Shown here: in pieces, positions 1 through 64,000 of the stretch
Layout: each line of letters starts with the position of its first letter
Numbering within the stretch: position 1 is the first letter of the stretch
Virus record (IMG/VR): IMGVR_UViG_3300036945_000641
Coordinates: 1 to 64,000 of that record
DNA length: 64,000 bases
Direction: 5' to 3' (one strand)
Source: a virus
Position numbers and translations under genes: made by a program
The notes under the pieces: generated by a model
Database searches by the model: none
The model's input: only the letters and a program-made list of their open reading frames with translations
Told to the model about the DNA's origin: nothing

Positions 1-1
1 A

Positions 2-808
2 GTAGTAGTTAGAGACTTTTTACAGCAAACTGGACAAGAAAAAACAGTTATTAAACTACATAAGGGAGACCTAACTAAAGGTGATCCTAATGTTTTGCAA
101 ATGGTAATAACTTCTGGAATTTTTCAAACTGTTGCTGTTCAAAACCGTCGTGAAAATCAAGAAGAATTAGGTAGTTTAGAGAAAAAGTGGAGTTTTACAG
201 AGGCGGTATCAAGAAATAATTTACTTAAGGCATTGGGCGTAAATTCAATGCAAGCTTTAGTAAATATGTTACTAAAAGTTAAATCTTCGCCCAGTACTAT
301 TGATGATATTACTACTCTTGTAGTGTCTGCACTTAAAGGTAAAAAAGCACCTAGTACTAAAAAATCAACTACTTTACTAAATAAATCAACGCCAGTTAAA
401 AAATCTCGTAAATCTGTTACTGTAGTTAATAAAAAAGGTCCCGCTTTAAGAAAAGACGGTGTTGGATTAGCCTCAAGTAGGGTTAACTTAGATTCTTTAC
501 TGCTACTAATCAACAGACAACTACAAGACGTTGTTAGTGCAAATATGGGTGACGGTACTAGCAAGAATATTTTAAATTACAGAACTGGCAGATTTGCAGG
601 TAGCGCCGAAGTTATTAAGCTATCCGAGTCTCGTAATGGTATGATAACTGCTTTTTATAGTTATATGAAAAACCCTTACGCAACTTTTAGTGAAGGCGGT
701 CGTCAGCAGAATCCTAAATCGCGAGACCCCAAGCTATTAATAAGTGGGTCAATCCGAGAAATTGCTGCTCAGCAGGTAGCAAACCAATTAAGGGCAGTAT
801 CAGTATGA
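2..808 (+). CDS. Phage structural protein, probably neck or head-tail connector (5' end outside window)
   Basis: The reading frame is open from base 2 with no stop before 808, so the gene starts left of the window and the internal TTG and ATG near 95-101 are not reliable starts. The visible 268 residues are lysine- and serine-rich in the first half. The last 70 residues are more conserved-looking: a Y-R-T-G-R-F stretch, then tyrosines and a G-G-R-Q-Q-N-P-K-S-R-D-P-K segment. The stop overlaps the next start by 4 bases (805-808), so the two are translationally coupled. Position just before a tail-terminator-like gene suggests a head-tail joining role. This is inference from order; I do not recognise the family with certainty. 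Confidence 0.6.
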   Translation, partial: VVVRDFLQQTGQEKTVIKLHKGDLTKGDPNVLQMVITSGIFQTVAVQNRRENQEELGSLEKKWSFTEAVSRNNLLKALGVNSMQALVNMLLKVKSSPSTIDDITTLVVSALKGKKAPSTKKSTTLLNKSTPVKKSRKSVTVVNKKGPALRKDGVGLASSRVNLDSLLLLINRQLQDVVSANMGDGTSKNILNYRTGRFAGSAEVIKLSESRNGMITAFYSYMKNPYATFSEGGRQQNPKSRDPKLLISGSIREIAAQQVANQLRAVSV

Positions 809-1248
809 GCCGCAGAACATCAATAGTTACCGCACTAGCCGCAAAACTTAACACAATTAATGGTCAAGCACCATATACCACTAACCTATTTAATAACGCT
901 TATCCTAAACTTAAATTTTGGGATGAAGTTAATGACTTCCCAAGTGTTTATATAACACCTGGTTCAGAACAAAGAGAATATCAGCCAGGTGACTTTATTT
1001 GGGGTTACCTTGGAATATCTGTTAAAGTATACTGCAAAGGCGATGATAGTCAACAGCAGCTTGAAAAGCTACTGCAAGACATAGAAACTTGTGTAGACGC
1101 AAATCGTCAACTAAAGTACGATCCAGATATTAGAAACAACTTTGAAACAACAGAAATTTTGATTCAAAGTATAACTACCGACGAGGGTTTATTACATCCT
1201 TATGCAATCGGTGAAATTAATTTACAAGTCCGATATCAGGTCATGTAA
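805..1248 (+). CDS. Tail terminator / tail completion protein
   Basis: A 147-residue protein of the size and order of siphovirus tail terminators, which cap the tail tube and join it to the head. It has an alpha-helical start, a central F-P-S-V-Y-I-T-P-G strand and alternating strand segments ending in E-I-N-L-Q-V-R-Y-Q, as in the gpU-like fold. Its start ATG overlaps the previous stop (ATGA type). The major tail protein follows after 74 bases. The assignment rests on length, position and strand pattern, not on a clear motif. Confidence 0.55.
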   Translation: MSRRTSIVTALAAKLNTINGQAPYTTNLFNNAYPKLKFWDEVNDFPSVYITPGSEQREYQPGDFIWGYLGISVKVYCKGDDSQQQLEKLLQDIETCVDANRQLKYDPDIRNNFETTEILIQSITTDEGLLHPYAIGEINLQVRYQVM

Positions 1249-1322
1249 GCAACCGTGCTAAAGTGCTAATAACAGATAAATGTCTAGTTTATGTACTAAA
1301 GCATTAACAAAAAGGAAATGAA

Positions 1323-2549
1323 ATGGCATTTAATTTAATTCGTAACGCCAGAGTATTCTTTACCACTAAAGTTGACTCTTTTGGTGTGGTATCAACTGGT
1401 GCCGGAGCTGGCCCAGACATGACTACTACTGATACATTTGAAATTCAAGTATTGGATGGTTTAAGTTTTACTCAGAACACAACAACAGAAACTATTACAT
1501 TAAATGAAGCTGGTGGAACACCTAACCGTGGTCAACGTAACTTCAATACTGCATTAGAACCTGTTGACTTCTCTTTTAGTACTTATATTCGTCCACGCGA
1601 TGCTCAAAGTGCTGAAGGTACACACCAAGTTACTGCAGAAGAAAGACACTTGTGGAACGCTATGTTTAGTCAAGTTGCACTAAGCGGCGACTATAACTCA
1701 ACTGGTACTACTGCTTGGACAGACAGTGCTTCAAACGCAAGTACTACAACATACGCTGTAGCAACATTAGCACAATCTAACAAAAATCAACTATTACCAT
1801 TTGGTATGATTATTTGCTTGGACGACGCCACTTTTGTTATTGACAACTGTGTTATGGACTCAGCAACAATGGATTTTGGTTTAGATACAATCGCCATGAT
1901 TCAGTGGGCTGGTAAAGCCAGTGCTATTCGTCAGTTTGGTAAAACTAACTTATCAGACAACGTAGGCCTAAAGAAAACTGTAGCTACTTCTTCTAGCGAC
2001 AGCATCTTTGTTGGTGAAGCAGTACTAAAAGATACAAAAGCAGCTTATCTAGCTAACAAACTAAGTACAGTTACATTGTACAAAGATATTAACGGTAGTA
2101 CAGTTGGTCCTTACGATATCGCCCTAACAGGTGGAAACGTAACAATTAGTAACAACGTTACATATTTAACACCAAGTAACTTAGGTGTTGTTAACCAACC
2201 TATTACATACTTTACAGGTACTCGTTCAGTAACAGGTAGTGTAAATGCATACTTACGTACAGGTACATTGAGTGCAACAGCACTATACAATGCACTTATT
2301 ACTGCAAGTTCAAGTGATGTTAACCCAGCTTATAACTTAAAAATGAGCATTGGTGGTACAGCAAGTGCACTAACACGTGTTGACTTAGTAATGCCAGCGG
2401 TTGTGTTACAGATTCCAACAATTGCAACAGAACAAATTATTTCTACTACCATCGGCTTTACAGCTCAAGGTTCAGCTAGCGGTGCATTTGATATTGGTTC
2501 AAATAACGAAATCGAAATTCGTTACTTTGTAGCAGATACTGGCTATTAA
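1323..2549 (+). CDS. Major tail tube protein
   Basis: A 408-residue protein rich in Thr, Ser, Ala and Gly, with many beta-strand-like segments, sitting between the tail terminator and the tail chaperones, where siphoviruses encode the tail tube. The N-terminal 250 residues would form the tube domain. The C-terminal part (about residues 220-400) looks like an extra Ig-like or repeated tube domain, which would explain a length larger than the usual 200-250. A good ribosome site (AAAGGAAA) precedes the ATG. A strong hairpin terminator follows at 2570-2600, which would set a high ratio of this protein over downstream products. Confidence 0.75.
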   Translation: MAFNLIRNARVFFTTKVDSFGVVSTGAGAGPDMTTTDTFEIQVLDGLSFTQNTTTETITLNEAGGTPNRGQRNFNTALEPVDFSFSTYIRPRDAQSAEGTHQVTAEERHLWNAMFSQVALSGDYNSTGTTAWTDSASNASTTTYAVATLAQSNKNQLLPFGMIICLDDATFVIDNCVMDSATMDFGLDTIAMIQWAGKASAIRQFGKTNLSDNVGLKKTVATSSSDSIFVGEAVLKDTKAAYLANKLSTVTLYKDINGSTVGPYDIALTGGNVTISNNVTYLTPSNLGVVNQPITYFTGTRSVTGSVNAYLRTGTLSATALYNALITASSSDVNPAYNLKMSIGGTASALTRVDLVMPAVVLQIPTIATEQIISTTIGFTAQGSASGAFDIGSNNEIEIRYFVADTGY

Positions 2550-2569
2550 TTAATAGTTATTAGTTTTAT

Positions 2570-2600
2570 AGATACCGGCTTGATCACCGGTATCTCTTTT
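2570..2600 (+). terminator. Rho-independent terminator after major tail gene
   Basis: A 9-bp perfect stem (AGATACCGG with CCGGTATCT) and an 8-base loop are followed by CTTTTT. It lies 20 bases past the tail tube stop. Placed inside the tail operon, it probably works as a partial terminator that lowers expression of the chaperone genes relative to the tube protein. Confidence 0.85.
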
Positions 2601-2634
2601 TAACCATCCATATAAATATATAACAAGGGCAATA

Positions 2635-3054
2635 ATGTCTACTCAACTTTCTTTAAAATCAATGCTTGTACCTAGTAAGACTAACGTAGTCGAATACCCA
2701 GGTATGCCAGGCTTTGAAGTTACTATTAACTTTTTAAGCCGTGAAATTTTACAATCAATTCGTAAAAAATCAACTAAAACCACATTTAAAAATCGCCAGC
2801 CTGTTGAAGAACTCAACGATGATTTGTTTTTGGACCTATACGTTCAGAACTCTATCAAAGGTTGGAAGGGTTTAAAAATGTCTTATCTAGAGCAACTAGC
2901 TCCAGTGGAAGTAAGTGCTGATCAAGCAAATACCGAATTAGAATATACACAAGACAATGCTCTTGCATTGATGAAAGCTTCTACCAGTTTTGACAGTTTT
3001 ATTAGCGAACAGGTCACAGATTTGGGAAACTTTTCGACGAACAAACAGAGTTAA
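2635..3054 (+). CDS. Tail assembly chaperone, short (gpG-like) form
   Basis: A 139-residue protein in the slot between the tail tube and the tape measure, where lambda G lies. Such chaperones coat the tape measure and recruit tube subunits. The last codons contain the heptamer GGGAAAC in the proper X-XXY-YYZ frame (codon 132 is AAC at 3028-3030). Ribosomes that do not slip make this short form. Start ATG 2635 follows AAGGGCAATA. The TAA stop at 3052-3054 lies downstream of the slip site. Confidence 0.8.
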   Translation: MSTQLSLKSMLVPSKTNVVEYPGMPGFEVTINFLSREILQSIRKKSTKTTFKNRQPVEELNDDLFLDLYVQNSIKGWKGLKMSYLEQLAPVEVSADQANTELEYTQDNALALMKASTSFDSFISEQVTDLGNFSTNKQS

Positions 3055-3428
3055 TAATTAATTCTCTGGAAAACTATTTTCAGAATTCTGACGTTAGCAT
3101 GACTAAAGCTCAGTATTTTGAAATGTGTGAAGCTTTTGGTACTGAGCCTGTAGAGGCTGAGATACCGGTAGAAATGGATGATTTTCCTGTTGAGATTCAG
3201 CAGGTATTTAGCATCTATTTTTTAATGAGCGATATATGGGATGGCATGAGTGGAACTTATCAGGGTAAAAATACTTCAATTGTTTTTGAATTACTAAACA
3301 TCTATGATATTCCACACGAAGACAGACTAATATACTTGACATTTATACGCGCTATGGATAATATCCGTAAACGTCTAATAAATGAAAAAGTAAAGCAAGC
3401 TAGCGATAAAAAGCCCTCAACTTCTTAG
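2635..3428 (+). CDS. Tail assembly chaperone, -1 frameshift fusion (gpGT-like)
   Basis: The frame that holds the 109-residue reading frame 3099-3428 is open back to 3006, with coding-like text (G-K-L-F-D-E-Q-T-E-L-I-I-N-S) well before its first ATG. A -1 slip at G-GGA-AAC (3024-3030) joins codon 132 of the upstream gene to this frame at CTT 3030, giving a protein of about 264 residues. In lambda the equivalent site is GGGAAAG and the fused product gpGT is essential for tail assembly. The terminal stop lies inside the terminator hairpin at 3411-3438. Independent translation from ATG 3099 cannot be excluded, but no convincing ribosome site is seen there. Confidence 0.85.
3024..3030 (+). other. 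Programmed -1 ribosomal frameshift site GGGAAAC
   Basis: A canonical slippery heptamer with codon phasing G GGA AAC in the upstream frame. A possible weak stem (CAGAG 3046-3050 with CTCTG 3064-3068) lies 16 bases downstream, farther than usual for a stimulator. The continuous coding of the -1 frame across this point is the main support. Confidence 0.85.
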
Positions 3429-3443
3429 TTGTGGGCTTTTTTA
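3411..3443 (+). terminator. Rho-independent terminator after tail chaperones
   Basis: AAGCCC-T-CAAC pairs with GTTG-T-GGGCTT (one internal T-T mismatch), and a run of six or more T follows. The chaperone stop codon TAG (3426-3428) sits at the loop and stem edge. A strong promoter follows only 20 bases later, so the tape measure starts a new transcript. Confidence 0.85.
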
Positions 3444-3462
3444 TTGCTTGAAATTTTTTGGT

Positions 3463-3491
3463 TTGACATTAGCCAGCGCCCATGATATAAT
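3463..3491 (+). promoter_or_regulatory. Consensus sigma70 promoter with extended -10, before tape measure
   Basis: Perfect TTGACA at 3463-3468, a 17-bp spacer and perfect TATAAT at 3486-3491, preceded by TGA, giving an extended -10. The spacer starts TTAGCCAGCGCC. A near copy stands at 15217-15245, sharing TTGACATTAGCC and TGATATAAT. It would drive the tape measure operon. Confidence 0.9.
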
Positions 3492-3555
3492 GAGGGACAT
3501 CTATAAATATTTGCTATGGCTTTCGTACTGTAGTGATATAATGCTGGGAGAGTTC

Positions 3556-6500
3556 ATGAGTAATGACACAATAAAAGTCGGTATTGACGTAAGTTCTAAT
3601 GGTACTTTACCAAGAACTGAGAAAGAAGCCGCAGCTGCTAATAAACAGCTAGAAGCATTAGCTAAAAATGCTACACGTGCCAGTAAAGCCGTTCAAGAAG
3701 GCGGTACTGGCGGTAGCCGTAAAGCTGCGGCTGCTGCTATGGATAATACAGGATATAAGAATTTACAAGGTACCGCACAAACTAGTGGTGCTAGTGGGCG
3801 CGACTTTGCTAAACAAGCACGAGGTGTTGATGGTTTAGTACGCGTGTATGCAATATTTGCTGCAAACTTATTTGCTGTAAGTGCTGCGTTTAATGCTTTA
3901 AGAGAAGCTGCTGCTACAGAGTCTATGGTCAAAGGCCTTGACCAACTAGGTGCTGCGAGTGGTCGTAATTTAGGCACTCTTTCTAAAGAGATTGCTAAAA
4001 GCGTTGATGGTGCAATCTCTTTAAGAGAAGCAATGACTTCTGTAGCTCAAGCTAGTTCAGCTGGGTTAAATACTACACAAATAAAAGACCTAGCTCTAGC
4101 AGCTAATAAAGCATCACAGGCTTTAGGCCTAAACATGTCTGATGCTATGAGTCGACTAAGCCGTGGTATTAGTAAGATTGAGCCAGAACTATTAGACGAA
4201 TTAGGTATATTTGTTAAGGTGGATGAGGCCTCACAAAAGTACGCGCTGTCAGTAGGTAAGACTGTAGCTTCGTTAAGTGACTTTGAAAAACGTCAAGCAT
4301 TTGCTAACGCTGTACTAGACCAAGCTAAAGAAAAATTCGCAGCTATAGATGTAGCCGCGAACCCATATGACAAACTATTAGCCAGCGTACAGAATTTAGC
4401 TACTTCTGGTTTAGAGCTTATAAACAAGTTTTTAAGCCCTGCAGTAAAGTTTTTAGCAGAGTCACCTACAGCTCTTGGCGCAGCATTTGCAGGAATTATA
4501 TACTTGTTATTAAAGCAAGCTATACCTGCAATTGGAGAATTACGTAAAGGCTTAGAAGACACTAAGAAAAAAGCAGCTGATGCTGCTCAAGCATTTTCTA
4601 AATCTTTTCCTGATAACTTCCAAGATAAGTTAGCAGAAAGATTTAAAATACCTGACCTTCAAAAGGATGTTGCTCGTGCGGAAGCTAGTTTAAATAAATT
4701 AGGTAAAAACTCTGCTTTAGATAAAACCTCCGTTGGGGTACTAGCACAAGCTAGTGAAGCAGATGGTAAAGCTTTAGCTAAAGTTAACGGCATATTAGAA
4801 AATCGTAATCAGATTATTGCAACAGGTAAAAAAGGTACTAAAGAAGCTAGCGAAGCACAAATTGCTGCTGCAAAAGCTGATAAAGCATATATTGAATCAG
4901 TTATTGACCTATATAAGAAGCGTATGGCTTTAAGCCAAGGATTTGACAAAGCTGAAACAGTTGCTAGCAAATCTCAAAACAGATTTGACCCAGAAATTCT
5001 TGCTTTAAACAAATACACTAAATTACGCACAGAAGTTACTAAGAGCGAGTTAGTGGCTAACGCAGCAGAAACTGCTTCTGTACTTGGTGTAAGACAAAGT
5101 TGGGCACTATTAAATGAGCAGGTTAAAAAAGAAGGACTAACAGGGTTAGATAAATATACTACTTTAGCCAAAGGCGGCTTTGCGGCAGTAACAACTAGGA
5201 TAATGGGTGTAGTAGGTGCATTAGGAATGGTAGGTCAAGTAGTAGGTGCTGCGGTAGCATTATTTACTTTATTTGATAGCTATGCTGCAAAAGCTGCAAA
5301 AGAACAAGAAGCTTTTACTCTTGCTACAGAATCTACAACTGCAGCACTAAAAGGAGTTAATGATACTTTTGATCTTTATATTAAAAAGAAAAAAGAGTCT
5401 TTTAGCTTAGAAAGTATTGTAGCATTTACTAATGCATTAGGCGGGCTAACAGACGCGTTCGAAGCTCAAATAGTGGCTATTAGAAAATTTGACGCTGCTG
5501 CTAAAGGCTGGGACACTTTTAAAGACAATTTCTCTAAACTATGGGGCGGAGATAATGCAACAAAAATTAAAGAGAGTGCTAAACAAACTGTAACTGGCGT
5601 AATAAAAGCATTAGAGTTCAGTTCTTTTAAAAGTGAAAATGAAAGCATAATTGCAAAAACTCTTGGATTAACTGATCCTAACTTGCTTAACGATACAAAA
5701 GCTTTATCTGATGCAATAGATGCTATACCAAAAGCAGACTTACTACGTAAGTTTGACGAATTAAGAAGTAAACTAAAAGCTATTCAAGATCAAGAGCAGT
5801 ACTCTACAAATGCAGCCAAAGCTTTTGCCGAGAGTTTGAATACTGTTGCTAAACTTACAGATCAGATGATTCAAGCTAATGCTTTTACAGATTTACAAGG
5901 TAAAATGGGTGTAGAGTTAGTTCAAGCTTCTGATAAATTAGCACAAGCATTACAAGATCCACTAAAAGCCCTTGTAGAGATAGATAAGTTAAGTAAAGAT
6001 CCTAAAGCATTAGCAGCATTAGGAAGTAGCATAGATATACAGGCATTACAAGATGCTGGAAAAGCAGTAAAAGAAATAACTAAAGCGGAAAAAGCTTTAC
6101 AAGAAGCAAGAAATGCAGCTGCTGACGCTAAAGCTGGAAAAGGTGCTTTTGGTTCTGCTAAGAATGTTACTGGAGTAGCTGGTGAAACAACTGACTATAC
6201 TCCAGACGAACTAAAAGCAGCCATACAAAAAGACATTGAGGCTGCAGACAGTGCCGTTAATAAGGCTATAAAAGATTTAAACACTGCAAAAGCCATTGGA
6301 AGTAGATATGCATTAGACCAAGTAGGTTTAGTTGAAAAAATTGCAGCCGCTGGTTTAGAAAAAATCGAAACAGGTCTTAGAAAAACTAAAGAGTTAGCTG
6401 CGATTGAAGTTACTAAAAATAAATTATCTTTTGCCTCAAGTGCAGGATTTGACACAAGTTCTGCTGAGTATAAACTACGTACACAAGAATTAAATATACA

Positions 6501-9500
6501 AGCTGAACTAGTTCAGGCTTCGTATAATGCCCAAATACAAACCCAGAAAAACACAGATATACTTGCACAACTAACTGCAGTTGAGCAATTACGTCTAGCT
6601 GAAGAAAAATTAAAAGATCCAAAAGCTAAAGCTGATGAAATAATGCTTGCTGAGCAAATGCAGAAGTCAGCAATGAGATCTATTCGTTCGGCTGTAGCAA
6701 AAGATCTAATAGGTCAAAAAGTTTCCGAAGATCAAGTAAAAGCAGGCTTAGGTGGTGGAGAAGAAGCTGATCGCGCAGTTTTAGCAGCAAAATCATCAAT
6801 TAACTCCGATAGTGTGGCTGCAAAACAAAAAGAAGCTGCATTAGCTCAAATTAATGCACAAAAGAAAATTGCTCTTTTTGACAAAGAAACTAAAGCAGCA
6901 CAATATACTGCAAAAGTAGAGCAAGACAAAATTGCTATAGATAAAAACCGACTAGAGATTCAAGGACAGCTACTATCTACAGTAGAACAATTAAATTCTT
7001 ATAGTTCAGCCAATTTAATCGACTCAAAAGCAGCCAATCAAGAAGCAATATTAGCAGACGAATATAAATCAAAAGAAGCAGTTTTAGCAAAAGAGCTTGC
7101 TGATATAAACCGAGCCTATAGCACGTCACAAAAAGAACTTAGTACAGAAAACTATTTAGACTTAATAGATCAAAATACAGAGAAATTAAATAATCTAAAA
7201 CTTGATCAGGCCGCTAAACAGTTTGCTATTGATATAAATAAAATTAAAGCAAAAGGTGCGGCTGTACAAACTGAATTAGCTTTTAAAGCAGGTATTGAAC
7301 AAGAAAAATTAGCTGTAACTAATTCTATACAAGAAAATAAATTAAGTGCTGCACAGAAAGAACTTGATCTAAAATCACAGCTTGGTTATGTTGACGAGCT
7401 TACCTTAAGCAGATCAAAAACTCAAGCTGATCTTGACATTCAAAAAATAAAGTTCTCAGAACAAGAACTAAGACTTACTAACGAGCTAAATTCTAAGAAA
7501 GCTGCGGAACGTACAGCACAAGCAGCATATGACGCAGCTAAAAAACTAATCGCAGTTAATCCTACTGATCCTACGGCTCAGCAGGCAGTAAGTACTGCAG
7601 GCACAGCATTAGAAAATGCTAAAGAAGAAGTAAGTTTAGCAGATAAGAGATTAACTACTAATACTACACTAAATACTATTGCAAAAGATAGTATTAACTT
7701 ACAAGGTCAGTTAAATGAGCAGCTTATTAAACAAGCACAACATTTAGCAGATATTAAAAGTGTAGCTGAAAGCCTAGGTAGTGTATTTGGGGATACAGGT
7801 AAAGCGGTTGGCAGTGCTGTATTAGCGTTTGATGAATTAAATACTAATCAAGCAAAACGTACTGAAGCTCTTAAAAACACAAAACTTGAAGGTGCAGAAT
7901 TAGCAAAGTTTCAGAGTCAACAAGCACGTGCTGAATTAACAGACCAAGCTAATGCAGTTAATGCTACTAAAAAGCTATTCAAAGAAAAAACTTTTGCTTA
8001 TAAAGCACTAGATAAAATTGAAAAAGCAATGCACCTATATAAAATGGCTATGTGGGTCAAAGAAGTTGCAATGGAAGGCTGGGCAACAGCCATGTCTATT
8101 AAAAGTTCTTTTACTAAGTCAGGTGCAAAAGTAGTAGAAGCGGGTATTGACGGAGTAGCTGCGGTTGTAAAGGCTATTTCAAGCATGCCATTTCCACTTA
8201 ATATTGCTGCAGGTGCCGCCACAGCAGCAGTTGTAGCAGGATTATTAAGCCAAATTGGAGGAAGCTTTAGTGGTTCTCCTGCAAGCGCAGGTTTTGCCAT
8301 GAACAGCGAACAGCGTCAAGAAACTCAAGGTACTGGAACAACGTATAACTCCCAAGGTGTTAAGGTTGAAACTGGTAGCGGAGTATTTGGAGATAGTTCT
8401 AGCAAAGTAGATAACATTAATAAATCACTAGAGATTATTAAAAATAATTCTATTGAAGGATTAAACTACGACAACAGAATGTTAAAAGCATTTGAAAGAT
8501 TGTCTAATGCACTAACAGGTGCAGCAACAGCAATCTATGCAATTCCTGGGTTACGTCAAGGCGGAACAGGTTTTGGTAGCATGACAGGCACTACCAGCGA
8601 CCCTGGGTTTTTAGGCAGTATCCCAATTGTTGGTAAAATTTTAGGCAGCGTATTTGGTGGTGGAACAAGTGCTAGTTCAAGTGTTGAAAGCGCAGGTATT
8701 CAGCTAAAAGGTAGTTTTCAACAATTAATTGATGATACTACTGGTAGTGTTAAACAATATAAAGATATTGTTACACAATTCCATAGAGATGGTGGTTGGT
8801 TTGGTAGTGACGATGACTGGACAGAACGTCGCCGCGAAACAGATAGTATTGGAGAACAAGCAGCTAGATCTATCAAAGACATATTTGTTGAAACAAAGAA
8901 TATGTTTACTGCTATTGGCGAACAAGCAGGAGTTACGGCAGCCTCGGTACAAAGTGTATTTAATACTATGAATACCAACATTGACATTGACTTAAAAGGT
9001 TTAACTGGTGATCAAATTGTAGCGGAATTAAATGCTGTAATTGGGAGTAAGTTAGATGAAGCAGCCAAAACATTGTTCTCTAGTTTTGATCAGTATAAAA
9101 AGTTTGGCGAAAGCTACTTGACTACTGTAGTGCGCGTTGTAGATACTAATACTAAGATCCAACAGGTTCTTACAAATATGGGTATAGACACAGTAGTTAC
9201 TAGAGTGTATCAAATTACTGAAGGTATGGCCAATGCCGCAGGCGGCTTAGAAAGATTTGTTGAGCAGTATGATTTCTTTAAATCTAACTTCTTAACAGCA
9301 GCTGAGCAATTAGTACCTGTACAAAAAGCAGTAACCGATGAATTAAACCGCTTAAATATTAGCACAGATATTAATCGTCAAGGATTCGTAACACTAATTC
9401 GATCATTAGATCTTACTACTAAAACAGGTCAAGAAACTTACCAAGCACTAATGAATTTAGCACCGGGTATTGACCAAGTGTTTAAAGCTGAAGAAAAGAG

Positions 9501-10503
9501 ACTTGATGAACGTGCAAGCTTGCAAAAGAAAATTCTTGAACTTGAAGGCAACACAGTTGCACTACGAGAAAAAGAATTAGCTGCACTAGATGCAAGTAAT
9601 CAGGCACTGCAAAAACAAATTTGGGCTATAGAAGCACAACAAACAGCTGCAAAAAATCTAAAGTCTAATTTAGACAATGTTACTAAAACAATCAAGTCAC
9701 AGATTCAAAGTTTAAGTGATTATAAAAATGCACTAATGAGCGGCGATAAGAGTACATTGACTACAAGTCAACAGTATCAATCTGCAAAATCTGATATTAC
9801 TACACTACTGTCTGTGATAAATTCAGCACCAAAAACAGTAGAAGAGGAACAAGCACGTAATACGGCTATAGGCAAGTTATCAGGACAAACTGATAGATTC
9901 CTTGCACTAAGTCGTGAATTATTTGCCAGTGGTAGCCAATATACTGCAGACTTTAATAGTGTACTAGGTTACGTTGATTCAGCTGGCTCAATGCTAACTA
10001 AACAACTAACTGACGCAGAACTACAACTAAAACAATTAACAGACTCTAATACATTCTTACAAAGTATTGAAGCATCTAGTAAAACTACTGCAGAACTACT
10101 TGCTGAATATAATAGATCTGTGCTAGCTCTTGCAGCTACAGGGTACGGTAGCGGAGGATCTTCTAGTTCAGATGTAGGGGGTGGATTTGCAGCAGGTACA
10201 AACTATGTTCCAAACGACATGATTGCTCAAATCCATCGCGGTGAACGTATTATTCCTGCAGCAGATAACTTTGTGTTAATGTCTAGACTAAGTAGCACTG
10301 ATAATTATACTCGTGAAATGACTATTCAAATCCGTGAACTAAATCAGAAAATAAGTAGTTTAGAGCGTACAGTTGCTGACGGTGCTATAATGAACGTTCA
10401 AGCCACAAATCGCAATACTGAGCAAATTGCAGAAGCAGTTACAGTTAGTTCTGATAAAACTGTTCAGGTAGCTCGTATTCAAAATAAGGCAATTATTAAA
10501 TGA
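3556..10503 (+). CDS. Tail tape measure protein
   Basis: This very long (2,315 residues), Ala-, Lys- and Gln-rich, mostly helical protein sets tail length and is threaded inside the tail tube. The chosen ATG at 3556 (M-S-N-D-T-I-K-V) has GGGAGAG ahead of it; an in-frame upstream extension to 3448 overlaps the promoter and is not used. Hydrophobic segments near residues 545-575 and 1535-1570 fit membrane-interacting parts. The C-terminus has the tape measure signature Y-V-P-N-D-M-I-A-Q-I-H-R-G-E (about residue 2216 on). By the lambda ratio (about 0.15 nm per residue) the tail would be near 350 nm. Its stop overlaps the next start (ATGA at 10500-10503). Confidence 0.93.
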   Translation: MSNDTIKVGIDVSSNGTLPRTEKEAAAANKQLEALAKNATRASKAVQEGGTGGSRKAAAAAMDNTGYKNLQGTAQTSGASGRDFAKQARGVDGLVRVYAIFAANLFAVSAAFNALREAAATESMVKGLDQLGAASGRNLGTLSKEIAKSVDGAISLREAMTSVAQASSAGLNTTQIKDLALAANKASQALGLNMSDAMSRLSRGISKIEPELLDELGIFVKVDEASQKYALSVGKTVASLSDFEKRQAFANAVLDQAKEKFAAIDVAANPYDKLLASVQNLATSGLELINKFLSPAVKFLAESPTALGAAFAGIIYLLLKQAIPAIGELRKGLEDTKKKAADAAQAFSKSFPDNFQDKLAERFKIPDLQKDVARAEASLNKLGKNSALDKTSVGVLAQASEADGKALAKVNGILENRNQIIATGKKGTKEASEAQIAAAKADKAYIESVIDLYKKRMALSQGFDKAETVASKSQNRFDPEILALNKYTKLRTEVTKSELVANAAETASVLGVRQSWALLNEQVKKEGLTGLDKYTTLAKGGFAAVTTRIMGVVGALGMVGQVVGAAVALFTLFDSYAAKAAKEQEAFTLATESTTAALKGVNDTFDLYIKKKKESFSLESIVAFTNALGGLTDAFEAQIVAIRKFDAAAKGWDTFKDNFSKLWGGDNATKIKESAKQTVTGVIKALEFSSFKSENESIIAKTLGLTDPNLLNDTKALSDAIDAIPKADLLRKFDELRSKLKAIQDQEQYSTNAAKAFAESLNTVAKLTDQMIQANAFTDLQGKMGVELVQASDKLAQALQDPLKALVEIDKLSKDPKALAALGSSIDIQALQDAGKAVKEITKAEKALQEARNAAADAKAGKGAFGSAKNVTGVAGETTDYTPDELKAAIQKDIEAADSAVNKAIKDLNTAKAIGSRYALDQVGLVEKIAAAGLEKIETGLRKTKELAAIEVTKNKLSFASSAGFDTSSAEYKLRTQELNIQAELVQASYNAQIQTQKNTDILAQLTAVEQLRLAEEKLKDPKAKADEIMLAEQMQKSAMRSIRSAVAKDLIGQKVSEDQVKAGLGGGEEADRAVLAAKSSINSDSVAAKQKEAALAQINAQKKIALFDKETKAAQYTAKVEQDKIAIDKNRLEIQGQLLSTVEQLNSYSSANLIDSKAANQEAILADEYKSKEAVLAKELADINRAYSTSQKELSTENYLDLIDQNTEKLNNLKLDQAAKQFAIDINKIKAKGAAVQTELAFKAGIEQEKLAVTNSIQENKLSAAQKELDLKSQLGYVDELTLSRSKTQADLDIQKIKFSEQELRLTNELNSKKAAERTAQAAYDAAKKLIAVNPTDPTAQQAVSTAGTALENAKEEVSLADKRLTTNTTLNTIAKDSINLQGQLNEQLIKQAQHLADIKSVAESLGSVFGDTGKAVGSAVLAFDELNTNQAKRTEALKNTKLEGAELAKFQSQQARAELTDQANAVNATKKLFKEKTFAYKALDKIEKAMHLYKMAMWVKEVAMEGWATAMSIKSSFTKSGAKVVEAGIDGVAAVVKAISSMPFPLNIAAGAATAAVVAGLLSQIGGSFSGSPASAGFAMNSEQRQETQGTGTTYNSQGVKVETGSGVFGDSSSKVDNINKSLEIIKNNSIEGLNYDNRMLKAFERLSNALTGAATAIYAIPGLRQGGTGFGSMTGTTSDPGFLGSIPIVGKILGSVFGGGTSASSSVESAGIQLKGSFQQLIDDTTGSVKQYKDIVTQFHRDGGWFGSDDDWTERRRETDSIGEQAARSIKDIFVETKNMFTAIGEQAGVTAASVQSVFNTMNTNIDIDLKGLTGDQIVAELNAVIGSKLDEAAKTLFSSFDQYKKFGESYLTTVVRVVDTNTKIQQVLTNMGIDTVVTRVYQITEGMANAAGGLERFVEQYDFFKSNFLTAAEQLVPVQKAVTDELNRLNISTDINRQGFVTLIRSLDLTTKTGQETYQALMNLAPGIDQVFKAEEKRLDERASLQKKILELEGNTVALREKELAALDASNQALQKQIWAIEAQQTAAKNLKSNLDNVTKTIKSQIQSLSDYKNALMSGDKSTLTTSQQYQSAKSDITTLLSVINSAPKTVEEEQARNTAIGKLSGQTDRFLALSRELFASGSQYTADFNSVLGYVDSAGSMLTKQLTDAELQLKQLTDSNTFLQSIEASSKTTAELLAEYNRSVLALAATGYGSGGSSSSDVGGGFAAGTNYVPNDMIAQIHRGERIIPAADNFVLMSRLSSTDNYTREMTIQIRELNQKISSLERTVADGAIMNVQATNRNTEQIAEAVTVSSDKTVQVARIQNKAIIK

Positions 10504-11978
10504 AAACAGTATCAGAAATTTTGACCTGGCTTAATACGCCAGGTCATATTAAATGTATATTGGCAGATATCACAGAAGTTGGAAACGCACCTGTTTCCAA
10601 CTTTTTTCTGTCTAGTGTAGCATATTTTGGTGATAATCAAAATTATAATGCCTCCATAACAGGTGGTCTTAGCTTTTCTGAAACTTTAAATGTTGACGGG
10701 CAAGCTTCGCTTAGTTTTGGTAGCTTAGAGTTTGTAAACACTGGCGGTATTCATGATGATTACCTTCAGTATGTATGGAACAAGCGACCTGTCAAAGTAT
10801 ACTTAGGCGACCCTAGTTGGCCTAAAAGCGACTTTGTGTTAATATTTGACGGATTAATTCAAGAAATTACCGCACCTAGTGAAAACTCATTAAGCTTTAC
10901 ACTGTTTGATAAACTACAACGTTTAAATGACCCTATCTCAGAACGCACCCTAGCAGACACCAGTTATTCTCAAAATACACTAAGCACTGTACTTCCACTA
11001 CTATTTGGTGAAGCGTTTAACGTTCAGCCGCTGCTACTAGATAATGGCAGCAGTGCTGGTCTTGGACAAGTTTACATGGTACATGACGGGGCCATTAGTG
11101 GACTAATTGAAGTACGTGACAATGGTGTGCCAATTAATGTAACTGAGTCTAATAACACAGGAACTTTTACATTACTAGCAAAACCATACGGAACAATTAC
11201 TTGTAGTGCACAAGGAAAAACTCCTTATACAAATACTGTGCCAGGGATTATAAGTCAAATAGTAACTAACTATGGCACCGCAGAAAACCGATTCAGCTCC
11301 AGCGAGATTAGTTTCGGGGATTTTACAAACACTAGTCCAGTAGGATTTTATTCCAGCGACCGTGTAAATATACTAGAAGCATGCAATCAGTTAGCAAAAA
11401 GTTTAAACGCTAATTTAATATGTCCCTCAATTGTAGTAACTGACGGAGTTGTTAGTACTAGTAAATTGCGACTAGTTGAAATAAAAGTTCCCACAGGCAC
11501 GCCAAAGTACTATTTAGATGATAATAACATGATCATCAACTCACTTAGTATATCTCAAATGTTTCCAGTAAAACCTAGCATTAAGTTGGGCTACTGTAAA
11601 AATTATACTGTACAAAGTACGGTAGCTGCAGGTGTAAACCCAACCAGTAAGTTTGACCAGCAGTGGTTTTATTCAGATCAAGTTAATGCAACTAAAAAGA
11701 GTTTGTATCGTGATAGTGGGGCTGTAGCAGAAGAAGAAACACTACTTATTACAACAGCTGGAGCAGAAGCTGAAACAGCTAAACGACTTGCCTTATGGCA
11801 AGAGCAAAGATACGTAATAAGTGCCGATTACTTACCACACTTAATGTTTGTACAACTAGGTGATGTTGTACAAATAACCTCTGCAAGATTCGGACTTTCA
11901 AGCGGAAAATTAGGCCTAGTATACTCAGTTACAAGAAACTGGACTACAGGCTCTGTAAACATAGGGGTATTAGTATAA
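10500..11978 (+). CDS. Minor tail protein (distal tail / baseplate hub region)
   Basis: A 492-residue protein coupled to the tape measure by a 4-base overlap. Order directly after the tape measure is typical of distal tail and hub proteins. It is strand-rich, with an F-D-G-L-I-Q-E-I motif near residue 120 that resembles the paired strands of hub domains, and its C-terminus (G-D-V-V-Q-I-T-S-A-R-F-G-L) resembles the end of tail hub proteins. No enzymatic motif is seen. It probably links tube end and fibres. Confidence 0.6.
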   Translation: MKTVSEILTWLNTPGHIKCILADITEVGNAPVSNFFLSSVAYFGDNQNYNASITGGLSFSETLNVDGQASLSFGSLEFVNTGGIHDDYLQYVWNKRPVKVYLGDPSWPKSDFVLIFDGLIQEITAPSENSLSFTLFDKLQRLNDPISERTLADTSYSQNTLSTVLPLLFGEAFNVQPLLLDNGSSAGLGQVYMVHDGAISGLIEVRDNGVPINVTESNNTGTFTLLAKPYGTITCSAQGKTPYTNTVPGIISQIVTNYGTAENRFSSSEISFGDFTNTSPVGFYSSDRVNILEACNQLAKSLNANLICPSIVVTDGVVSTSKLRLVEIKVPTGTPKYYLDDNNMIINSLSISQMFPVKPSIKLGYCKNYTVQSTVAAGVNPTSKFDQQWFYSDQVNATKKSLYRDSGAVAEEETLLITTAGAEAETAKRLALWQEQRYVISADYLPHLMFVQLGDVVQITSARFGLSSGKLGLVYSVTRNWTTGSVNIGVLV

Positions 11979-11979
11979 T

Positions 11980-14355
11980 ATGAATACACCAATTAATTCC
12001 AGAGATATTGCTCTGCGTAGTACTGAACCTAGGGTATTACAGATTAGTGAAAACTATATAGCCTTAAGCGCTTCAAGCTTACAGTTTAAATATGGTACAG
12101 ATAATTTACCTCAACCAGCTCAGGTAATAGTAACAGCCAGTTTAGTTGGTAAATTAGAAGGTACAGTAGTATTTACTACTAGTGGTTTTACGCAAGCGCC
12201 TTCAGTTGATCCTACAAATCCCAACAGACTAGTAATAGATCCTTCCAAATTTGTTAGTGATTTCGCAACTATTAATGCTAGTGTAAACTGGCAGGGTTCA
12301 AACTATCAGGCTACTCCAGTTACAATAACAAGAGTATTAAATCAACTATTAGCAAAAGTACAAAGATCAATTGATCTAGTACCTAGCTATAACGATGGCA
12401 GTGGCTATACTCTACCCGCAGACGATAATTTTGTAGAACTATACAATGGTGTAGTTAAAATTACTGAAGGTATTACATATGGTCCTGCATCACAAACTGC
12501 CAACGGCCTTACAGTTAGTGTAAATAGTTCCACAGGAAAAATAACATTAACTCAAGCAGCTCCAAATACTTGGACTGGTAACAACAACAATTTTACATTA
12601 ACAGCTACTAGAAATAATATAGTATATAATACTACGTATAATATTACCAAGGCTAAAGCTGGAGCTGGCGGAATACAAACTCAAGAACTATACTTGTATA
12701 TTTGGAGTGTAGGAACACCTGCAGTACCTAGTGGCTCTAGTGTATATACATGGACTACCAATACTCATGTATACAATGGTGGTGATCAGTGGGCACTAAG
12801 TCCATCTACTAACCCTGGTAATGTAGGTATAGTATTATGGAAAGCTGCTAAAAACATTATAGCTGAAGCAAGTGTAGTAACTACACAAATTTCAACCAAT
12901 TGGGCTGGTGCCAGTATAAGAGCTGTAACTACCGAAGCCAATGAAGTAATAAAAACAAAAACTGTAACAGTATATCAGAACTCGCCTAGTATACCAGGTA
13001 TATCTGGTACAAGTACTCTTACTTGGTCTAACGGGTCATATACTGCGCCAACCAATTGGTCTATTACTGCACCTGCACGAGCAGCAGGACAAGTTCTTTA
13101 TTCTGCTGAAGTTTTTGTACAGCAAGCAACATCTCAACCAACTAGTAATATTGACTGGACACAAGCTAGTATAAGACCAATTAGTTACTACGGCACTGAT
13201 GGGGCAGCGGCCCGCAGAGCGTATGTTTTAGCAATTAGCGCTCCTGCAGGATCTCCTGCTACATATGTTGCTACTGGCGATACACTGCCAGTAGCAGGTA
13301 CATGGTTTTCAGGAAAAACTTGGTCTTCTACTGCACCTACTGTAATAGCTGAAGGCGAAACACTGTATCAAACCGATGGAGTTTACGTTAGTGCTGGAAA
13401 TACTACATGGGGCTATCCTTATATAAGTAGTTTAAAAGTTGGTAACTTACAAGCCATTAGCGCTAACACAGGTACTCTGACTATTACTGGAGCACTTAAG
13501 GGCGGAGACGCTACTAATTTGACTACTGGTACTGGTTTTTATGTAGACAACAACGGACACTTACGAGTAGGTACCCCAGGAGGTGCTCAATTAAAGTTTG
13601 ATGCTGGTGGTTTAAGTATTACTAATTCAGCTGGATCTAATGTTTTTACAGTAATAAGCCAAGCTGAAACTGCAGCAACTAATGCAGCAAGAGATGCTGG
13701 TACTGCTGCAACTAATGCTGGTACTGCTGCAACTAATGCAGGTACTGCTGCAACTAATGCCGGTAATTCAGCTACTGCTGCCTCTAATGCCGCTAATAGT
13801 GCTACTATTATAAAAGTACAGTATAGTGCAGATAATAGTAACTGGCATGATTCCTATATTGCTGGCGACATTTATATTCGTACTGGGTCAAAAACTGTAG
13901 CTGCCGCTGACTTTACATATAGTGCTGGAAGCAGGTATGTGGGTACAAACGGTAGAGATGGTGATCCTGGTGTTCGCGGTAGTTTGATTGGATACGGCAA
14001 ACAGTATGGAATATACTCGGAGCAGTGGGATAACCTTAAAGCAAACCGAGTTATCTATAATATGGTAAATGGTGAAACATTTGCCGGAGACCTATCCTTA
14101 ACATCGCACTTACGTATTGGTGATACGGTTACTCTTACTAATGGTGCAAGCGCTACAAAATCATATACCCGATACTGGACTGGTTCTTGGACAGACCCTA
14201 GTGTTGTAATTAACGGTGATTTAATAGTAACTGGTACTATTGGTGCAGACAAATTAGCTGTAGGCGGAATACTAGTAGGCCAACAAATTAAAAATCAAGC
14301 AGGTACTTTTGTTATTGACTTTGGCTCTAGCCCATACATTAGCATATCAGTTTAA
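11980..14355 (+). CDS. Tail tip / host-specificity protein (gpJ-like C-terminus)
   Basis: A 791-residue protein starting 1 base after the previous stop. The first two thirds are strand-rich with Ig-like Thr, Ser and Val patterns. Near residue 485 comes an L-Q-A-I-S-A-N-T-G-T-L-T-I-T-G motif like the central region of tip attachment protein J. An Ala-Asn-Thr helical stretch with a triple 7-residue repeat (residues about 573-593) looks like a coiled stalk, and a C-terminal domain ends in V-I-D-F-G-S-S-P-Y-I-S. It probably forms the tail tip that contacts the cell surface. Confidence 0.6.
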   Translation: MNTPINSRDIALRSTEPRVLQISENYIALSASSLQFKYGTDNLPQPAQVIVTASLVGKLEGTVVFTTSGFTQAPSVDPTNPNRLVIDPSKFVSDFATINASVNWQGSNYQATPVTITRVLNQLLAKVQRSIDLVPSYNDGSGYTLPADDNFVELYNGVVKITEGITYGPASQTANGLTVSVNSSTGKITLTQAAPNTWTGNNNNFTLTATRNNIVYNTTYNITKAKAGAGGIQTQELYLYIWSVGTPAVPSGSSVYTWTTNTHVYNGGDQWALSPSTNPGNVGIVLWKAAKNIIAEASVVTTQISTNWAGASIRAVTTEANEVIKTKTVTVYQNSPSIPGISGTSTLTWSNGSYTAPTNWSITAPARAAGQVLYSAEVFVQQATSQPTSNIDWTQASIRPISYYGTDGAAARRAYVLAISAPAGSPATYVATGDTLPVAGTWFSGKTWSSTAPTVIAEGETLYQTDGVYVSAGNTTWGYPYISSLKVGNLQAISANTGTLTITGALKGGDATNLTTGTGFYVDNNGHLRVGTPGGAQLKFDAGGLSITNSAGSNVFTVISQAETAATNAARDAGTAATNAGTAATNAGTAATNAGNSATAASNAANSATIIKVQYSADNSNWHDSYIAGDIYIRTGSKTVAAADFTYSAGSRYVGTNGRDGDPGVRGSLIGYGKQYGIYSEQWDNLKANRVIYNMVNGETFAGDLSLTSHLRIGDTVTLTNGASATKSYTRYWTGSWTDPSVVINGDLIVTGTIGADKLAVGGILVGQQIKNQAGTFVIDFGSSPYISISV
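13696..13758 (+). repeat. Three tandem 21-bp repeats in tail tip gene
   Basis: Three copies of GCTGGTACTGCTGCAACTAA plus a final T (the third with one change) encode A-G-T-A-A-T-N three times, followed by decayed copies. The repeat keeps frame and likely sets the length of a helical stalk, so copy number may vary between relatives. Confidence 0.9.
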
Positions 14356-14363
14356 GGAACAAC

Positions 14364-15179
14364 ATGCCAAACCTACGTTTAATTTATAATAACTTAGCAG
14401 ACTCTGCCACTATTGTGGCAAGTTCAACTGCCGCAGGCTTTAGTGTTGATAACCTTAAAGACACTCAAAAAACTAGTGTACATCGCAGTAGTGATACAAC
14501 TGTAACCTACACCCTAAGCTGGAGCACCGCACAAACAATTAATTGTGTAGCACTACCAGCAACAAACTTAATTGCAGGAGGAACTATACAAGTACAGTTG
14601 TTTAGCGATCTTACAAGCACAATTCCACTAACCGATACTGGACCCAGACAAGCTTGCACAGGTCGAACAGTTACACTTTACAATAAAAGTTCAGCGCCCA
14701 CATATGTTGACTTTGGTTTTGGTGGTGCAACCAAAACTAGTATTTGGTTTACCCAAAGGTATCAAGCTCAAAAAGTGGTTATTACAGTAACCAGCGACAG
14801 AGCCGTTGACTGTGCTAAAATTATTTGCGGTGCTTATTGGGAAAGTTCACGACAAGTTAATAATGGTATTGAACTAGGTTATGAGGATTCAAGCGAGATC
14901 ACTACAACTCGTAGTGGTAACACTTATGAAGACCGAAAGCCTATTACTGAAACCATGAGATTTGACTTGCAGTACTTGTCAGACACTGACCGCCAAGAAC
15001 TACAAAAATTAATGCGTAGTTGGGGCTCAAGTGCACTTATATATTACTGTGTATTTCCTGATAACACTAATCCTGAGCTAACTCAAAGCTTTAGTATCTA
15101 TGGCCGCAGTAACTCAAATAGTCTTCAGTATCAGTTTCATAAATTCTATAACACCAGTCTTGATATAAAAGGTTGGTAA
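14364..15179 (+). CDS. Minor tail protein, discoidin-like
   Basis: A 271-residue protein with an AAGGAAC ribosome site, 8 bases after the tail tip gene. The first part (N-L-K-D-T-Q-K-T-S-V-H-R-S at about 30-42, then W-S-T-A-Q-T-I-N-C-V-A-L-P) resembles the jelly-roll discoidin-type proteins common beside phage tail tips. A role in carbohydrate contact at the tail end is likely but unproven. It is the last gene before the terminator at 15185-15210. Confidence 0.55.
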   Translation: MPNLRLIYNNLADSATIVASSTAAGFSVDNLKDTQKTSVHRSSDTTVTYTLSWSTAQTINCVALPATNLIAGGTIQVQLFSDLTSTIPLTDTGPRQACTGRTVTLYNKSSAPTYVDFGFGGATKTSIWFTQRYQAQKVVITVTSDRAVDCAKIICGAYWESSRQVNNGIELGYEDSSEITTTRSGNTYEDRKPITETMRFDLQYLSDTDRQELQKLMRSWGSSALIYYCVFPDNTNPELTQSFSIYGRSNSNSLQYQFHKFYNTSLDIKGW

Positions 15180-15184
15180 ATAAA

Positions 15185-15212
15185 AATACCAGCTTTAGGG
15201 CTGGTATTTTTT
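15185..15212 (+). terminator. Terminator of the tail operon
   Basis: AATACCAGC pairs perfectly with GCTGGTATT around a 6-base loop and is followed by TTTTTT. It lies 5 bases past the stop of the last tail gene and just before the second extended -10 promoter. Confidence 0.9.
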
Positions 15213-15216
15213 TATG

Positions 15217-15245
15217 TTGACATTAGCCTGCCCTTGTGATATAAT
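15217..15245 (+). promoter_or_regulatory. Consensus sigma70 promoter with extended -10, before adsorption module
   Basis: TTGACA, a 17-bp spacer and TGATATAAT, almost the same as the promoter at 3463-3491 over the first 12 and last 9 bases. A leader of about 120 bases follows before the next gene. The leader holds an inverted repeat (GCTAGTT with AACTAGC) but nothing else I can name. Confidence 0.9.
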
Positions 15246-15370
15246 AATACAAAATGTCCACAGATGTTTAAATTTTTTCTTGACAAGCAGATAGCTAGTT
15301 CAGAACACCATATTACATTACCATTAGCTTAGTTATTATAACTAGCCCCAATAAGCCAGGAGAACATCTG

Positions 15371-15718
15371 ATGCCAGAACTAGTCCCCGAAAATTTAATT
15401 CAAGCATTTGGCGCGGTTGCTATGGCAGCTGTTGTTGTAATGCTTGGAATCCAAAAAATCTTAAAATATTGGCAAACCACTGACGCAGAAAATTCAATTA
15501 TCAAAATTATGCATAATGAATTGGAACGTATGAGCCAACAGAATACAGCTCTTAGCGTAGAGCTAGGTAGATTACACAACGAAGTAATTACGCTAAATCA
15601 ACAACTACAAATGTTAACTATAGAAAATCAACGACTACAGCGAGAAGTTGTTGCACTTACTAATGAAGTAAGTAGCTTTAAACTATTAAGACAAGGTGAC
15701 TCACATGGCAAGATCTAG
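15371..15718 (+). CDS. Membrane-anchored coiled-coil protein
   Basis: A 115-residue protein with one N-terminal membrane segment (about residues 10-28, A-V-A-M-A-A-V-V-V-M-L-G) and then a long coiled coil to residue 105 (repeated L, E, Q, N heptads). This shape occurs in spanin-like and holin-associated proteins, but here the gene opens the fibre module, away from the lysis genes. The start follows CCAGGAGAACATCTG, a strong ribosome site. Function unknown; it may act at the inner membrane in assembly or lysis. Confidence 0.6.
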   Translation: MPELVPENLIQAFGAVAMAAVVVMLGIQKILKYWQTTDAENSIIKIMHNELERMSQQNTALSVELGRLHNEVITLNQQLQMLTIENQRLQREVVALTNEVSSFKLLRQGDSHGKI

Positions 15719-16295
15719 GCTGTTAAACCCCGCAAACGATATTATCACGGACTCTGGTGATATTTTATTTAGTTTTGTTAGAGGCGAACAATTAGAGTTT
15801 CCTATTACACTAAACTTTGTAGAAGATGTTACTGCTGGGTATACTTATGAAGCAGTAGTTGTAGAGGGTGATAATGTTCAGTCTCAGGCAACACGACCCG
15901 AAAATGTTAAAACCAATGCCGTTACAATTATTCTAAATGTTAGAGTTCCAACAAATCGTGGTAACTGGGATGCTGCACAAGCATACAACAGAGAAGAAAT
16001 TGTACTATACAACGGTAAATATTACAAATTACTAAGTGGCGTAGCTTTAACTAATGCAGTGCCGCCTTCAGGCAGCACAAACTGGCTAGAGACTACATTA
16101 AATAAAGTATATTTACAGTTTCCTAAAAGCCTAGCCAGTACGTGGTCACAAATGGCCACAGTAAGTAGCCCAGTATACGGATTCTTTGAGCTACGTGTTA
16201 CAGAGCCTCAAGATAATATTTTTGTACGCACGTGGAAGCCTGTAAGAGGTATGGTAGAAATTTTATTTAGTCCTACTTATAGTGCTAACGATTAA
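15705..16295 (+). CDS. Virion protein with a carbohydrate-binding-like module
   Basis: The ATG at 15705 is chosen (AAGGTG ahead); an in-frame GTG at 15696 is less likely. The 196-residue product overlaps the previous gene by 14 bases. Residues about 85-126 read W-D-A-A-Q-A-Y then E-I-V-L-Y-N-G-K-Y-Y-K and a later N-W-L-E, which matches the aromatic pattern of family 5/12 chitin-binding modules. The N-terminal part is strand-rich. It probably takes part in binding the cell or an environmental glycan. Module assignment is by pattern only. Confidence 0.55.
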   Translation: MARSRLLNPANDIITDSGDILFSFVRGEQLEFPITLNFVEDVTAGYTYEAVVVEGDNVQSQATRPENVKTNAVTIILNVRVPTNRGNWDAAQAYNREEIVLYNGKYYKLLSGVALTNAVPPSGSTNWLETTLNKVYLQFPKSLASTWSQMATVSSPVYGFFELRVTEPQDNIFVRTWKPVRGMVEILFSPTYSAND

Positions 16296-16303
16296 GGAAT
16301 GTT

Positions 16304-19252
16304 ATGGCAACAGATACTAATATTATTGAGGTAACAGGCGGTGGACTTACTACCGGTGTTCCAGATGTATCTGTAACCACTAGTACATCAACGCCAACAG
16401 TTGTTTCTCATGTGGTAACTCCCACACTAGATCCAGCAAGCTCAAATGAAGAATTAATAAAAGTAGTAGTTACTGGCTTAGGCGAAGAAAATATACCTGA
16501 TGCTAGACTATTTAAGTTTTTAAGCGACAAATTTGGGCTTAGTGAACAGAAATTATTTCAAGTTTTCAAGAATTTAAGTGAGTTAAATACTACTGAAGAG
16601 CAGGTAAGTAAATTACTACAAAAAGTACTCGAAGACGTTACAACTAATTCAGATGTATTTGACCGAGTTTGGACTGCATTTAGAACGTTTGCTGATTCTA
16701 CTACTAATGCTGAGTTATTAAATCAAGACTTTGAAAAAGTACTATCAGACGTAGCTAATGCCCCTGATTTGCTAACCTCAGATGTTGGCAAGTATTTAGC
16801 AGACATAACAGCACTAGCAAATTTAAGCTATGCAGTTATATTAATAGGCAAAAATTTACAAGATCAAACAATTGGTTTCAGTGATGTACTTAGTACCATT
16901 GTAGATTTTAACAGAACCTTTGAAGACACAGTATTTACAACTGATGACTTCTTTGGTGAAGCCAACGTTGATGATGATCAAATTGCACAAGTTTTTAAAG
17001 TTGTGTTAGACTGGGTTGTTCCTGAAGAACGCTTTGCAGTTGATGTTGACAAACCAGATGTAGTTGACTTAGCTACACTAAGTGAGCAAGCTTACTTAGA
17101 ACCACAACTACCAAAATTTGATGCTGTTGTAAACACAGATTTGCAAATAGCACTAGTAGACTTATCCAAACTGGATCAAACTTCAAACTCAGAACAACAA
17201 ATATTCTCAGTAACTAAAGCTGACCGAGTTGATGAAGTAACAGTACTTGAGCAAGCTAGCATAGATTTAGTTAGACCAGATATAACAGATCAAACCACAA
17301 ACTCAGACTTACAAACAGCTGATGTGGGCCAAACTAGTATAGATAATTTTAACACTCAAAACGAACAGTACTACTTTGACGTTGACAAGCCAGATATAGA
17401 AGACGCTGCAGTTGTAGCGGAGCAAGTCAACAAAGATTTTACGCGACCAGCAGAAGACGATCAAGTTAGTATTGCAGAATTGCTGCTTACTAAACTAATT
17501 GGTTTAAATATTAATGAGATCGATTACTTCTTAGAAGATTATGTTTTTGATATAACAGATTACACGTTTAAAGCTGTTCATGCCAGAGACCAGATTACAC
17601 AAATTATTATAACAAAAGAGTTTGAAGACCTAGTAGACTCCACAGATGACTTCTTTGGTGAAGCAAATGTTGACGATGATCAAACAGCTACGTTTGATAA
17701 AGTACTTGCTGATTATATTACATTTTCAGACGCTTTTGAACGACTAGTAGATTACATTAGACTGTTCTCAGAAACAGCTGCACTACTAGAGCAAGTAGAA
17801 CTAGACACAAACAAAGTTCTTGTAGACCAAACTGCTAATTCAGAACAAACAAACTTTGATAGTTTTAAAGTCACGAATGATCAAGCTACCATCTCAGAAA
17901 CAAGTGTTTTTGATGTAGAGCAAATTAGCAGCGATTTAGCGACAACGGCTGAGCAAGCAGAACTTCATACTAGCACAGTTCAATTAGACATTGTAAACAA
18001 CACGGATGATTTTACCAGATTCTATGAAGCTGTTAGAATCTTTACTGAACTAACGCAAACCACAGATCGTGTAGAGCAGTTAGTAGAACGTGTTAGCGAC
18101 GACCAAAGTACTTTTACAGAACTAGTAACGCAAACAGTAGAAAAATTAGAACTAGATCAAGCTACAACAACCGAACAACAAACGTTTGACTTTGAAGCAG
18201 TTTACAGTGAGCTAATAGACGCAACTGATGACTTTTATGGTGCAGCAAACATTGACGATGATCAAATTGCTGCTTTTGACAAAGTACTAGTAGACTATGC
18301 TGTTAACAGCGACACAGTAATAACTGTTGCGGAATTTCTAAGAACGTTTTTAGAAACAGCTGCTGCCACAGACTTGGCTACACTTGATTTTGCAAAAGAC
18401 GTAGTTAGCACAGCCACCTTATCAGAAGTATTTGCAGTTGACTTTTTAACTAGTCGTAGCGAAACAAGCACAGTACTAGAAGAAACTGCTGTTAGCTTTG
18501 ATACTAGCAGAACAGAAACTATAACACAAGCTGACTTATTTACGCAAAGCATTGAGCCTGCTAAATATGAAACAATAGCTACTGTTGACGATGCTGTTTA
18601 CGATATTGAATTAAACAAGTTTGAAATTGCAAATGCGCTAGAATCGGCTATAGTAGATTTTTCTACCGCACGAGCAGAAGTAGCCAGCATTTTAGAAAGT
18701 TTTATCACTGAGTTTACGGCACTAAGAGACTTTTCAGAAACTGTGGTACAAACCGACACAGTTAGCTTAGATACTACAAAACCCACAACAGACTTAGTAT
18801 CAAATTCAGATATTCAAGTATTTGATACTACTAAACAAACATCTGATACCACAACAACCTCAGAAGTTATTGGCAAGGATACAACTACTGAAATTTCAGA
18901 GTTAGTAGATGCAACTGACGACTTCTTTGGTGCTGCTAACATTGACGATGATCAGATTGCCGTAATTGACAAAGTACTTGCTGATTATGCTGCTAACGCC
19001 GACACAGTCACAACATTAACCGACTATCAAAGATCTGTTGATGAAAACCAAATTTTATCTGAAGTATTCGCTGCTGTTGTTAACAAAGCACTTTCAGATA
19101 TTACTAACAGTAGCGATACTGTAATCTTGCTTACTGAGTCTAATAGACTGGATTCAATAGCAATATCCCAAACAATTTCACTTACTTTACAAAGCTATTT
19201 CTCTCAGGACTACGCAGAGTTGGGCTATACAGGTGAAACTTATACTTATTAA
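16304..19252 (+). CDS. Giant acidic repeat protein, probable fibre or stalk
   Basis: A 982-residue, strongly acidic, Thr- and Ser-rich protein with very few basic residues. A long-range repeat D-D-F-F-G-x-A-N-x-D-D-D-Q begins at residues 214, 448, 642 and 872. Between these, shorter units of the type D-Q-T-x-N-S-E-Q recur. The C-terminus (Y-F-S-Q-D-Y-A-E-L-G-Y) is an aromatic cap of a kind found on phage tail proteins. The D-D-D patches could bind calcium. It sits first in the fibre module, so an extended adhesin or fibre is the best guess. Confidence 0.6.
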   Translation: MATDTNIIEVTGGGLTTGVPDVSVTTSTSTPTVVSHVVTPTLDPASSNEELIKVVVTGLGEENIPDARLFKFLSDKFGLSEQKLFQVFKNLSELNTTEEQVSKLLQKVLEDVTTNSDVFDRVWTAFRTFADSTTNAELLNQDFEKVLSDVANAPDLLTSDVGKYLADITALANLSYAVILIGKNLQDQTIGFSDVLSTIVDFNRTFEDTVFTTDDFFGEANVDDDQIAQVFKVVLDWVVPEERFAVDVDKPDVVDLATLSEQAYLEPQLPKFDAVVNTDLQIALVDLSKLDQTSNSEQQIFSVTKADRVDEVTVLEQASIDLVRPDITDQTTNSDLQTADVGQTSIDNFNTQNEQYYFDVDKPDIEDAAVVAEQVNKDFTRPAEDDQVSIAELLLTKLIGLNINEIDYFLEDYVFDITDYTFKAVHARDQITQIIITKEFEDLVDSTDDFFGEANVDDDQTATFDKVLADYITFSDAFERLVDYIRLFSETAALLEQVELDTNKVLVDQTANSEQTNFDSFKVTNDQATISETSVFDVEQISSDLATTAEQAELHTSTVQLDIVNNTDDFTRFYEAVRIFTELTQTTDRVEQLVERVSDDQSTFTELVTQTVEKLELDQATTTEQQTFDFEAVYSELIDATDDFYGAANIDDDQIAAFDKVLVDYAVNSDTVITVAEFLRTFLETAAATDLATLDFAKDVVSTATLSEVFAVDFLTSRSETSTVLEETAVSFDTSRTETITQADLFTQSIEPAKYETIATVDDAVYDIELNKFEIANALESAIVDFSTARAEVASILESFITEFTALRDFSETVVQTDTVSLDTTKPTTDLVSNSDIQVFDTTKQTSDTTTTSEVIGKDTTTEISELVDATDDFFGAANIDDDQIAVIDKVLADYAANADTVTTLTDYQRSVDENQILSEVFAAVVNKALSDITNSSDTVILLTESNRLDSIAISQTISLTLQSYFSQDYAELGYTGETYTY

Positions 19253-19261
19253 GGATTTTAT

Positions 19262-19714
19262 ATGTTACAAGACAACATCAAAACTAAAGGTACGTTGACC
19301 CTAGTTCTAACGGACGAAAACGGTAACGTAAAACAACAAGACGAGCATAACTTAGTAGTTAGTTCAGGTCTTGCTTACATTGCTTCACGCATGAAAGACG
19401 CTACAGCAACTGCAATGAGTCACATGGCTGTTGGTGCAGGTGCTACTGCTGCTGCTGCTGCTAATACTGCATTGGGTAGTGAATTAGGCCGTGTTGCACT
19501 AACTTCAACTACTATTGTTACTACAAGCGTAGCTAATGATGCAGTTCAATATGTTGCTACATTTGGTGCCGGTACTGGTACTGGTGCAGTTACAGAAGCT
19601 GGTATTTTTAACAACGTAACAGCTGGCACTATGCTATGCCGCACAGTTTTTGCAGTGATTAACAAAGGTGCATTAGACACATTGACAATCACTTGGAAAG
19701 TAACTGTAGCTTAA
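19262..19714 (+). CDS. Fibre-associated structural protein
   Basis: A 150-residue protein beginning 9 bases after the repeat protein with a good ribosome site. It opens with a short strand region with a D-E-N-G-N turn, then a small-residue core (G-A-T-A-A-A-A-A-N-T-A-L-G) and a final G-I-F-N-N-V-T-A-G-T-M-L-C-R-T-V-F. This last segment resembles the fibre or tail-collar proteins found next to phage receptor-binding proteins. Exact role unknown. Confidence 0.5.
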   Translation: MLQDNIKTKGTLTLVLTDENGNVKQQDEHNLVVSSGLAYIASRMKDATATAMSHMAVGAGATAAAAANTALGSELGRVALTSTTIVTTSVANDAVQYVATFGAGTGTGAVTEAGIFNNVTAGTMLCRTVFAVINKGALDTLTITWKVTVA

Positions 19715-19732
19715 TTTTAACTGGAGTTACCT

Positions 19733-19966
19733 ATGGCAACAATTATTACTCGCGTATTGGGTGCTACCGCCAAAGGTACTCCTCTTACTAATGAAGAAGT
19801 TGATAACAACTTTATTAACTTAAACACAGAAGTCGGTGAAAAAATGGTCAAGTCTGCTAATCTAAGTGATTTAGCAGACTTGCCTACCGCAAGAACAAAT
19901 TTACAAGTAGATAGTTCTACTCGTACAACTGCAAAAGCTGTTGCTATGGCTATTGCATTAGGATAA
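19733..19966 (+). CDS. Short fibre-base protein with T-x-x-G-x-P-L-T-N-E-E-V-D motif
   Basis: A 77-residue protein whose first 30 residues (A-K-G-T-P-L-T-N-E-E-V-D-N-N-F-I-N-L-N) are the signature that begins many phage fibre and tail proteins. Here it stands alone rather than fused to a long fibre, so it may be a separate attachment piece or a fibre reduced to its base. A strong CTGGAGTTACCT leader precedes it. Confidence 0.6.
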   Translation: MATIITRVLGATAKGTPLTNEEVDNNFINLNTEVGEKMVKSANLSDLADLPTARTNLQVDSSTRTTAKAVAMAIALG

Positions 19967-19976
19967 GGACTAGAAC

Positions 19977-20312
19977 ATGGCATTCAAATCAAAAATATCA
20001 GCCAATGTTGGAGTAGCTGCTTCACCAACTACTATTACCGATACAGTAGCTGCAGGTTATGCACAAACTTTAATTGGTTTATCACTGGCAAATACCAGCA
20101 GCGCCAATATTCAAATATCCGCCAAGCTAGTTAAAAATGGCGGAGGTTCTGCCTTTTTAGTTAAAGACGCCACAGTATTACCTGGTGGTGCAATCTCCAT
20201 TGTAGGTGGAGACCAAAAATTAGTGCTAGAAGCTGGCGATTCAGTTACAGCTTGGTCTAGCGCAGGTGCAACAGCAGACGCAGTATTATCATACCTAGTC
20301 GACACAAACTAA
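19977..20312 (+). CDS. Small beta-rich virion protein
   Basis: A 111-residue protein, Ala-, Ser- and Gly-rich, with strands and a Q-T-L-I-G-L-S-L-A-N motif followed by G-D-S-V-T-A-W-S-S, a jelly-roll-like pattern seen in small phage fibre-tip or decoration proteins. It lies 10 bases past the previous stop in the fibre operon. No catalytic motif. Confidence 0.5.
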   Translation: MAFKSKISANVGVAASPTTITDTVAAGYAQTLIGLSLANTSSANIQISAKLVKNGGGSAFLVKDATVLPGGAISIVGGDQKLVLEAGDSVTAWSSAGATADAVLSYLVDTN

Positions 20313-20321
20313 GGAGCTCAA

Positions 20322-21824
20322 ATGGCATACATTGGAAATAGTTTAGCACAAGGATTGGTGTCCGGTGCAAACATCCAGGATGGTACAATTGATACTCCTG
20401 ATTTAAAAGCTTCGGCAGTAACACTACCTAAAATGGATTTTAGTGCAGGTACTGCAAATGGCGTTGGCTATTTAAATGGCTCAAAAGCGTTTACTACTGG
20501 CAATGCCTTAACATTTGATGGTACTAATCTTATTGGGACTGGAAGATTTCAATCTCAATTAATTCGCATTAAAAGTCCAGCTTACTCCGAAATATATTTT
20601 AGTACAACAGATAGTGCAGGTAATGGTGCGATTAGCTATGAGCACAGTGTCGATACTTTAAAATTCTATACAAATACTACAGAACGTTTGCGTATAGCTT
20701 CTGCAGGGCAATTTGGTCTTGGTGGCGGTGCTAATTACGGAACTACTGGTCAAGTACTAACTTCTCAGGGTGCTAATGCTGCACCTATTTGGAGTACTGT
20801 AAGCGGTGGTGGTGGTACTACCACTAATGCTCTTACTATTGGCACTGGCCTAACAGGAACTAGCTTTAACGGTAGTTCAGCAGTTACCGTTGGACTAGCC
20901 ACTAGCGGAGCCAGTGCAGGTACTTACGGTAATAGTTATTCTAGTGGCAGTTATATATACCTACCACAAATTACTGTTGATATATACGGACGTATTACTA
21001 ACATATCTCAAAACTATGTTAGTTTAGGCGGTGGCGGCGGAGGTTATTCGTTTGCAAACATATACGTTAATGGAAATCCTGGGGCAACGGCAAGTAGTTC
21101 AAGCGATACTCTTAACTTTGTTGGCAGTGGAGCTACTACAGTATCTTATAGCTCTGGGGCATATAAAACTATTACGATTAGTTCAACTGCAGGAGCAGGT
21201 GGAGGTAGTACTGGTTGGTACAGTATGATTACTACTATCGGCGGAATTACCGGCTTACCTGTTCCCACAGAGTATGATGGCACCATGACTAACATGGCAA
21301 GCACTAAGTTGTTTGTTGGTGGCGAAGACTCGTCTTACATTAGTGGTAATCAACCAAGCAGCGGTCAATGGAGCAGCAATTCGGGCTCAGGTACATTCAG
21401 CATATATACTAACATGGACTACAGTCCTGGCTATTCTGGCTCAACAATCAATATTAATACATCGTCAGGAGGAGTTAGATTTGCTTTAGCTCCTAAGTGG
21501 TCTAGTTCAACTAACGGCAGCTCAAACTATTACGGCTCTAGTTACAGTGGATCAAGTTTTGGTTACTATCAAGGCTGGATGGCTGCACCTTCAGGTACTA
21601 ATAGAACGTGGTATGGTATTGTGGTAGTTGACCAGTCGGGCGTAACGGCCACAGCAGTAAACTGTACAATACATGAGACGAAGAGTAGTCAATACAAGAC
21701 CTACTTTGCAATATCAATGACTGATGCTCAAGTCTCAACTCTATACAGTACGATGGGTAATATATGTACATTTAGCACTTATGTTACTATGAGAGCATAT
21801 AGTTACTACACATATTCGATGTAA
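20322..21824 (+). CDS. Tail fibre protein 1
   Basis: A 500-residue fibre. It starts M-A-Y-I-G-N-S-L, the entry motif shared with the fibre at 22327, then a shaft with G-x-x-S-x-x-x-F-D-G-T-N-L repeats and the segment T-T-E-R-L-R-I-A-S-A-G common to phage fibre shafts. From about residue 300 on it is Ser-, Gly- and Tyr-rich, typical of a receptor-binding head. The ribosome site AAGGAG is strong. Confidence 0.8.
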   Translation: MAYIGNSLAQGLVSGANIQDGTIDTPDLKASAVTLPKMDFSAGTANGVGYLNGSKAFTTGNALTFDGTNLIGTGRFQSQLIRIKSPAYSEIYFSTTDSAGNGAISYEHSVDTLKFYTNTTERLRIASAGQFGLGGGANYGTTGQVLTSQGANAAPIWSTVSGGGGTTTNALTIGTGLTGTSFNGSSAVTVGLATSGASAGTYGNSYSSGSYIYLPQITVDIYGRITNISQNYVSLGGGGGGYSFANIYVNGNPGATASSSSDTLNFVGSGATTVSYSSGAYKTITISSTAGAGGGSTGWYSMITTIGGITGLPVPTEYDGTMTNMASTKLFVGGEDSSYISGNQPSSGQWSSNSGSGTFSIYTNMDYSPGYSGSTININTSSGGVRFALAPKWSSSTNGSSNYYGSSYSGSSFGYYQGWMAAPSGTNRTWYGIVVVDQSGVTATAVNCTIHETKSSQYKTYFAISMTDAQVSTLYSTMGNICTFSTYVTMRAYSYYTYSM

Positions 21825-21838
21825 TAATAGGAAATAAA

Positions 21839-22330
21839 ATGAATTTAGCTAAAATAAGCAATGGAGCTATAACAGAGTATCCTTTGAGTGCTGAGTCTTA
21901 CGAACAAGCTGTTGAAAACGGACTTGAGTTTCCTTTTGCTGCAGAAAAACTAATAGAACTAGGTTTAGTAGATGTTGTAGTAGAGCAAAGACCTATAGTT
22001 GATGCGTATGACTACATTCCACAGCCTCCACAATTAGTGGATGGTGTGTGGCATGTAACTTGGACCAAAGACTTAGATACTCCAGAAGATGTACTAGCCG
22101 TTCGCACACTAAACTTGTCTAATAGTATGCGAGCTACAAGAGACTTGTTAATCAAAGAAATACAGTGGCGTTTTGAACGATATGCTAGACTAGCAAGACT
22201 AAATAAGCCACAAGTAGATAACATAGCAGATCTTGATGCATATGTACAAGATTTAACGGAAGTGCCTGAACAAGCAGGCTTTCCGTTTAACATAACATGG
22301 CCAGAAAAAGCAGTGGGAGGTAACGCATGA
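21839..22330 (+). CDS. Tail fibre assembly chaperone-like protein
   Basis: A 163-residue protein between two fibres. It has an N-terminal P-Q-P-P-Q-L-V-D-G-V-W-H-V-T-W pattern (about residues 60-75) and a C-terminal helical stretch R-A-T-R-D-L-L-I-K-E-I-Q-W-R-F-E-R, which is the usual layout of fibre assembly proteins. It overlaps the next fibre start by 4 bases, so a co-translational chaperone role is likely. Confidence 0.6.
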   Translation: MNLAKISNGAITEYPLSAESYEQAVENGLEFPFAAEKLIELGLVDVVVEQRPIVDAYDYIPQPPQLVDGVWHVTWTKDLDTPEDVLAVRTLNLSNSMRATRDLLIKEIQWRFERYARLARLNKPQVDNIADLDAYVQDLTEVPEQAGFPFNITWPEKAVGGNA

Positions 22331-24543
22331 GTTACATAGGAAATAGTCCAGGCGTGGCATCACAACGTGTTCAAACATCGTTTACAGCCACTGCCAATCA
22401 AACTGTATTCACACCAAGTGCAGGATATACGCTAGGGTACTTGGACGTTTATCAAAACGGTGTTAAACTAATCAGTGGCGACGACTATGTGGCAGCCGAT
22501 GGTTTAGTGTTTACCCTAACCTCAGGTGCACTATTAGGCGACAGCGTTGAAGCCATTGCCTACTTTCCACGTGGATTGTCAGATGGTTACATCAAAGCCG
22601 AAGCAGACACTCTATTAGCCACAAAAGCAGCAGATAATGCTGTGGTAAAATTAACTGGTGATCAAACTGTTGCTGGTGTAAAAACATTTGGTTCAAATCC
22701 CATATTAGGTGCTGGTGTGGTAAACGGCGTACCATACTTAAATGGTTCTAAAGCGTTAACCAGCGGCAGTGCTCTAGTTTTTGACGGTACTAATTTTGGA
22801 GTTGGCACAAGTTCCCCCTTATCAGTATTAAACGTAAACGGTACTGGCGGCGAGCTCATTCGTATTTCAATTACGGCTGACTCAGGCACGTTACAAGAGC
22901 CAGCACTTGGTTTTGCAACTGGTGTAACCAACACCCATCCTGCCGCAAAAATATCTGCTCTTGAGTTTGATGCTTCAGATAGTCGTGCGTCTTTGTTGTT
23001 TTACACACGAGGAACCAATACTGATTCTGCTCCAACAGAACGTGTTCGTATTGATTCTAGCGGTAACTTCTTAACGGGCGGATTAACTTCATACCCAGGC
23101 CAAGCAGATGCAAACTCAACTGCTAGTGGTGCAATTGTTCTTAACACCAAGCGTGAATTACGCTGGAATAACACCAATGCCTCCATCTATGGTGGCTCAG
23201 GTGGTGCAGACGATAACTTATATTATCATTCAGGTAATTCTCATATTTGGCGTGTAAGTGGGTCAGAAAAAGCTCGTATTACGTCAGACGGTAACTTTGG
23301 TGTTGGGTCAAGTAATCCTACTCAAAGGCTTCATGTTAATACTAGTTATGGTTTAAACTCGGGCGCTCCTGCAACTTCAGGCACAACTCAAAACGGAATT
23401 TTGCGCTTAACACCAAATAGTGCTGTATACGGCGAAACATTAGACTTTGGTATGAATGTTGGTCCAACTTATGCATGGATTCAATCTACTAATAAAGATG
23501 GTTTGGCAACAAATTACCCGTTAGTACTAAACCCTAATGGTGGTAGTGTAGCTATTGGTACCCTAACTCCTTGGACAAAATTTCAAGTAACACATAGTGT
23601 AAATAATACTAATTCATCAGCTACTAATATTAGTGATTATCAAAATGCTGCTATTGTTTTACATAATCAAGATGAAGTTGGTACAGGAAATAAAGCTGGA
23701 CTGTTTTTTGCTTTTGCAGGAAATCCGGGATTACTAGCTGGCATAGATGGTTTTAAAGAGTCTGGCACTTGGAATACGGGGCTACGCTTCTATACAAACA
23801 ATCAAACTGGCGGCAACGTTGGTACCATAGCTGAGCGTATGCGTATTACTCCAGCCGGTAACTTTGGTATTGGTACTTCAAACCCAACAGCTAAACTAGA
23901 AGTTAAACTGGCGGGTGACGGCGACATGTTTATTGGTCGATATAGTGGCGGTAATGCAAAGTTAGTATACGCGTACCAGTCAAGTTCTGACGGCTTTTTA
24001 GAGCTAAGAACTGGTGCTGACAATACTGTTACTAAATTATCAGGCTACAATGGCACTCCATCGTACTTTATGTCTAAGGTCGGTATTAACACTACTAGTC
24101 CAGACGAGCAACTACACGTTAACGGACACATTAAAGCAGACACGGCTTATCTAGCAAATGGAAATGCTCGTTTACATTTTTATACTTATCAAATTGGTAC
24201 AGCATATCCATATGCACACTTAAAAACTAGTATACCTTGGGAAAATCATGTTCAAATGTACAGTGTAGGTATTACAGGGCATGAATATGGCTCAAGTAAG
24301 CCTATTGATGCGCAAGTAGTTTGGTATAGTTATAGTCCTTCTAATGGTGTAGTAAGTATAGGCTCGTCTGGTACGCATACTATAGAGTTATATAGATCAA
24401 CTGATGGTTACATTGTAATCCGAGTAAATTTACCAAGTGGATACTATACTGCATTTACTGTGTCACAATATATGACTAACCAAGGCCTAGCAGGTTTCAC
24501 AATTTTAGGCAGTGCTGGAAGTGGTACTACTAACTACTATTAA
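22327..24543 (+). CDS. Tail fibre protein 2
   Basis: A 738-residue fibre. Domains: M-S-Y-I-G-N-S-P start, a T-F-T-A-T-A-N-Q-T-V-F-like collar domain (about 18-85, Y-L-D-V-Y-Q-N-G-V-K-L) that is widespread in phage fibres, a long shaft with repeated A-E-R-M-R-I-T-P-A-G-N-F-G-I-G-T-S-N-P units, and a C-terminal Tyr- and Ser-rich head. GGAGG precedes the ATG. The repeated E-R-x-R-I-x-x-x-G-x-F-G-I-G pattern also occurs in the other fibres of this module. Confidence 0.85.
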   Translation: MSYIGNSPGVASQRVQTSFTATANQTVFTPSAGYTLGYLDVYQNGVKLISGDDYVAADGLVFTLTSGALLGDSVEAIAYFPRGLSDGYIKAEADTLLATKAADNAVVKLTGDQTVAGVKTFGSNPILGAGVVNGVPYLNGSKALTSGSALVFDGTNFGVGTSSPLSVLNVNGTGGELIRISITADSGTLQEPALGFATGVTNTHPAAKISALEFDASDSRASLLFYTRGTNTDSAPTERVRIDSSGNFLTGGLTSYPGQADANSTASGAIVLNTKRELRWNNTNASIYGGSGGADDNLYYHSGNSHIWRVSGSEKARITSDGNFGVGSSNPTQRLHVNTSYGLNSGAPATSGTTQNGILRLTPNSAVYGETLDFGMNVGPTYAWIQSTNKDGLATNYPLVLNPNGGSVAIGTLTPWTKFQVTHSVNNTNSSATNISDYQNAAIVLHNQDEVGTGNKAGLFFAFAGNPGLLAGIDGFKESGTWNTGLRFYTNNQTGGNVGTIAERMRITPAGNFGIGTSNPTAKLEVKLAGDGDMFIGRYSGGNAKLVYAYQSSSDGFLELRTGADNTVTKLSGYNGTPSYFMSKVGINTTSPDEQLHVNGHIKADTAYLANGNARLHFYTYQIGTAYPYAHLKTSIPWENHVQMYSVGITGHEYGSSKPIDAQVVWYSYSPSNGVVSIGSSGTHTIELYRSTDGYIVIRVNLPSGYYTAFTVSQYMTNQGLAGFTILGSAGSGTTNYY

Positions 24544-24546
24544 AGA

Positions 24547-24837
24547 ATGTATACCATGGAAAATACTAATATACCCCAACCAAATCCAGAAATTGTAATA
24601 CTGCTAGATGAACTGAATAAGTATAAGCGTTCTCGAAAGTTATTGTATGGAGAAATATCAGATCAATTAGATATGTTATTTAAAGATATTGACTCTGGAG
24701 TCTTTGGAGAAAATGCTAAACAAGGTTTATTTTATAAACATATTAGCAAAGTAAAAGAGTCTATTGAAAAGCCTGATACTGACTTAATTAAGCAGCAGTT
24801 AGACACTTTAATTACGTCACAACAAGGAGTTAATTAA
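24547..24837 (+). CDS. Small helical fibre accessory protein
   Basis: A 96-residue, mostly helical protein; the start may be ATG 24547 or 24556. The stretch I-S-D-Q-L-D-M-L-F-K-D-I followed later by Y-K-H-I-S-K-V-K-E-S-I-E-K-P is a pattern I associate with small proteins encoded next to phage fibres, probably assembly chaperones. It lies 3 bases after fibre 2, and its stop shares a base with the ATG of fibre 3. Confidence 0.5.
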   Translation: MYTMENTNIPQPNPEIVILLDELNKYKRSRKLLYGEISDQLDMLFKDIDSGVFGENAKQGLFYKHISKVKESIEKPDTDLIKQQLDTLITSQQGVN

Positions 24838-26906
24838 TGTCAAGAGCCTCAGCCTTAGCAAAAACGCTTGGCGCCGACAGCGCCCTTAATGCTGGTGATG
24901 TAAGTGGATTAGCCACTATCTCCACCTCAGGTTCCGCCAGTGACCTTATCACTGGCACCCTGCCTCCTGACCGCATAGCTGACCTAAGCATTTCAAATGC
25001 AAAGCTTACAGGCATTGCAGGTAACAAAGTCAGCTATAACAATTCGGTAAGTGGTATTAGTGCAAACACTGTGCAAGAAGCCATTGATTACTTAAAAACA
25101 ATCAGTGGTGGTGCTAGTTCAGGTCAGCAAGCAAGCTATTCTCGTCAAAAGTTTACTGCCACTGCTGCCCAAACAACATTCTCAGTAACTTACACAGTGG
25201 GTTACCTAGAAGTATACCTAAATGGCGTATTACTAGATATTACCGACTATACTGCCAGTACGGGTACAACTGTGGTGTTAAGTGCTGGAGCGCAAGCTGG
25301 TGACGAATTGGTTACTATTGCACTAGACAGCTTTGCAATTGCTGAGCTTTTACGTGTTACAACAGTATCGCCAAGCGCACCCACTGATGGTATTGTCATA
25401 GGTGCAGACGGTCAATTTGGTATTGGCATTGCAAATCCAATATATAAATTTATGGTTGGTGATGGTACAAGAAATATGTGTATCAACCCAAATAGCACAC
25501 TTGATGGAATATTTATAGGTACAACAACAAATAAACCTTTGCTGTTCGGTACTAATGATTTTGAGCGAGCGCGTATTGACATTAATGGTAACTTTTTACT
25601 AGGCAGCACAGCTAACTATAATTTACGTGCAATTATTGCCGGCCCAGCAACTGCAGCCTCAACTGGAAGTGGAAGCTATATTGTTGCTTCGTTTATTGAT
25701 ACTAACGCAATGGCAGCTGGTGTTGGCGGTGGACTAGGTTTTCAAGGTAATGATGGGCAAAACGGTTATGTAACTTTTGCCTCAATTAACGGCTCTAAAG
25801 AAAATGGAGTAAGCGGCAATTACGCTAGTTACTTAAGCTTTAAAACTAGAGCAAATGGTCAAGCCTTAACAGAACGCATGACCATTGGTTCAAACGGTCT
25901 TGTTACTATACCAAACGGTATTCAAGCAAAAGCACCTACATATGAGCTATATGGAGGCAACTATAATGAAGCTGGTTTAACTGGAACACTAAGAATTCGA
26001 CTAGGTACAGTTTATATAGCGCAGGGCGGCATGGATGTGACTATTAAACTAGCTGTAGGTGCAGGATATAATGCCGGAGAAGGTCAAGTATTTGAGTATG
26101 TACTTAGATTACGTACTTCAAACGGTAGTAGTTCTACAGCGGGTTCAAGTGGTGCAATTTACATCAATGGATTTGTAGAAAAAATTACTGTAGATGCTTT
26201 TGGAACCACAAATCCAGTAGAATCTTTCTTAGTTCAAGAAATAAATACTGGACAATATAACATATATTTTGACCCAAATAGTTTAATTGGTAACTACAGT
26301 CATTATATTGTAGAAACTCCTGCAACTGCTACATGGGTGCACAATCCAGCAGTATTAAATATTTCTGAAATTACAGGCAACTATTTAACAGTTAGCACAT
26401 GGCGTACTACGGCACTTACTGATACTAGTGGGTTTATTAGTAATACTCGTGGTATTAAATTTCCTGCATATCAATTTCAATCCAGCGACCCTAATACGCT
26501 AGATGATTATGAAGAGGGAACTTGGACACCTTCTATTACTGGTGGTGATGGCGGCTCAGTTACTTATAACTTTAACAGTGGGGTTTACCGCAAGATTGGC
26601 AGCATGGTTTACTTACAGTTTGGTGTAAACATAGCAAGCAGAAGTGGTGGTAGCGGTGAGATCTTAATCAATGGATTACCATTTCCTTCTATTACACGAG
26701 GCGCGTATCAAGAAGCATCGGCTTCGCTACAAGGTGGTGGCTGGGCAAATTCGGCATTAGCTGGAAAAGTTTATATGTTTGTTATGAACGATATGACACA
26801 AATGCGTACTCGCTATCTACAAAACTCTGACGCCCCTGTGTCGTTTACTGATATCCAAGCCGGTACATATTTTAACGGAACAATTGTTTATTGCACTGCG
26901 GCGTAA
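24837..26906 (+). CDS. Tail fibre protein 3
   Basis: A 689-residue fibre: M-S-R-A-S-A-L-A-K-T-L-G start (shared in kind with the fibre at 27225), then P-P-D-R-I-A-D-L-S-I-S-N-A-K-L, a collar-like domain (Q-T-T-F-S-V-T-Y-T-V-G-Y-L-E-V-Y-L-N-G, about 110-130), shaft units (F-E-R-A-R-I-D-I-N-G-N-F) and a C-terminal domain beginning near P-N-T-L-D-D-Y-E-E-G-T-W-T-P, a known tail-fibre head signature. AAGGAG ribosome site. Its start overlaps the upstream stop by 1 base. Confidence 0.85.
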   Translation: MSRASALAKTLGADSALNAGDVSGLATISTSGSASDLITGTLPPDRIADLSISNAKLTGIAGNKVSYNNSVSGISANTVQEAIDYLKTISGGASSGQQASYSRQKFTATAAQTTFSVTYTVGYLEVYLNGVLLDITDYTASTGTTVVLSAGAQAGDELVTIALDSFAIAELLRVTTVSPSAPTDGIVIGADGQFGIGIANPIYKFMVGDGTRNMCINPNSTLDGIFIGTTTNKPLLFGTNDFERARIDINGNFLLGSTANYNLRAIIAGPATAASTGSGSYIVASFIDTNAMAAGVGGGLGFQGNDGQNGYVTFASINGSKENGVSGNYASYLSFKTRANGQALTERMTIGSNGLVTIPNGIQAKAPTYELYGGNYNEAGLTGTLRIRLGTVYIAQGGMDVTIKLAVGAGYNAGEGQVFEYVLRLRTSNGSSSTAGSSGAIYINGFVEKITVDAFGTTNPVESFLVQEINTGQYNIYFDPNSLIGNYSHYIVETPATATWVHNPAVLNISEITGNYLTVSTWRTTALTDTSGFISNTRGIKFPAYQFQSSDPNTLDDYEEGTWTPSITGGDGGSVTYNFNSGVYRKIGSMVYLQFGVNIASRSGGSGEILINGLPFPSITRGAYQEASASLQGGGWANSALAGKVYMFVMNDMTQMRTRYLQNSDAPVSFTDIQAGTYFNGTIVYCTAA

Positions 26907-26965
26907 CAATATAGTTTATTATTCTGACTGGACGGCCAGAATGGACATTAATCAAAGGAACAGCA

Positions 26966-27241
26966 ATGTCATTAACAAAAGAAGTCGTTATCGACAAAAT
27001 TGAAGTTACTGAAAACGGAATAATTCAAGTTCGTCAGGTAACTCGTATCTTAGAAGACGGACAACAATTGTCCGCTTCTTACCATCGCACTAGTCTACAG
27101 CCTGGACAGGACTTGACTGGCCAGCCTGCCAATGTCGTTGCAATTTGCACGGCAGCATGGACTCCAGAAGTCATTTTAGCCTACCAAACTCAAGTAGCTA
27201 ACTCTTTGACACAAGGAGCCCCAAATGTCCAGAGCACGTAA
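26966..27241 (+). CDS. Small protein between fibres, unknown
   Basis: A 91-residue protein. A conserved-looking beta hairpin (I-D-K-I-E-V-T-E-N-G-I-I-Q-V-R-Q-V-T-R-I) is followed by S-Y-H-R-T-S-L-Q-P-G-Q-D. This type of short protein is common beside phage fibre genes, and its family function is not established to my knowledge. It overlaps the next fibre start by 17 bases, so expression is coupled. Confidence 0.5.
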   Translation: MSLTKEVVIDKIEVTENGIIQVRQVTRILEDGQQLSASYHRTSLQPGQDLTGQPANVVAICTAAWTPEVILAYQTQVANSLTQGAPNVQST

Positions 27242-28436
27242 TATATCAAACTTACTAGGTGCTGATGGTGTTTTAAGCGCCACAGACATTACTGCAGCAC
27301 TAGGGTATACACCAGTTAACAAAGCTGGTGATAATATCACCGGCCAATTAAATGTTAGTGCCACATCAAATGTGTATATTACTTCAACTAGCACAAATGG
27401 TGCTAATGCTGGTTTCAGAATGGAAAGTGCTGGCGTTAGAGATTACGGTATTTTTAGTGATGGTGCGCTACGTTTTTACGACTTTACTGCTGCTCAGGAG
27501 CGTATGCGTATTGTAAGTTCTGGACAGGTAGTCGTTGGAGATACTTCAACACAATACAGTTCAAAACTATATGTAAACGGTGCAATTGCTGCTCGTAACG
27601 GTGGTGTTGACGGCACTTATCAACCAGCATTTATTGCCGCATACACTGGTAACTATAATGAAACTAACGTAATTTCCTCCGCAGTTTCAAGTGGAGGTAG
27701 TGGCAGCGGTTTTAGTTTTGAAATATCAAATGGTGCAGGTTCTGCTGGACGTACTAGTACCGCTTATTTCACCAGAGCAATAGTTAATATTAATACCCCT
27801 ATGAATGTTGGTGGGCAACTAGGTATTGGTAGTAATAGTTTATACTTTGAAAAGTCTGGAACTCGCAGCTGGCAATTATATGCCAATCAATCAACTGGTC
27901 AAGCTGTTTTAGCCTCTGGAGATGGTGTAGGCAACTTTATAGTAGCTGCTGCTAGAATGGGTATTGGTAACAGTACTCCTAACCAAACACTTGATGTTGC
28001 AGGCCCAGCAAGATTTGGTGGTGGTATTATTAGCGGAGAATTAGTTGCTGGCTATATTGCATCTAATTATACTGGTACTCGCTATCTATTAATTGATAAC
28101 ATGACTGATAATGCTGCTGCGGCTTTTAATATGCGTGGTAATATTGTTGCTTCATCTTATACTACTTGGAACGTATGTGATATTTACTTTAGAAGGACAT
28201 ACGCCTCTACCACATTAAGCGGTTCTATTACTGGTATTGCTCAAAGTGGTGTTACTGTTTCGCTTGTAGATATTACTTATAATAGTAAGCGTTATGCTGC
28301 TATTTGTTTTGCAGGTGGAGATCCTGCTATTCACATGAATGTTTGCGGATATAGACTAGATAATCAAGCCGTAAATGGTTATATGACGTTTGTCACTTCT
28401 GGTGTAACAGTTAATTCAACTATTGCATCTTATTAA
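27225..28436 (+). CDS. Tail fibre protein 4
   Basis: A 403-residue fibre with start M-S-R-A-R-N-I-S-N-L-L-G, an A-L-G-Y-T-P-V-N-K-A-G-D segment (typical fibre shaft entry), G-D-N-I-T-G-Q-L, a shaft unit Q-E-R-M-R-I-V-S-S-G-Q-V and a head without close resemblance to the others. Strong AAGGAG ribosome site inside the previous gene. The four fibres share starts and shaft repeats but differ in their heads. Confidence 0.83.
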   Translation: MSRARNISNLLGADGVLSATDITAALGYTPVNKAGDNITGQLNVSATSNVYITSTSTNGANAGFRMESAGVRDYGIFSDGALRFYDFTAAQERMRIVSSGQVVVGDTSTQYSSKLYVNGAIAARNGGVDGTYQPAFIAAYTGNYNETNVISSAVSSGGSGSGFSFEISNGAGSAGRTSTAYFTRAIVNINTPMNVGGQLGIGSNSLYFEKSGTRSWQLYANQSTGQAVLASGDGVGNFIVAAARMGIGNSTPNQTLDVAGPARFGGGIISGELVAGYIASNYTGTRYLLIDNMTDNAAAAFNMRGNIVASSYTTWNVCDIYFRRTYASTTLSGSITGIAQSGVTVSLVDITYNSKRYAAICFAGGDPAIHMNVCGYRLDNQAVNGYMTFVTSGVTVNSTIASY

Positions 28437-28452
28437 TTAAAGGGATCCTAAA

Positions 28453-28776
28453 ATGGAATTCAAAATCGTACAACTAGAGCGCCAACTACCAAGCGGCGGA
28501 ATTACCACAGCACACTGGACTGTTTCAAAAGAACAAGACGGTATTCTTGTATCAAGCTATGGTGCACAAGGTTTTCAACCTGACCCTCAAGCGCAGGGAT
28601 TTGTAGCTTTTCCACAAGTAACAGAAGCACAAGTTATTGGTTGGGTTCAAGCCGCAATGGGTACCGAAGCTGTTGCAGCTTTAGAAGCTTCACTAGACGC
28701 TCAAATCGCAGCAATCCAAACTCCGGCTACCGCAACTGGTATGCCTTGGACTCCAGTGGTTACACCAACAGAGTAA
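28453..28776 (+). CDS. Small conserved phage protein, fibre operon
   Basis: A 107-residue protein with an N-terminal strand region (I-V-Q-L-E-R-Q-L-P-S-G-G-I-T-T-A-H-W-T-V) and an Ala-rich helical C-terminal part. Such proteins recur at the end of fibre operons of marine and freshwater phages. No known activity. It is the last gene before the lysis cassette. Confidence 0.45.
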   Translation: MEFKIVQLERQLPSGGITTAHWTVSKEQDGILVSSYGAQGFQPDPQAQGFVAFPQVTEAQVIGWVQAAMGTEAVAALEASLDAQIAAIQTPATATGMPWTPVVTPTE

Positions 28777-28783
28777 CTTATAA

Positions 28784-29200
28784 ATGTGGTTCTTTAACTT
28801 TATACCAGGAACCTTGTTTTACGCATTATTTTTAGCAGCAGGAACAGGCTACATTGTTAGCTTGTTCCTACCACATACAATCTTACAAAAACAAGTAAAA
28901 ATTGCCAGCATAGCTGCACTAGCACTGTCAATCTACCTACTAGGTATGCTTTATGTAAATAACTGGTGGAAAGATAAAGCAGCCCAGCTAGAGCAACAAG
29001 TTGCAGAATTGGCACAAAAAAGTTCTGAAACTAACGCTGTAATCGAAAAGAAATTGGTTACTCGAACCGAAATTGTGCGTGTGCGCGGCGACGACATTGT
29101 TAAATATGTTGACCGTGAAATTGTCAAGTATAACACGCAATGCGTAATCCCACTTGAATTTGTAACCGCACACAATCGTGCAGCGGAGCAACCAAAATGA
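28784..29200 (+). CDS. Inner-membrane spanin (i-spanin, Rz-like)
   Basis: A 138-residue protein with two or three hydrophobic segments (about 1-28 and 40-60) followed by a charged coiled coil (residues 62-115). The overlapping downstream gene encodes a lipoprotein, the standard i-spanin/o-spanin arrangement, which fuses inner and outer membranes at lysis. Unlike Rz, which has one membrane segment, this one appears to have more, so the topology should be read with care. The stop overlaps the next start by 4 bases. Confidence 0.65.
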   Translation: MWFFNFIPGTLFYALFLAAGTGYIVSLFLPHTILQKQVKIASIAALALSIYLLGMLYVNNWWKDKAAQLEQQVAELAQKSSETNAVIEKKLVTRTEIVRVRGDDIVKYVDREIVKYNTQCVIPLEFVTAHNRAAEQPK

Positions 29201-29466
29201 AAACTCTAACTCTACTCCTAGCACTTAGTTTAAGTGCATGCACCACAGTTGTACCAGTTACAGCCAAATTTCCGGCAGCGCCAGGACTGCAAGCTCAGGT
29301 ACCTTGCCCTCAGTTGAAAAAGCTAGAAGAAAGCGCACAGCTTTCGGACGTTGCAAAAATTGTGTCTGTTAACTACACAGAATACTACACTTGTGCAGTT
29401 AAAGTGGACGCTTGGATTGAGTGGTATAACGTGCAAAAAATCATTTTTGAAAGCCTAGGCAAATGA
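29197..29466 (+). CDS. Outer-membrane lipoprotein spanin (o-spanin, Rz1-like)
   Basis: An 89-residue protein with a lipoprotein signal: hydrophobic residues 4-13 and a lipobox L-S-A-C ending at Cys15. The mature part is Pro-rich at first (A-A-P-G near residue 28), then helical. Its start lies inside the end of the i-spanin gene and its stop overlaps the endolysin start. The pair would act as the last step of lysis and implies a Gram-negative host. Confidence 0.75.
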   Translation: MKTLTLLLALSLSACTTVVPVTAKFPAAPGLQAQVPCPQLKKLEESAQLSDVAKIVSVNYTEYYTCAVKVDAWIEWYNVQKIIFESLGK

Positions 29467-30086
29467 ACTTAACATTAGCTCAACTCCAACAGCTCTTACC
29501 CAAAAATCCTTATGTAACTCAATGGCATGGTGCATTGTCACAGCTACTACCAGATTACGAAATCAATACCGCACCGCGTATTGCAGCTTTCGTTGCACAG
29601 TGTGCACACGAGTCTGGTGGATTTACAGCGCTCAAAGAAAATTTAAATTATCGAGCTGCTACTCTACGCAAGATTTTTCCAAAATACTTTCCCACAGATG
29701 AAATCGCCAATTATTATGCCAGCTTACCTAATAAGCAGGCTGCAATTGCCAACAAAGTTTATGCTAACCGCATGGGCAATGGTCCTGAAGAAAGTGGTGA
29801 TGGATACAAATTTTGCGGTCGTGGTTTAATTCAATTAACAGGACGCGACAACTATTCGTGGTTTGCCGCTAGTTTAGATATTAGTGTTGAAGAGGCAAGT
29901 GACTATCTTCAAACATTTGAAGGTGCAGCGCAAAGTGCATGTTGGTTTTGGGAAACCAATAACCTAAATCGTTGGGCTGATGCTGGCGATATTTTGACCT
30001 TGACAAAAAAGATCAATGGTGGTACAATTGGATTAGAAGATCGTGTCAAGCATTATAATCATGCCCTACACGTATTAGGAGATTAA
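29463..30086 (+). CDS. Endolysin, glycoside hydrolase family 19
   Basis: A 207-residue lysozyme-type enzyme that cleaves the peptidoglycan glycan backbone. The catalytic H-E-S-G-G-F is at residues 49-54 (Glu50), followed by N-Y-R-A-A-T-L-R-K-I-F-P-K-Y-F and G-R-G-L-I-Q-L-T-G-R-D-N-Y, all signatures of GH19 phage endolysins. There is no signal peptide, so it needs the holin. Start overlaps the o-spanin stop by 4 bases. Confidence 0.92.
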   Translation: MNLTLAQLQQLLPKNPYVTQWHGALSQLLPDYEINTAPRIAAFVAQCAHESGGFTALKENLNYRAATLRKIFPKYFPTDEIANYYASLPNKQAAIANKVYANRMGNGPEESGDGYKFCGRGLIQLTGRDNYSWFAASLDISVEEASDYLQTFEGAAQSACWFWETNNLNRWADAGDILTLTKKINGGTIGLEDRVKHYNHALHVLGD

Positions 30087-30087
30087 A

Positions 30088-30420
30088 ATGTCAGAAGAAA
30101 AAGACTCAGCAAAAGGCGTGTTTATAGAAAAACTACTGTTTGCTCTACTACCATTAATTATTGCCGGAGTAGGTTATTTACTAAGTGCTGTAGGCACATT
30201 AGCACACCAAGTAACTATTTTAGAAAGCAAAGTAAGTTTAGTTGTAACTAGCGACAATAAACAGGCCCCTAATACTGGTGCCGAACTTGCTCGCGAAAGG
30301 TTACGCCAAGATTTAACAGAAGCAATTCAACGTAATCGTGACGCTATTCAACAAAACAAAGAACATATTAGTATTCACGAAGAAAAACTTCGTCAGTTGC
30401 AAAAGCAAGTAACAAAGTAA
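30088..30420 (+). CDS. Membrane-anchored coiled-coil protein in lysis cassette
   Basis: A 110-residue protein with one membrane segment (about 15-38, L-L-F-A-L-L-P-L-I-I-A-G-V-G-Y-L-L) and a coiled-coil tail (60-108). GGAG precedes the ATG, 1 base after the endolysin. It could be a lysis regulator (antiholin-like) or a second spanin-like protein. It resembles the protein at 15371 in build, not in sequence. Confidence 0.55.
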   Translation: MSEEKDSAKGVFIEKLLFALLPLIIAGVGYLLSAVGTLAHQVTILESKVSLVVTSDNKQAPNTGAELARERLRQDLTEAIQRNRDAIQQNKEHISIHEEKLRQLQKQVTK

Positions 30421-30422
30421 CC

Positions 30423-30578
30423 ATGATAACTTCTGCCTTTTTATTATCAATTGCACTAGCGGTTTCTAACTCAGAATACCAGTGCATTAGGTGGACTTGG
30501 ACAGGCGATGTTTATAATCGTAAAGTAATTTGTCTTGAATGGAGAAAAAAGCAAGATAAGCCAACAAGGAAACTATAG
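30423..30578 (+). CDS. 51-residue exported or membrane small protein
   Basis: An open frame of 51 residues: hydrophobic N-terminus (M-I-T-S-A-F-L-L-S-I-A-L-A-V) followed by Y-Q-C-I-R-W-T-W-T-G-D-V-Y-N-R-K-V-I-C-L-E-W, with two Cys and four Trp. The aromatic, cysteine-paired tail after a signal-like segment suggests a periplasmic or membrane product. It fits the spacing exactly between its neighbours, starting 2 bases after the previous stop. Function unknown. Confidence 0.6.
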   Translation: MITSAFLLSIALAVSNSEYQCIRWTWTGDVYNRKVICLEWRKKQDKPTRKL

Positions 30579-30579
30579 T

Positions 30580-31074
30580 ATGATAGATCCAATAACCGCA
30601 CTTGCGGGCATACAATCAGCAGTTGCTTTAATCAAAAAAGTATCAAAAACTGTTGATGATGTTGCTAGTCTAGGACCTGTTCTAGGTAAATATTTTGACG
30701 CTAAAAGTACTGCTACCAAAGCAGCAGTAGAAGCAAAAAATAGTAGCAAAAAATCTAATATGGCAACTGCCATTGAAATTGAACTGGCTCTACACCAAGC
30801 AGAGCAGTTTGAGCGAGAACTACAAATGTTGTTTATGACAACAGGTAAAATTGACGTATGGAATAAAATTAAACAACGTTCAGCTGCAATGGATATTGAA
30901 GCTGCTCATGATGCGCGACGTACTAAAGCAGCAAACCAAAAGAAAAAAGAACAGCAACAAGAACAACTAGAGTGGGCTTTGGGCATAGTTTTTATTGTAT
31001 TTTGTGTGTGGGGTCTTGGATTCGTTACCTATGAATTTATTGAGTACTGTCAGCAAGCAAGATGTGGTAAATGA
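30580..31074 (+). CDS. C-terminally anchored membrane protein, MIDP family
   Basis: The ATG at 30580 gives a 164-residue protein, and an in-frame extension to 30535 is unlikely because it overlaps the previous gene. It begins M-I-D-P-I-T-A-L-A-G, is helical through residue 125 with a basic linker (R-R-T-K-A-A-N-Q-K-K-K-E), and ends with one membrane segment (about 130-152) and a short tail. The gene at 31650 has the same plan and a related start. Function unknown; the setting suggests lysis or envelope interaction. Confidence 0.55.
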   Translation: MIDPITALAGIQSAVALIKKVSKTVDDVASLGPVLGKYFDAKSTATKAAVEAKNSSKKSNMATAIEIELALHQAEQFERELQMLFMTTGKIDVWNKIKQRSAAMDIEAAHDARRTKAANQKKKEQQQEQLEWALGIVFIVFCVWGLGFVTYEFIEYCQQARCGK

Positions 31075-31109
31075 ATAAATTATTAACTTACTGTTAGGAA
31101 AAATTGTTT

Positions 31110-31640
31110 ATGACAGAACAAAAACCTTTATCACGTAGCGAACGTGAAGCACAATTAAAAGACAAATCTGGATTTGTAATTGTAATTTTTGCAATTATGC
31201 TTGCACTAACCAACTACTTTAGTAGTGGTAATAGTTCGAAGATTTTAACTAATACTATTGAAATTAATAATACTTACAGCTTTTATCAAGCCAAAGATAT
31301 TAAACAGCGTTTAGATAAAATGTCTTTGGAAAATGCCAAAGACGCAAATAAAATTGCCGAATTAAAACAAAATATAGCTCGTTATACATCAGAACCAGAA
31401 ACTGGCGAAGGCAAAAAGGAACTATTAGCAAAAGCTAAAAAACTTGAAGCCGATCGTGCACAAGCTAGACTACATAGTAGTTGGTATACTTATACTAGTA
31501 TGATGTATCAGATAGCTATTGTGTTCTTAACAGCAGCTATTTTAGCGGTAAATAAAAAGTTTTATACAAGTTCACTAGTAGTAGGAATTTTAGCAACTGT
31601 AATGCTAACACAAGCACTTTGGTTGTGGATGCCTCTTTAA
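31110..31640 (+). CDS. DUF4337-like membrane protein
   Basis: A 176-residue protein from ATG 31110 (GGAA ahead). Layout: charged N-terminus, membrane segment (about 20-40), then N-N-T-Y-S-F-Y-Q-A-K-D-I-K-Q-R and a coiled helical region, then two hydrophobic segments near the C-terminus (about 127-145 and 150-174). This plan and the F-Y-Q-A-K-x-I motif match DUF4337 membrane proteins. Their role is not known. It stands between two related anchored proteins. Confidence 0.6.
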   Translation: MTEQKPLSRSEREAQLKDKSGFVIVIFAIMLALTNYFSSGNSSKILTNTIEINNTYSFYQAKDIKQRLDKMSLENAKDANKIAELKQNIARYTSEPETGEGKKELLAKAKKLEADRAQARLHSSWYTYTSMMYQIAIVFLTAAILAVNKKFYTSSLVVGILATVMLTQALWLWMPL

Positions 31641-31649
31641 GGAGGTAAT

Positions 31650-32432
31650 ATGGATCCGTTAACCCTCTTTGCCCTGGCTAATGGGGCAGTATCAGCAGTA
31701 AAAGCTGGATGTAAGCTTTATAAAGATATAAAAGGTGCTGCTGGAGAGGTTAAGGATGTATTAAAAGACTTAGACGATCAGTTTAAGAAACTACACCCTC
31801 CAGATAAACCTGCCTCAATAGAGCAACGTAATCAATTTGTAACTGAAAAGAATCGTGTAATTGAGCTTAATAAAAAAGCAAACGCAGGAGAGTACACAGG
31901 TGTTTACCAAGAAATCGGTGAACACTTGGGTGTTTACTATGACAACTTATATAAATGCTTGGCTGTTTTTGAAGAAGAAGAACGTCGTGCAAAAAAAGAA
32001 GTATATACGGGTGACGCCAGTTTAGGTAAACGCGCACTACAACGTGTGCTAATGCGCAAGCAGTTAGAACAAATGAGTGTTGACTTACGCGAACTAATGA
32101 TCTATCAAAGTCCTCCTGAATTAGGTGCGCTATACACAGAAGTTGAAGCCATGATGCAAATTATGGGCAAAGAACAACGTGTGCTTGTTGCCAAACAAAT
32201 GCAATCAGAGGCTGCTGAACAGTTTAGAAAGAAACAGCGCAGGGACAAATTGTACATTGAAATAGCGCTTGGTATAAGTGCACTAGCACTTTGTGCCGCA
32301 CTTGGTTTAAGCTTTGCGCTAGTAGTTGAAGATCGAATCCGTAAATACCCTCAATACGGCACTAATTGGATACCCAGAACTGAAGAGCAACGTAAAAAAG
32401 ATTCTGAACCACACGTATACGTGGGCAGATAG
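31650..32432 (+). CDS. C-terminally anchored membrane protein, paralogue of 30580 product
   Basis: A 260-residue protein with an excellent ribosome site (AAGGAGG). It starts M-D-P-L-T-L-F-A-L-A-N-G-A-V-S-A-V-K, is helical and charged in the middle, and carries one membrane segment (about 207-228) followed by a basic, proline-containing tail. The start motif and C-terminal anchor match the 30580 product, suggesting an old duplication. A cytoplasmic helical domain tethered to the inner membrane is likely; the function is not known. Confidence 0.55.
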   Translation: MDPLTLFALANGAVSAVKAGCKLYKDIKGAAGEVKDVLKDLDDQFKKLHPPDKPASIEQRNQFVTEKNRVIELNKKANAGEYTGVYQEIGEHLGVYYDNLYKCLAVFEEEERRAKKEVYTGDASLGKRALQRVLMRKQLEQMSVDLRELMIYQSPPELGALYTEVEAMMQIMGKEQRVLVAKQMQSEAAEQFRKKQRRDKLYIEIALGISALALCAALGLSFALVVEDRIRKYPQYGTNWIPRTEEQRKKDSEPHVYVGR

Positions 32433-32444
32433 ACAAGGAATTTT

Positions 32445-32882
32445 ATGGCAGAAGAAATTAAAGTGTTATCTGCTAGTGAGCAAAAGAAAGAAGATTGGAT
32501 GAATTCAAAGTGGCGACCCATGATGGGTTGGCTATACATGGCTACTTGCACCTTTGATTTTGTTATTTTTCCTATTTTATGGAGCTTACTACAAGCAGTA
32601 ACACACGCTACACAAATTACACAGTGGCAACCACTAACATTGCAAGGTGCTGGTTTATACCATATTGCAATGGGTGCTGTGCTAGGACTTGCAGCGTTTG
32701 GTCGTACACAAGAAAAATTAGCTGGAGCTAACAACGGCGGAGCAAAATCAGAAGTTATTACTGTTACACCAACGCCTAAAATAGTTCAAGAACCTCAATT
32801 TCAACCCACAGTGCAACAACCACAGATCGTAATGATTAACGGTAAACCTGCACCTCAACCAGCCTACCAGCCGGAGATTTAA
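32445..32882 (+). CDS. Holin (3-TM, gene-transfer-agent type)
   Basis: A 145-residue protein with three hydrophobic segments (about 25-45, 48-62 and 68-88). The start of the domain reads W-M-N-S-K-W-R-P-M-M-G-W-L-Y-M, the hallmark of the GTA_holin_3TM family. The C-terminal third is hydrophilic and Pro/Gln-rich. Holins open the inner membrane so that the endolysin can reach the wall. Located 2.3 kb after the endolysin gene, with its stop overlapping the next start by one base. Confidence 0.75.
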   Translation: MAEEIKVLSASEQKKEDWMNSKWRPMMGWLYMATCTFDFVIFPILWSLLQAVTHATQITQWQPLTLQGAGLYHIAMGAVLGLAAFGRTQEKLAGANNGGAKSEVITVTPTPKIVQEPQFQPTVQQPQIVMINGKPAPQPAYQPEI

Positions 32883-33082
32883 TGAAAAGTTTATTTTATT
32901 CACTTTGCGTAGTACTAGGAGTTACATTCTTAGCATACAACAATCCCGCATTTGCTGAAGCACAAACTAAAAAAGTATGTGTTGAGCAAAAAGACGCCAA
33001 AACAGGCAAAACCAAAGAAGTTTGTAAAGAAGTCAAGCAACACAAAAAGCTTGAAGGCACTAAAGTTCCAGAAAAGAAGTAA
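32882..33082 (+). CDS. Small exported basic protein
   Basis: A 66-residue protein with a clear signal peptide (hydrophobic 3-19, cleavage likely after A-F-A near residue 25) and a Lys-rich mature part with two cysteines (K-V-C-V-E-Q-K and K-E-V-C-K-E) that may form a disulfide. It overlaps the holin stop by 1 base (TAATG). Probably periplasmic; function unknown. A 14-bp palindrome (AGTGGCTAGCCACT, 33089-33102) follows in the 59-base gap before PhoH. Confidence 0.6.
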   Translation: MKSLFYSLCVVLGVTFLAYNNPAFAEAQTKKVCVEQKDAKTGKTKEVCKEVKQHKKLEGTKVPEKK

Positions 33083-33141
33083 TATAAAAGTGGCTAGCCA
33101 CTGTAGTGTTGCTAGCTGTTCACTAACTAACAGGGTCAGTT

Positions 33142-33831
33142 ATGGCAAATTCATCAGGAAAAAAAGCTCGCAGAGCGCAGCCTCAATCAGAACCAACTCC
33201 AGTTGAGTATGGATTTAAAGAAGTTAAACCATTAAACTATATTCAAGGTGAGTACTTAGAGGCTATTAAATACAATGATATTATATTTGGTATTGGATCT
33301 GCAGGTACAGGAAAAACGTTTGTTGCAGCAAGTTATGCAGCCAGCGAGTTATTCCACAGACGAATTCAAAAGATTATTTTAACAAGACCCAACGTAGAAA
33401 CAGGCCGAGGCTTAGGATTCTTGCCAGGTGAGCTAGAGGAGAAGTACGCTCCTTACCTAGATCCATTTGACCAAGTATTTAAACGCACGCTTGGCGCAGG
33501 CTTCTACGAATATGCACTAAAAACAAAAACTATTGAACCAAAACCGCTAGGATTTATGCGCGGTGCCTCATTTGAGAACTCAATTATCCTAGTCGATGAA
33601 GTTCAAAACATGACTAAAACTGAGTTTAAAATGTTATTATCACGTATTGGTAAAAACTGCAAGGTAATTCTAAGCGGTGACCCTGACCAAGCAGACATTA
33701 GTGATAGTGGACTACAGGACGCAGTTAACAGACTAGACGGTATTAGTGGAATTGAAATAGTTGAATTCCTAGACGAAGACATTGTTCGTAGTAAGATGTG
33801 TAAAGCAGTTATTATGGCTTATAGAAATTAA
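33142..33831 (+). CDS. phoH: PhoH-like ATPase
   Basis: A 229-residue P-loop ATPase. Walker A G-S-A-G-T-G-K-T at residues 52-59, R-P-N-V-E-T-G near 82-88, Walker B with V-D-E-V-Q-N at 151-156, and sensor G-D-P-D-Q-A-D afterwards. These match the PhoH family, which is widespread in phages and linked to RNA metabolism or phosphate stress; the function in phages is not settled. The N-terminal 20 residues are basic and probably disordered. Confidence 0.92.
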   Translation: MANSSGKKARRAQPQSEPTPVEYGFKEVKPLNYIQGEYLEAIKYNDIIFGIGSAGTGKTFVAASYAASELFHRRIQKIILTRPNVETGRGLGFLPGELEEKYAPYLDPFDQVFKRTLGAGFYEYALKTKTIEPKPLGFMRGASFENSIILVDEVQNMTKTEFKMLLSRIGKNCKVILSGDPDQADISDSGLQDAVNRLDGISGIEIVEFLDEDIVRSKMCKAVIMAYRN

Positions 33832-33842
33832 AGGTAAACAGT

Positions 33843-34223
33843 ATGGCGGAAACATACACTCCCACAGAAGGCATGGCTACTGCCGCTAAACGAGCTTTAA
33901 AGTGGCGTGAAGAAGGTCGTCCAGGTGGTACACTAGTAGGACTAGCGCGAGCTAACCAACTAAAAGATCGTGACCCACTTACAGCAACAACAGTACTACG
34001 AATGTACAGCTTTTTTAGCCGACATGAAGTAGACAAAAAAGCCACTGGTTTTAACAGTGGTGAAGAAGGTTTTCCAAGCAAGGGGCGAGTAGCTTGGGAT
34101 TTATGGGGCGGAGATGGTGGCTATTCATGGAGCACTGCAAAACGCAACACAATCATGCGTGAGCGTGATGACTCAAAAGCCATTGAATTTGCAGCATTAT
34201 TTCTTTCAAGTTCAGACGGTTAA
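33843..34223 (+). CDS. Conserved phage protein, unknown
   Basis: A 126-residue protein 11 bases after phoH. The segment G-G-T-L-V-G-L-A-R-A-N-Q-L followed by R-M-Y-S-F-F-S-R-H and W-D-L-W-G-G-D-G-G is a recognisable block that also occurs in phage head-maturation and structural proteins, but on its own it carries no known activity. It is the last plus-strand gene in the window; the two-sided terminator follows 3 bases later. Confidence 0.55.
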   Translation: MAETYTPTEGMATAAKRALKWREEGRPGGTLVGLARANQLKDRDPLTATTVLRMYSFFSRHEVDKKATGFNSGEEGFPSKGRVAWDLWGGDGGYSWSTAKRNTIMRERDDSKAIEFAALFLSSSDG

Positions 34224-34226
34224 AGA

Positions 34227-34262
34227 AAAAGCCCCTATAGAGCAATCTATAGGGGCTTTTTT
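34227..34262. terminator. Bidirectional terminator between convergent gene blocks
   Basis: AAAAGCCCCTATAG pairs perfectly with CTATAGGGGCTTTT around AGCAAT. T runs lie on both strands, so it ends the plus-strand late operon and the minus-strand collagen-like gene. Confidence 0.95.
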
Positions 34263-34269
34263 GTTTTGC

Positions 34270-34890
34270 TTAAGTTAAACCCACAATTACAATGTGTGCA
34301 GAAACAGCACTAGCGCCGCCTGCATCAGGTGTAATTGTTAAAGCAACAGGATTTCCTGCTGGGTTGCGTAAGGTTAAAATAGAGTTTGCTGCATTAGTTG
34401 TAATTATTACTGTTCCAACAATTTGTGTTGTTCCAGTAGCACGACCACTAACAGTATAGGCTACCTCGACACCATTTAGTGTTAATACAAGCTGACCTGG
34501 TTCGTCTACACTAACTTGAAATTGTACTAAGTAGGAACCAACTGTTGTTAGATTAAAAGAACTTGGTGTCACCCGAGCAATGGTTGTAGCAGAATTAGGT
34601 CCGTCCACAGGAAATTGTACATCAGCGCCAGGTGCAACTGTTGCTGCATTATCGGGCGGCATTATTGCAACAAAGTCTGCAAAATTTGATGTACTAACAG
34701 GACCCGGCGGTCCCGCTGGACCAGGTATTCCTTGGGGTCCGGCAGGTCCAGGTGGTCCGGCAGGTCCAGGCAATCCACCTATAGTACTGTTTATAAATAA
34801 GTCACAGTCGTCAATAATTGGAACAGTGGGTATAAACGGACCCATAGGCCAACCAAAAGGTATATTCTGTTGCTGTTGTTGTAGTATCAT
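34270..34890 (-). CDS. Collagen-like protein with BclA-type C-terminal domain
   Basis: A 206-residue protein. Residues 1-38 are Gln- and Pro-rich. Residues 39-65 are nine perfect Gly-X-Y triplets, mostly Gly-Pro-Ala and Gly-Pro-Pro. Residues 66-206 form a strand-rich domain with S-Y-L-V-Q-F-Q-V-S and L-V-L-T-L-N-G-V, like the TNF-type trimer domain of spore BclA. A homotrimer is likely. AAGGAG precedes the ATG. It has no promoter of its own and must be read through the terminator at 34909-34943. Probably a surface or virion protein; it is unusual on the replication strand. Confidence 0.8.
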   Translation of the reverse strand: MILQQQQQNIPFGWPMGPFIPTVPIIDDCDLFINSTIGGLPGPAGPPGPAGPQGIPGPAGPPGPVSTSNFADFVAIMPPDNAATVAPGADVQFPVDGPNSATTIARVTPSSFNLTTVGSYLVQFQVSVDEPGQLVLTLNGVEVAYTVSGRATGTTQIVGTVIITTNAANSILTLRNPAGNPVALTITPDAGGASAVSAHIVIVGLT

Positions 34891-34908
34891 AACTACTCCT
34901 TAAAATAA

Positions 34909-34943
34909 AAAAGCCCCCTCGGCTCGTGACTGAGAGGGCTCAA
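34909..34943 (-). terminator. Terminator after glycine-rich protein gene
   Basis: On the minus strand AGCCCTC pairs with GAGGGGGCT (two extra bases bulged) across a 13-base loop and is followed by TTTTTTA. It separates the glycine-rich gene from the collagen-like gene and is probably partial. Confidence 0.75.
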
Positions 34944-34956
34944 AATACACAGAATA

Positions 34957-35895
34957 TTAACGAATATTAGTGTTTGTGTTAGTTGGAGTAGAGGTTTGTG
35001 TACCTGAACCAACATTGATAGCGGCATTGCTATTTTGGATGTTTTGACCTAGCGACCAGATCAAGTTGGCCAATTGACCATATTGAGCCTGTTGTTGCTG
35101 TTGTTGTTGCATCTGATTGATGTTGTTAGTTGTAGTAACTTCAACACCGCGAGCTGCGGAACCCGCATAATCACGACTACGTAATTCAATGATTGCTGCA
35201 TTAGCATCACTTAATTGACGTTGCAAGTTAATTTCGTATTGCTGTGTAATCAATGCACGAGTTTTGTCGCCATCATTGTTTACTGCTGCCTGTGTAGCAT
35301 TAGCAGTTGTTAATATTTGGGTATTAACACCATTTAATTGTTGCATTAAAACAACTGCATTACCATTAACTACATCTTTAACGCCTTCAATTCGAGTAGC
35401 TAAACTTCCAGTTGTAGCATTAAATTGGTTAGTAAGACCAATAGTTTGGTTTGCTTGTGAAGCTTCCATTGCAGCTGTTGAAACAGCAACTGCTTTGTCA
35501 ACTTGAACAATAGCGTTCATTAGGCTCATGTCAGCCAAACCTTGGTTAGTTACTCCGCCAGCAACAACTGCTCCGCCGTCGCCTTCACCACCAAAAAGAC
35601 CACCACGACCGCCTTGACGCAATAGCGAGCCTAAGATTAATCCACCGATTAATCCACCGCCACCGCCACCGCCAAATAGTCCGTCACCGCCTCCGCCGCC
35701 GCCCATACCCATAATCATACCGGGTGTCATTACTTCTGCCATATCTGTATCCTTTAGTTTTGTGATCTGCGTCATAACTTTGCTATAATAGTTATTAGCC
35801 TGATCTAGTTTGTCTTGAAGCGCACCCATAGTAAATGCAACCTGTTCCTGTGAAGGGGTAGGTACACTACCGGGAGCGCCAATCTCGTCAGCCAT
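34957..35895 (-). CDS. Glycine-rich probable virion or surface protein
   Basis: A 312-residue protein from ATG 35895 (AGGAAAA ahead; an upstream TTG is less likely). Residues about 60-115 contain two poly-Gly runs around G-L-I-G-G-L-I-L-G-S-L-L, a possible membrane hairpin or glycine linker. Residues 120-250 are helical with a repeated Asn/Ala/Thr pattern. The tail holds a Gln run (seven or more) and a Thr/Asn-rich end. No catalytic motif. A promoter (35966-35993) and a 7-bp inverted repeat lie just upstream. Function unknown. Confidence 0.6.
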   Translation of the reverse strand: MADEIGAPGSVPTPSQEQVAFTMGALQDKLDQANNYYSKVMTQITKLKDTDMAEVMTPGMIMGMGGGGGGDGLFGGGGGGGLIGGLILGSLLRQGGRGGLFGGEGDGGAVVAGGVTNQGLADMSLMNAIVQVDKAVAVSTAAMEASQANQTIGLTNQFNATTGSLATRIEGVKDVVNGNAVVLMQQLNGVNTQILTTANATQAAVNNDGDKTRALITQQYEINLQRQLSDANAAIIELRSRDYAGSAARGVEVTTTNNINQMQQQQQQQAQYGQLANLIWSLGQNIQNSNAAINVGSGTQTSTPTNTNTNIR

Positions 35896-35937
35896 AATCA
35901 ATTTTCCTGAGTTGATTTGATAAAGCGCATCATACGC

Positions 35938-35959
35938 AGTTCATAAAATCTCATGAACT
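35938..35959 (-). promoter_or_regulatory. Inverted repeat at transcription start of glycine-rich gene
   Basis: AGTTCAT and ATGAACT separated by 8 bases, directly downstream of the -10 box of the promoter at 35966-35993. It covers the expected start point, so it could be a repressor site or a 5' hairpin. Confidence 0.45.
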
Positions 35960-35965
35960 AAGTTT

Positions 35966-35993
35966 ATTATACACTCTTTTTAACAAATTACAA
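35966..35993 (-). promoter_or_regulatory. Promoter for glycine-rich and collagen-like genes
   Basis: On the minus strand TTGTAA, 16 bp and TATAAT. It reads toward the gene ending at 34957. Confidence 0.7.
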
Positions 35994-36050
35994 CGCTGTT
36001 TAGATCCTTGCAGCAAAACAGAATGACGCTGAAATAAGCCATAAACAAAA

Positions 36051-36085
36051 AAGCCCTCTAGTATTTCTACTAGAGGGCTTTTTGT
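36051..36085. terminator. Bidirectional-looking terminator after the 59-residue gene
   Basis: AAGCCCTCTAGTA pairs perfectly over 13 bp with TACTAGAGGGCTT around a TTTC loop, with A and T runs on the two sides. It ends the ribonucleotide reductase transcript on the minus strand. Confidence 0.93.
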
Positions 36086-36097
36086 ATTGCGGTTTAA

Positions 36098-36277
36098 TTA
36101 CTGCGGGGCAACTTCTTGAGGAGCAGCTTCTTGCTTGGGTAATTGTGCTTCAGCTTGTTCACGAATCTTTTGTGACAGTGGATTTGCAATCTTTGCTGGC
36201 AATTCTTGTAGGCCAGCTAAAACGCAGTTAATTTCGTCAACAGAAAGGTCGTTTAATGTGAATTTAATATCGTTCAT
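36098..36277 (-). CDS. 59-residue helical protein, unknown
   Basis: A short frame of 59 residues: M-N-D-I-K-F-T-L-N-D-L-S-V-D-E-I then a Leu-rich helix (L-A-G-L-Q-E-L-P-A-K) and a Gln-, Ala- and Pro-rich end. It starts 22 bases after the ribonucleotide reductase stop and ends just before a strong terminator, so it is the last gene of that operon. The start resembles small phage proteins of the type N-x-x-E-x-x-x-I-L-x-G-L-x-x-L-P that lie beside metabolic genes. Confidence 0.6.
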   Translation of the reverse strand: MNDIKFTLNDLSVDEINCVLAGLQELPAKIANPLSQKIREQAEAQLPKQEAAPQEVAPQ

Positions 36278-36299
36278 GTTTTATTTATAATAAAAGGGG

Positions 36300-38264
36300 T
36301 TATTTAATTGGGCAAGCGCCCGTGGCACACTCAGCATCCAGAATCTCGTCGAAGCTGTTGGTGTTGTTTAAGTCGACTTCACTCAATACTTTTACATATT
36401 CGTTGTAGTCTTCTTCGGTTACGACTTCTTGTGGAAGATACAAGTAACCTAAGTCTTTTGCAGTTTTAGTAGGGTCTGTGCGATAGATAAAACTAACGCC
36501 TACATAACAATCCCAGTTATCTAGTAACCAGTCAATAATAGCAGGTACTTCGCTAGGATCATAACTAATTGTTACCGAGGTATTCTGCTGATTCCAAGAT
36601 GTTTGTAGGAGTTTGTATCGCTCTAGCTGAATAACAGCTGATTCAATATTAACTTCTTTTCCTGCAACTTCATCAAAAGGAACATCGTCCCAACGTACTG
36701 GAAATGTAACTAGCACTCCCGAATCATCAACAGGATGATTCATAACACGATAGTTGGCTTGACGTAGTTTTTCAACTACTGGGTCATGCTTACTAAACTG
36801 TACATTGTTGAAAATATACTTACCTAGTGGCTTATGAACACCTTCTGTGGTATCCATAATTTTACTCAATGTTCCCGACGGCTTAATACAAGTTACATTT
36901 TTAGGAGCAGGTAGACCAAGTTCTTGGCTCATACCAATAGCTGCACCAGTTGCTGTACGCTTTAAGTATTCGTAGTCATAGCTTCCCATGTCAGGACGCA
37001 TTGCAATACCTGTTAAGCCTACTCCGCATAAACGCAAGAAGTAGTTGTTTAAGTGCCATGACTCTTGCAGGATACCATCTTGTAAGTTAACGCAAGTTTG
37101 GCGATAGTTAGCACGAGCAGCAAGTCGAATAGCTGTGTGTAAGCCAGCAGTATCACCTTTGAACTTAGCAATATCAGTTTCTGTTAAGTTACAGAATGAC
37201 TTGTTGCCTAGTAAGATTTCTACACAAGGATTAGCACCTTTAAACCAAGGAGCGCGACGGATAGCTTCTACTTCGTTGATAAAACCTGGCTCACTGCCAC
37301 CTGCTTTAATCATCATACCAAAGATTTTTTCTAAGTCTGATCGTAGTGGGGTTTCTTTAAACACCAAGCTATTGTTAGACTGTGTGCGGTGTGCATTGTT
37401 ATGCAACCACCAATCTTTCTTTGCTACAGCAAACTCTTCCCACTCTGGTTGACCGTAATCGAAAAGTGCGATTTCAGCACTGCGACGACTGGATAAAATA
37501 GTGCCAAGATGGTTAACAATGTCAAGAATATCCATCCTAGTAAGTAAACTGTCAGCACGACCATTAAGTATATTGGCAATAGCAACATAAGCAGTGCTAA
37601 TTGCGCTATCACCTGAACTAATCCAGCCATATCCTTTTAACCTTTCACCTGCGGGGCGTAATTGACTAAAATCCAATACAAGAGTATCAGCAGGGTACTT
37701 ACCCGCAAGCAACTTTCCAATAGACTTTGCCCAAGCTTCTGCACTGTCTCCAACCTGAATAGTCCAAGTTTTAGTTGCTTCTTCCCAATATTCAACATTT
37801 TCCTCATTACCACCTTTTGCTGTACGTGTGCTACGAACTACTCGGATATTTTTAATTGGCTTTGAAAAACCATTTAGTGTACCAACAATTGGCTTGAATC
37901 CAACTCCGCAACCTTGTAGTAGCAACCATAAGACGTCAACTACATCATAGATTGTTTCAACGTGTGTAAAGCTACAGTTAAACTGTGAAGCCTCACGTGT
38001 TTTAGCTACATCTGTACCGCCTAGCCAAAGTGTGCGTCCGCTCATGGACACCTTGCGATCAAGCATTAGCTGCTCTAGGTCGTATAGTTCTGCGTATTCT
38101 TGGTCGTTTAAATCACGACCTACTGCTCGCTCCCATAACCACTGTTGGTGGTCAATTACTCGGGCAACTGTTTCTTGCCATGTTTCAAATTGTTTTCCGT
38201 CGTCTGAAGTTGGTCTATTGTATGTTCGACGTGTAATTACTTGTGCTCGTGTGCTGACTGCCAT
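36300..38264 (-). CDS. Class II (B12-dependent) ribonucleotide reductase, monomeric type
   Basis: A 654-residue protein from ATG 38264 (AAAGGAAA ahead; a longer frame exists but overlaps dut). It converts ribonucleotides to deoxyribonucleotides with adenosylcobalamin. Seen: F-N-C-S-F for the first redox Cys; G-C-G-V-G-F; the loop N-P-C-V-E-I-L with radical Cys and the N-x-C-x-E set; F-C-N-L-T-E for the second redox Cys; K-P-S-G-T-L-S; and a C-terminal C-A-T-G-A-C-P-I-K with the shuttle cysteines. This is the set of Lactobacillus-type RTPR. No small subunit is needed or seen. Glutaredoxin is encoded at 42256. Confidence 0.92.
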   Translation of the reverse strand: MAVSTRAQVITRRTYNRPTSDDGKQFETWQETVARVIDHQQWLWERAVGRDLNDQEYAELYDLEQLMLDRKVSMSGRTLWLGGTDVAKTREASQFNCSFTHVETIYDVVDVLWLLLQGCGVGFKPIVGTLNGFSKPIKNIRVVRSTRTAKGGNEENVEYWEEATKTWTIQVGDSAEAWAKSIGKLLAGKYPADTLVLDFSQLRPAGERLKGYGWISSGDSAISTAYVAIANILNGRADSLLTRMDILDIVNHLGTILSSRRSAEIALFDYGQPEWEEFAVAKKDWWLHNNAHRTQSNNSLVFKETPLRSDLEKIFGMMIKAGGSEPGFINEVEAIRRAPWFKGANPCVEILLGNKSFCNLTETDIAKFKGDTAGLHTAIRLAARANYRQTCVNLQDGILQESWHLNNYFLRLCGVGLTGIAMRPDMGSYDYEYLKRTATGAAIGMSQELGLPAPKNVTCIKPSGTLSKIMDTTEGVHKPLGKYIFNNVQFSKHDPVVEKLRQANYRVMNHPVDDSGVLVTFPVRWDDVPFDEVAGKEVNIESAVIQLERYKLLQTSWNQQNTSVTISYDPSEVPAIIDWLLDNWDCYVGVSFIYRTDPTKTAKDLGYLYLPQEVVTEEDYNEYVKVLSEVDLNNTNSFDEILDAECATGACPIK

Positions 38265-38272
38265 GATTTCCT

Positions 38273-38776
38273 TTATGTGCCGGTACTGCCAAATCCGCCA
38301 GTACCGCGTTCTGTGTCGTTCCAAATATCTACAAATTCAGGCAGCAAAACTGGCATTAGTACCAGTTGAGCAATTCGGTCGCCGCGTGAGATTTTATAAG
38401 GGTCTTCTGAAATATTTTTTAACAGGACTTTGATTTCTCCACGATAGCCGCTGTCAATAACGCCTACGCTGTGAGGGATAGTAATTCCCTTTTTTCCTTG
38501 AGAGCTTCTGTTAAAAACAAAGCCTGCGTAGCCCTCTGGAATTTTTGTCGCTACTCCTGTACCAACAAGTTTTTGTTCGCCAGGATAGATTTCTAAATCT
38601 TCAATGCTCATTAAATCTGCACCAGCATCAGTGGGGTTAGCACGACGTGGTAGTGATTCCTTATCTTCTACAAGGCAAGGGATTGCTTGTTTAATTGCAC
38701 GATCGGTGTTGTAATCGTAGTTTCGGTTAATATTAAAGTATACTCCGTCACTGGTAATTCTCATTTTTTCGTTCAT
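38273..38776 (-). CDS. dut: dUTP diphosphatase
   Basis: A 167-residue trimeric dUTPase that removes dUTP and supplies dUMP. All five motifs are present: D-A-G-A-D-L (50-55), R-S-S-Q-G-K-K-G (90-97), G-V-I-D-S-G-Y-R-G-E-I (105-115), G-D-R-I-A-Q-L-V-L (132-140) and the C-terminal R-G-T-G-G-F-G-S-T-G (157-166). An N-terminal extension of about 40 residues is not part of the usual domain. Start overlaps the exonuclease stop by 4 bases. Confidence 0.96.
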   Translation of the reverse strand: MNEKMRITSDGVYFNINRNYDYNTDRAIKQAIPCLVEDKESLPRRANPTDAGADLMSIEDLEIYPGEQKLVGTGVATKIPEGYAGFVFNRSSQGKKGITIPHSVGVIDSGYRGEIKVLLKNISEDPYKISRGDRIAQLVLMPVLLPEFVDIWNDTERGTGGFGSTGT

Positions 38777-39618
38777 TTTAAATAAATTTCTAGGGTTTCG
38801 TCAATTTGTTTGCAGTTTTCAACACCAATAGCATCTTCACTGTATGTAACTAAGTCCATTAGTTGGTAGTTTAGCATTAGTTGATCTTTACACTGGTTTA
38901 GTGCTTCAATGTATTTATACTTACCACTAATTGGAATACTCGCAATAATATCATAAGTACTGCCATATTCATTAACAAGTCCCACGGCTCGCTTAGGTCC
39001 AATGCCAGGCACCCCAGCAACATTATCACCACTATCGCCTGTAAGACATTTAATACTAATGTAGTCTTCGGGTTCAAAATCATAGTGACTATTCCAGTTG
39101 TCAGCCGTGACTTCTTTTCTTGTAACATAGCTAAATCTTGAAATATTGGGTTGTACAAGCAAATCCCAGTCTCGATCTGAACTGATTAGCCAAACTGAGT
39201 CTACGGGTAGCTTTGATTTTTGTTTTACAATGTAGGCGGCAATATCGTCAGCTTCTACACCCTGAAACTTAATAACTGGATAATCAGTATTTTCTTTGAT
39301 ATATTCCAATGTCTTTTGAAATTCTTCAAAGAACAATTCAAACGCTGCTTTTTCAGCATCAGTTTGAGTCTCAAACTTGTCCTTACGATTTTGTTTGTAT
39401 TCTGGATATATTGCTTTGCGATAGCTGGAACTGCCTTGGTCACAGGCCAAGATTACTTTTTTAGCTTTGTAACTTTTCTTTAGGCTGTCAATTGTGCGTA
39501 CATAGTCTAGTGCAAAATCTGTTGCGCCTGAATGTTTGTATCGAAATGCAAGATTAAGAGCGTCTACTACCATTAAGGTATTATCAGGCTCAGATACTTG
39601 TTGAAAACTTTTGCTCAT
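38773..39618 (-). CDS. 5'-3' exonuclease / flap endonuclease
   Basis: A 281-residue FEN-family nuclease. Metal-binding residues are seen in M-V-V-D-A-L-N, A-C-D-Q-G-S-S-S-Y-R-K, E-A-D-D-I-A, S-S-D-R-D-W-D and G-D-S-G-D-N-V-A-G-V-P-G-I-G-P-K, the last being the helix-hairpin-helix entry. It would remove RNA primers and flaps, a job the family A polymerase here cannot do because it lacks a 5' nuclease domain. First gene after promoter 39650-39678. Confidence 0.93.
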   Translation of the reverse strand: MSKSFQQVSEPDNTLMVVDALNLAFRYKHSGATDFALDYVRTIDSLKKSYKAKKVILACDQGSSSYRKAIYPEYKQNRKDKFETQTDAEKAAFELFFEEFQKTLEYIKENTDYPVIKFQGVEADDIAAYIVKQKSKLPVDSVWLISSDRDWDLLVQPNISRFSYVTRKEVTADNWNSHYDFEPEDYISIKCLTGDSGDNVAGVPGIGPKRAVGLVNEYGSTYDIIASIPISGKYKYIEALNQCKDQLMLNYQLMDLVTYSEDAIGVENCKQIDETLEIYLK

Positions 39619-39649
39619 TTTTAGTGTTATCTTTGTGGTGTAATTGTAT

Positions 39650-39678
39650 ATTATACCCTAAATTGCACTACTTGTCAA
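39650..39678 (-). promoter_or_regulatory. Promoter for exonuclease-dut-RNR operon
   Basis: Minus strand TTGACA, 17 bp and TATAAT, a full consensus match. Its -35 lies at the 3' end of the upstream resolvase gene. Confidence 0.9.
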
Positions 39679-40127
39679 GTTACAAATTTGGGTTGCTCGT
39701 GTGTTAACCAATCTTCGAGAAGAGCTACGTAAAACTCATGATCGTCAATGGATAAGAATAGGTATCTGTAGTTGGCTGTGGGCATTTCTAAAAATGCAAC
39801 AAATATCTTTGATCTGTCAAATTTAAATGCTAACAGCGGTTTTTTGTTTACTTGTAAGCCTTGACGCACTGATTGTTTCCAAAACTCAATTAACTGTGGG
39901 TTTTTGCCCGTTAATAGTGCACTGGAAATATGGTCTTCTGCATAACCTTTTACTTCTACTGCATATAGATTAGTTCTGCCAGGCACATATAAATCTGCCT
40001 TTAGCTGATGTTTAGGGTCAAGGGCCCCTGAACCAGGAACCCTTTCCCAACCTAATCCCGTATGTTTTTTAAGAGCATCACGTACTACAGTTTCAGTGCG
40101 AGCACCTTTTGCTCTGCTGTCTACCAT
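39675..40127 (-). CDS. Hjc-like Holliday junction resolvase / PD-(D/E)XK nuclease
   Basis: A 150-residue protein. S-R-A-K-G-A-R-T-E (Glu near residue 11), then W-E-R-V-P-G-S-G-A, K-A-D-L-Y-V (Asp) and A-V-E-V-K-G (Glu-x-Lys) give the archaeal Hjc-like pattern R-x-P-x-S-G / D-L / E-x-K. Such enzymes cut four-way junctions and would resolve recombination intermediates made by the SbcCD-like pair. A general PD-(D/E)XK nuclease is the alternative. Confidence 0.75.
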   Translation of the reverse strand: MVDSRAKGARTETVVRDALKKHTGLGWERVPGSGALDPKHQLKADLYVPGRTNLYAVEVKGYAEDHISSALLTGKNPQLIEFWKQSVRQGLQVNKKPLLAFKFDRSKIFVAFLEMPTANYRYLFLSIDDHEFYVALLEDWLTHEQPKFVT

Positions 40128-40129
40128 TG

Positions 40130-40447
40130 TTACGCTTTTGCAGCTTTAACAGGTTGAATAATAACTGGAGCTTCTGTGGCAGCAACTGTATCGGCTACAA
40201 CTACTGCAACAGTTTCTGGAATAGCTTCTACTACAGCTTCTTGGACTTCTTCAGTTGCAACTTCTACGCCACGGAACTCAAGTGTGCAGTTGTCATCAAC
40301 ACGAACTGTAACTTTGCCGCTGCCAACAACGCTTAAGCTAGAACGCTCGTGGTCGCTAAAGTAGTCACCAACTTTTAGTTCAACTACTCCGCCTGTTTCG
40401 CGAACAACAGTAGCTACTACTGTACCATTAATTTCTTCTAAAATCAT
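40130..40447 (-). CDS. Small acidic protein, unknown
   Basis: A 105-residue protein: an N-terminal beta-rich part (G-T-V-V-A-T-V-V-R-E-T-G-G-V-V-E-L-K-V-G-D) and a Val-, Ala- and Glu-rich C-terminal tail from residue 62. It starts 1 base after the SbcC-like gene stop and is followed 2 bases later by the resolvase gene. The G-T-V-V-A-x-V and K-V-G-D pattern resembles the small barrel of secreted adhesin retention modules, but no signal is present. Function unknown. Confidence 0.5.
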   Translation of the reverse strand: MILEEINGTVVATVVRETGGVVELKVGDYFSDHERSSLSVVGSGKVTVRVDDNCTLEFRGVEVATEEVQEAVVEAIPETVAVVVADTVAATEAPVIIQPVKAAKA

Positions 40448-40448
40448 A

Positions 40449-42287
40449 TTATACCTCTATTTGTGAAATGTTATTACGTTTCAACACATTTACTTTTTCC
40501 AGTAGTGGATGTGTAAATCCGTGTGAAACAAGGAAAGTATTTAAATGCTCTTCACGCAATAATACTTCTACTAGTTTTTCTTTACCGTCAACATCTAATG
40601 TTTCGACAGTTTCATCTAGTATCAATAGATTAATTCTTGAACTAGACAGTGTTTGCATTAGCTTTCGGATAGCTAATAGTGTTGCTACGTTAACTCGAGC
40701 TTTTTCGCCGCCTGATAGCGCTAAGATTTCAATGTCTTTGCCATTATCAGTAATAACTACATTTAATTTATCACTAGCACTAACTTTAAATCCTATTTGG
40801 AATCTGCCGTCAGATAGGTCAATTAAATACTTATTAGTAATTTCTTCTAAGTCTTTTACTAAACACTCGATCTTGTATGCAACTAATCCTGTAGTAGAAA
40901 ATGTTTTTGTTAGTACATTTACCACAGACATTTTTTCACTTAGTTCATGCAGTTTTGAACTATAAGTTTCTAGCTCAGCATTCATTTCTGTTAGTTGACT
41001 ACTAATAGTATCAACCTTAGAGTTATGTGCGCTGGCAGCAGCATTTTGTTTTTCAGCTTGAGCAATTGCAGTCTTAAGATTAGTTAATGCAGTTTGAATT
41101 GCAGTAAACTTAGACTCAAGCTCATTTTTATCTAATAAATCTTCTTGTAACTCAGTATTGATTAACTGATGATACTTTTCCCACTCATCACGGGCTTTAT
41201 TAGCTGATTCCCATGTATTTGTTTTAGTGTTAAACTCTTGCTTAATTAACTCTATTTCTTTAAGTCTAGTATTAATTGATGCTATTTTTAAACTTGATTC
41301 GCTTTTTATTGCTTGCTGTTCGGCTATAAGTGCTGCAATTTTTTCTTCGTCAATAGGCTGTAAACAAGTAGGACAAGTCCCGTGTAGTGTACCTATCTTT
41401 TTAATAAAAGCATCTGAGTCTTTAACAGACTTGCTTAGTTCAATAGAACTAGTACTAAGCTGTCGTACTTCTGGAGTTAACGCACTAACTGTGTCTTCAG
41501 GAGCTTCTGGTATAGGGAATAGTTTAATTCTAGACTGTATTTGCTTATAAGTATTGTTCTGAGTAATTTTCTTATTAGTGGATTCTAGTCCACGTATTTG
41601 ATTGTCTAGCTCACTTGATTGTGTAACTAAGTTATCTTTAATTACAGGAACTTCACAATACTCTTTGTGAGACAAGTCCATTTTAGAATACTTGTCTAGC
41701 CAGCTATTTACAGTGTTTACTTGTGATTGTACTGCTGCAATATCTTTGCTTAATTCTTGAGCCACTTCTTTGAAAATGTCTTGTGCTCTAGTATACTTGC
41801 CTAAATTAAGAATTTCAATAAGAAACTTTTTGCGGGCAGTATCTGCCGCAGTTAAGAATTCTAGGCTGCTAGCATTAGATTGATAAACAATTTGACTAAA
41901 GGTCTTGTGGTCAAACCCTAGAATGTCTTCAATCATTTTGTAGGTAGCAGTAGCAGTGTGTGCACTAATATCTACACCAGACTTTAGTAGTTTAACCGTT
42001 TGGCTAGTTCCACGACTAGTTTTAATTTGGTACTCAGTATTGTCTCGTTCAAATTCAAGTTCAATACTATAGGTTTTATCTTTTACATAGCGGTTTAAAA
42101 TATCCGCTTTTTTAATTGATTTGGAGTTTTTATTAAATAAGACTTCTTCAAGGATTAGGGCTATGGAGCTTTTTCCATGCCCGTTCTTTCCTACAAGCTG
42201 CGTCAGTGGCGCAGCAACAAAGTTTATTGTGTTATCTTTTCCATAGCTAAAAGCATTACTCCAACTCAGCTTTTTGATTGTTATCAT
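40449..42287 (-). CDS. SbcC/Rad50-like ATPase (T4 gp46-like)
   Basis: A 612-residue recombination nuclease subunit. Walker A G-K-N-G-H-G-K-S at 33-40; coiled coils on either side of a zinc hook C-P-T-C at 305-308; signature L-S-G-G-E-K-A from 524; Walker B L-L-I-L-D-E-T-V-E at 554-562. It works with the SbcD-like nuclease at 42509 to process DNA ends. Start overlaps the glutaredoxin gene by 32 bases. Confidence 0.93.
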   Translation of the reverse strand: MITIKKLSWSNAFSYGKDNTINFVAAPLTQLVGKNGHGKSSIALILEEVLFNKNSKSIKKADILNRYVKDKTYSIELEFERDNTEYQIKTSRGTSQTVKLLKSGVDISAHTATATYKMIEDILGFDHKTFSQIVYQSNASSLEFLTAADTARKKFLIEILNLGKYTRAQDIFKEVAQELSKDIAAVQSQVNTVNSWLDKYSKMDLSHKEYCEVPVIKDNLVTQSSELDNQIRGLESTNKKITQNNTYKQIQSRIKLFPIPEAPEDTVSALTPEVRQLSTSSIELSKSVKDSDAFIKKIGTLHGTCPTCLQPIDEEKIAALIAEQQAIKSESSLKIASINTRLKEIELIKQEFNTKTNTWESANKARDEWEKYHQLINTELQEDLLDKNELESKFTAIQTALTNLKTAIAQAEKQNAAASAHNSKVDTISSQLTEMNAELETYSSKLHELSEKMSVVNVLTKTFSTTGLVAYKIECLVKDLEEITNKYLIDLSDGRFQIGFKVSASDKLNVVITDNGKDIEILALSGGEKARVNVATLLAIRKLMQTLSSSRINLLILDETVETLDVDGKEKLVEVLLREEHLNTFLVSHGFTHPLLEKVNVLKRNNISQIEV

Positions 42288-42534
42288 GTTCTAGTAGTCT
42301 TTTCTTTAATTCGTGTAAACCGCCAAGTAGTTCTCCGTTCAAGAATATTTGCGGCACACTACGTGCGTTAGGAATTTTAGCCATTAAGTCTTTTTTACTA
42401 TAACCATTAATCCCTATCATACGTTCAGTATAACTAATTGATCTTTGATCTAATAATCGTTTTGCTTCTGTGCAGGCGGGGCAGTTAGCCTGCGACCAAA
42501 CTTCTGCACTAAGATGATTCAATTTTTTCTGCAT
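42256..42534 (-). CDS. Glutaredoxin
   Basis: A 92-residue thioredoxin-fold protein with the active site C-P-A-C at 18-21, the cis-proline segment S-V-P-Q-I-F and G-G-L-H-E-L near the end. It probably gives electrons to the class II ribonucleotide reductase of this phage. It overlaps both neighbours (26 bases with the SbcD-like gene and 32 with the SbcC-like gene), so it is inserted tightly within the recombination operon. Confidence 0.92.
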   Translation of the reverse strand: MQKKLNHLSAEVWSQANCPACTEAKRLLDQRSISYTERMIGINGYSKKDLMAKIPNARSVPQIFLNGELLGGLHELKKRLLEHDNNQKAELE

Positions 42535-43471
42535 AATTTTGCATTTCCTTTAAAACAGCGTCTACAGTTTGATCTGGCAATTCTAGGATATAGGTTAAGT
42601 ACTCTTTTACTTCTTCTGTTAGGCTCATTTCAGGGTCTAACATCAGCGCACTATCAGTATCTCGTTTAATAACTTTGCGATCAATTAAGTCGGAGTCTTC
42701 GAGTTCACCAAGTTCGTGCATATCACCCTCAACTTGGTAAATGGTATGGTCATAATCTGTTGCTGGTTTAGGGTCTGAGACTCCAACGGTTTTACGGATA
42801 AGCTGAGGTAAGTTGAATTTGAGCCATACGTGATCCATAGTAGTGTTATCAAGCAAGATAGCTCCAGTGTCCACGGAACTTCTATGAAAGCTAGTAGTAT
42901 AAGGACTACCTGGATACAGAATATTAAGTTGCGAATTCTCATAACTATGCAAGTCTCCTGCTAGTACAATATCCCAGCGGCTAAACAAACTTAGGTCAAC
43001 TTCTGGCTTAACGTGTGGTGGAATTTCTCCACGAACGTGAGTGCATAGAATCTTTCCATGAAACTGTCTAGGTTCTTTTTCAAACTCTTTTAGTTTATTA
43101 TACGGAATAATATCAATGTCTGCTGATTTAATACACCAGAATTCGTCAATAACTTCAACTAGTGGGTTTAGTCGGTTAGTTGACTTTTTAAGGTTTGTTA
43201 AGAAAGTTGTTTCTTTCTTTAGCATTTCGTGATTGCCAGGATATATAATAGTAGGTTTAGTAAAACTAGCTACAAAGTCAAAATATAACTCAACTTCATC
43301 CATTGTGGGTAGTCTGTCAAAAACGTCCCCACCAACAATTACTAAATCAGCTTGCTCCTGCATTTGCTGAAATTGCTCAACAAATAAATGAAAACGATTT
43401 TTTGCCCACTCAATAGGTACGTTTTTCTGACCTAGTTTTATATGTACATCAGCTGTGAATAGTATTTTCAT
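42509..43471 (-). CDS. SbcD/Mre11-like nuclease (T4 gp47-like)
   Basis: A 320-residue metallophosphoesterase-fold nuclease. Metal motifs: T-A-D-V-H (6-10), G-G-D-V-F-D-R, G-N-H-E-M, and A-G-D-L-H-S with a histidine. It partners the SbcC-like ATPase encoded downstream. A hairpin terminator separates it from the single-stranded DNA binding gene upstream, so it may depend on read-through. Confidence 0.92.
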   Translation of the reverse strand: MKILFTADVHIKLGQKNVPIEWAKNRFHLFVEQFQQMQEQADLVIVGGDVFDRLPTMDEVELYFDFVASFTKPTIIYPGNHEMLKKETTFLTNLKKSTNRLNPLVEVIDEFWCIKSADIDIIPYNKLKEFEKEPRQFHGKILCTHVRGEIPPHVKPEVDLSLFSRWDIVLAGDLHSYENSQLNILYPGSPYTTSFHRSSVDTGAILLDNTTMDHVWLKFNLPQLIRKTVGVSDPKPATDYDHTIYQVEGDMHELGELEDSDLIDRKVIKRDTDSALMLDPEMSLTEEVKEYLTYILELPDQTVDAVLKEMQNYAEKIESS

Positions 43472-43485
43472 ATTTTATAGACAAA

Positions 43486-43518
43486 ATAGCCCGCAAAGCG
43501 TTTAGTCTTGCGGGCTAT
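43486..43518 (-). terminator. Terminator after ssDNA-binding protein gene
   Basis: ATAGCCCGCAA pairs perfectly with TTGCGGGCTAT over 11 bp, with T-rich sequence following on the minus strand. It would keep the abundant ssDNA-binding protein transcript short. Confidence 0.85.
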
Positions 43519-43523
43519 AAAGT

Positions 43524-44168
43524 TTAACCTAAGTCTTTAACAGCTTCTTGTTCTGCTGCAGAACCGCCGTCTTCACTCTCATCACTGTTAGTAGTGATTT
43601 TTGTTAATAGAGCCAACACTTCATCTTCTGTTGGGCGAGTGTACTTTTCATCAATTGATTTAGATGCAGCAACCAATTCACGCTCTGCATCTGATAGTGC
43701 ACGAGTTTTGCAACGCAATACCTGCAACTGATACTCAACGTTATAAGCTAATGGGCCTGTCTTAACTCGTTTGAAAACAACGTCCCAACCGGTATCCAAA
43801 TCTGTAGGATCACCCAAGTCTTCGGCTGCTGTCAAAATTTGTTCAAATAGTTTTTTCTTTAAGTTAAGGGCTTTAACCTTACCATCCTTAGGGTCAATAC
43901 AGTTAACTGTGTATGACCAGCTGCACTTTAGATCTGGGAAATACTCAGGCACATGATCTTTTTCTAGATTGTCAAACTTTTCTTTATCGCGGCTAAATGC
44001 CAAGCACTCCACAGGAATGTCTTTGTTATTAGAGCCTTTCAACCAGTAAATATAGCGGGGAAGAACTCCACCAACTAAACGCACTGTATTTTCGCCGTCT
44101 TTGTATTCATAAGACTCGACTTTGTTTGATTGTGCTTTGCCTTTTGTATTTTTGAAGCTAATTGCCAT
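43524..44168 (-). CDS. Single-stranded DNA binding protein (gp32-like)
   Basis: A 214-residue protein. The start M-A-I-S-F-K-N-T-K-G and a basic N-terminal region are followed by an OB-type strand core (W-S-Y-T-V-N-C-I-D-P-K-D-G-K), helical segments and an acidic C-terminal tail (D-E-S-E-D-G-G). Size, acidic tail and place in the replication cluster match phage gp32-type proteins. Its own terminator fits high expression. The first seven residues are the same as in the 60251 product. Confidence 0.75.
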   Translation of the reverse strand: MAISFKNTKGKAQSNKVESYEYKDGENTVRLVGGVLPRYIYWLKGSNNKDIPVECLAFSRDKEKFDNLEKDHVPEYFPDLKCSWSYTVNCIDPKDGKVKALNLKKKLFEQILTAAEDLGDPTDLDTGWDVVFKRVKTGPLAYNVEYQLQVLRCKTRALSDAERELVAASKSIDEKYTRPTEDEVLALLTKITTNSDESEDGGSAAEQEAVKDLG

Positions 44169-44170
44169 TT

Positions 44171-44563
44171 TTAATTTTCCTCGTACTTGAAGTATATTTT
44201 GTTTTGTGTTATAGTGATTAGTGGGTTTGTTTTTATGTTATCTAGATCAATATCCTTGAAATATGATAGGTCTAAGTATTTTACGTTATATAGCTTATAT
44301 GCGCTATAATCTCGTCTACCCGCTAACTGTATATATTGTGATTTATAAATTATATCCGTTATATTATCAGCAAAAAACCCATCAGGGTTGATTAGATAAC
44401 TATTACCAATTAAATTACGAATAGGTTTTACTTTTGAGTAACCGTTTTTAGGCATTTGTTTTTTGGTATAAAACAAGCGAAGCTTTTCAACCATTTGTTT
44501 AGGATTTCCTAAGGTTTCTGCTTCTAATATCTCAAGGTTAAAGAAAAGTATCATATTCGACAA
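44171..44563 (-). CDS. Unknown protein, own promoter
   Basis: A 130-residue protein rich in Ile, Asn, Tyr and Lys, more AT-biased than its neighbours, which suggests later arrival. No motif recognised. It starts downstream of the promoter at 44574-44602 and ends 2 bases before the ssDNA-binding protein gene, so it is the first gene of that transcript. No clear ribosome site ahead of the ATG. Confidence 0.5.
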   Translation of the reverse strand: MSNMILFFNLEILEAETLGNPKQMVEKLRLFYTKKQMPKNGYSKVKPIRNLIGNSYLINPDGFFADNITDIIYKSQYIQLAGRRDYSAYKLYNVKYLDLSYFKDIDLDNIKTNPLITITQNKIYFKYEEN

Positions 44564-44573
44564 CTTAAAGTAT

Positions 44574-44602
44574 ATTATATCAGTTTAACAAGCCATTGGC
44601 AA
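44574..44602 (-). promoter_or_regulatory. Promoter for ssDNA-binding protein operon
   Basis: Minus strand TTGCCA, 17 bp and TGATATAAT (extended -10). Lies in the short gap between the helicase stop and the 44563 start. Confidence 0.85.
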
Positions 44603-44612
44603 GTTAAAATTT

Positions 44613-45908
44613 TTATATGGTAGTTATTTGCCAGCCTTTACGCATATAAAGGCCAAGCCTATCGTTATTTTGTTTTTTATCGGCGTATCCAGCAAAGTTA
44701 ATATCCACTACTAACGGATTTAACTTTCCCTCAGAAATTCGTTGAATCCTGCCTACAATTTGTTCTAGCAAACTGTCGTTACTCATGGGTGCTGCTAAGA
44801 TAACACAACTAAGCGTGTTAATAGATATGCCTTCTGAGAAGATTTGCCTTGACCCTGCAATGGCTCTTTTTTCTCCTGACAGGACTTGTTGTTTAATGAG
44901 CTGTCGCTCTTCAAAGTCTGTGTCGCCTGTAACAACCGCGCAATCTTCACCAATGTATTCCTTAACTTTATGTAGAAATTCAACTCGGTCAGCAATAACT
45001 AAAACCGAGTGCCCTTGCTGAATATGCATTTTTGCAATATCAGCAATAAATAACCTGTACTTTTCAGACTCTAGCAGTTCGCTTACTTTCTCCACCCACG
45101 GTACGCCTGGCTTTAGCGTAATTCCTGACTTAACAATGTGTACTGTAGGAGTAAGTGTATTAGACTGTGGAGGTTTATATACCAGTGGACCAAAATAGTC
45201 ACCAAATAATATATGTTTGCCGTCTTTGCGTATCATTGTTCCCGACAAGGCAATCCTGTATCTGGCATGGAAACAGTCAATAGTTGATGCAAATGTAGTG
45301 GCAGGACAGTGGTGGGCTTCGTCCAAGATAATAGTTCCAAACTCTTTTGCAAGCTCGGCTGTGTGTTTGACCAATGTCTGGATATTTGCAACCGTGATAA
45401 AGTGGTCGGCGTAGTCCATTCGTCCACCACCAATAACGCCAGGCTGAGTCCCGAATAGGACTTCGATTTCTTCACACCACTGGTCTCGTAAGGCTGCGGT
45501 GTGCGTGATAACAAGAGTTTTTTGACCAAATTTGTGTGCCAAGTGTAGTGCGGTAAAGGTCTTACCCCATCCAACCAGCGCATTAATGAAACAAGTGTCG
45601 TCAATTGGGTCATATACTACCTGTTGTTCTGGTCTTAGCGGAAATTTAGGGTCTGGGAAAGGTACGCTCTCCAATACTCGTTTATCAATGATTTCATACT
45701 CATCAGGAATTAAGTCTAGCCTACCTTGTGGTATTGATAGAATTCCTTTAGGCAGTACCTTGTAGTTTTTAATAGTTTCAACTGTTGCAAACTTCTTTGA
45801 ACCAGTATCTTTTTTGATTTTATATGTTAATTCTTTAATAATATGCTTAGTGTGTTCTACACCAGGATTATCCATATAAATTCTATTTGATATTATTGCT
45901 TTAGGCAC
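44613..45908 (-). CDS. SF2 DNA helicase, UvsW-like
   Basis: A 431-residue helicase. Q-like entry L-R-P-E-Q (91-95), Walker A G-W-G-K-T (113-117), D-E-A-H (196-199), S-G-T motif III, and motif VI in Q-I-V-G-R-I-Q-R. UvsW of T4 and XPB-type helicases share this plan; they unwind branched DNA and help convert origin-based to recombination-based replication. Overlaps the upstream gene by 1 base. Confidence 0.9.
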   Translation of the reverse strand: MPKAIISNRIYMDNPGVEHTKHIIKELTYKIKKDTGSKKFATVETIKNYKVLPKGILSIPQGRLDLIPDEYEIIDKRVLESVPFPDPKFPLRPEQQVVYDPIDDTCFINALVGWGKTFTALHLAHKFGQKTLVITHTAALRDQWCEEIEVLFGTQPGVIGGGRMDYADHFITVANIQTLVKHTAELAKEFGTIILDEAHHCPATTFASTIDCFHARYRIALSGTMIRKDGKHILFGDYFGPLVYKPPQSNTLTPTVHIVKSGITLKPGVPWVEKVSELLESEKYRLFIADIAKMHIQQGHSVLVIADRVEFLHKVKEYIGEDCAVVTGDTDFEERQLIKQQVLSGEKRAIAGSRQIFSEGISINTLSCVILAAPMSNDSLLEQIVGRIQRISEGKLNPLVVDINFAGYADKKQNNDRLGLYMRKGWQITTI

Positions 45909-46480
45909 TATACTAATCTCCAGCTATCTTTTCTAGTAGTTTCGCTCAATCCGTATAAAATATACATTCGGTTTATTACTAGAAAAACTGCATATTGATG
46001 AAAGTCTTGTGGTCGTTGAAGGCTTTTGAATCTTTGAGATAAGCCTTCAACTTCTAATACACACCCTACACCATCAGCAGGTAAAACTTGTTTAATCTTT
46101 TTTGTTGTGAGTTTGGCGCGTGTGTATTTTTTCCACTGAAATACCTTGCCACTATTATCTATAAACCAGGTGGTTGCTTTGGCAAGTTTTATCAAATCAG
46201 CTAAAAAATATATTGCAGTTGATATTTTATGTAAGGTTACTTCGGGGTCTTTTTGTAGTGCAAGTCTACGGAGTCCCAGAGTTTTTTGTGGCAGTGATTT
46301 ATCATCTACTAGTTTAAGGTTTAAGCTAGTGTTATTAATTTCATCTAAATATTCTGTATGAAAAAACACCAAACCATTTTCATGGCTTGGTTGCTTTTCA
46401 CTTAGTTTAAATACGGGCCATGTTATCGCCTGTAACGCCGTAAACTTCGTCGAAGTGTCCAAAGCTATAGTCATCCCCAA
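45908..46480 (-). CDS. Unknown protein overlapping DNA polymerase gene
   Basis: Up to 190 residues. The frame begins 74 bases inside the end of the polymerase gene, and no ATG, GTG or TTG occurs after the polymerase stop until well into the protein, so a start at or near 46480 in the overlap seems needed. The product is basic, with N-S-G-K-V-F-Q-W-K-K-Y-T-R-A-K-L in the middle and a later L-E-V-E-G-L-S-Q-R-F. No known domain. The location between polymerase and helicase suggests a replication role, without proof. Confidence 0.5.
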   Translation of the reverse strand: MGMTIALDTSTKFTALQAITWPVFKLSEKQPSHENGLVFFHTEYLDEINNTSLNLKLVDDKSLPQKTLGLRRLALQKDPEVTLHKISTAIYFLADLIKLAKATTWFIDNSGKVFQWKKYTRAKLTTKKIKQVLPADGVGCVLEVEGLSQRFKSLQRPQDFHQYAVFLVINRMYILYGLSETTRKDSWRLV

Positions 46481-48689
46481 TATCCTGATCTACACCAATA
46501 GGAGTGTTAGGAATCTCACATCCCCACTGATGTTGTGTGTTACGCTTTAGAATCTCACAATATTCTTCGACTTGCTCTTCTTTAACTAGTGCTACAACTG
46601 AGTCATGTACTAGCATAAAGATATTTGCATCTAGACCTTTGGCTTTGATTTCATTTGCTGTTCGCATTGCGCCAAGCAAGTTAACATCGGATGCAAGACT
46701 TTGTACTTCGGCATTGATACCACTACGAACTTCGTGTGCGGCAATTCCTTTGTCCGTACTAAATACGTTGGGTAATCTGCGCTTGCGACCAAAGAATGAG
46801 TATGTGTATCCATTGGCTTCAATAAATGTTTTGCGATCATCTAACCACTTTTTCAGCTTGTTGAATTTATTAAAGTAAGCCTTAATATCTTCGCGAGCTT
46901 GTTCAACTGGATAGGGCTGACCTGTGGCTTTACTAACAGTTTGCGACACTTTATTAGCACCTGAGCCATACAAAATACCAAAAGAGATAGCCTTAGCACT
47001 TTGACGCATACTGCCGTAGTTCTTTTTAACTTCTTCAACAGGGCCAGGTAGTGCAAATACCATTTTAGCAATTGTTGAGTGAAAGTCGCCACCGCTAGAG
47101 AATACTTGTTGAAGGTTCTTGTCTCCACTTAGTACAGCTGCATAATACATTTCTGCTGTAGTCAAGTCTTGCGATACTATCTTATATCCCACTGGGGCAA
47201 CCAAGCAACCTTTGATAATTGGGTTATCTCGTGGAATTTGCTGTGCATTAAATTTACCTGAACTAGACAAACGCCCAGATGTGGTAAAGATAAGGTTAAA
47301 GTTTGTACGAATTCGGCCATCTTTGTCTAACTCAGGTAAAATTTTACTAATATAAGTGTTTTGAATCTTGCCTAGCTGACGCACTTTTAAAATGGCTGCT
47401 GGCAATGGGTGCTGTTCTGATAGCTGCTCTAGTACTTCTGCATCAGTTGAGATTGCCCCTGTGGCTGTCTTTTTTCCAGTAGACTGTAGACCAAGATAGT
47501 CAAACAATACAACACGTAGTTGTAGAACACTGTTAGGATTAAAAATCTTGCCAGTGTCTTTTTCAAATTGTTTGACTGCCTCAAAGCCGTAGACTACTTC
47601 TTTGGCTTCAGCAATTTGTTCGTCTAAGTACTTATTAGCAGCAGCCATACGCTCGCGGCTGACAGGAATACCAACTTCTTCCATGTCCATTAGGAACAGT
47701 GTACCTGGAATCAGGATTTCTTCATAAACTTTACGTAACTTGTCATTTTTCTGAACGATTGGCCAAAATTTGTGGAATAGGTCAAAGGTGACGGCGGTAT
47801 CAATCGAAGCGTAGCGACTAATAGTGTCAAACGGAATAAGGTCATATGTAAAATCGTCCTGAAGAATACCGTTGGCAGAACAATACTCTTTCTTAAAATC
47901 ATCTAGCTCTGAGTCATAGTCGCCGTAATCTGTGTACTTTAGGGCCAACTGTTTTAAACCATGACTATCTGTTTCGTCTAGCACATAGTGCATAACCATT
48001 GTATCGTGTACTCGACTACGATTAAAGTCAATGTCTAGATGATACTTAATCATCTTGTAGTCAAACTTCATGTTGTGAAAAACTGTGTAGAAGTCTTGAG
48101 AAATTTTGCGTAACAAGTCAATACACTGTTCATCCAAGCAATCCGTCATAATATAACGGCCTTGGTGAGTCTTGTATGTTAGTGAAACGCCAAGCACATA
48201 ACCGTCTCGTGGATATAGTGCTGTTGTTTCCGTGTCCCATGCAACAAAGCCTTGAGCATTTGCAAGAATTTCTTGCAAGTATGCTTTAGCTTCGGCAGTG
48301 TCGCTGATACCTTTATAGTCGCCAGCAGTCATAGGCTTTAGTTCGCCTGCAATGTATTTGTGAATTTTGTCACAAGCACGTTGAAAGTCTGGTTTACCTT
48401 CTGGCTTAAAACTCAACATAGCTGGATTTGAGATAGCAATGAACTTGTCATTTACTAGCTGCCCAGCCATGTTAGTTACACTAGTAATTTTACCATATTC
48501 TTTGGCGGCTTCTGCACCTACTAGAATTACTAAATCATACTCATCGAGGTCAACTTCTAAGTCAACATCTTTCTTCAAGAGTTTAGTAATAGGAACTGAA
48601 CTCATGTGGTAATGATCGTACTCAAACTGAAAATACTCAGAATAACGGGTACGATTTGGGGCTTTGTCAATTAACGCAATTTTCTTCAT
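46407..48689 (-). CDS. DNA polymerase, family A, with 3'-5' proofreading domain
   Basis: A 760-residue replicative polymerase. An N-terminal segment of about 140 residues has no obvious function, then the exonuclease domain with D152 and E154 in A-W-D-T-E-T, then the polymerase: motif A (Q-D-L-T-T-A-E), motif B (R-Q-S-A-K-A-I-S-F-G-I-L-Y-G) and motif C H-D-S (695-697). It lacks a 5' nuclease domain, which is supplied by the separate gene at 38773. Promoter 48710-48738 lies 20 bases upstream. Confidence 0.96.
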   Translation of the reverse strand: MKKIALIDKAPNRTRYSEYFQFEYDHYHMSSVPITKLLKKDVDLEVDLDEYDLVILVGAEAAKEYGKITSVTNMAGQLVNDKFIAISNPAMLSFKPEGKPDFQRACDKIHKYIAGELKPMTAGDYKGISDTAEAKAYLQEILANAQGFVAWDTETTALYPRDGYVLGVSLTYKTHQGRYIMTDCLDEQCIDLLRKISQDFYTVFHNMKFDYKMIKYHLDIDFNRSRVHDTMVMHYVLDETDSHGLKQLALKYTDYGDYDSELDDFKKEYCSANGILQDDFTYDLIPFDTISRYASIDTAVTFDLFHKFWPIVQKNDKLRKVYEEILIPGTLFLMDMEEVGIPVSRERMAAANKYLDEQIAEAKEVVYGFEAVKQFEKDTGKIFNPNSVLQLRVVLFDYLGLQSTGKKTATGAISTDAEVLEQLSEQHPLPAAILKVRQLGKIQNTYISKILPELDKDGRIRTNFNLIFTTSGRLSSSGKFNAQQIPRDNPIIKGCLVAPVGYKIVSQDLTTAEMYYAAVLSGDKNLQQVFSSGGDFHSTIAKMVFALPGPVEEVKKNYGSMRQSAKAISFGILYGSGANKVSQTVSKATGQPYPVEQAREDIKAYFNKFNKLKKWLDDRKTFIEANGYTYSFFGRKRRLPNVFSTDKGIAAHEVRSGINAEVQSLASDVNLLGAMRTANEIKAKGLDANIFMLVHDSVVALVKEEQVEEYCEILKRNTQHQWGCEIPNTPIGVDQDIGDDYSFGHFDEVYGVTGDNMARI

Positions 48690-48709
48690 AAAACTCTTTC
48701 TAATACTTT

Positions 48710-48738
48710 ATTATAGCGTATTTGGGCTAACAATTCAA
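48710..48738 (-). promoter_or_regulatory. Promoter for DNA polymerase operon
   Basis: Minus strand TTGAAT, 17 bp and TATAAT. The -10 box ends 20 bases before the polymerase ATG. Confidence 0.85.
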
Positions 48739-48740
48739 GT

Positions 48741-49595
48741 TTATTTTGTAATATACTCGGCTGTGGAATCTACATCTTCTTGTGATAACTCGCCAGGGTC
48801 TGTTCCATCTGGTAAGTCAATAATCTCTACTACGAACTCACATTCTTCAATTAATGGTTTAAGTGCTTTAGCTGCTTTTTGACCAGCTTCGTCACCGTCA
48901 AACATTAAATATATGTGAGTTACTCCTTGTGCTTTAAACGGCAGTAATTTTTGTTTTGTGTTATTTTGTAGTGTGTTAGTACCAAAACAGCAGACTACGT
49001 TTTCTAAACCTTTGTCGTAAAGATTTAGCATATCAAACATACCTTCAACTAGTACTAGGCTACTATAGCCGCTAGGTAGATGACTGGGAAATACTGGAAT
49101 TTGTACACCGCTAGGGTAATTTAAATATCGGGGATTTCCATTTGAAAGTGTGTGCCTACCCACATACACAACCGTTTTTCCAGTAATATCTTTGATGGGA
49201 AAAATGATACGATCTGCAAGTTTTTCTACTGTGTTCGTATAGAACGCGCCAAAGTATTTAAGTGTTTTAGGGCTAATACCTCTGAACTGCTTTGTAAATG
49301 GAGTATACCCTGCTGGCAATTCCAAATCTAATCCAAAGTTTTTTAACTCTTGTAGTTTTTCTTTGAGTGCCATTATTTTCATGGGCACAGGATTTGTAAA
49401 AACCCCATAATATTTGAAAATATTTGTTTTAAAGCCGCAACTAAAACAATGAGCAACTCCTGATACTTTGTCAACTCGAAAGCTAGGATTCGAATCCTCG
49501 TGCTCTGGGTTTAGACATTTGATTAGGTAATCACGACCTGACACACTAAATGCCAAGTTATTTTTATTTATAATGTCTAGTACTGGGTCGCTCAT
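48741..49595 (-). CDS. DNA primase, DnaG-type
   Basis: A 284-residue primase. The N-terminal zinc finger has C27, H32, C50 and C53 (C-L-N-P-E-H and C-F-S-C-G). The TOPRIM core has the catalytic Glu184 in V-E-G-M-F-D and D-G-D-E-A-G (233-238). It makes RNA primers for the family A polymerase. It lacks the C-terminal helicase-binding domain of bacterial DnaG and starts 1 base after the DnaB-like gene. Confidence 0.93.
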   Translation of the reverse strand: MSDPVLDIINKNNLAFSVSGRDYLIKCLNPEHEDSNPSFRVDKVSGVAHCFSCGFKTNIFKYYGVFTNPVPMKIMALKEKLQELKNFGLDLELPAGYTPFTKQFRGISPKTLKYFGAFYTNTVEKLADRIIFPIKDITGKTVVYVGRHTLSNGNPRYLNYPSGVQIPVFPSHLPSGYSSLVLVEGMFDMLNLYDKGLENVVCCFGTNTLQNNTKQKLLPFKAQGVTHIYLMFDGDEAGQKAAKALKPLIEECEFVVEIIDLPDGTDPGELSQEDVDSTAEYITK

Positions 49596-49596
49596 A

Positions 49597-50988
49597 TCAA
49601 TTCCAAGGTAAGTCTGCTGAGGTATCGTCTTGTTTTACTTTATCTAATTTTTCTTGTGCTTTGCCAGCCTTTTTAATTGGCTCTTTAGCTGTTGGCTTAT
49701 CAATAGATTGTGCACTGATGCGTAAGGTGTCCCAATCAATGGGGCTTGTAAAAGCCATTTCTTTTCCACCACGTATTTTGGTTGTTTCAAAGCTGATTGC
49801 ATTTGTTTCTTTGTCATGGGCTTCCATAGTAAGAGCAATGTCGGCTGCATCAAGAATACCCTTCGCAAAGCGGGCTTCACCGTCTTTATCAATCTGATAC
49901 GGCGAAACCATAACGATTTCATACTTGCGGGCAAGGTTCTTAAGTTTCTTGGACACTTCAATCTGTGGTTTCCAATCATACTGATCGTTTCCTTCTAGGA
50001 CAATTTGGTTAAGATAGTCAACTACTACTAGCTTTAGTTTATCACCAAATTTAGCTTTGGCTTTACCAATGTGCAAGTCGATTGAACTTAGGGTCAAGTC
50101 ACGGTCATCAACAATAATCATTTGATTATCAGGTTTTAGACTACAACTACGAACTAAAGTTTCTTCAAACTTGAAACGATCACGGTGTCGCATATATTCG
50201 CTTACTAAATCGCTGCTATTTTCAAACATTTCTGCTCTAGCTTTGACTACTCGTAGCAATTCGTCATCAGTAAGTTTATGCTGTTTTAAGTTTTGTAAAT
50301 TAACGTTGGCTAAAATGGAAAGATTGCGTTCCATTGTTTCTTTAGCGGTCATTTCAATACTGAAATAAATACTACTGTTGCCAGATTCATACTGATTAAC
50401 AAACAGATTACTACTAGCAATGGATTTGCCGGACCCACGCTTTCCCCCAATAAGTATAAGCTCTTGGCGAGCAACGCCGCCAAGCACACTATCAAAACTA
50501 TTGTTAAGGCCAAGGTAAACACGTTCTTTTTCCAAATCTTCTGGGTGGCTGAACATCATCATGTCAGCCATTGTAAATACTTTTTCTGATGTATGTGTTT
50601 TTTCTTCGATTGTTAAAGCAATTGTTGCTAAACTATCTTTTATTTCATTTGTGTCGTAGAGTGGTAATTTGTCTACGAACTTATCTAATAATTTTACCGT
50701 CTCGTTCTGAGTATATTGGTCGATTAGAGCATCCAATGCTACTTCGGCTGAAACGTCTGGCACCTCGGTTAACCTGAGAGTTGCCAGTGTTTTAGACGCT
50801 GGACCCTCCCTTAAGGTTAGTTCAAGATCGTCAAATGACGGTATAGCGCTGTACTTCTCGTAGTACTTATTAACGACGCTATACAAGGAAGAGTACGCAG
50901 GGTCTAAGAATACTAACTTGAGCTTTGACCATATATCTAGGTTTCGCTCACTTAGCAATTTATTTAAGACTACTGCACTAGTATCCAA
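49597..50988 (-). CDS. Replicative DNA helicase, DnaB-like
   Basis: A 463-residue RecA-fold hexameric helicase. An N-terminal helical domain (1-130), Walker A G-G-K-R-G-S-G-K-S (181-189), the E-M-T motif in F-S-I-E-M-T-A-K-E, Walker B L-V-V-V-D-Y-L-N (about 323-330), and an Arg-finger region near T-K-I-R-G-G-K. A Lys-rich tail of 40 residues ends in D-L-P-W-N, resembling an SSB-type acidic tip. Followed directly by primase. Confidence 0.93.
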   Translation of the reverse strand: MDTSAVVLNKLLSERNLDIWSKLKLVFLDPAYSSLYSVVNKYYEKYSAIPSFDDLELTLREGPASKTLATLRLTEVPDVSAEVALDALIDQYTQNETVKLLDKFVDKLPLYDTNEIKDSLATIALTIEEKTHTSEKVFTMADMMMFSHPEDLEKERVYLGLNNSFDSVLGGVARQELILIGGKRGSGKSIASSNLFVNQYESGNSSIYFSIEMTAKETMERNLSILANVNLQNLKQHKLTDDELLRVVKARAEMFENSSDLVSEYMRHRDRFKFEETLVRSCSLKPDNQMIIVDDRDLTLSSIDLHIGKAKAKFGDKLKLVVVDYLNQIVLEGNDQYDWKPQIEVSKKLKNLARKYEIVMVSPYQIDKDGEARFAKGILDAADIALTMEAHDKETNAISFETTKIRGGKEMAFTSPIDWDTLRISAQSIDKPTAKEPIKKAGKAQEKLDKVKQDDTSADLPWN

Positions 50989-50990
50989 GA

Positions 50991-51290
50991 TTACCCTACT
51001 TTCGCTTCATTGTCAATAATTACTTGGTCAATAATTTCTGTGACTTTATATAAAATTTGCTCTCGCAATTTCTTAATGTCTTGTTGGTATGCTGCGTCCC
51101 TATCATAAAGCAGGCTAAGTTGCTCATGGGTAATAAGTTGCTGCAAACCAAAGTAAATCTGGTCGTAAGCCATACTAGATTCTGGCGTTACTTCTACATT
51201 AGCCGCTTTGCCATAATTATGAATGGCTTGTTTTACGACTTCTTCCATTGTAAAGGAGTCGTTATCGTGATATGTAATTGTTACTTTCAT
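50991..51290 (-). CDS. Unknown helical protein beside DnaB gene
   Basis: A 99-residue protein with a short beta start (M-K-V-T-I-T-Y-H-D-N-D-S-F) and a helical rest, ending 2 bases before the helicase start. The T-I-T-Y-x-D-x-D-S-F-T-x-E-E-V-V pattern is one I connect with small helicase-adjacent proteins in cyanophage-like genomes. It might help load the helicase, but this is a guess from position. GGAG lies ahead of the start. Confidence 0.5.
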   Translation of the reverse strand: MKVTITYHDNDSFTMEEVVKQAIHNYGKAANVEVTPESSMAYDQIYFGLQQLITHEQLSLLYDRDAAYQQDIKKLREQILYKVTEIIDQVIIDNEAKVG

Positions 51291-51314
51291 ACTCTCGATC
51301 TCCTAAAGTAAAAA

Positions 51315-51344
51315 AGCTCGGGAGCTTTGAGGAACTCCCGAGCT
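51315..51344 (-). terminator. Terminator after multi-HTH protein gene
   Basis: AGCTCGGGAG pairs perfectly with CTCCCGAGCT over 10 bp, followed by TTTTTTA on the minus strand. Confidence 0.92.
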
Positions 51345-51363
51345 GATTGGCAATAATTGCTAA

Positions 51364-52113
51364 TTAAGCAGCTGCTTTGGCTTCTGCTTTGGCTTTCTTA
51401 GCTGCACCATCATAGTCTGCAACTTTGATACCACGGCGAGTAAGCAAAGTACGTAGACCACGCTCTGTTTTGTCAACAGCGGCTGCGATTTCAGCAACAG
51501 TCATAGTGCTGATCTTGTCGCCTAGGGCGGTTACAGGGTCGATAGACTCTTTAGCGTGAGATTCACGTTGTGCTGGAATCTTAGAAATTTGACCTTTGCG
51601 GGTCAAGCTCAAAGCCTTACCACGAACGCTAGCAACAGTCTTGTTCAATGCGGTGGCAATGTCTTCGATGAAGCTACCAGTTTCGGCCATGTTGATAAAC
51701 TTGGCTTCTTCTGCGTCAGAGTAAGTACGAGCGATTTCAACTTTGTCAGCAGGCTTTACAGAGCCAGTCAATTCTAGGGCAAGCAATTTGCCTTGGATTT
51801 GCTTAGCAGTAAACTTGCCGCCAGCAAAGTTTTCAGCGATTTGTTTGTATGTCAAGTTACCTGCGTTGGCTTGAACGAAATTGGCAAGATCAGTGCCTTC
51901 GTCAGCGGTAAATGCAGATGTTTTTTCTTTTGCAAGACTAGCGACTTCACGGTCTAATTGACGCAGTTTAGAAGCAACAGAGCGAGTTGTGAAACCGAGC
52001 ATTTCGGCAGCACGCTCAACAGCTTCTACGCTAACAGGGCTTGCATTGCCAACAATGTTCATTAGTTGGTCAACAGCTTCGTCAGACCATTTTTTAGTGG
52101 CTTTTTCAGTCAT
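51364..52113 (-). CDS. DNA-binding protein with repeated Myb/SANT-like helical units
   Basis: A 249-residue protein. At least three units of similar build are visible: K-W-S-D-E-A-V-D-Q-L (about 8-17) with a recognition-like helix T-R-S-V-A-S-K-L-R-Q-L; Y-S-D-A-E-E-A-K-F with K-T-V-A-S-V-R-G-K-A-L; and a final V-D-K-T-E-R-G-L-R-T-L-L-T-R-R-G-I unit. A Lys- and Ala-rich tail follows. Probably a sequence-specific or packaging DNA-binding protein. It overlaps the ligase C gene by 8 bases and has its own terminator. Confidence 0.6.
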   Translation of the reverse strand: MTEKATKKWSDEAVDQLMNIVGNASPVSVEAVERAAEMLGFTTRSVASKLRQLDREVASLAKEKTSAFTADEGTDLANFVQANAGNLTYKQIAENFAGGKFTAKQIQGKLLALELTGSVKPADKVEIARTYSDAEEAKFINMAETGSFIEDIATALNKTVASVRGKALSLTRKGQISKIPAQRESHAKESIDPVTALGDKISTMTVAEIAAAVDKTERGLRTLLTRRGIKVADYDGAAKKAKAEAKAAA

Positions 52114-52867
52114 TTTTATTTTCTTTCAAGAAAGTATTTAAGTTTGTGATTATGGTTATTCCGAGAGACTCGGCTTTTTTGCGTTTTGTACTACCCTTAT
52201 CTTCTTCATCAACTAAATAATCTGTGGTTTTTGTTACAGATTCTACCGCCTTGTATCCTGCGGTTTCCAGTGCTTTATGTGCTTCTGCTTTAGTTTTATA
52301 AGAAGATAATTTTCCTGTAATGCAAATGGTTTTGCAGTCTCCACTCACAACGGAAGTTTTATTGGTTCGAAATGTGAAAGGCAAAAACTCTCGCATTTCT
52401 AAAAAATCAGTTTCTAGCCAAGATAATAAGTTTTGGGTTACTTTATCACCTAAACCTGCTTGTTTACAGGTTTCCTGATTGATTTCGTCTATTGAGTTAA
52501 CAACAAGACAAATCTTAGTCGAGGCAGTATTACCTACAAGAGGAATAGAGAATGAAGCTAGAATAGTGGCCAAATCTGCTGATTTAGCTTTTTCAATCTC
52601 TGTTAATAGCTTTTCAGCTACTTTGGCACTGCCTACGGCATCTACTACTTGGTCTAGTTCAAGATAAAACAATTCTGTAATATCTGCTAACCCAAGTTTT
52701 TCTACTGTACGAGCACCCATACCCTTAATACTAAGAGTCTTACAAAAGTGTTCAACTTTTTTACTAAGCTGAGCACCGCAGGCTGTGTTTCTACAAAAGA
52801 GCTGATCGTTGACCAGTTCAAGAGTATAATTACAGCAAGGACATTCAGTTGGTATTTGGATTCTCAT
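52106..52867 (-). CDS. NAD-dependent DNA ligase, C-terminal half (zinc finger, HhH, BRCT)
   Basis: A 253-residue protein equal to the C-terminal part of LigA. A four-Cys zinc finger (C9, C12, C25, C30) is followed by H-F-C-K-T-L-S-I-K-G-M-G (the K-G-x-G entry to the helix-hairpin-helix domain) and a BRCT domain from about residue 172 (I-C-I-T-G-K-L-S-S-Y, later T-D-Y-L-V). It carries no adenylation motif, so it must work with the product of 53698. The frame begins just where bacterial LigA enters the zinc finger. It has its own promoter at 52893-52921. Confidence 0.92.
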   Translation of the reverse strand: MRIQIPTECPCCNYTLELVNDQLFCRNTACGAQLSKKVEHFCKTLSIKGMGARTVEKLGLADITELFYLELDQVVDAVGSAKVAEKLLTEIEKAKSADLATILASFSIPLVGNTASTKICLVVNSIDEINQETCKQAGLGDKVTQNLLSWLETDFLEMREFLPFTFRTNKTSVVSGDCKTICITGKLSSYKTKAEAHKALETAGYKAVESVTKTTDYLVDEEDKGSTKRKKAESLGITIITNLNTFLKENKND

Positions 52868-52892
52868 GGTTTCTTTATCAATTTATAAATAT

Positions 52893-52921
52893 ATTATACC
52901 CGATTAAGTAGCTTATAGCAA
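52893..52921 (-). promoter_or_regulatory. Promoter for ligase C-half
   Basis: Minus strand TTGCTA, 17 bp and TATAAT, in the 86-base gap after the homing endonuclease. Confidence 0.85.
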
Positions 52922-52953
52922 GTCTAAATTTCTAATGCCCTAAGCACAAAATT

Positions 52954-53637
52954 TTATGCTGCACGTACCCAGCCTTTATGCATGTTACGCTTGCCATTTA
53001 AAAGGTCTGTAACTTTAGGTTGTAATAATCCGTGTTCTTTTGCAAATTTTGTAACATACATAATTTCATATATTTTTCCATCTGGGGATAATAACTTAGG
53101 GTACTGTTTGCCCCTATAATACTTTTGTTCTACTCTTATGCGCTCTAATTCTGTATATTCTTTTGGACATACTTGTTTTAACCAAGAATGACTTTCTAAA
53201 GCCGCGATATGTCTAATTGTATATAGCGACACACCAGTAATTTCATGTATTTCTCTTTTAGAGAGAGTAGGGTTTATACTCACTAATAGTCTTAGTACTA
53301 TAATATATTGTTCATTAGTATATTTTGATTGACCGGCAGTTTCTCCATATAATACTGGATTTCCGGCTTCATATAAGGTATTAAACCCATTATCTACAGA
53401 GTCAAATATATCAATAGCCTCTTTTTCATAGATATTTAGCTCAGATATAGCGCACTCTGCTAAAATATCTAGGCTAGCTATGCCATAATTATTATATGCT
53501 GCTTGTAATTTAGGGGCTGCAACGCCTCTATTTAGAGCACTTTTATGTTTTGAAAACCTAGTTTCAATGTCTATTGATTGCCCAATATATACTTTTTTAG
53601 TATTATTGAAATTTAATTTATATATGCCACAAGTCAT
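52954..53637 (-). CDS. GIY-YIG homing endonuclease
   Basis: A 227-residue free-standing nuclease. G-I-Y at 4-6, Y-I-G at 17-19, Arg27, and a catalytic Glu in Y-E-K-E-A (about 71-73). The C-terminal region holds helical DNA-binding parts, including a Y-V-T-K-F-A-K-E-H-G-L and K-G-W ending of the NUMOD type. It lies between the two ligase halves, is Ile-, Tyr- and AT-rich, and has its own promoter (53658-53686), all signs of a mobile gene. It probably cuts an intact ligase gene in relatives that lack it. Confidence 0.92.
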   Translation of the reverse strand: MTCGIYKLNFNNTKKVYIGQSIDIETRFSKHKSALNRGVAAPKLQAAYNNYGIASLDILAECAISELNIYEKEAIDIFDSVDNGFNTLYEAGNPVLYGETAGQSKYTNEQYIIVLRLLVSINPTLSKREIHEITGVSLYTIRHIAALESHSWLKQVCPKEYTELERIRVEQKYYRGKQYPKLLSPDGKIYEIMYVTKFAKEHGLLQPKVTDLLNGKRNMHKGWVRAA

Positions 53638-53657
53638 CTTAATACCTCACATAACAT

Positions 53658-53686
53658 ATTGTATCATATAAGGTATTATTTGTCCA
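53658..53686 (-). promoter_or_regulatory. Promoter for homing endonuclease
   Basis: Minus strand TGGACA, 17 bp and TGATACAAT (extended -10). Placed in the gap between ligase N-half and endonuclease. Confidence 0.75.
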
Positions 53687-53697
53687 ACCAAAATTTT

Positions 53698-54651
53698 TTA
53701 TGCGTCAACTTTGTGTAAGATACAGGGAATGATATCACCAGCCTTTATTACAGCTACTGTGTCGCCAATCTGCAAATCCAGCATTTCAATGAAACCAGAA
53801 TTATTAAGAGTAGCACGACTGACAAGGGCATCGCCAATATAAATAGGCTCCAGAATAGCAACTGGAGTGACTTTGCCACTTTTGCCGACTTGCCATTCAA
53901 CATCAAGTAGTTTTGTTTCGACGTGTTCAGCACGTTCTTTTCGGGCATAAGCACCTCTGGGATGTTTGGCTGTATAGCCTAGTTCGTAAAAAGTTTTGTT
54001 GTCGTTAACACGGAATACAACGCCGTCACAAGGATAGATTTTATCCAAGTCTGGTTCATTGATTGTGCCAAAGCCAAAACTGCGAAGTTGATCTAAGTCT
54101 TGATTATACTTGTCAGCTAGGCTAGGCTGTACACCATACGCAAAGAAACTAATTGCTCGTGTACGGAACTCTTCAACAGATTTTAAGTTTAGTGCACCTG
54201 CTGCATAGTTACGAGCATTTTCAATATTGCTTGGAGCAACAATCTCACCAGTAACCTGATAGACGCCCATTACAGGAATAGTGTGCGGTACAAAATTAGT
54301 AGCCAACAACTTTTCAGTAATTAGCTGACCTTCTACCCCATCACCACGTGTAAGACCTCGAACAAGATGACCATCAACATAAAGTAAGCTAATAGCTGCC
54401 CCGTCCAACTTAACACTAACAGCAACATCTCGGATGCCTTCAAGAGGACGTTTTTGATTTTCATCTTCATAGTATTTTTGTAAACTGTACATTTGATAAA
54501 CGTGCTTTTCCACATTGCCGTGTTGCTTAGCACCCACAGCACTGTATCCAATCGAATCAGCAAGCTGATCGAACTGAGCATCACTAATAACTGGAGTACC
54601 AGCATAGTATGCTCGTGCGGCTACATTTAAATATTGTTCTAGTTTATTCAT
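53698..54651 (-). CDS. NAD-dependent DNA ligase, N-terminal half (adenylation and OB)
   Basis: A 317-residue protein equal to LigA domains Ia (shortened), adenylation and OB. The Ia part reads A-Y-Y-A-G-T-P-V-I-S-D-A-Q-F-D. The nucleophile Lys81 is in K-L-D-G-A-A; later come R-G-L-T-R-G-D-G-V-E-G, T-G-E-I, D-G-V-V-F-R and V-E-W-Q-V-G-K-S-G-K-V-T-P. The chain ends right after the OB motif A-G-D-I-I-P. It supplies adenylation, while the product of 52106 supplies zinc finger, HhH and BRCT. Confidence 0.93.
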   Translation of the reverse strand: MNKLEQYLNVAARAYYAGTPVISDAQFDQLADSIGYSAVGAKQHGNVEKHVYQMYSLQKYYEDENQKRPLEGIRDVAVSVKLDGAAISLLYVDGHLVRGLTRGDGVEGQLITEKLLATNFVPHTIPVMGVYQVTGEIVAPSNIENARNYAAGALNLKSVEEFRTRAISFFAYGVQPSLADKYNQDLDQLRSFGFGTINEPDLDKIYPCDGVVFRVNDNKTFYELGYTAKHPRGAYARKERAEHVETKLLDVEWQVGKSGKVTPVAILEPIYIGDALVSRATLNNSGFIEMLDLQIGDTVAVIKAGDIIPCILHKVDA

Positions 54652-54676
54652 GGTCGTAGTGTGTCTTTAAAGAATA

Positions 54677-54705
54677 ATTATACCAGTTTAGGGTTGTCAT
54701 TACAA
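54677..54705 (-). promoter_or_regulatory. Promoter for ligase N-half
   Basis: Minus strand TTGTAA, 17 bp and TATAAT, with TGG before the -10 box (extended -10). The -35 overlaps the last codons of the upstream gene. Confidence 0.75.
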
Positions 54706-54977
54706 GTCAATTTTTCAGCATAGTGTCTGATAATGTCTTCGCCTTCTGCTTTTGAGCAGATTTCAAATAAGCCGTCTAAGATAGCATAAATATTTTCAGT
54801 ACTAGCAGGTATGCTTACACCTTCACGACTTGGCACCCACTCACCTTCATAGCTTAAAAAGTATTTTCTTAGTTGAAAGTATGCTGTGTCACGAAAATCA
54901 TTAATTACTAATCGTACTTGGAAACCCTTTTCCATGTTCTCTTCAATGACTTTACTATATTGTATATTTGAGTCCAT
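54678..54977 (-). CDS. PC4-like ssDNA-binding or transcription cofactor candidate
   Basis: A 99-residue protein. The run V-R-L-V-I-N-D-F-R-D-T-A-Y-F-Q-L-R-K-Y-F then G-E-W-V-P-S-R-E-G-V-S-I-P and a Leu-rich helix is the strand-turn-strand-helix order of the PC4 fold (I-R-x-Y-Y ... P-T-x-K-G-I-x-L). PC4 proteins bind single-stranded DNA and act in transcription or repair. The match is by pattern, so moderate only. Confidence 0.5.
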   Translation of the reverse strand: MDSNIQYSKVIEENMEKGFQVRLVINDFRDTAYFQLRKYFLSYEGEWVPSREGVSIPASTENIYAILDGLFEICSKAEGEDIIRHYAEKLTCNDNPKLV

Positions 54978-55034
54978 GCGGTCTCCGGTAAACTATTTAA
55001 GATTTAAAATTGTGCAGGTTTGGCGCCTGTGTTT

Positions 55035-55658
55035 TTATATACGTACTCCAAGTGCGCGCAAGTGTTGAAGACTTGCAAGCTCTGAGGCTTCTTGATACGC
55101 AGATTGTTTCCACTTGTCAGCAAGCAACCAGATTCTGTAAACATATCCGTGTTTATCAGTTTTTTGTTCTGTGTCGATGCGTGCAGTAGAATCATATCTG
55201 GCACTGTATACTACTTCGCCAATTTGGAATCGGTCACGAACTGCTCCATCTGGAATCAGTTGAGGGTCGAAGTATGTGTGGCCAGGTACACGAATTGGTA
55301 CTGCGTTTTGTTCAAGAATATTTTTGACAAAAGTTGGTGAGCGGTAAGTAGCTTTAGAAATTGCATCTACAGTTTCACCATTAATATACTCACCAATAAT
55401 ATAAACCAATTCGTCGTTGGTAACTGGTTTGCCACGTAGTTCTGCGCGACGCTGTGCAGAACGCTCTTGCTTTTTCTTAAACTCGTCAAGTATTGTACCT
55501 AGACGAGTAGTATTATAAGCCATTCCTAGGATTTGGCAAGCATCTTTCTTTGTAATTGGTTTAACGCCTTCTTCAGGCTCAAGTAAGCGAATAACTCGGC
55601 TAATGTTAGCATCAGTCATCAACTCTTGTTCTAGATCACTTCGTTTTTTGGTTGCCAT
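55035..55658 (-). CDS. Conserved phage DNA-binding-like protein
   Basis: A 207-residue protein from ATG 55658; an upstream in-frame start reaches into the terminator and is less likely. Helix-turn-helix-like segments are visible at about 35-60 (T-K-K-D-A-C-Q-I-L-G-M-A-Y-N) and 95-125 (G-E-T-V-D-A-I-S-K-A-T-Y-R-S-P-T-F-V-K). The C-terminal half has the small barrel pattern F-Q-I-G-E-V-V-Y-S-A-R-Y. Regulatory role likely; the exact target is unknown. Confidence 0.55.
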   Translation of the reverse strand: MATKKRSDLEQELMTDANISRVIRLLEPEEGVKPITKKDACQILGMAYNTTRLGTILDEFKKKQERSAQRRAELRGKPVTNDELVYIIGEYINGETVDAISKATYRSPTFVKNILEQNAVPIRVPGHTYFDPQLIPDGAVRDRFQIGEVVYSARYDSTARIDTEQKTDKHGYVYRIWLLADKWKQSAYQEASELASLQHLRALGVRI

Positions 55659-55677
55659 AATAATCCTATAAAAGAAA

Positions 55678-55700
55678 AGGCGGCACAAGGCCGCCTAATT
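55678..55700 (-). terminator. Terminator after small helix-turn-helix gene
   Basis: AGGCGGC pairs with GCCGCCT across a short loop and is followed on the minus strand by TTTTC. GC-rich and 4 bases past the stop. Confidence 0.85.
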
Positions 55701-56062
55701 TACGCTTTCAATACGCCTAAGAAATAGATTGCAGCTTTGCCAGTCAATTTGCTCAAAATGTCTTCGTCAACTTCAGCACCTTTGGCTTCGATTGCGGCTT
55801 TAAGATCAGCAATGCTAGACTCTTTGCTAACACGCTTGCTACCTTCACTAGCAGTTTTAGTAGTTTTGCTAGTAGAAGCGCCAGCTTCTTTCTTAACATA
55901 AACACCAGCCTGTACTAGTACCATGCGAACGCCGTTAGGCGACATTTCGATTTCTTCTGCAATATCTTTGATAATTTCAGTTGAAGATTCAGGAGTTGGG
56001 CCTGCACCTTCATACATTTCGATAACTTTAGTTTTAAGTTCATCTGTCCAAGTCGTTGCCAT
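55700..56062 (-). CDS. Small helix-turn-helix protein
   Basis: A 120-residue protein. W-T-D-E-L-K-T-K-V-I-E-M-Y at the start, then I-K-D-I-A-E-E-I-E-M-S-P-N-G-V-R-M-V-L, a helix-turn-helix of Myb or sigma-like kind, a Ser/Thr/Lys linker (58-85) and a C-terminal helical piece. It shares the W-x-D-E start with the units of the 51364 protein. Probably a regulator or nucleoid-type protein. Confidence 0.6.
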   Translation of the reverse strand: MATTWTDELKTKVIEMYEGAGPTPESSTEIIKDIAEEIEMSPNGVRMVLVQAGVYVKKEAGASTSKTTKTASEGSKRVSKESSIADLKAAIEAKGAEVDEDILSKLTGKAAIYFLGVLKA

Positions 56063-56075
56063 ATTTTTCCTTTGT

Positions 56076-56348
56076 TTAAACGTATTCTGTGTTGAGGTCA
56101 GACATTTTGTCTGGACTGAAACGACGATAGTTGTGTTTCAAGTCATGCTTAGCCAATAGAGCCATAGTTGCTTCATGCTGTGCGTTTTTCAACTCACGCA
56201 TTTCATTGGCAAACAATGCAAATTCACTTTCGGGCATTTGCGTAACATCAATGCCTTCAACAAATTGAGTAGGTGTTACCAACTCAATAACTGCTCGTTC
56301 AGAAACAGAGCCGTCAGCTTTAGTGTAGTTAAATTCCAAAAGTTTCAT
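56076..56348 (-). CDS. Unknown 90-residue protein
   Basis: A strand-rich N-terminus (L-L-E-F-N-Y-T-K-A-D-G-S-V-S-E-R-A-V-I-E-L), then a helix E-F-A-L-F-A-N-E-M-R-E-L and a C-terminal N-Y-R-R-F-S-P-D-K-M. The F-x-Y-x-K-A-D-G-x-x-S-x-R pattern recurs in small phage proteins, but no function is known. First gene after promoter 56379-56407. Confidence 0.5.
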   Translation of the reverse strand: MKLLEFNYTKADGSVSERAVIELVTPTQFVEGIDVTQMPESEFALFANEMRELKNAQHEATMALLAKHDLKHNYRRFSPDKMSDLNTEYV

Positions 56349-56378
56349 GTTGTGTCTTTTCTAATTGATTAAGTATAT

Positions 56379-56407
56379 ATTATAAACTATTCGATTGAGT
56401 GATTCAA
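56379..56407 (-). promoter_or_regulatory. Promoter for small regulator genes
   Basis: Minus strand TTGAAT, 17 bp and TATAAT, 31 bases ahead of the 56348 start. Confidence 0.85.
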
Positions 56408-56418
56408 ATGATTATTTT

Positions 56419-56679
56419 TTAATCTTGTTTTAGTATTTCTTTGGATAATCCACGCTCAAATTTTTCAGCCATGCTATTTGATAGTAAGGGCATAACAAGT
56501 ATCGGAGCAATAACTGCACTAATAAGTATATAAATTATTACGCTTAAAATTGGATAACCTGTAAAACTATTAATAATATTCTGCTCTTTGGCTTTTTGTA
56601 GTAATGGCCAAAACCAGAAGTAGCACGCAGTAACAGAAGTACTAAATGCGAATAGCACGTAGTATTCTATTAAACCCAT
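56419..56679 (-). CDS. Small membrane protein, two segments
   Basis: An 86-residue protein with hydrophobic segments at about 5-27 and 42-66, and a basic C-terminal tail. It overlaps the upstream gene by 10 bases. No motif recognised. It might alter host membrane functions or superinfection, but nothing in the sequence shows this. Confidence 0.55.
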   Translation of the reverse strand: MGLIEYYVLFAFSTSVTACYFWFWPLLQKAKEQNIINSFTGYPILSVIIYILISAVIAPILVMPLLSNSMAEKFERGLSKEILKQD

Positions 56680-57053
56680 ACTAGATTACCTTGCCCATCA
56701 TGTGCTCTTGCACCTAGTGTAAAGCTGACTTTACCTTGTGGCAAATTACTAAAATCTTTTTTACTGTGCATGGCAATTGCCGCAGCTTGCACTTTAGGAT
56801 TACTGCTAAACAAATCCCAGTCTGCACGACCAGTAAATTGTTTAAATAGTTTTGCAATATGAATCTGAGTTTTAGACCACTCTTGACCCTTAGGGGTTTT
56901 ACGACGATACTTAATGTTTGTTAATGCGTCTTTGAGTTGTTCGTTATTTGGCTGTAGTTTAAGCTGTTTTAGTAATTTTCGTTTGCGGTTAATTTCTGCT
57001 GTACTACTACCTTTAGCGGATGTAGTTGCAGGTGCTTTGCTTTTTGTTGCCAC
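56670..57053 (-). CDS. Unknown basic protein
   Basis: A 127-residue protein. It has a Lys-, Ala- and Ser-rich disordered start (1-25), then helical K-L-L-K-Q-L-K-L-Q-P-N-N-E-Q-L-K and a conserved-looking W-S-K-T-Q-I-H-I-A-K-L-F-K-Q-F-T-G-R-A-D-W-D-L-F. Net basic charge suggests nucleic acid binding. It follows the 57055 gene by 1 base. Function unknown. Confidence 0.5.
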   Translation of the reverse strand: MATKSKAPATTSAKGSSTAEINRKRKLLKQLKLQPNNEQLKDALTNIKYRRKTPKGQEWSKTQIHIAKLFKQFTGRADWDLFSSNPKVQAAAIAMHSKKDFSNLPQGKVSFTLGARAHDGQGNLVWV

Positions 57054-57054
57054 T

Positions 57055-57309
57055 TTAGAACCTTTTTCTTATTTTAAATACGCCATGCTCTTCAGCAGGC
57101 TCTAACTCTACGACTTGTGCTTGTTCTAAATAGCGAAGTATTTCAAATGCTTCACCATAAGTATGAATTAGTTTCTCGTCTTTGTTTACTGTATCGTGAA
57201 CAAAGTCGAGAAAGTCTAGAGTAACTAAACGCCAACTATCAGTCTGTAACTGAGTTAAAAGCGTCCTGAACGGATTCTCTGTCGTAGTGGATGTGGTCGT
57301 CATGGACAT
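57055..57309 (-). CDS. Unknown 84-residue protein
   Basis: A Thr-rich start followed by helices (R-T-L-L-T-Q-L-Q-T-D-S-W-R-L-V, F-E-I-L-R-Y-L-E-Q-A) and a last strand H-G-V-F-K-I-R-K-R-F. The overall pattern could be a winged-helix fragment. It overlaps the upstream gene by 71 bases in another frame, so either its true start is later or the overlap is real; no better start codon is evident nearby. Confidence 0.45.
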   Translation of the reverse strand: MSMTTTSTTTENPFRTLLTQLQTDSWRLVTLDFLDFVHDTVNKDEKLIHTYGEAFEILRYLEQAQVVELEPAEEHGVFKIRKRF

Positions 57310-57601
57310 ACGCTTCTGTATCGCTTTCTACAACTGCAATAACTTTTTTCAAGTTATTCATTTGTGTTTTTGTGTTATAACAGTTTTCCAAAGCAACGAT
57401 CAGGTCTGGAATTGACTCGATTGAAATCGGCATATAACGCTCACAGCCATCAGAGATAGCTACTTCATCAGTGCCACCTGGATTAGTTCCAAACTCTACT
57501 TGGTTATAAAAGTAGTCGCCGTGTTCATTGGGGCCAAACAAGCCTTCGTCGCCAAAGTTATCAATGTCTTCGTGTGGAACTTGCGAGAAATAAATTTTCA
57601 T
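57239..57601 (-). CDS. Unknown acidic protein
   Basis: A 120-residue acidic protein from ATG 57601 (weak AAAGAAAA ahead); a longer frame runs back through the tRNA-Met gene and is not real. It starts M-K-I-Y-F-S-Q-V-P-H, has a G-D-Y-F-Y-N-Q-V-E-F-G-T-N-P-G-G-T region and a helical P-D-L-I-V-A-L-E-N-C-Y, then V-V-E-S-D and H-D-D-H-I-H. No known family. Driven by promoter 57636-57664. Confidence 0.5.
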   Translation of the reverse strand: MKIYFSQVPHEDIDNFGDEGLFGPNEHGDYFYNQVEFGTNPGGTDEVAISDGCERYMPISIESIPDLIVALENCYNTKTQMNNLKKVIAVVESDTEAYVHDDHIHYDRESVQDAFNSVTD

Positions 57602-57635
57602 GTTTTTCTTTGTAAAAATTGTTTTTGGAATATAT

Positions 57636-57664
57636 ATTATATCAAAAATACCACACTGTTTCAA
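57636..57664 (-). promoter_or_regulatory. Promoter downstream of tRNA-Met
   Basis: Minus strand TTGAAA, 17 bp and TGATATAAT (extended -10), directly after the terminator at 57686-57705. It restarts transcription for genes 57601 to 56419. Confidence 0.85.
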
Positions 57665-57681
57665 GAAAGTATTTTTGAAAC

Positions 57682-57705
57682 AAAAATCCCAGCCTAAGCT
57701 GGGAT
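57682..57705 (-). terminator. Terminator of the tRNA-stress region
   Basis: ATCCCAGC pairs perfectly with GCTGGGAT around TTAG, with TTTTTG following on the minus strand. It lies 3 bases past the CCA of tRNA-Met. Confidence 0.92.
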
Positions 57706-57708
57706 AGG

Positions 57709-57783
57709 TGGTGCGCTGACTAGGAATTGAACCTAGACTCGATCGATTATGAGTCGACTGCTTTACCATTAAGCTATCAGCGC
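57709..57783 (-). tRNA. tRNA-Met (CAT)
   Basis: Complete cloverleaf with encoded CCA: 7-bp acceptor GCGCTGA with TCAGCGC, anticodon loop CTCATAA, T-arm CTAGG-TTCAATT-CCTAG. Anticodon CAT could also be an isoleucine tRNA if the C is modified to lysidine. The first 7 bases overlap the end of the SGNH hydrolase gene. Confidence 0.93.
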
Positions 57784-58169
57784 GTTTGATTTGCTAAAAT
57801 TTTATAACCTTTAGCGGTTGGGTGAATACGATCTGGACTAATACTAGCAACTGACAATACTACGTCTCCATAGTGTGCTGCAAGTTCTCGTATAAATTGA
57901 TGAAGTTCTGGCTTATTGGGTGGAAGAATCCAAAACACTAGGTCAGCATATGTTAGTTGTCGTAGTGTTTGCAGCTCGCTGCGGGTATTAATTTTACTAT
58001 CATTAGCACCCAAACTAATTATCACAGTTTTAGCAGCTAGATCTTTAGTTATGTGAGTGTTATTCCACGCATAACTATTTATGCCAGTTTTAACATATGC
58101 AACACATTCGGGTCTGTGCTGTGCAATGCCTTGAGCAATGCTATCGCCTAAAATTAAGCACTCTAGCAT
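57777..58169 (-). CDS. SGNH/GDSL-type hydrolase
   Basis: A 130-residue hydrolase. Block I G-D-S (Ser10), block III G-A-N-D (54-57, Asn56) and block V D-R-I-H-P (Asp113, His116) give the full catalytic set; block II Gly is near G-I-N-S. Small for the family. Likely an esterase acting on lipids or acetylated sugars, perhaps modifying the host surface. It has no signal peptide. It follows the rubredoxin gene by zero bases and its stop overlaps tRNA-Met. Confidence 0.88.
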   Translation of the reverse strand: MLECLILGDSIAQGIAQHRPECVAYVKTGINSYAWNNTHITKDLAAKTVIISLGANDSKINTRSELQTLRQLTYADLVFWILPPNKPELHQFIRELAAHYGDVVLSVASISPDRIHPTAKGYKILANQTR

Positions 58170-58304
58170 TTAGTCTTCAAACTCAATGTAGTCTTCTTTG
58201 CCAACGCCACATTCTGGGCACTCAAAATCATCTGGCAAGTCTTGCCAACGACCTTCCGTGGCTTCATCGTGTACATGACCACATACTACGCAAACATATT
58301 CCAT
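58170..58304 (-). CDS. Rubredoxin (44 residues)
   Basis: A very small iron protein. C-V-V-C-G at residues 5-9 and C-P-E-C-G at 31-35 form the one-iron site, with D-L-P-D-D-F between, exactly the rubredoxin signature. It passes electrons and would reduce the rubrerythrin encoded just upstream. The genes overlap by one base (TAATG), equivalent to cutting a normal two-domain rubrerythrin into two coupled chains. Shorter than free rubredoxins (about 52-54), closer to the rubrerythrin C-terminal domain. Confidence 0.93.
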   Translation of the reverse strand: MEYVCVVCGHVHDEATEGRWQDLPDDFECPECGVGKEDYIEFED

Positions 58305-58753
58305 TATACTGACTCCCAAACTAGTTGATATGCTTCTGCGTGACGTTTTTCAACTTTTTTCAACGCAGCAAAGCGCTTTTCAGCTTTTGCTAATACAGCA
58401 CTAAACTGTTCCGCGTGTTCTTTAGACTCTGAGGTTTGCTCGCCGAACTCTTTTGCAGAGTCTATGTTCTTTTCAACAATGGCTTGACGCTCAAACTGAG
58501 GGTACATTGTTGTATACTCATATGTTTCGCCTTCAATGGCCATTTCTAAACAACGCTTAGTATCTGGTTTACCGATTAGCAACTCTAAGTGGCCCCAGGC
58601 GTGTTTTAATTCTTGCTGAGCTGTATGCTCAAAATGATCGGCAACATCAGCAAAGCCTTCACTTCTGGCAATACGCGCAAAGTACATATACTTTGTGTAT
58701 GCCATAGATTCGCCTGCTAATGCACCTTCTAAGTTTTGTAATGTTATTGACAT
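58304..58753 (-). CDS. Rubrerythrin diiron domain
   Basis: A 149-residue ferritin-like four-helix protein. Iron-binding residues are visible in L-A-G-E-S-M-A-Y (Glu15), Q-Q-E-L-K-H-A (Glu48, His51) and, in the second half, E-G-E-T-Y-E-Y-T-T-M-Y-P and S-K-E-H-A-E. Rubrerythrins reduce hydrogen peroxide. The rubredoxin part is a separate coupled gene. The next gene upstream (metallophosphoesterase) overlaps by 10 bases. A phage-encoded peroxide defence is the likely role. Confidence 0.92.
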   Translation of the reverse strand: MSITLQNLEGALAGESMAYTKYMYFARIARSEGFADVADHFEHTAQQELKHAWGHLELLIGKPDTKRCLEMAIEGETYEYTTMYPQFERQAIVEKNIDSAKEFGEQTSESKEHAEQFSAVLAKAEKRFAALKKVEKRHAEAYQLVWESV

Positions 58754-59268
58754 TGTTTTTTAACTTCTTCTAGTGAAATTGGAGTAAAATTGATTCTTTC
58801 CATACTTACGTTAAAGTATCGCTTATCGGGTATTTGTGCTAGGTTCAATCTAACTACATTGTTGTGTAGGTGGCCGTGCACATTAAGACCCCAACGTGCT
58901 AGACTTTCAGGATGAATAGGAATATGTGTTAAGATCATACCATCAAACTGATGACTACCACGAATGTCTTTGAAATACTGTGAGTACTGATTTAGAGTAC
59001 ACAAATCATGGTTGCCTTTGACCAGTATCTTTTCACCGTTCATGCGGGCTAGAATTTCTAGGCCCTTGGCATTACGGCTCATACTAACATCGCCTAAGAA
59101 GTATACTTTGTCCGTGGGCTTTACCACACGATTGTGGCAGTTGACCATGTGTTCGTTCATGTGGTCAACGTCATCAAACACGCGTAGCGGAGTACCATCT
59201 TGATTTTTAAACGTCAAGATATTTTTGTGATGAAAGTGATGGTCACTTGCGAAAAAGATGTTTGCCAT
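58744..59268 (-). CDS. Calcineurin-like metallophosphoesterase
   Basis: A 174-residue phosphoesterase. Metal motifs in order: S-D-H-H-F (8-12), L-G-D-V, K-G-N-H-D, T-H-I-P, and V-H-G-H-L-H. This is the compact YfcE or 2',3'-phosphodiesterase-like build. It could act on cyclic nucleotides or RNA ends, and the tRNA-rich setting makes an RNA role worth testing. First gene after promoter 59295-59323. Confidence 0.9.
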   Translation of the reverse strand: MANIFFASDHHFHHKNILTFKNQDGTPLRVFDDVDHMNEHMVNCHNRVVKPTDKVYFLGDVSMSRNAKGLEILARMNGEKILVKGNHDLCTLNQYSQYFKDIRGSHQFDGMILTHIPIHPESLARWGLNVHGHLHNNVVRLNLAQIPDKRYFNVSMERINFTPISLEEVKKQCQ

Positions 59269-59276
59269 AAGTAGAA

Positions 59277-59314
59277 ATCCCCGAAACAGTAGTTATTATA
59301 CCGTAATCGGGGAT
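59277..59314 (-). promoter_or_regulatory. Operator-like inverted repeat over a promoter
   Basis: ATCCCCGA (59277-59284) and TCGGGGAT (59307-59314) are perfect 8-bp inverted copies with a 22-base centre that contains the -10 box and the start point of the promoter at 59295-59323. The spacing fits a dimeric repressor site or a DNA loop. Confidence 0.5.
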
Positions 59315-59323
59315 ATAGTTCAA
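59295..59323 (-). promoter_or_regulatory. Promoter for phosphoesterase-rubrerythrin-hydrolase operon
   Basis: Minus strand TTGAAC, 17 bp and TATAAT, 27 bases before the phosphoesterase ATG and just after tRNA-Val. Confidence 0.85.
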
Positions 59324-59333
59324 GTTTAAATTT

Positions 59334-59408
59334 TGGTACGTCGTGACGGGTTCGAACCGCCGACCCTCTCCGTGTAAAGGAGACGCTCTACCGCTGAGCT
59401 AACAACGC
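59334..59408 (-). tRNA. tRNA-Val (TAC)
   Basis: Complete cloverleaf with encoded CCA. Anticodon loop TTTACAC on stem TCTCC/GGAGA; T-arm GGCGG-TTCGAAC-CCGTC; acceptor GCGTTGT with ACGACGT (two G-T pairs). The end of the DUF1289 gene runs 21 bases into its 5' half. Confidence 0.93.
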
Positions 59409-59546
59409 ATTTATTCTGTCTAATACAAGCTGCTTTTGACTATCACTTAGGGTAGTCCAGTCAATAAGTTCTTGCTTTGTTCTCCAGCAGCCAACACAAA
59501 CGTCATCTACTAGACGGCATATTTTAATACAAGGAGAAGGTGCCAT
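59388..59546 (-). CDS. DUF1289 small iron-sulfur-like protein
   Basis: A 52-residue protein: M-A-P-S-P-C-I-K-I-C then D-D-V-C-V-G-C-W-R-T and W-T-T-L-S-D-S-Q-K. The four Cys (residues 6, 10, 17, 20) and the W-x-x-L-S motif are the DUF1289 signature; the family is thought to bind a metal or an Fe-S cluster. The stop codon TAG lies inside the D-loop of tRNA-Val, a 21-base overlap. AAGGAGAAGGTGCC lies on the opposite strand only; no strong ribosome site is seen. Confidence 0.8.
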   Translation of the reverse strand: MAPSPCIKICRLVDDVCVGCWRTKQELIDWTTLSDSQKQLVLDRINALLAQR

Positions 59547-59552
59547 CAGAGA

Positions 59553-59849
59553 TTATAGCGGTGCAATTTTTCGTAGTGTGCTGGTTTTATGACCAACAAT
59601 TGTGTCAGTGGGCTTGTACTCACCATCACCGTCAGCTTTGTATACTCTGATTAGCGCACCTGGATCTTCTGGTGTGCCTGTAATCTCAAAACTACTGCCA
59701 GGCACTGGCTCTTTGCCGTCAGTGATAATTTTTGTTACTTTGCCACGTGCAGTACCGCCGCTGGAATTCCAGCTAACGCTATCACCACGCTTAATATTTT
59801 TAGCTTCTTTGATAACTTTATCAAGAGCATTAATAGACATATCTGTCAT
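59553..59849 (-). CDS. DUF2945-like small barrel protein
   Basis: A 98-residue protein from ATG 59849 (AAGGAAAA ahead); the longer frame to 59921 runs over tRNA-Gly and is not real. Residues about 20-35 read G-D-S-V-S-W-N-S-S-G-G-T-A-R-G-K-V, the Tudor-like signature of the DUF2945 (hypervirulence-associated) family. Probably a small nucleic acid or protein binding barrel. Function unknown. Confidence 0.75.
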   Translation of the reverse strand: MTDMSINALDKVIKEAKNIKRGDSVSWNSSGGTARGKVTKIITDGKEPVPGSSFEITGTPEDPGALIRVYKADGDGEYKPTDTIVGHKTSTLRKIAPL

Positions 59850-59861
59850 AATTTTCCTTAG

Positions 59862-59935
59862 TGGAGCGGGGTGCGAGAATCGAACTCGCAACTCTAACTT
59901 GGAAGGATAGCGTTTTGCCACTAAACTAACCCCGC
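59862..59935 (-). tRNA. tRNA-Gly (TCC)
   Basis: Complete with encoded CCA. Acceptor GCGGGGT pairs fully with ACCCCGC; anticodon loop CTTCCAA; T-arm GCGAG-TTCGATT-CTCGC. Confidence 0.95.
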
Positions 59936-59936
59936 A

Positions 59937-60167
59937 TTATCTCTTTCGTTTTTCAGCACCAATTCGTGATGCTTTGTTCCAGTCATAGGCAATACCATCA
60001 GGGCAGACACCATCTTTAATGCTGTCTACACCAAATTTACCTACAATTTCTATTGTGCCATCGGTAATAGTCACAAATTCGTCTACATACTTGGCCATTT
60101 CCATAGCCACGGTTAGGTCTTTTGATTGGCCTCTAACATAGCCTTGTTCATCTATTACTTTATACAT
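59937..60167 (-). CDS. Conserved phage protein, unknown
   Basis: A 76-residue protein between two glycine tRNAs. M-Y-K-V-I-D-E-Q-G-Y-V-R-G at the start, then a helix (L-T-V-A-M-E-M-A-K-Y) and strands V-T-I-T-D-G-T-I-E-I-V-G-K-F-G-V-D-S, ending in a basic tail. It resembles small beta-alpha proteins often found in large phages. No motif of function. Confidence 0.5.
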   Translation of the reverse strand: MYKVIDEQGYVRGQSKDLTVAMEMAKYVDEFVTITDGTIEIVGKFGVDSIKDGVCPDGIAYDWNKASRIGAEKRKR

Positions 60168-60173
60168 ATAACT

Positions 60174-60249
60174 TGGTGCGGGCTACAGGGTTCGAACCTG
60201 CGACCTGTTCGTTGGCAACGAACTGCTCTACCAGCTGAGCTAAGCACGC
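60174..60249 (-). tRNA. tRNA-Gly (GCC)
   Basis: Complete with encoded CCA. Anticodon loop TTGCCAA on GTTCG/CGAAC, T-arm GCAGG-TTCGAAC-CCTGT. The acceptor has one mismatch (T4 with C69), which may lower function or be corrected by tolerance. Confidence 0.9.
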
Positions 60250-60250
60250 A

Positions 60251-60553
60251 TTAAAAGGGTACATCGTCATCGCTAAAGTTTACTTCTTGCACAGAAGGCT
60301 CGTCATACTCTTTAGTATACGGGTCAACTTCTTCAAGCTGATGACGTTGCTGGTTTTTAAAGCCAGCGTGTTCTTTGATTGTTTCTGTTACTATACCTGT
60401 GTATTTCATTAAGCCAGATTTATCTGCCCAAATTAGGTACTCGTAGTGATCTGGGATTACATCGCAGATTCTGCAACCTTGTAGTTTGCCAACACGTATT
60501 GTGTCAGTCATATCTAGTACAGTTGATTTTACATTTTTAAATGATATTGCCAT
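60251..60553 (-). CDS. ExoX-C-like protein with SSB-type acidic tail
   Basis: A 100-residue protein from ATG 60553. It begins M-A-I-S-F-K-N, the same seven residues as the phage ssDNA-binding protein. Residues 20-62 (R-V-G-K-L-Q-G-C-R-I-C-D-V ... Y-L-I-W-A-D) follow the G-K-x-x-G ... Y-L-x-W pattern of the ExoX-like C-terminal module. It ends D-D-D-V-P-F (95-100), like the tip of bacterial SSB that recruits repair proteins. The start codon is buried in a long hairpin that begins at the tRNA-Ser CCA. Confidence 0.6.
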   Translation of the reverse strand: MAISFKNVKSTVLDMTDTIRVGKLQGCRICDVIPDHYEYLIWADKSGLMKYTGIVTETIKEHAGFKNQQRHQLEEVDPYTKEYDEPSVQEVNFSDDDVPF

Positions 60554-60634
60554 AAGAAAGCACACTCTAAGGCTGCCGGACTCAAACCAGCTTGATTTAA
60601 TGGATGTGCCACACTAAGTGTGCTTACTTATGGC
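60549..60634 (-). repeat. Long hairpin starting at discriminator base of tRNA-Ser
   Basis: GCCATAAG-T-AAGCACACT pairs with AGTGTGCTT-T-CTTATGGC: 17 of 18 positions, one T-T mismatch. The 5' arm starts exactly with G73-C-C-A of tRNA-Ser; the 3' arm ends inside the start of the next gene and includes its ATG. The enclosed 50 bases hold a T-arm-like hairpin (GCTGG-TTTGAGT-CCGGC). Confidence 0.85.
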
Positions 60635-60722
60635 GGAAAGCAGAGGAGTCGAACCCCATCCCCGTTAGGAGAACCTGGTTTTCAAGGCCAGTCGCAGGAC
60701 CATCCCCGCTGCATTACTTTCC
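60631..60722 (-). tRNA. tRNA-Ser (TGA)
   Basis: Class II tRNA with long variable arm and encoded CCA. Anticodon loop CTTGAAA on CTGGC/ACCAG (one C-A pair next to the loop), T-arm GGGG-TTCGACT-CCTC, discriminator G as in serine tRNAs. Confidence 0.93.
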
Positions 60723-60728
60723 ACGTTT

Positions 60729-61334
60729 TTATTCTTGTTTTTCGGCCTCTAGCTGAGCGTGTTTCTCGGCTACAGCGCTAAGTCGTTTTACAACTTCATC
60801 TGAAGTCATCCAAATATCTTTGTTGTGTAGCATTGAGTCAATTTCTTCGTGTGTTAAGAAATCTGCGTAAACTTCACGCATAAAGTTTTCTGACCAGCGA
60901 CGTTCAAACTGTAGTTGGTCGTACATTTCTCCACCTTTGCCAAACACGCCTGCACTATAGTTGTGAAACATAAATAGTGAGTGTGGGGTTACTTCTTGCT
61001 GATGACCATGTAAGAAGATCATTGTTGCAGCACTCATGCAAGCGCCTTCAACTGAAGTAACAATAGTGGCTTCGGTCTCGCCCATAACTCGTAAAAATTG
61101 TAGTGTGGTATAAAGATCACCACCACCTGAGTTAATGTAGATACGAACTGTGTCAGCACTGGTGGCATTGCGAATTGTGTCAAACCACTCAATGTACTCT
61201 TGTGGCTCACAAATTTCACCACTCAAGTAGAACTCATATAAGCGTCCGATTGATTTAGAAAAGCTATTACCATTCTTGTCCGTTTCAAACAATTTAGGGT
61301 CGAGAATGTTTGTCTTTTTAGTTGTCATTTTCAT
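60729..61334 (-). CDS. clpP: ClpP-like serine protease
   Basis: A 201-residue protease subunit of near-bacterial length. I-N-S-G-G-G (67-72), nucleophile Ser101 in G-A-C-M-S-A-A-T, His124 in F-M-F-H-N-Y, and Asp173 in N-K-D-I-W-M-T-S-D-E: the full triad in the usual order. Phage ClpP-like proteins are sometimes head proteases, but this gene lies in the tRNA region far from head genes, and its start is 20 bases from the permuted tmRNA. It could form tetradecamers with a host ClpX or ClpA; no Clp ATPase is seen here. Confidence 0.9.
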   Translation of the reverse strand: MKMTTKKTNILDPKLFETDKNGNSFSKSIGRLYEFYLSGEICEPQEYIEWFDTIRNATSADTVRIYINSGGGDLYTTLQFLRVMGETEATIVTSVEGACMSAATMIFLHGHQQEVTPHSLFMFHNYSAGVFGKGGEMYDQLQFERRWSENFMREVYADFLTHEEIDSMLHNKDIWMTSDEVVKRLSAVAEKHAQLEAEKQE

Positions 61335-61354
61335 CTTATACTCGTTTATAAATT

Positions 61355-61692
61355 AGGGCCAGTATTCTGTTACGAGGAACTGGCAAAACCCTAAGCAGCG
61401 TTTAGGCTGCTAATGCGTACGTGTTATCGTTTGCAGTTATTTTTGTTTTGCTGTTACGACCAGGAAACCCCAGTCCTACGGCTGTCGCATTGCCGAGTTG
61501 TCTGCTTTAATACTCTTAGCCTAATCGAAAGCCAGGTCAGCCCCATCAAAAGCACTCCTAGTGTTCTTAGGTCGGGAATTCCAGTCCTCAGCCGTATGAG
61601 AAACAGCTTACATACTACCCTACTCAATGCTTATGGTGGAGCTGGCGGGAGTCGAACCCGCGTCTTAAACTCTTTTCTATCGGCTTCATACA
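61355..61692 (-). ncRNA. ssrA: Circularly permuted (two-piece) tmRNA
   Basis: The 3' acceptor piece lies upstream of the 5' coding piece. The acceptor piece (61692 to 61634, 59 bases) ends in T-arm GCGGG-TTCGACT-CCCGC, acceptor strand CAGCTCC, A, CCA. An 89-base spacer (61633-61545) follows. The coding piece starts at 61544 with GGGGCTGACCTGGCTTTCGA, whose first 7 bases pair with CAGCTCC. A tag frame for ANDNTYALAA and stop lies at 61434-61402, partly inside a helix 5-like stem. A final stem (GCCAGT with ACTGGC) closes near 61358. This is the gene order of two-piece tmRNAs. The acceptor 5' end and coding 3' end are estimates. Confidence 0.93.
61402..61434 (-). other. tmRNA proteolysis tag frame (ANDNTYALAA)
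   Basis: Resume codon GCA at 61434-61432, then nine codons and TAA at 61404-61402. The sequence differs from the Escherichia coli tag (ANDENYALAA) at two of ten positions and keeps the ALAA end read by ClpXP and ClpAP. The bases around it (AACTGCAAACGA) and the following stem (TTAGCAGC with GCTGCTTAG) match the usual tmRNA arrangement. Confidence 0.93.
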
Positions 61693-61805
61693 ACCATACT
61701 ATAACACACTACCCTTGCTGGGTGCTCCCAGTTACCCGCGGAAGGTGTGCTCGAGCTTACTCCGCATATATGCATTAAGTGGCGAGTAGTGTGTTATAGT
61801 ATGGT
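61693..61805 (-). repeat. 20-bp perfect hairpin stem starting at discriminator base of tRNA-Thr
   Basis: The arm at 61786-61805 (minus strand: A73-C-C-A then TACTATAACACACTAC) pairs perfectly over 20 bp with 61693-61712. The 73-base interior contains further stems (GCGGA with TCCGC around GCTCGAGC; CTGGG-AGCA-CCCAG). The 3' arm ends where the tmRNA acceptor piece begins, so it may define that end. Confidence 0.88.
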
Positions 61806-61876
61806 GCCGAATGTCGGGATTGAACTGACGACCTACCGCTTACAAGGCGGTTGCTCTACCACTGAGCTAATTCGGC
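61802..61876 (-). tRNA. tRNA-Thr (TGT)
   Basis: Complete with encoded CCA. Acceptor GCCGAAT pairs fully with ATTCGGC; anticodon loop CTTGTAA on ACCGC/GCGGT; T-arm with one A-C mismatch. Confidence 0.94.
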
Positions 61877-61878
61877 GT

Positions 61879-61959
61879 TCCAACTGTGACCTTATGCTCT
61901 TGGCGTTGGCCCTTGAGCAGCCCACATTTTTAAAGTCGTCTGGGAACTGACTAATTGGA
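61879..61959 (-). repeat. Spacer between tRNA-Cys and tRNA-Thr with short hairpin at the CCA end
   Basis: The seven bases from T73 of tRNA-Cys (TCCAATT) pair with AGTTGGA two bases before tRNA-Thr (one G-T pair). The interior of about 66 bases has another stem (TGCTC with GAGCA). It looks like a weaker form of the hairpins after the Ser, Thr and Tyr tRNAs. No gene found in it. Confidence 0.5.
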
Positions 61960-62031
61960 GTACGTGACAGGAGTCGAACCTGCATAGTACGGATTTGCAA
62001 TCCGCTCCCTAGCCATTCGGGTCACACGTAC
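61956..62031 (-). tRNA. tRNA-Cys (GCA)
   Basis: Complete with encoded CCA. Acceptor GTACGTG with CACGTAC, anticodon loop TTGCAAA, T-arm CAGG-TTCGACT-CCTG, discriminator T. Confidence 0.94.
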
Positions 62032-62032
62032 A

Positions 62033-62257
62033 TTAAATTTTGTTTTTAGTAACTAAAGCACTAAAAGTATTAAACGTCTGTTCAAACTTTAAACCATAGA
62101 TGGACTCTAAACCCGAGAGATAGTTTGAGATTTCATCAGTGGTCATTTCACCACCATCAGGCTTGCCTTCTAGTACATACAAGTTTAACAACTTAATATC
62201 TTCTACAACATTCCAGCAATTCATAATTTGCTGTTCTAGATCAAATCTGTCTGTCAT
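62033..62257 (-). CDS. Conserved phage protein, unknown
   Basis: A 74-residue helical, acidic protein: R-F-D-L-E-Q-Q-I-M-N-C-W-N-V-V-E-D-I-K-L-L then T-T-D-E-I-S-N-Y-L-S-G-L-E-S-I-Y-G-L-K-F-E. The E-x-x-I-x-x-C-W-x-V-x-E-D-I pattern occurs in small proteins of large phages, function unknown to me. The upstream RHH gene overlaps its start by 17 bases. Confidence 0.55.
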   Translation of the reverse strand: MTDRFDLEQQIMNCWNVVEDIKLLNLYVLEGKPDGGEMTTDEISNYLSGLESIYGLKFEQTFNTFSALVTKNKI

Positions 62258-62387
62258 TTTGTAGTTCCTTTAGTTTTTGTTTGAGTGCTATGTTTACAAA
62301 TTCACTTAGTGTGAGGTTTAATCTTTTTGCGGCTTGTTTTACTTGTTCTAGTAAATGTGCGTCAATATGTATTGTAATTGTTTTCAT
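62241..62387 (-). CDS. Ribbon-helix-helix (Arc/MetJ/CopG-type) small regulator
   Basis: A 48-residue protein. An N-terminal strand M-K-T-I-T-I-H-I-D is followed by helix L-L-E-Q-V-K-Q-A-A-K-R and helix L-S-E-F-V-N-I-A-L-K, the exact ribbon-helix-helix order. Such dimers bind short operators, as in phage Arc. Candidate targets are the local operator-like repeats. It overlaps the next gene by 17 bases. Confidence 0.8.
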   Translation of the reverse strand: MKTITIHIDAHLLEQVKQAAKRLNLTLSEFVNIALKQKLKELQNDRQI

Positions 62388-62388
62388 A

Positions 62389-62859
62389 CTAATTTGCAAG
62401 TACAAATTTTAATCGGTCAGCTGCATAACTTGCAGCAAATGCTTTGGGCTTTACCTGTGCGTCAATATTGCAAGTGCCTTTGATATATCCCACAGCTTGT
62501 TGCACTACTGCTGAACTCTTATATCGCTCATTGGGATTAATATCTAGGTGAACTTCTACGTAACGATCTTCTAGTACATCAGATAGTTCGTGAAATAGAT
62601 CACTTACTTTATAAACTTCTTGCATTAGTCGCATTGCTGGTTTATTGGCTTTTTGATCCCAGTCACGCTCTCTGTGAACGTCACCAAAAATCTTACAGCC
62701 ATGGTTTCCATCAATGTGTACTACAATAGCTAAAGTATAGTCTGCATACCATTTACCATGTACTTGTACTCGTTGGCTGTCAGCACCTAAATAAATTTTA
62801 GTTTCTGGCGAGCTTTGCCGAATATAGTCTTTTACTTCTTGTAGATTAAATTTACGCAT
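62389..62859 (-). CDS. RNase H-like protein (DUF458, YkuK-type)
   Basis: A 156-residue protein. I-Y-L-G-A-D-S-Q (22-29), H-R-E-R-D near residue 62, a conserved E-V-H-L-D-I-N-P-N and K-P-K-A-F-A-A-S-Y-A-A-D give the DUF458 family pattern, a predicted RNase H fold with acidic catalytic residues. Substrate unknown; the tRNA setting suggests RNA processing. Follows tRNA-Arg after 13 bases. Confidence 0.8.
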   Translation of the reverse strand: MRKFNLQEVKDYIRQSSPETKIYLGADSQRVQVHGKWYADYTLAIVVHIDGNHGCKIFGDVHRERDWDQKANKPAMRLMQEVYKVSDLFHELSDVLEDRYVEVHLDINPNERYKSSAVVQQAVGYIKGTCNIDAQVKPKAFAASYAADRLKFVLAN

Positions 62860-62872
62860 AATTTTAGTTGTT

Positions 62873-62949
62873 TGGTGGGTCTAGAAAGATTCGAACTCTC
62901 ACACCTCAGCTTCGTAGGCTGGGACACTTTCCAGTTGTGCTATAGACCC
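62873..62949 (-). tRNA. tRNA-Arg (ACG)
   Basis: Complete with encoded CCA. Acceptor GGGTCTA with TAGACCC, anticodon loop CTACGAA on CCAGC/GCTG, T-arm GAGAG-TTCGAAT-CTTTC. The acceptor is the same as that of tRNA-Asp at 63487. Confidence 0.94.
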
Positions 62950-62955
62950 AATATG

Positions 62956-63029
62956 TGGCACGGGGACTAGGGCTCGAACCTAGAACGACACAGTCAAAGT
63001 GTGTTGTGTTACCATTACACCATCCCCGA
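62956..63029 (-). tRNA. tRNA-Gln (TTG)
   Basis: Complete with encoded CCA and discriminator G. Anticodon loop CTTTGAC on ACACA/TGTGT, T-arm CTAGG-TTCGAGC-CCTAG. The first pair (T1 with T72) is open, in line with glutamine tRNAs, which have a weak first pair. Confidence 0.93.
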
Positions 63030-63035
63030 ACAATT

Positions 63036-63114
63036 TGGCTCCGTATCTGGGGTTCGAACCCAGCTAATCATTGATTAACAGTCAAGTCCGTGCACCTAGC
63101 TCGGATTCTACGGA
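63036..63114 (-). tRNA. tRNA-Asn (GTT)
   Basis: Complete with encoded CCA and discriminator G. Acceptor TCCGTAG with ATACGGA (last pair G-A open), anticodon loop CTGTTAA, T-arm CTGGG-TTCGAAC-CCCAG. Confidence 0.92.
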
Positions 63115-63119
63115 ATAGA

Positions 63120-63275
63120 TTACCAATGTCTGATAACACCGGCAACAATAAATATATTAGTTATGATATAGCACATAACAATTGCTGTTCTTATAAGGGC
63201 TACTTTATCAGCCTGAGAATCATCCCCTGCTTTTTCACCTAAGGCTTTTGCCCATAATGTCCAGAGTTTTTTCAT
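63120..63275 (-). CDS. 51-residue single-pass membrane protein
   Basis: From ATG 63275: a basic, Trp-containing start (M-K-K-L-W-T-L-W-A-K), a charged middle (E-K-A-G-D-D-S-Q) and one hydrophobic segment (I-R-T-A-I-V-M-C-Y-I-I-T-N-I-F-I-V-A-G) near the end. The start codon lies in the 3' arm of a perfect 17-bp hairpin. No ribosome site is evident. Function unknown. Confidence 0.6.
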   Translation of the reverse strand: MKKLWTLWAKALGEKAGDDSQADKVALIRTAIVMCYIITNIFIVAGVIRHW

Positions 63276-63376
63276 ATTTAATTCTAGTGCTCGGTGCGCC
63301 ATCCCCGAGTGAGCTTCAATACCAGAGAAGGATAGTATCTACACACTATAGCGCGTTTTCACTAGAATTAAATATG
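63273..63376 (-). repeat. 17-bp perfect inverted repeat covering a start codon
   Basis: CATATTTAATTCTAGTG and CACTAGAATTAAATATG are perfect inverted copies 70 bases apart. The minus-strand 3' arm ends in the ATG of the membrane protein. The interior has a stem-like GCGCTAT with ATGGCGC pair. Upstream (63376-63394) another small stem (GCTGG with CCAGC) adjoins it. Confidence 0.85.
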
Positions 63377-63486
63377 CTGGTTACTTTATCCAGCGCCAAT
63401 TATCGAATGGCAGTTCAATTGCTCGGACGTCAGCAGGAACAACCCTTGCTCTAACCGTTTACGTCTAACGAACCTAAGGCAGGTCT
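63377..63486 (-). other. Gap without gene, structured
   Basis: 110 bases between tRNA-Asp and the 17-bp hairpin. No coding frame of weight. Stems seen: GACGT with ACGTC, GCTGG with CCAGC, and GCCAA next to the tRNA-Asp end with TTGGC. It may be an untranslated or small RNA, or tRNA remnant; I cannot say which. Confidence 0.4.
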
Positions 63487-63562
63487 TGGCGGGTCTAGGG
63501 GGTAACGATCCCCACTCTTCGGCAGTGACAGTGCCGTGTGCGTCCATGAACACTTTAGACCC
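63487..63562 (-). tRNA. tRNA-Asp (GTC), unusual T-loop
   Basis: Acceptor GGGTCTA with TAGACCC, anticodon loop CTGTCAC on CGGCA/TGCCG, encoded CCA and discriminator G as in aspartate tRNAs. The T-loop reads ATCGTTA in place of the usual TTCGANN, so T54 and A58 are swapped to A and T. It may be decaying or need no standard T-loop modification. Confidence 0.8.
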
Positions 63563-63566
63563 AAAT

Positions 63567-63650
63567 TGGTACGAGAGAAGGGACTCGAACCCTTAATCCT
63601 TGCGGCGGCAGATTTTAAGTCTGCTGTGTATACCATTCCACCACTCTCGC
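63567..63650 (-). tRNA. tRNA-Leu (TAA)
   Basis: Class II tRNA with variable arm and encoded CCA. Anticodon loop CTTAAAA on GCAGA/TCTGC, T-arm AAGGG-TTCGAGT-CCCTT, acceptor GCGAGAG with CTCTCGT (first pair G-T). Confidence 0.94.
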
Positions 63651-63654
63651 GTAA

Positions 63655-63782
63655 ACCATATAAAAACACTTTGCTAGTACTTGAATCTATGACAACCCTA
63701 CTTCATGGCCGATTCTTGCTTTAGTCGACTTGGCAAGCATTGCGGAGTTCCACTGTAGTTGTTCAAAGTGTTTTTATATGGT
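63655..63782 (-). repeat. 19-bp perfect hairpin stem starting at discriminator base of tRNA-Tyr
   Basis: A73-C-C-A of tRNA-Tyr followed by TATAAAAACACTTTG pairs perfectly over 19 bp with an arm that ends 4 bases before tRNA-Leu. The 90-base interior has a smaller stem (CTTGC with GCAAG) and ACAAC with GTTGT. No gene found in it. Confidence 0.88.
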
Positions 63783-63871
63783 GGATTAGGTTGGATTCGA
63801 ACCAACAGTGTTTTCCCAGAGGGGACGGATTTACAGTCCGCCGATGCACACGCCATAGCATCAACTAATCC
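63779..63871 (-). tRNA. tRNA-Tyr (GTA)
   Basis: Class II tRNA of bacterial type with long variable arm and encoded CCA. Acceptor GGATTAG with CTAATCC, anticodon loop CTGTAAA on GCGGA/TCCGT, T-arm TTGG-TTCGAAT-CCAA. Confidence 0.95.
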
Positions 63872-63887
63872 ATTTGTTTAAGAACTA

Positions 63888-63916
63888 ATTATATCAAGAA
63901 ATAGCTCTTGAGTCAA
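63888..63916 (-). promoter_or_regulatory. Promoter for tRNA array
   Basis: Minus strand TTGACT, 17 bp and TGATATAAT (extended -10), between tRNA-Trp and tRNA-Tyr and 17 bases before tRNA-Tyr. It may drive the array down to the ClpP gene. Confidence 0.88.
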
Positions 63917-63926
63917 ATCAGAAATT

Positions 63927-64000
63927 TGGCATCCCGAGAGGGACTCGAACCCCCACTTACGGTTTTGGAGACCGCAGTGCTGCCATTACACTATCGAGAG
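63927..64000 (-). tRNA. tRNA-Trp (CCA), at window edge
   Basis: Anticodon loop CTCCAAA on GCGGT/ACCGT, T-arm with TTCGAGT, acceptor strand TCGGGAT, discriminator G and CCA. The 5' acceptor strand CTCTCGA reaches the last base of the window; its first pair (C1 with T72) does not form, so the true 5' end may differ slightly. Confidence 0.9.

Follow-up and report, generated by a model that had tools for sequence, protein, structure and literature searches.

A probably functional circularly permuted tmRNA gene and candidate exchangeable RNA cassettes in an uncultivated T5-like phage lineage

A virus contig of 73,239 bases from IMG/VR carries, within the 64,000 nucleotides analyzed here (the window), a tmRNA gene whose two pieces stand in reversed order, and the question raised by this locus is whether it is a working phage ssrA and what the RNA segments lying beside and inside it might be. 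Judged by its gene content, the contig comes from an uncultivated lineage of T5-like phages: it encodes a two-gene NAD ligase, a D5-like regulator, SbcC/SbcD-like proteins, a primase and helicases, and its DNA polymerase is 49% identical to that of T5-like Vibrio phages. The tmRNA sits within a long tRNA cluster, and the T5-like genes on the same contig bear out the original prediction that it is phage-borne. A search with tail proteins for the nearest isolates returned nothing beyond weak tail-fibre matches. The window also encodes a class II type (adenosylcobalamin-dependent) ribonucleotide reductase (36300-38324, minus strand), at most 70% identical to proteins of uncultivated phages. A tRNA gene at 60635-60722 (minus strand) was missed by ARAGORN and is scored by Rfam as a weak tRNA-Sec (36.8 bits); it looks like a tRNA-Ser(UGA) rather than a tRNA-Sec.

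The features of the locus are collected in Table 1. ARAGORN calls a circularly permuted two-piece tmRNA gene at 61695-61353 on the minus strand with the tag ANDNTYALAA, and the Rfam model for permuted tmRNA (RF04321) scores 120.7 bits against a cut-off of 47 (E 5e-23), in agreement with the predicted order in which the acceptor and T-arm piece precedes the coding piece. The best-scoring clade model is that of the beta_tmRNA (RF01850; 107.2 bits, cut-off 84, E 1e-31), with only 50.8 bits for the alpha model; a covariance search had been proposed as a check on the call, and the RF04321 and RF01850 scores are so far over their cut-offs that chance is excluded. The 89-nt spacer, the 5' end GGGGCTG at 61544 and the tag frame at 61434-61402 are as first described. 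Of the limits proposed for the acceptor piece, 61692-61634, the end at 61634 stands and the start moves to 61695, where GGUUGU begins; the CCA is encoded at 61636-61634, and the 3' limit of the coding piece lies at about 61353. The tag is read as GCA AAC GAT AAC ACG TAC GCA TTA GCA GCC TAA, and a resume codon, an open tag frame, a stop and a protease-type C-terminus are all present. An AGGG/UCCU pairing is possible in the 3' domain, although both strands of this pseudoknot are invariant in the T5-like copies, so that covariation is silent on it. A 'tRNA-His' called by ARAGORN at 61634-61728 overlaps the acceptor piece and is a false call.

Table 1. Positions of the tmRNA gene, its neighbors and the RNA cassettes in the window.
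Feature	Position	Strand	Basis or remark
Cassette-type hairpin, begins at CCA of uncalled tRNA (60635-60722)	60549..60634	-	hairpin search
Gene for a ClpP-like serine protease, next after the tmRNA	60729..61334	-	phrog_1827 8e-62, PF00574, ClpP fold, 31 homologues
tmRNA coding piece: 5' acceptor strand GGGGCTG, D-loop, tag frame, 3' hairpin CCAGT/ACTGG	61353..61544	-	sequence, Rfam, alignment
Tag reading frame ANDNTYALAA and stop TAA	61402..61434	-	sequence, ARAGORN
tmRNA intervening spacer, 89 nt	61545..61633	-	family 7 core
tmRNA acceptor piece: P2 5' strand GGUUGU, T-arm, 3' acceptor strand CAGCTCC, CCA	61634..61695	-	sequence, ARAGORN, Rfam
Family-0 structured RNA cassette, 113-nt hairpin between tRNA-Thr and tmRNA	61693..61805	-	22-bp closing stem
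tRNA-Thr(UGU), directly upstream of family-0 cassette	61802..61876	-	ARAGORN
Family-1 cassette	63273..63376	-	core in 11 other loci, between tRNA-Glu/Leu and tRNA-Asp in several
Cassette between tRNA-Tyr and tRNA-Leu	63655..63782	-	core common to the tmRNA spacer of locus L014

Retrieval through the neighboring ClpP gave 44 related loci, near-identical contigs among them, and ARAGORN finds a permuted tmRNA in 24; the covariance model adds three full tmRNAs, together with fragments in two more loci at contig ends. Standard pairs fill 414 of 414 cells in the acceptor stem, T-stem and 3' hairpin of 23 distinct tmRNA copies taken from related phage contigs, with many compensatory changes, these counts not being independent events because the copies share ancestry. 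By helix, the figures are 161/161 for the acceptor stem against a shuffled mean of 142, 115/115 for the T-stem against 103, and 138/138 for the 3' hairpin against 74. The alanine identity pair G3-U70 is invariant in all 23 copies while other pairs covary. The tags of the relatives vary (ANDTQFALVA, ANDQVYALAA, ANDSQFALAA, ANDESFRIAA and others), terminating in ALAA, ALVA or RIAA, and an AND....ALAA-like form is kept. A decayed gene would look different from one with full pairing and a conserved tag form, and the window tmRNA is a genuine ssrA and, from these patterns, very probably a functional one.

Several relatives show departures of their own. Two copies (L003:5531-5888 and L008:5569-5919) have the T-loop GGCAGTG in place of TTCGACT and, in the D-loop region, CAGGATCGA in place of TGGTTTCGA, a paired replacement that may preserve the contact between the two loops. 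The tmRNA spacers of L012, L017, L023, L044 and L091 contain a small open reading frame of 24-48 aa, some of them hydrophobic, so that a protein gene may lie within a permuted tmRNA gene. At L143 (2072-3134) an ORF resembling a GIY-YIG homing endonuclease lies between a partial tmRNA and a complete one, a match pattern repeated in L147, L149 and L153, and the arrangement in L143 suggests a homing element that targets the tmRNA.

We are confident that the locus is a functional circularly permuted ssrA of a T5-like phage. What is observed is the order of the pieces, their pairing and the tag frame; the later steps are inferred from the behavior of known tmRNAs. The RNA would probably be transcribed together with the phage tRNA cluster. 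Two cuts by tRNA-processing enzymes of the host, one at the encoded CCA (61634) and the other at the 5' end of the acceptor (61544), would presumably release the spacer and leave two RNAs that P2 and the acceptor stem hold together. Charging of the tmRNA by host AlaRS would rely on G3-U70, and host SmpB, which would be needed since a search of 11 phage records turned up no smpB, would load it onto stalled ribosomes, where ANDNTYALAA would be added and would mark the product for Clp-type proteolysis. Ribosome rescue by the phage tmRNA is by this analogy plausible. Phages often pick up ssrA fragments (PMC9004378) and many related contigs have no tmRNA, as might be expected of a passive, non-functional relic taken from a host, but this is very unlikely given that all tested helices keep their pairs through compensatory change and that the tag frame is open, its form conserved across diverged phages. 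It is also improbable that the RNA mainly redirects or dampens host trans-translation by competing for SmpB, AlaRS or stalled ribosomes. The lack of an SmpB gene in the 11 records would fit such a role, as would the CDS-less tmRNA of phage DS6A, an inhibitor of host tmRNA in E. coli by the account cited in PMC11915505; a pure inhibitor would not need the full tag with a Clp-type C-terminus that almost all copies possess. Since tmRNA genes are normally bacterial, the stretch might be host DNA misbinned as viral, an idea we give almost no credence, since the contig also bears T5-like genes for replication and the tail and the same arrangement recurs in many independent virus contigs.

A tmRNA lying next to a protease gene invites the further thought that the two act together. 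The tmRNA precedes clpP by at most 200 nt in the window, where the clpP start lies about 19 nt past the predicted tmRNA end, as well as in 22 of the 44 ClpP loci (near-identical contigs counted); the distance is about 0.6 kb in L028 and L031 and about 2 kb in L035-L037. If tmRNA and ClpP formed a dedicated tag-and-destroy module of the phage, one use of which might be to recycle host proteins, this would account for the tmRNA being retained directly upstream of a ClpP-family gene in most tmRNA-bearing relatives, and the predicted triad of Ser101, His124 and Asp173 is invariant in 31 ClpP homologues. Ser101 is taken as the nucleophile from the HMMER register; an ungapped MAFFT register gives Cys99. 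The structural model is of modest quality (pLDDT 75), and a Foldseek search with it ranks ClpP structures at the top, alongside signal peptide peptidase A (SppA). Against a module, T5 carries a member of this ClpP family (T5.042) and lacks a tmRNA, which indicates that ClpP is the older of the two in the lineage and weakens its value as evidence for a module, and the adjacency may be inherited synteny. No ClpX/ClpA-type ATPase or SspB was found in 11 phage records, and the docking pocket for ClpX/ClpA is recognizable only in part: by comparison with the E. coli sequence, Y62 and F82 are kept and F112 and L114 are not. We regard a dedicated module as a tentative proposal, and it is similarly doubtful that the phage ClpP helps to degrade the tagged protein. 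As roughly one third of ClpP loci and T5 itself are without a tmRNA, the tmRNA is optional, and this distribution probably reflects its gain by, or its loss from, an older clpP arrangement. The literature searched, with most subscription papers outside it, holds no report of ClpP-tmRNA adjacency in phages.

The segments around and inside the tmRNA gene have a character of their own. Immediately 5' of the tmRNA a perfect 20-nt inverted repeat surrounds 73 nt, and the resulting family-0 cassette extends on one side into the CCA of tRNA-Thr and on the other into the acceptor piece, of which it covers the first 3 nt (GGU). The related loci contain 81 hairpins with stems of at least 16 bp, the 5' arm beginning at a CCA in 43 of them; random sequence of the window's composition yields 0-2 hairpins of at least 14 bp per 64 kb. 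At least 15 families are distinguished among their cores, and families 3, 4 and 19 each hold both inter-tRNA hairpins and tmRNA spacers. The 89-nt spacer is itself a family 7 cassette, common to the spacers of L003, L007 and L025, and has no match in phage records. Family 0 occurs elsewhere downstream of the tmRNA (L003, L010, L152), between tRNAs (L041, L159) and inside tmRNA spacers (L151, L156, L143). Among 25 family-0 sequences, 28 of 37 pairs show double-sided changes, and 98.1% of cells pair in a structure-fitted alignment, compared with 78.9% in shuffled and 38-50% in slid controls; MAFFT with RNAalifold recovers the same fold from 14 sequences, and single-stranded blocks such as GCCACUUAAU are nearly invariant. 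The hairpin has no match in Rfam 15 and no BLAST match in 50,697 phage records.

On the evidence of these alignments, the spacer and the 113-nt upstream hairpin are predicted to be exchangeable structured RNA cassettes of a kind also found between tRNA genes, and such interchangeable, strongly folded RNA segments, lying both beside a tmRNA gene and within it, look new; exchangeable spacer cassettes are absent from the literature searched, most subscription papers lying outside it. We lean towards a broader view, in which T5-like phages would possess a repertoire of cassettes, each a conserved core within a long covarying stem, occupying interchangeable tRNA-CCA and tmRNA-spacer slots, with family 0, the best supported of them, forming a new class of noncoding phage RNA that may correspond to the T5 stable RNAs. 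The spacer of the permuted tmRNA would on this reading be a slot common to inter-tRNA positions and filled by conserved folded RNAs without an Rfam match. The ClpP neighbor and the exchangeable cassettes, of which the spacer is one, go beyond the original prediction, and it is in the cassette system that the novelty lies, the tmRNA form itself being known from other phages.

The host is less readily named. A betaproteobacterial host had been suggested from the tag; it gains from the better fit of the beta than of the alpha model (107 against 51 bits) and stays unproven, as the bacteria with the exact tag ANDNTYALAA, seven loci that are mostly Burkholderiales, have a one-piece tmRNA in 7/7, and we reject the tag as a guide. 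Gene type is not decisive either: a beta-type permuted gene exceeds the cut-off in only 3 of 120 genomes sampled from the order of the genome that holds a Roseateles locus (L097), and a Stenotrophomonas phage has the beta type too, so that tmRNA type does not name the host and is a poor marker for it.

Comparison with known systems places the locus more exactly. The original prediction held that a permuted tmRNA is uncommon in phages, which overstates its rarity: Buchholz et al. 2022 describe 53 two-piece tmRNA structures in phages (PMC9004378), and ARAGORN calls the permuted form in Pelagibacter phage HTVC008M, Alcaligenes phage QDWS595 and Stenotrophomonas phage Marzo. With two-piece phage tmRNAs published in 2022, the window tmRNA is a new member from a new phage lineage, adding one T5-like lineage to the known carriers. 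Methylophilales phage Melnitz and HTVC008M (PMC9004378) likewise encode a permuted tmRNA with an intact tag, but they are myophages with an alpha-type gene (83.8 bits alpha and 56 beta for HTVC008M), whereas the window gene is beta-type, belongs to a T5-like phage, lies in a tRNA cluster adjoining clpP and has large cassette spacers; the window ClpP finds no match in HTVC008M. QDWS595 and the Stenotrophomonas phages (Marzo and relatives) share a beta-type permuted gene beside tRNA genes, but belong to different phage groups, and the window ClpP is unmatched in the two records tested. The permuted tmRNA is unannotated in the QDWS595 record, and that of Marzo is annotated merely as tmRNA, without its permuted form (L101, L103). 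The bacterial beta-type genes, whose model is the best-scoring for the window gene, differ in having spacers of 24-42 nt in the three compared, against 59-160 nt (median 89) in the phages, and two of these three do not encode the CCA. In T5, cassette-type hairpins at 30278-30397 and 32826-32953 lie where the annotation places RNAIII and RNAIV, two "stable RNAs of unknown function". Their cores match no cassette family here, and T5 is without a tmRNA, but they share the long closing stem, the folded core and the position in a tRNA region, and since these two hairpins of cassette design lie in a tractable phage, the T5 stable RNAs are open to test by deletion and RNA sequencing.
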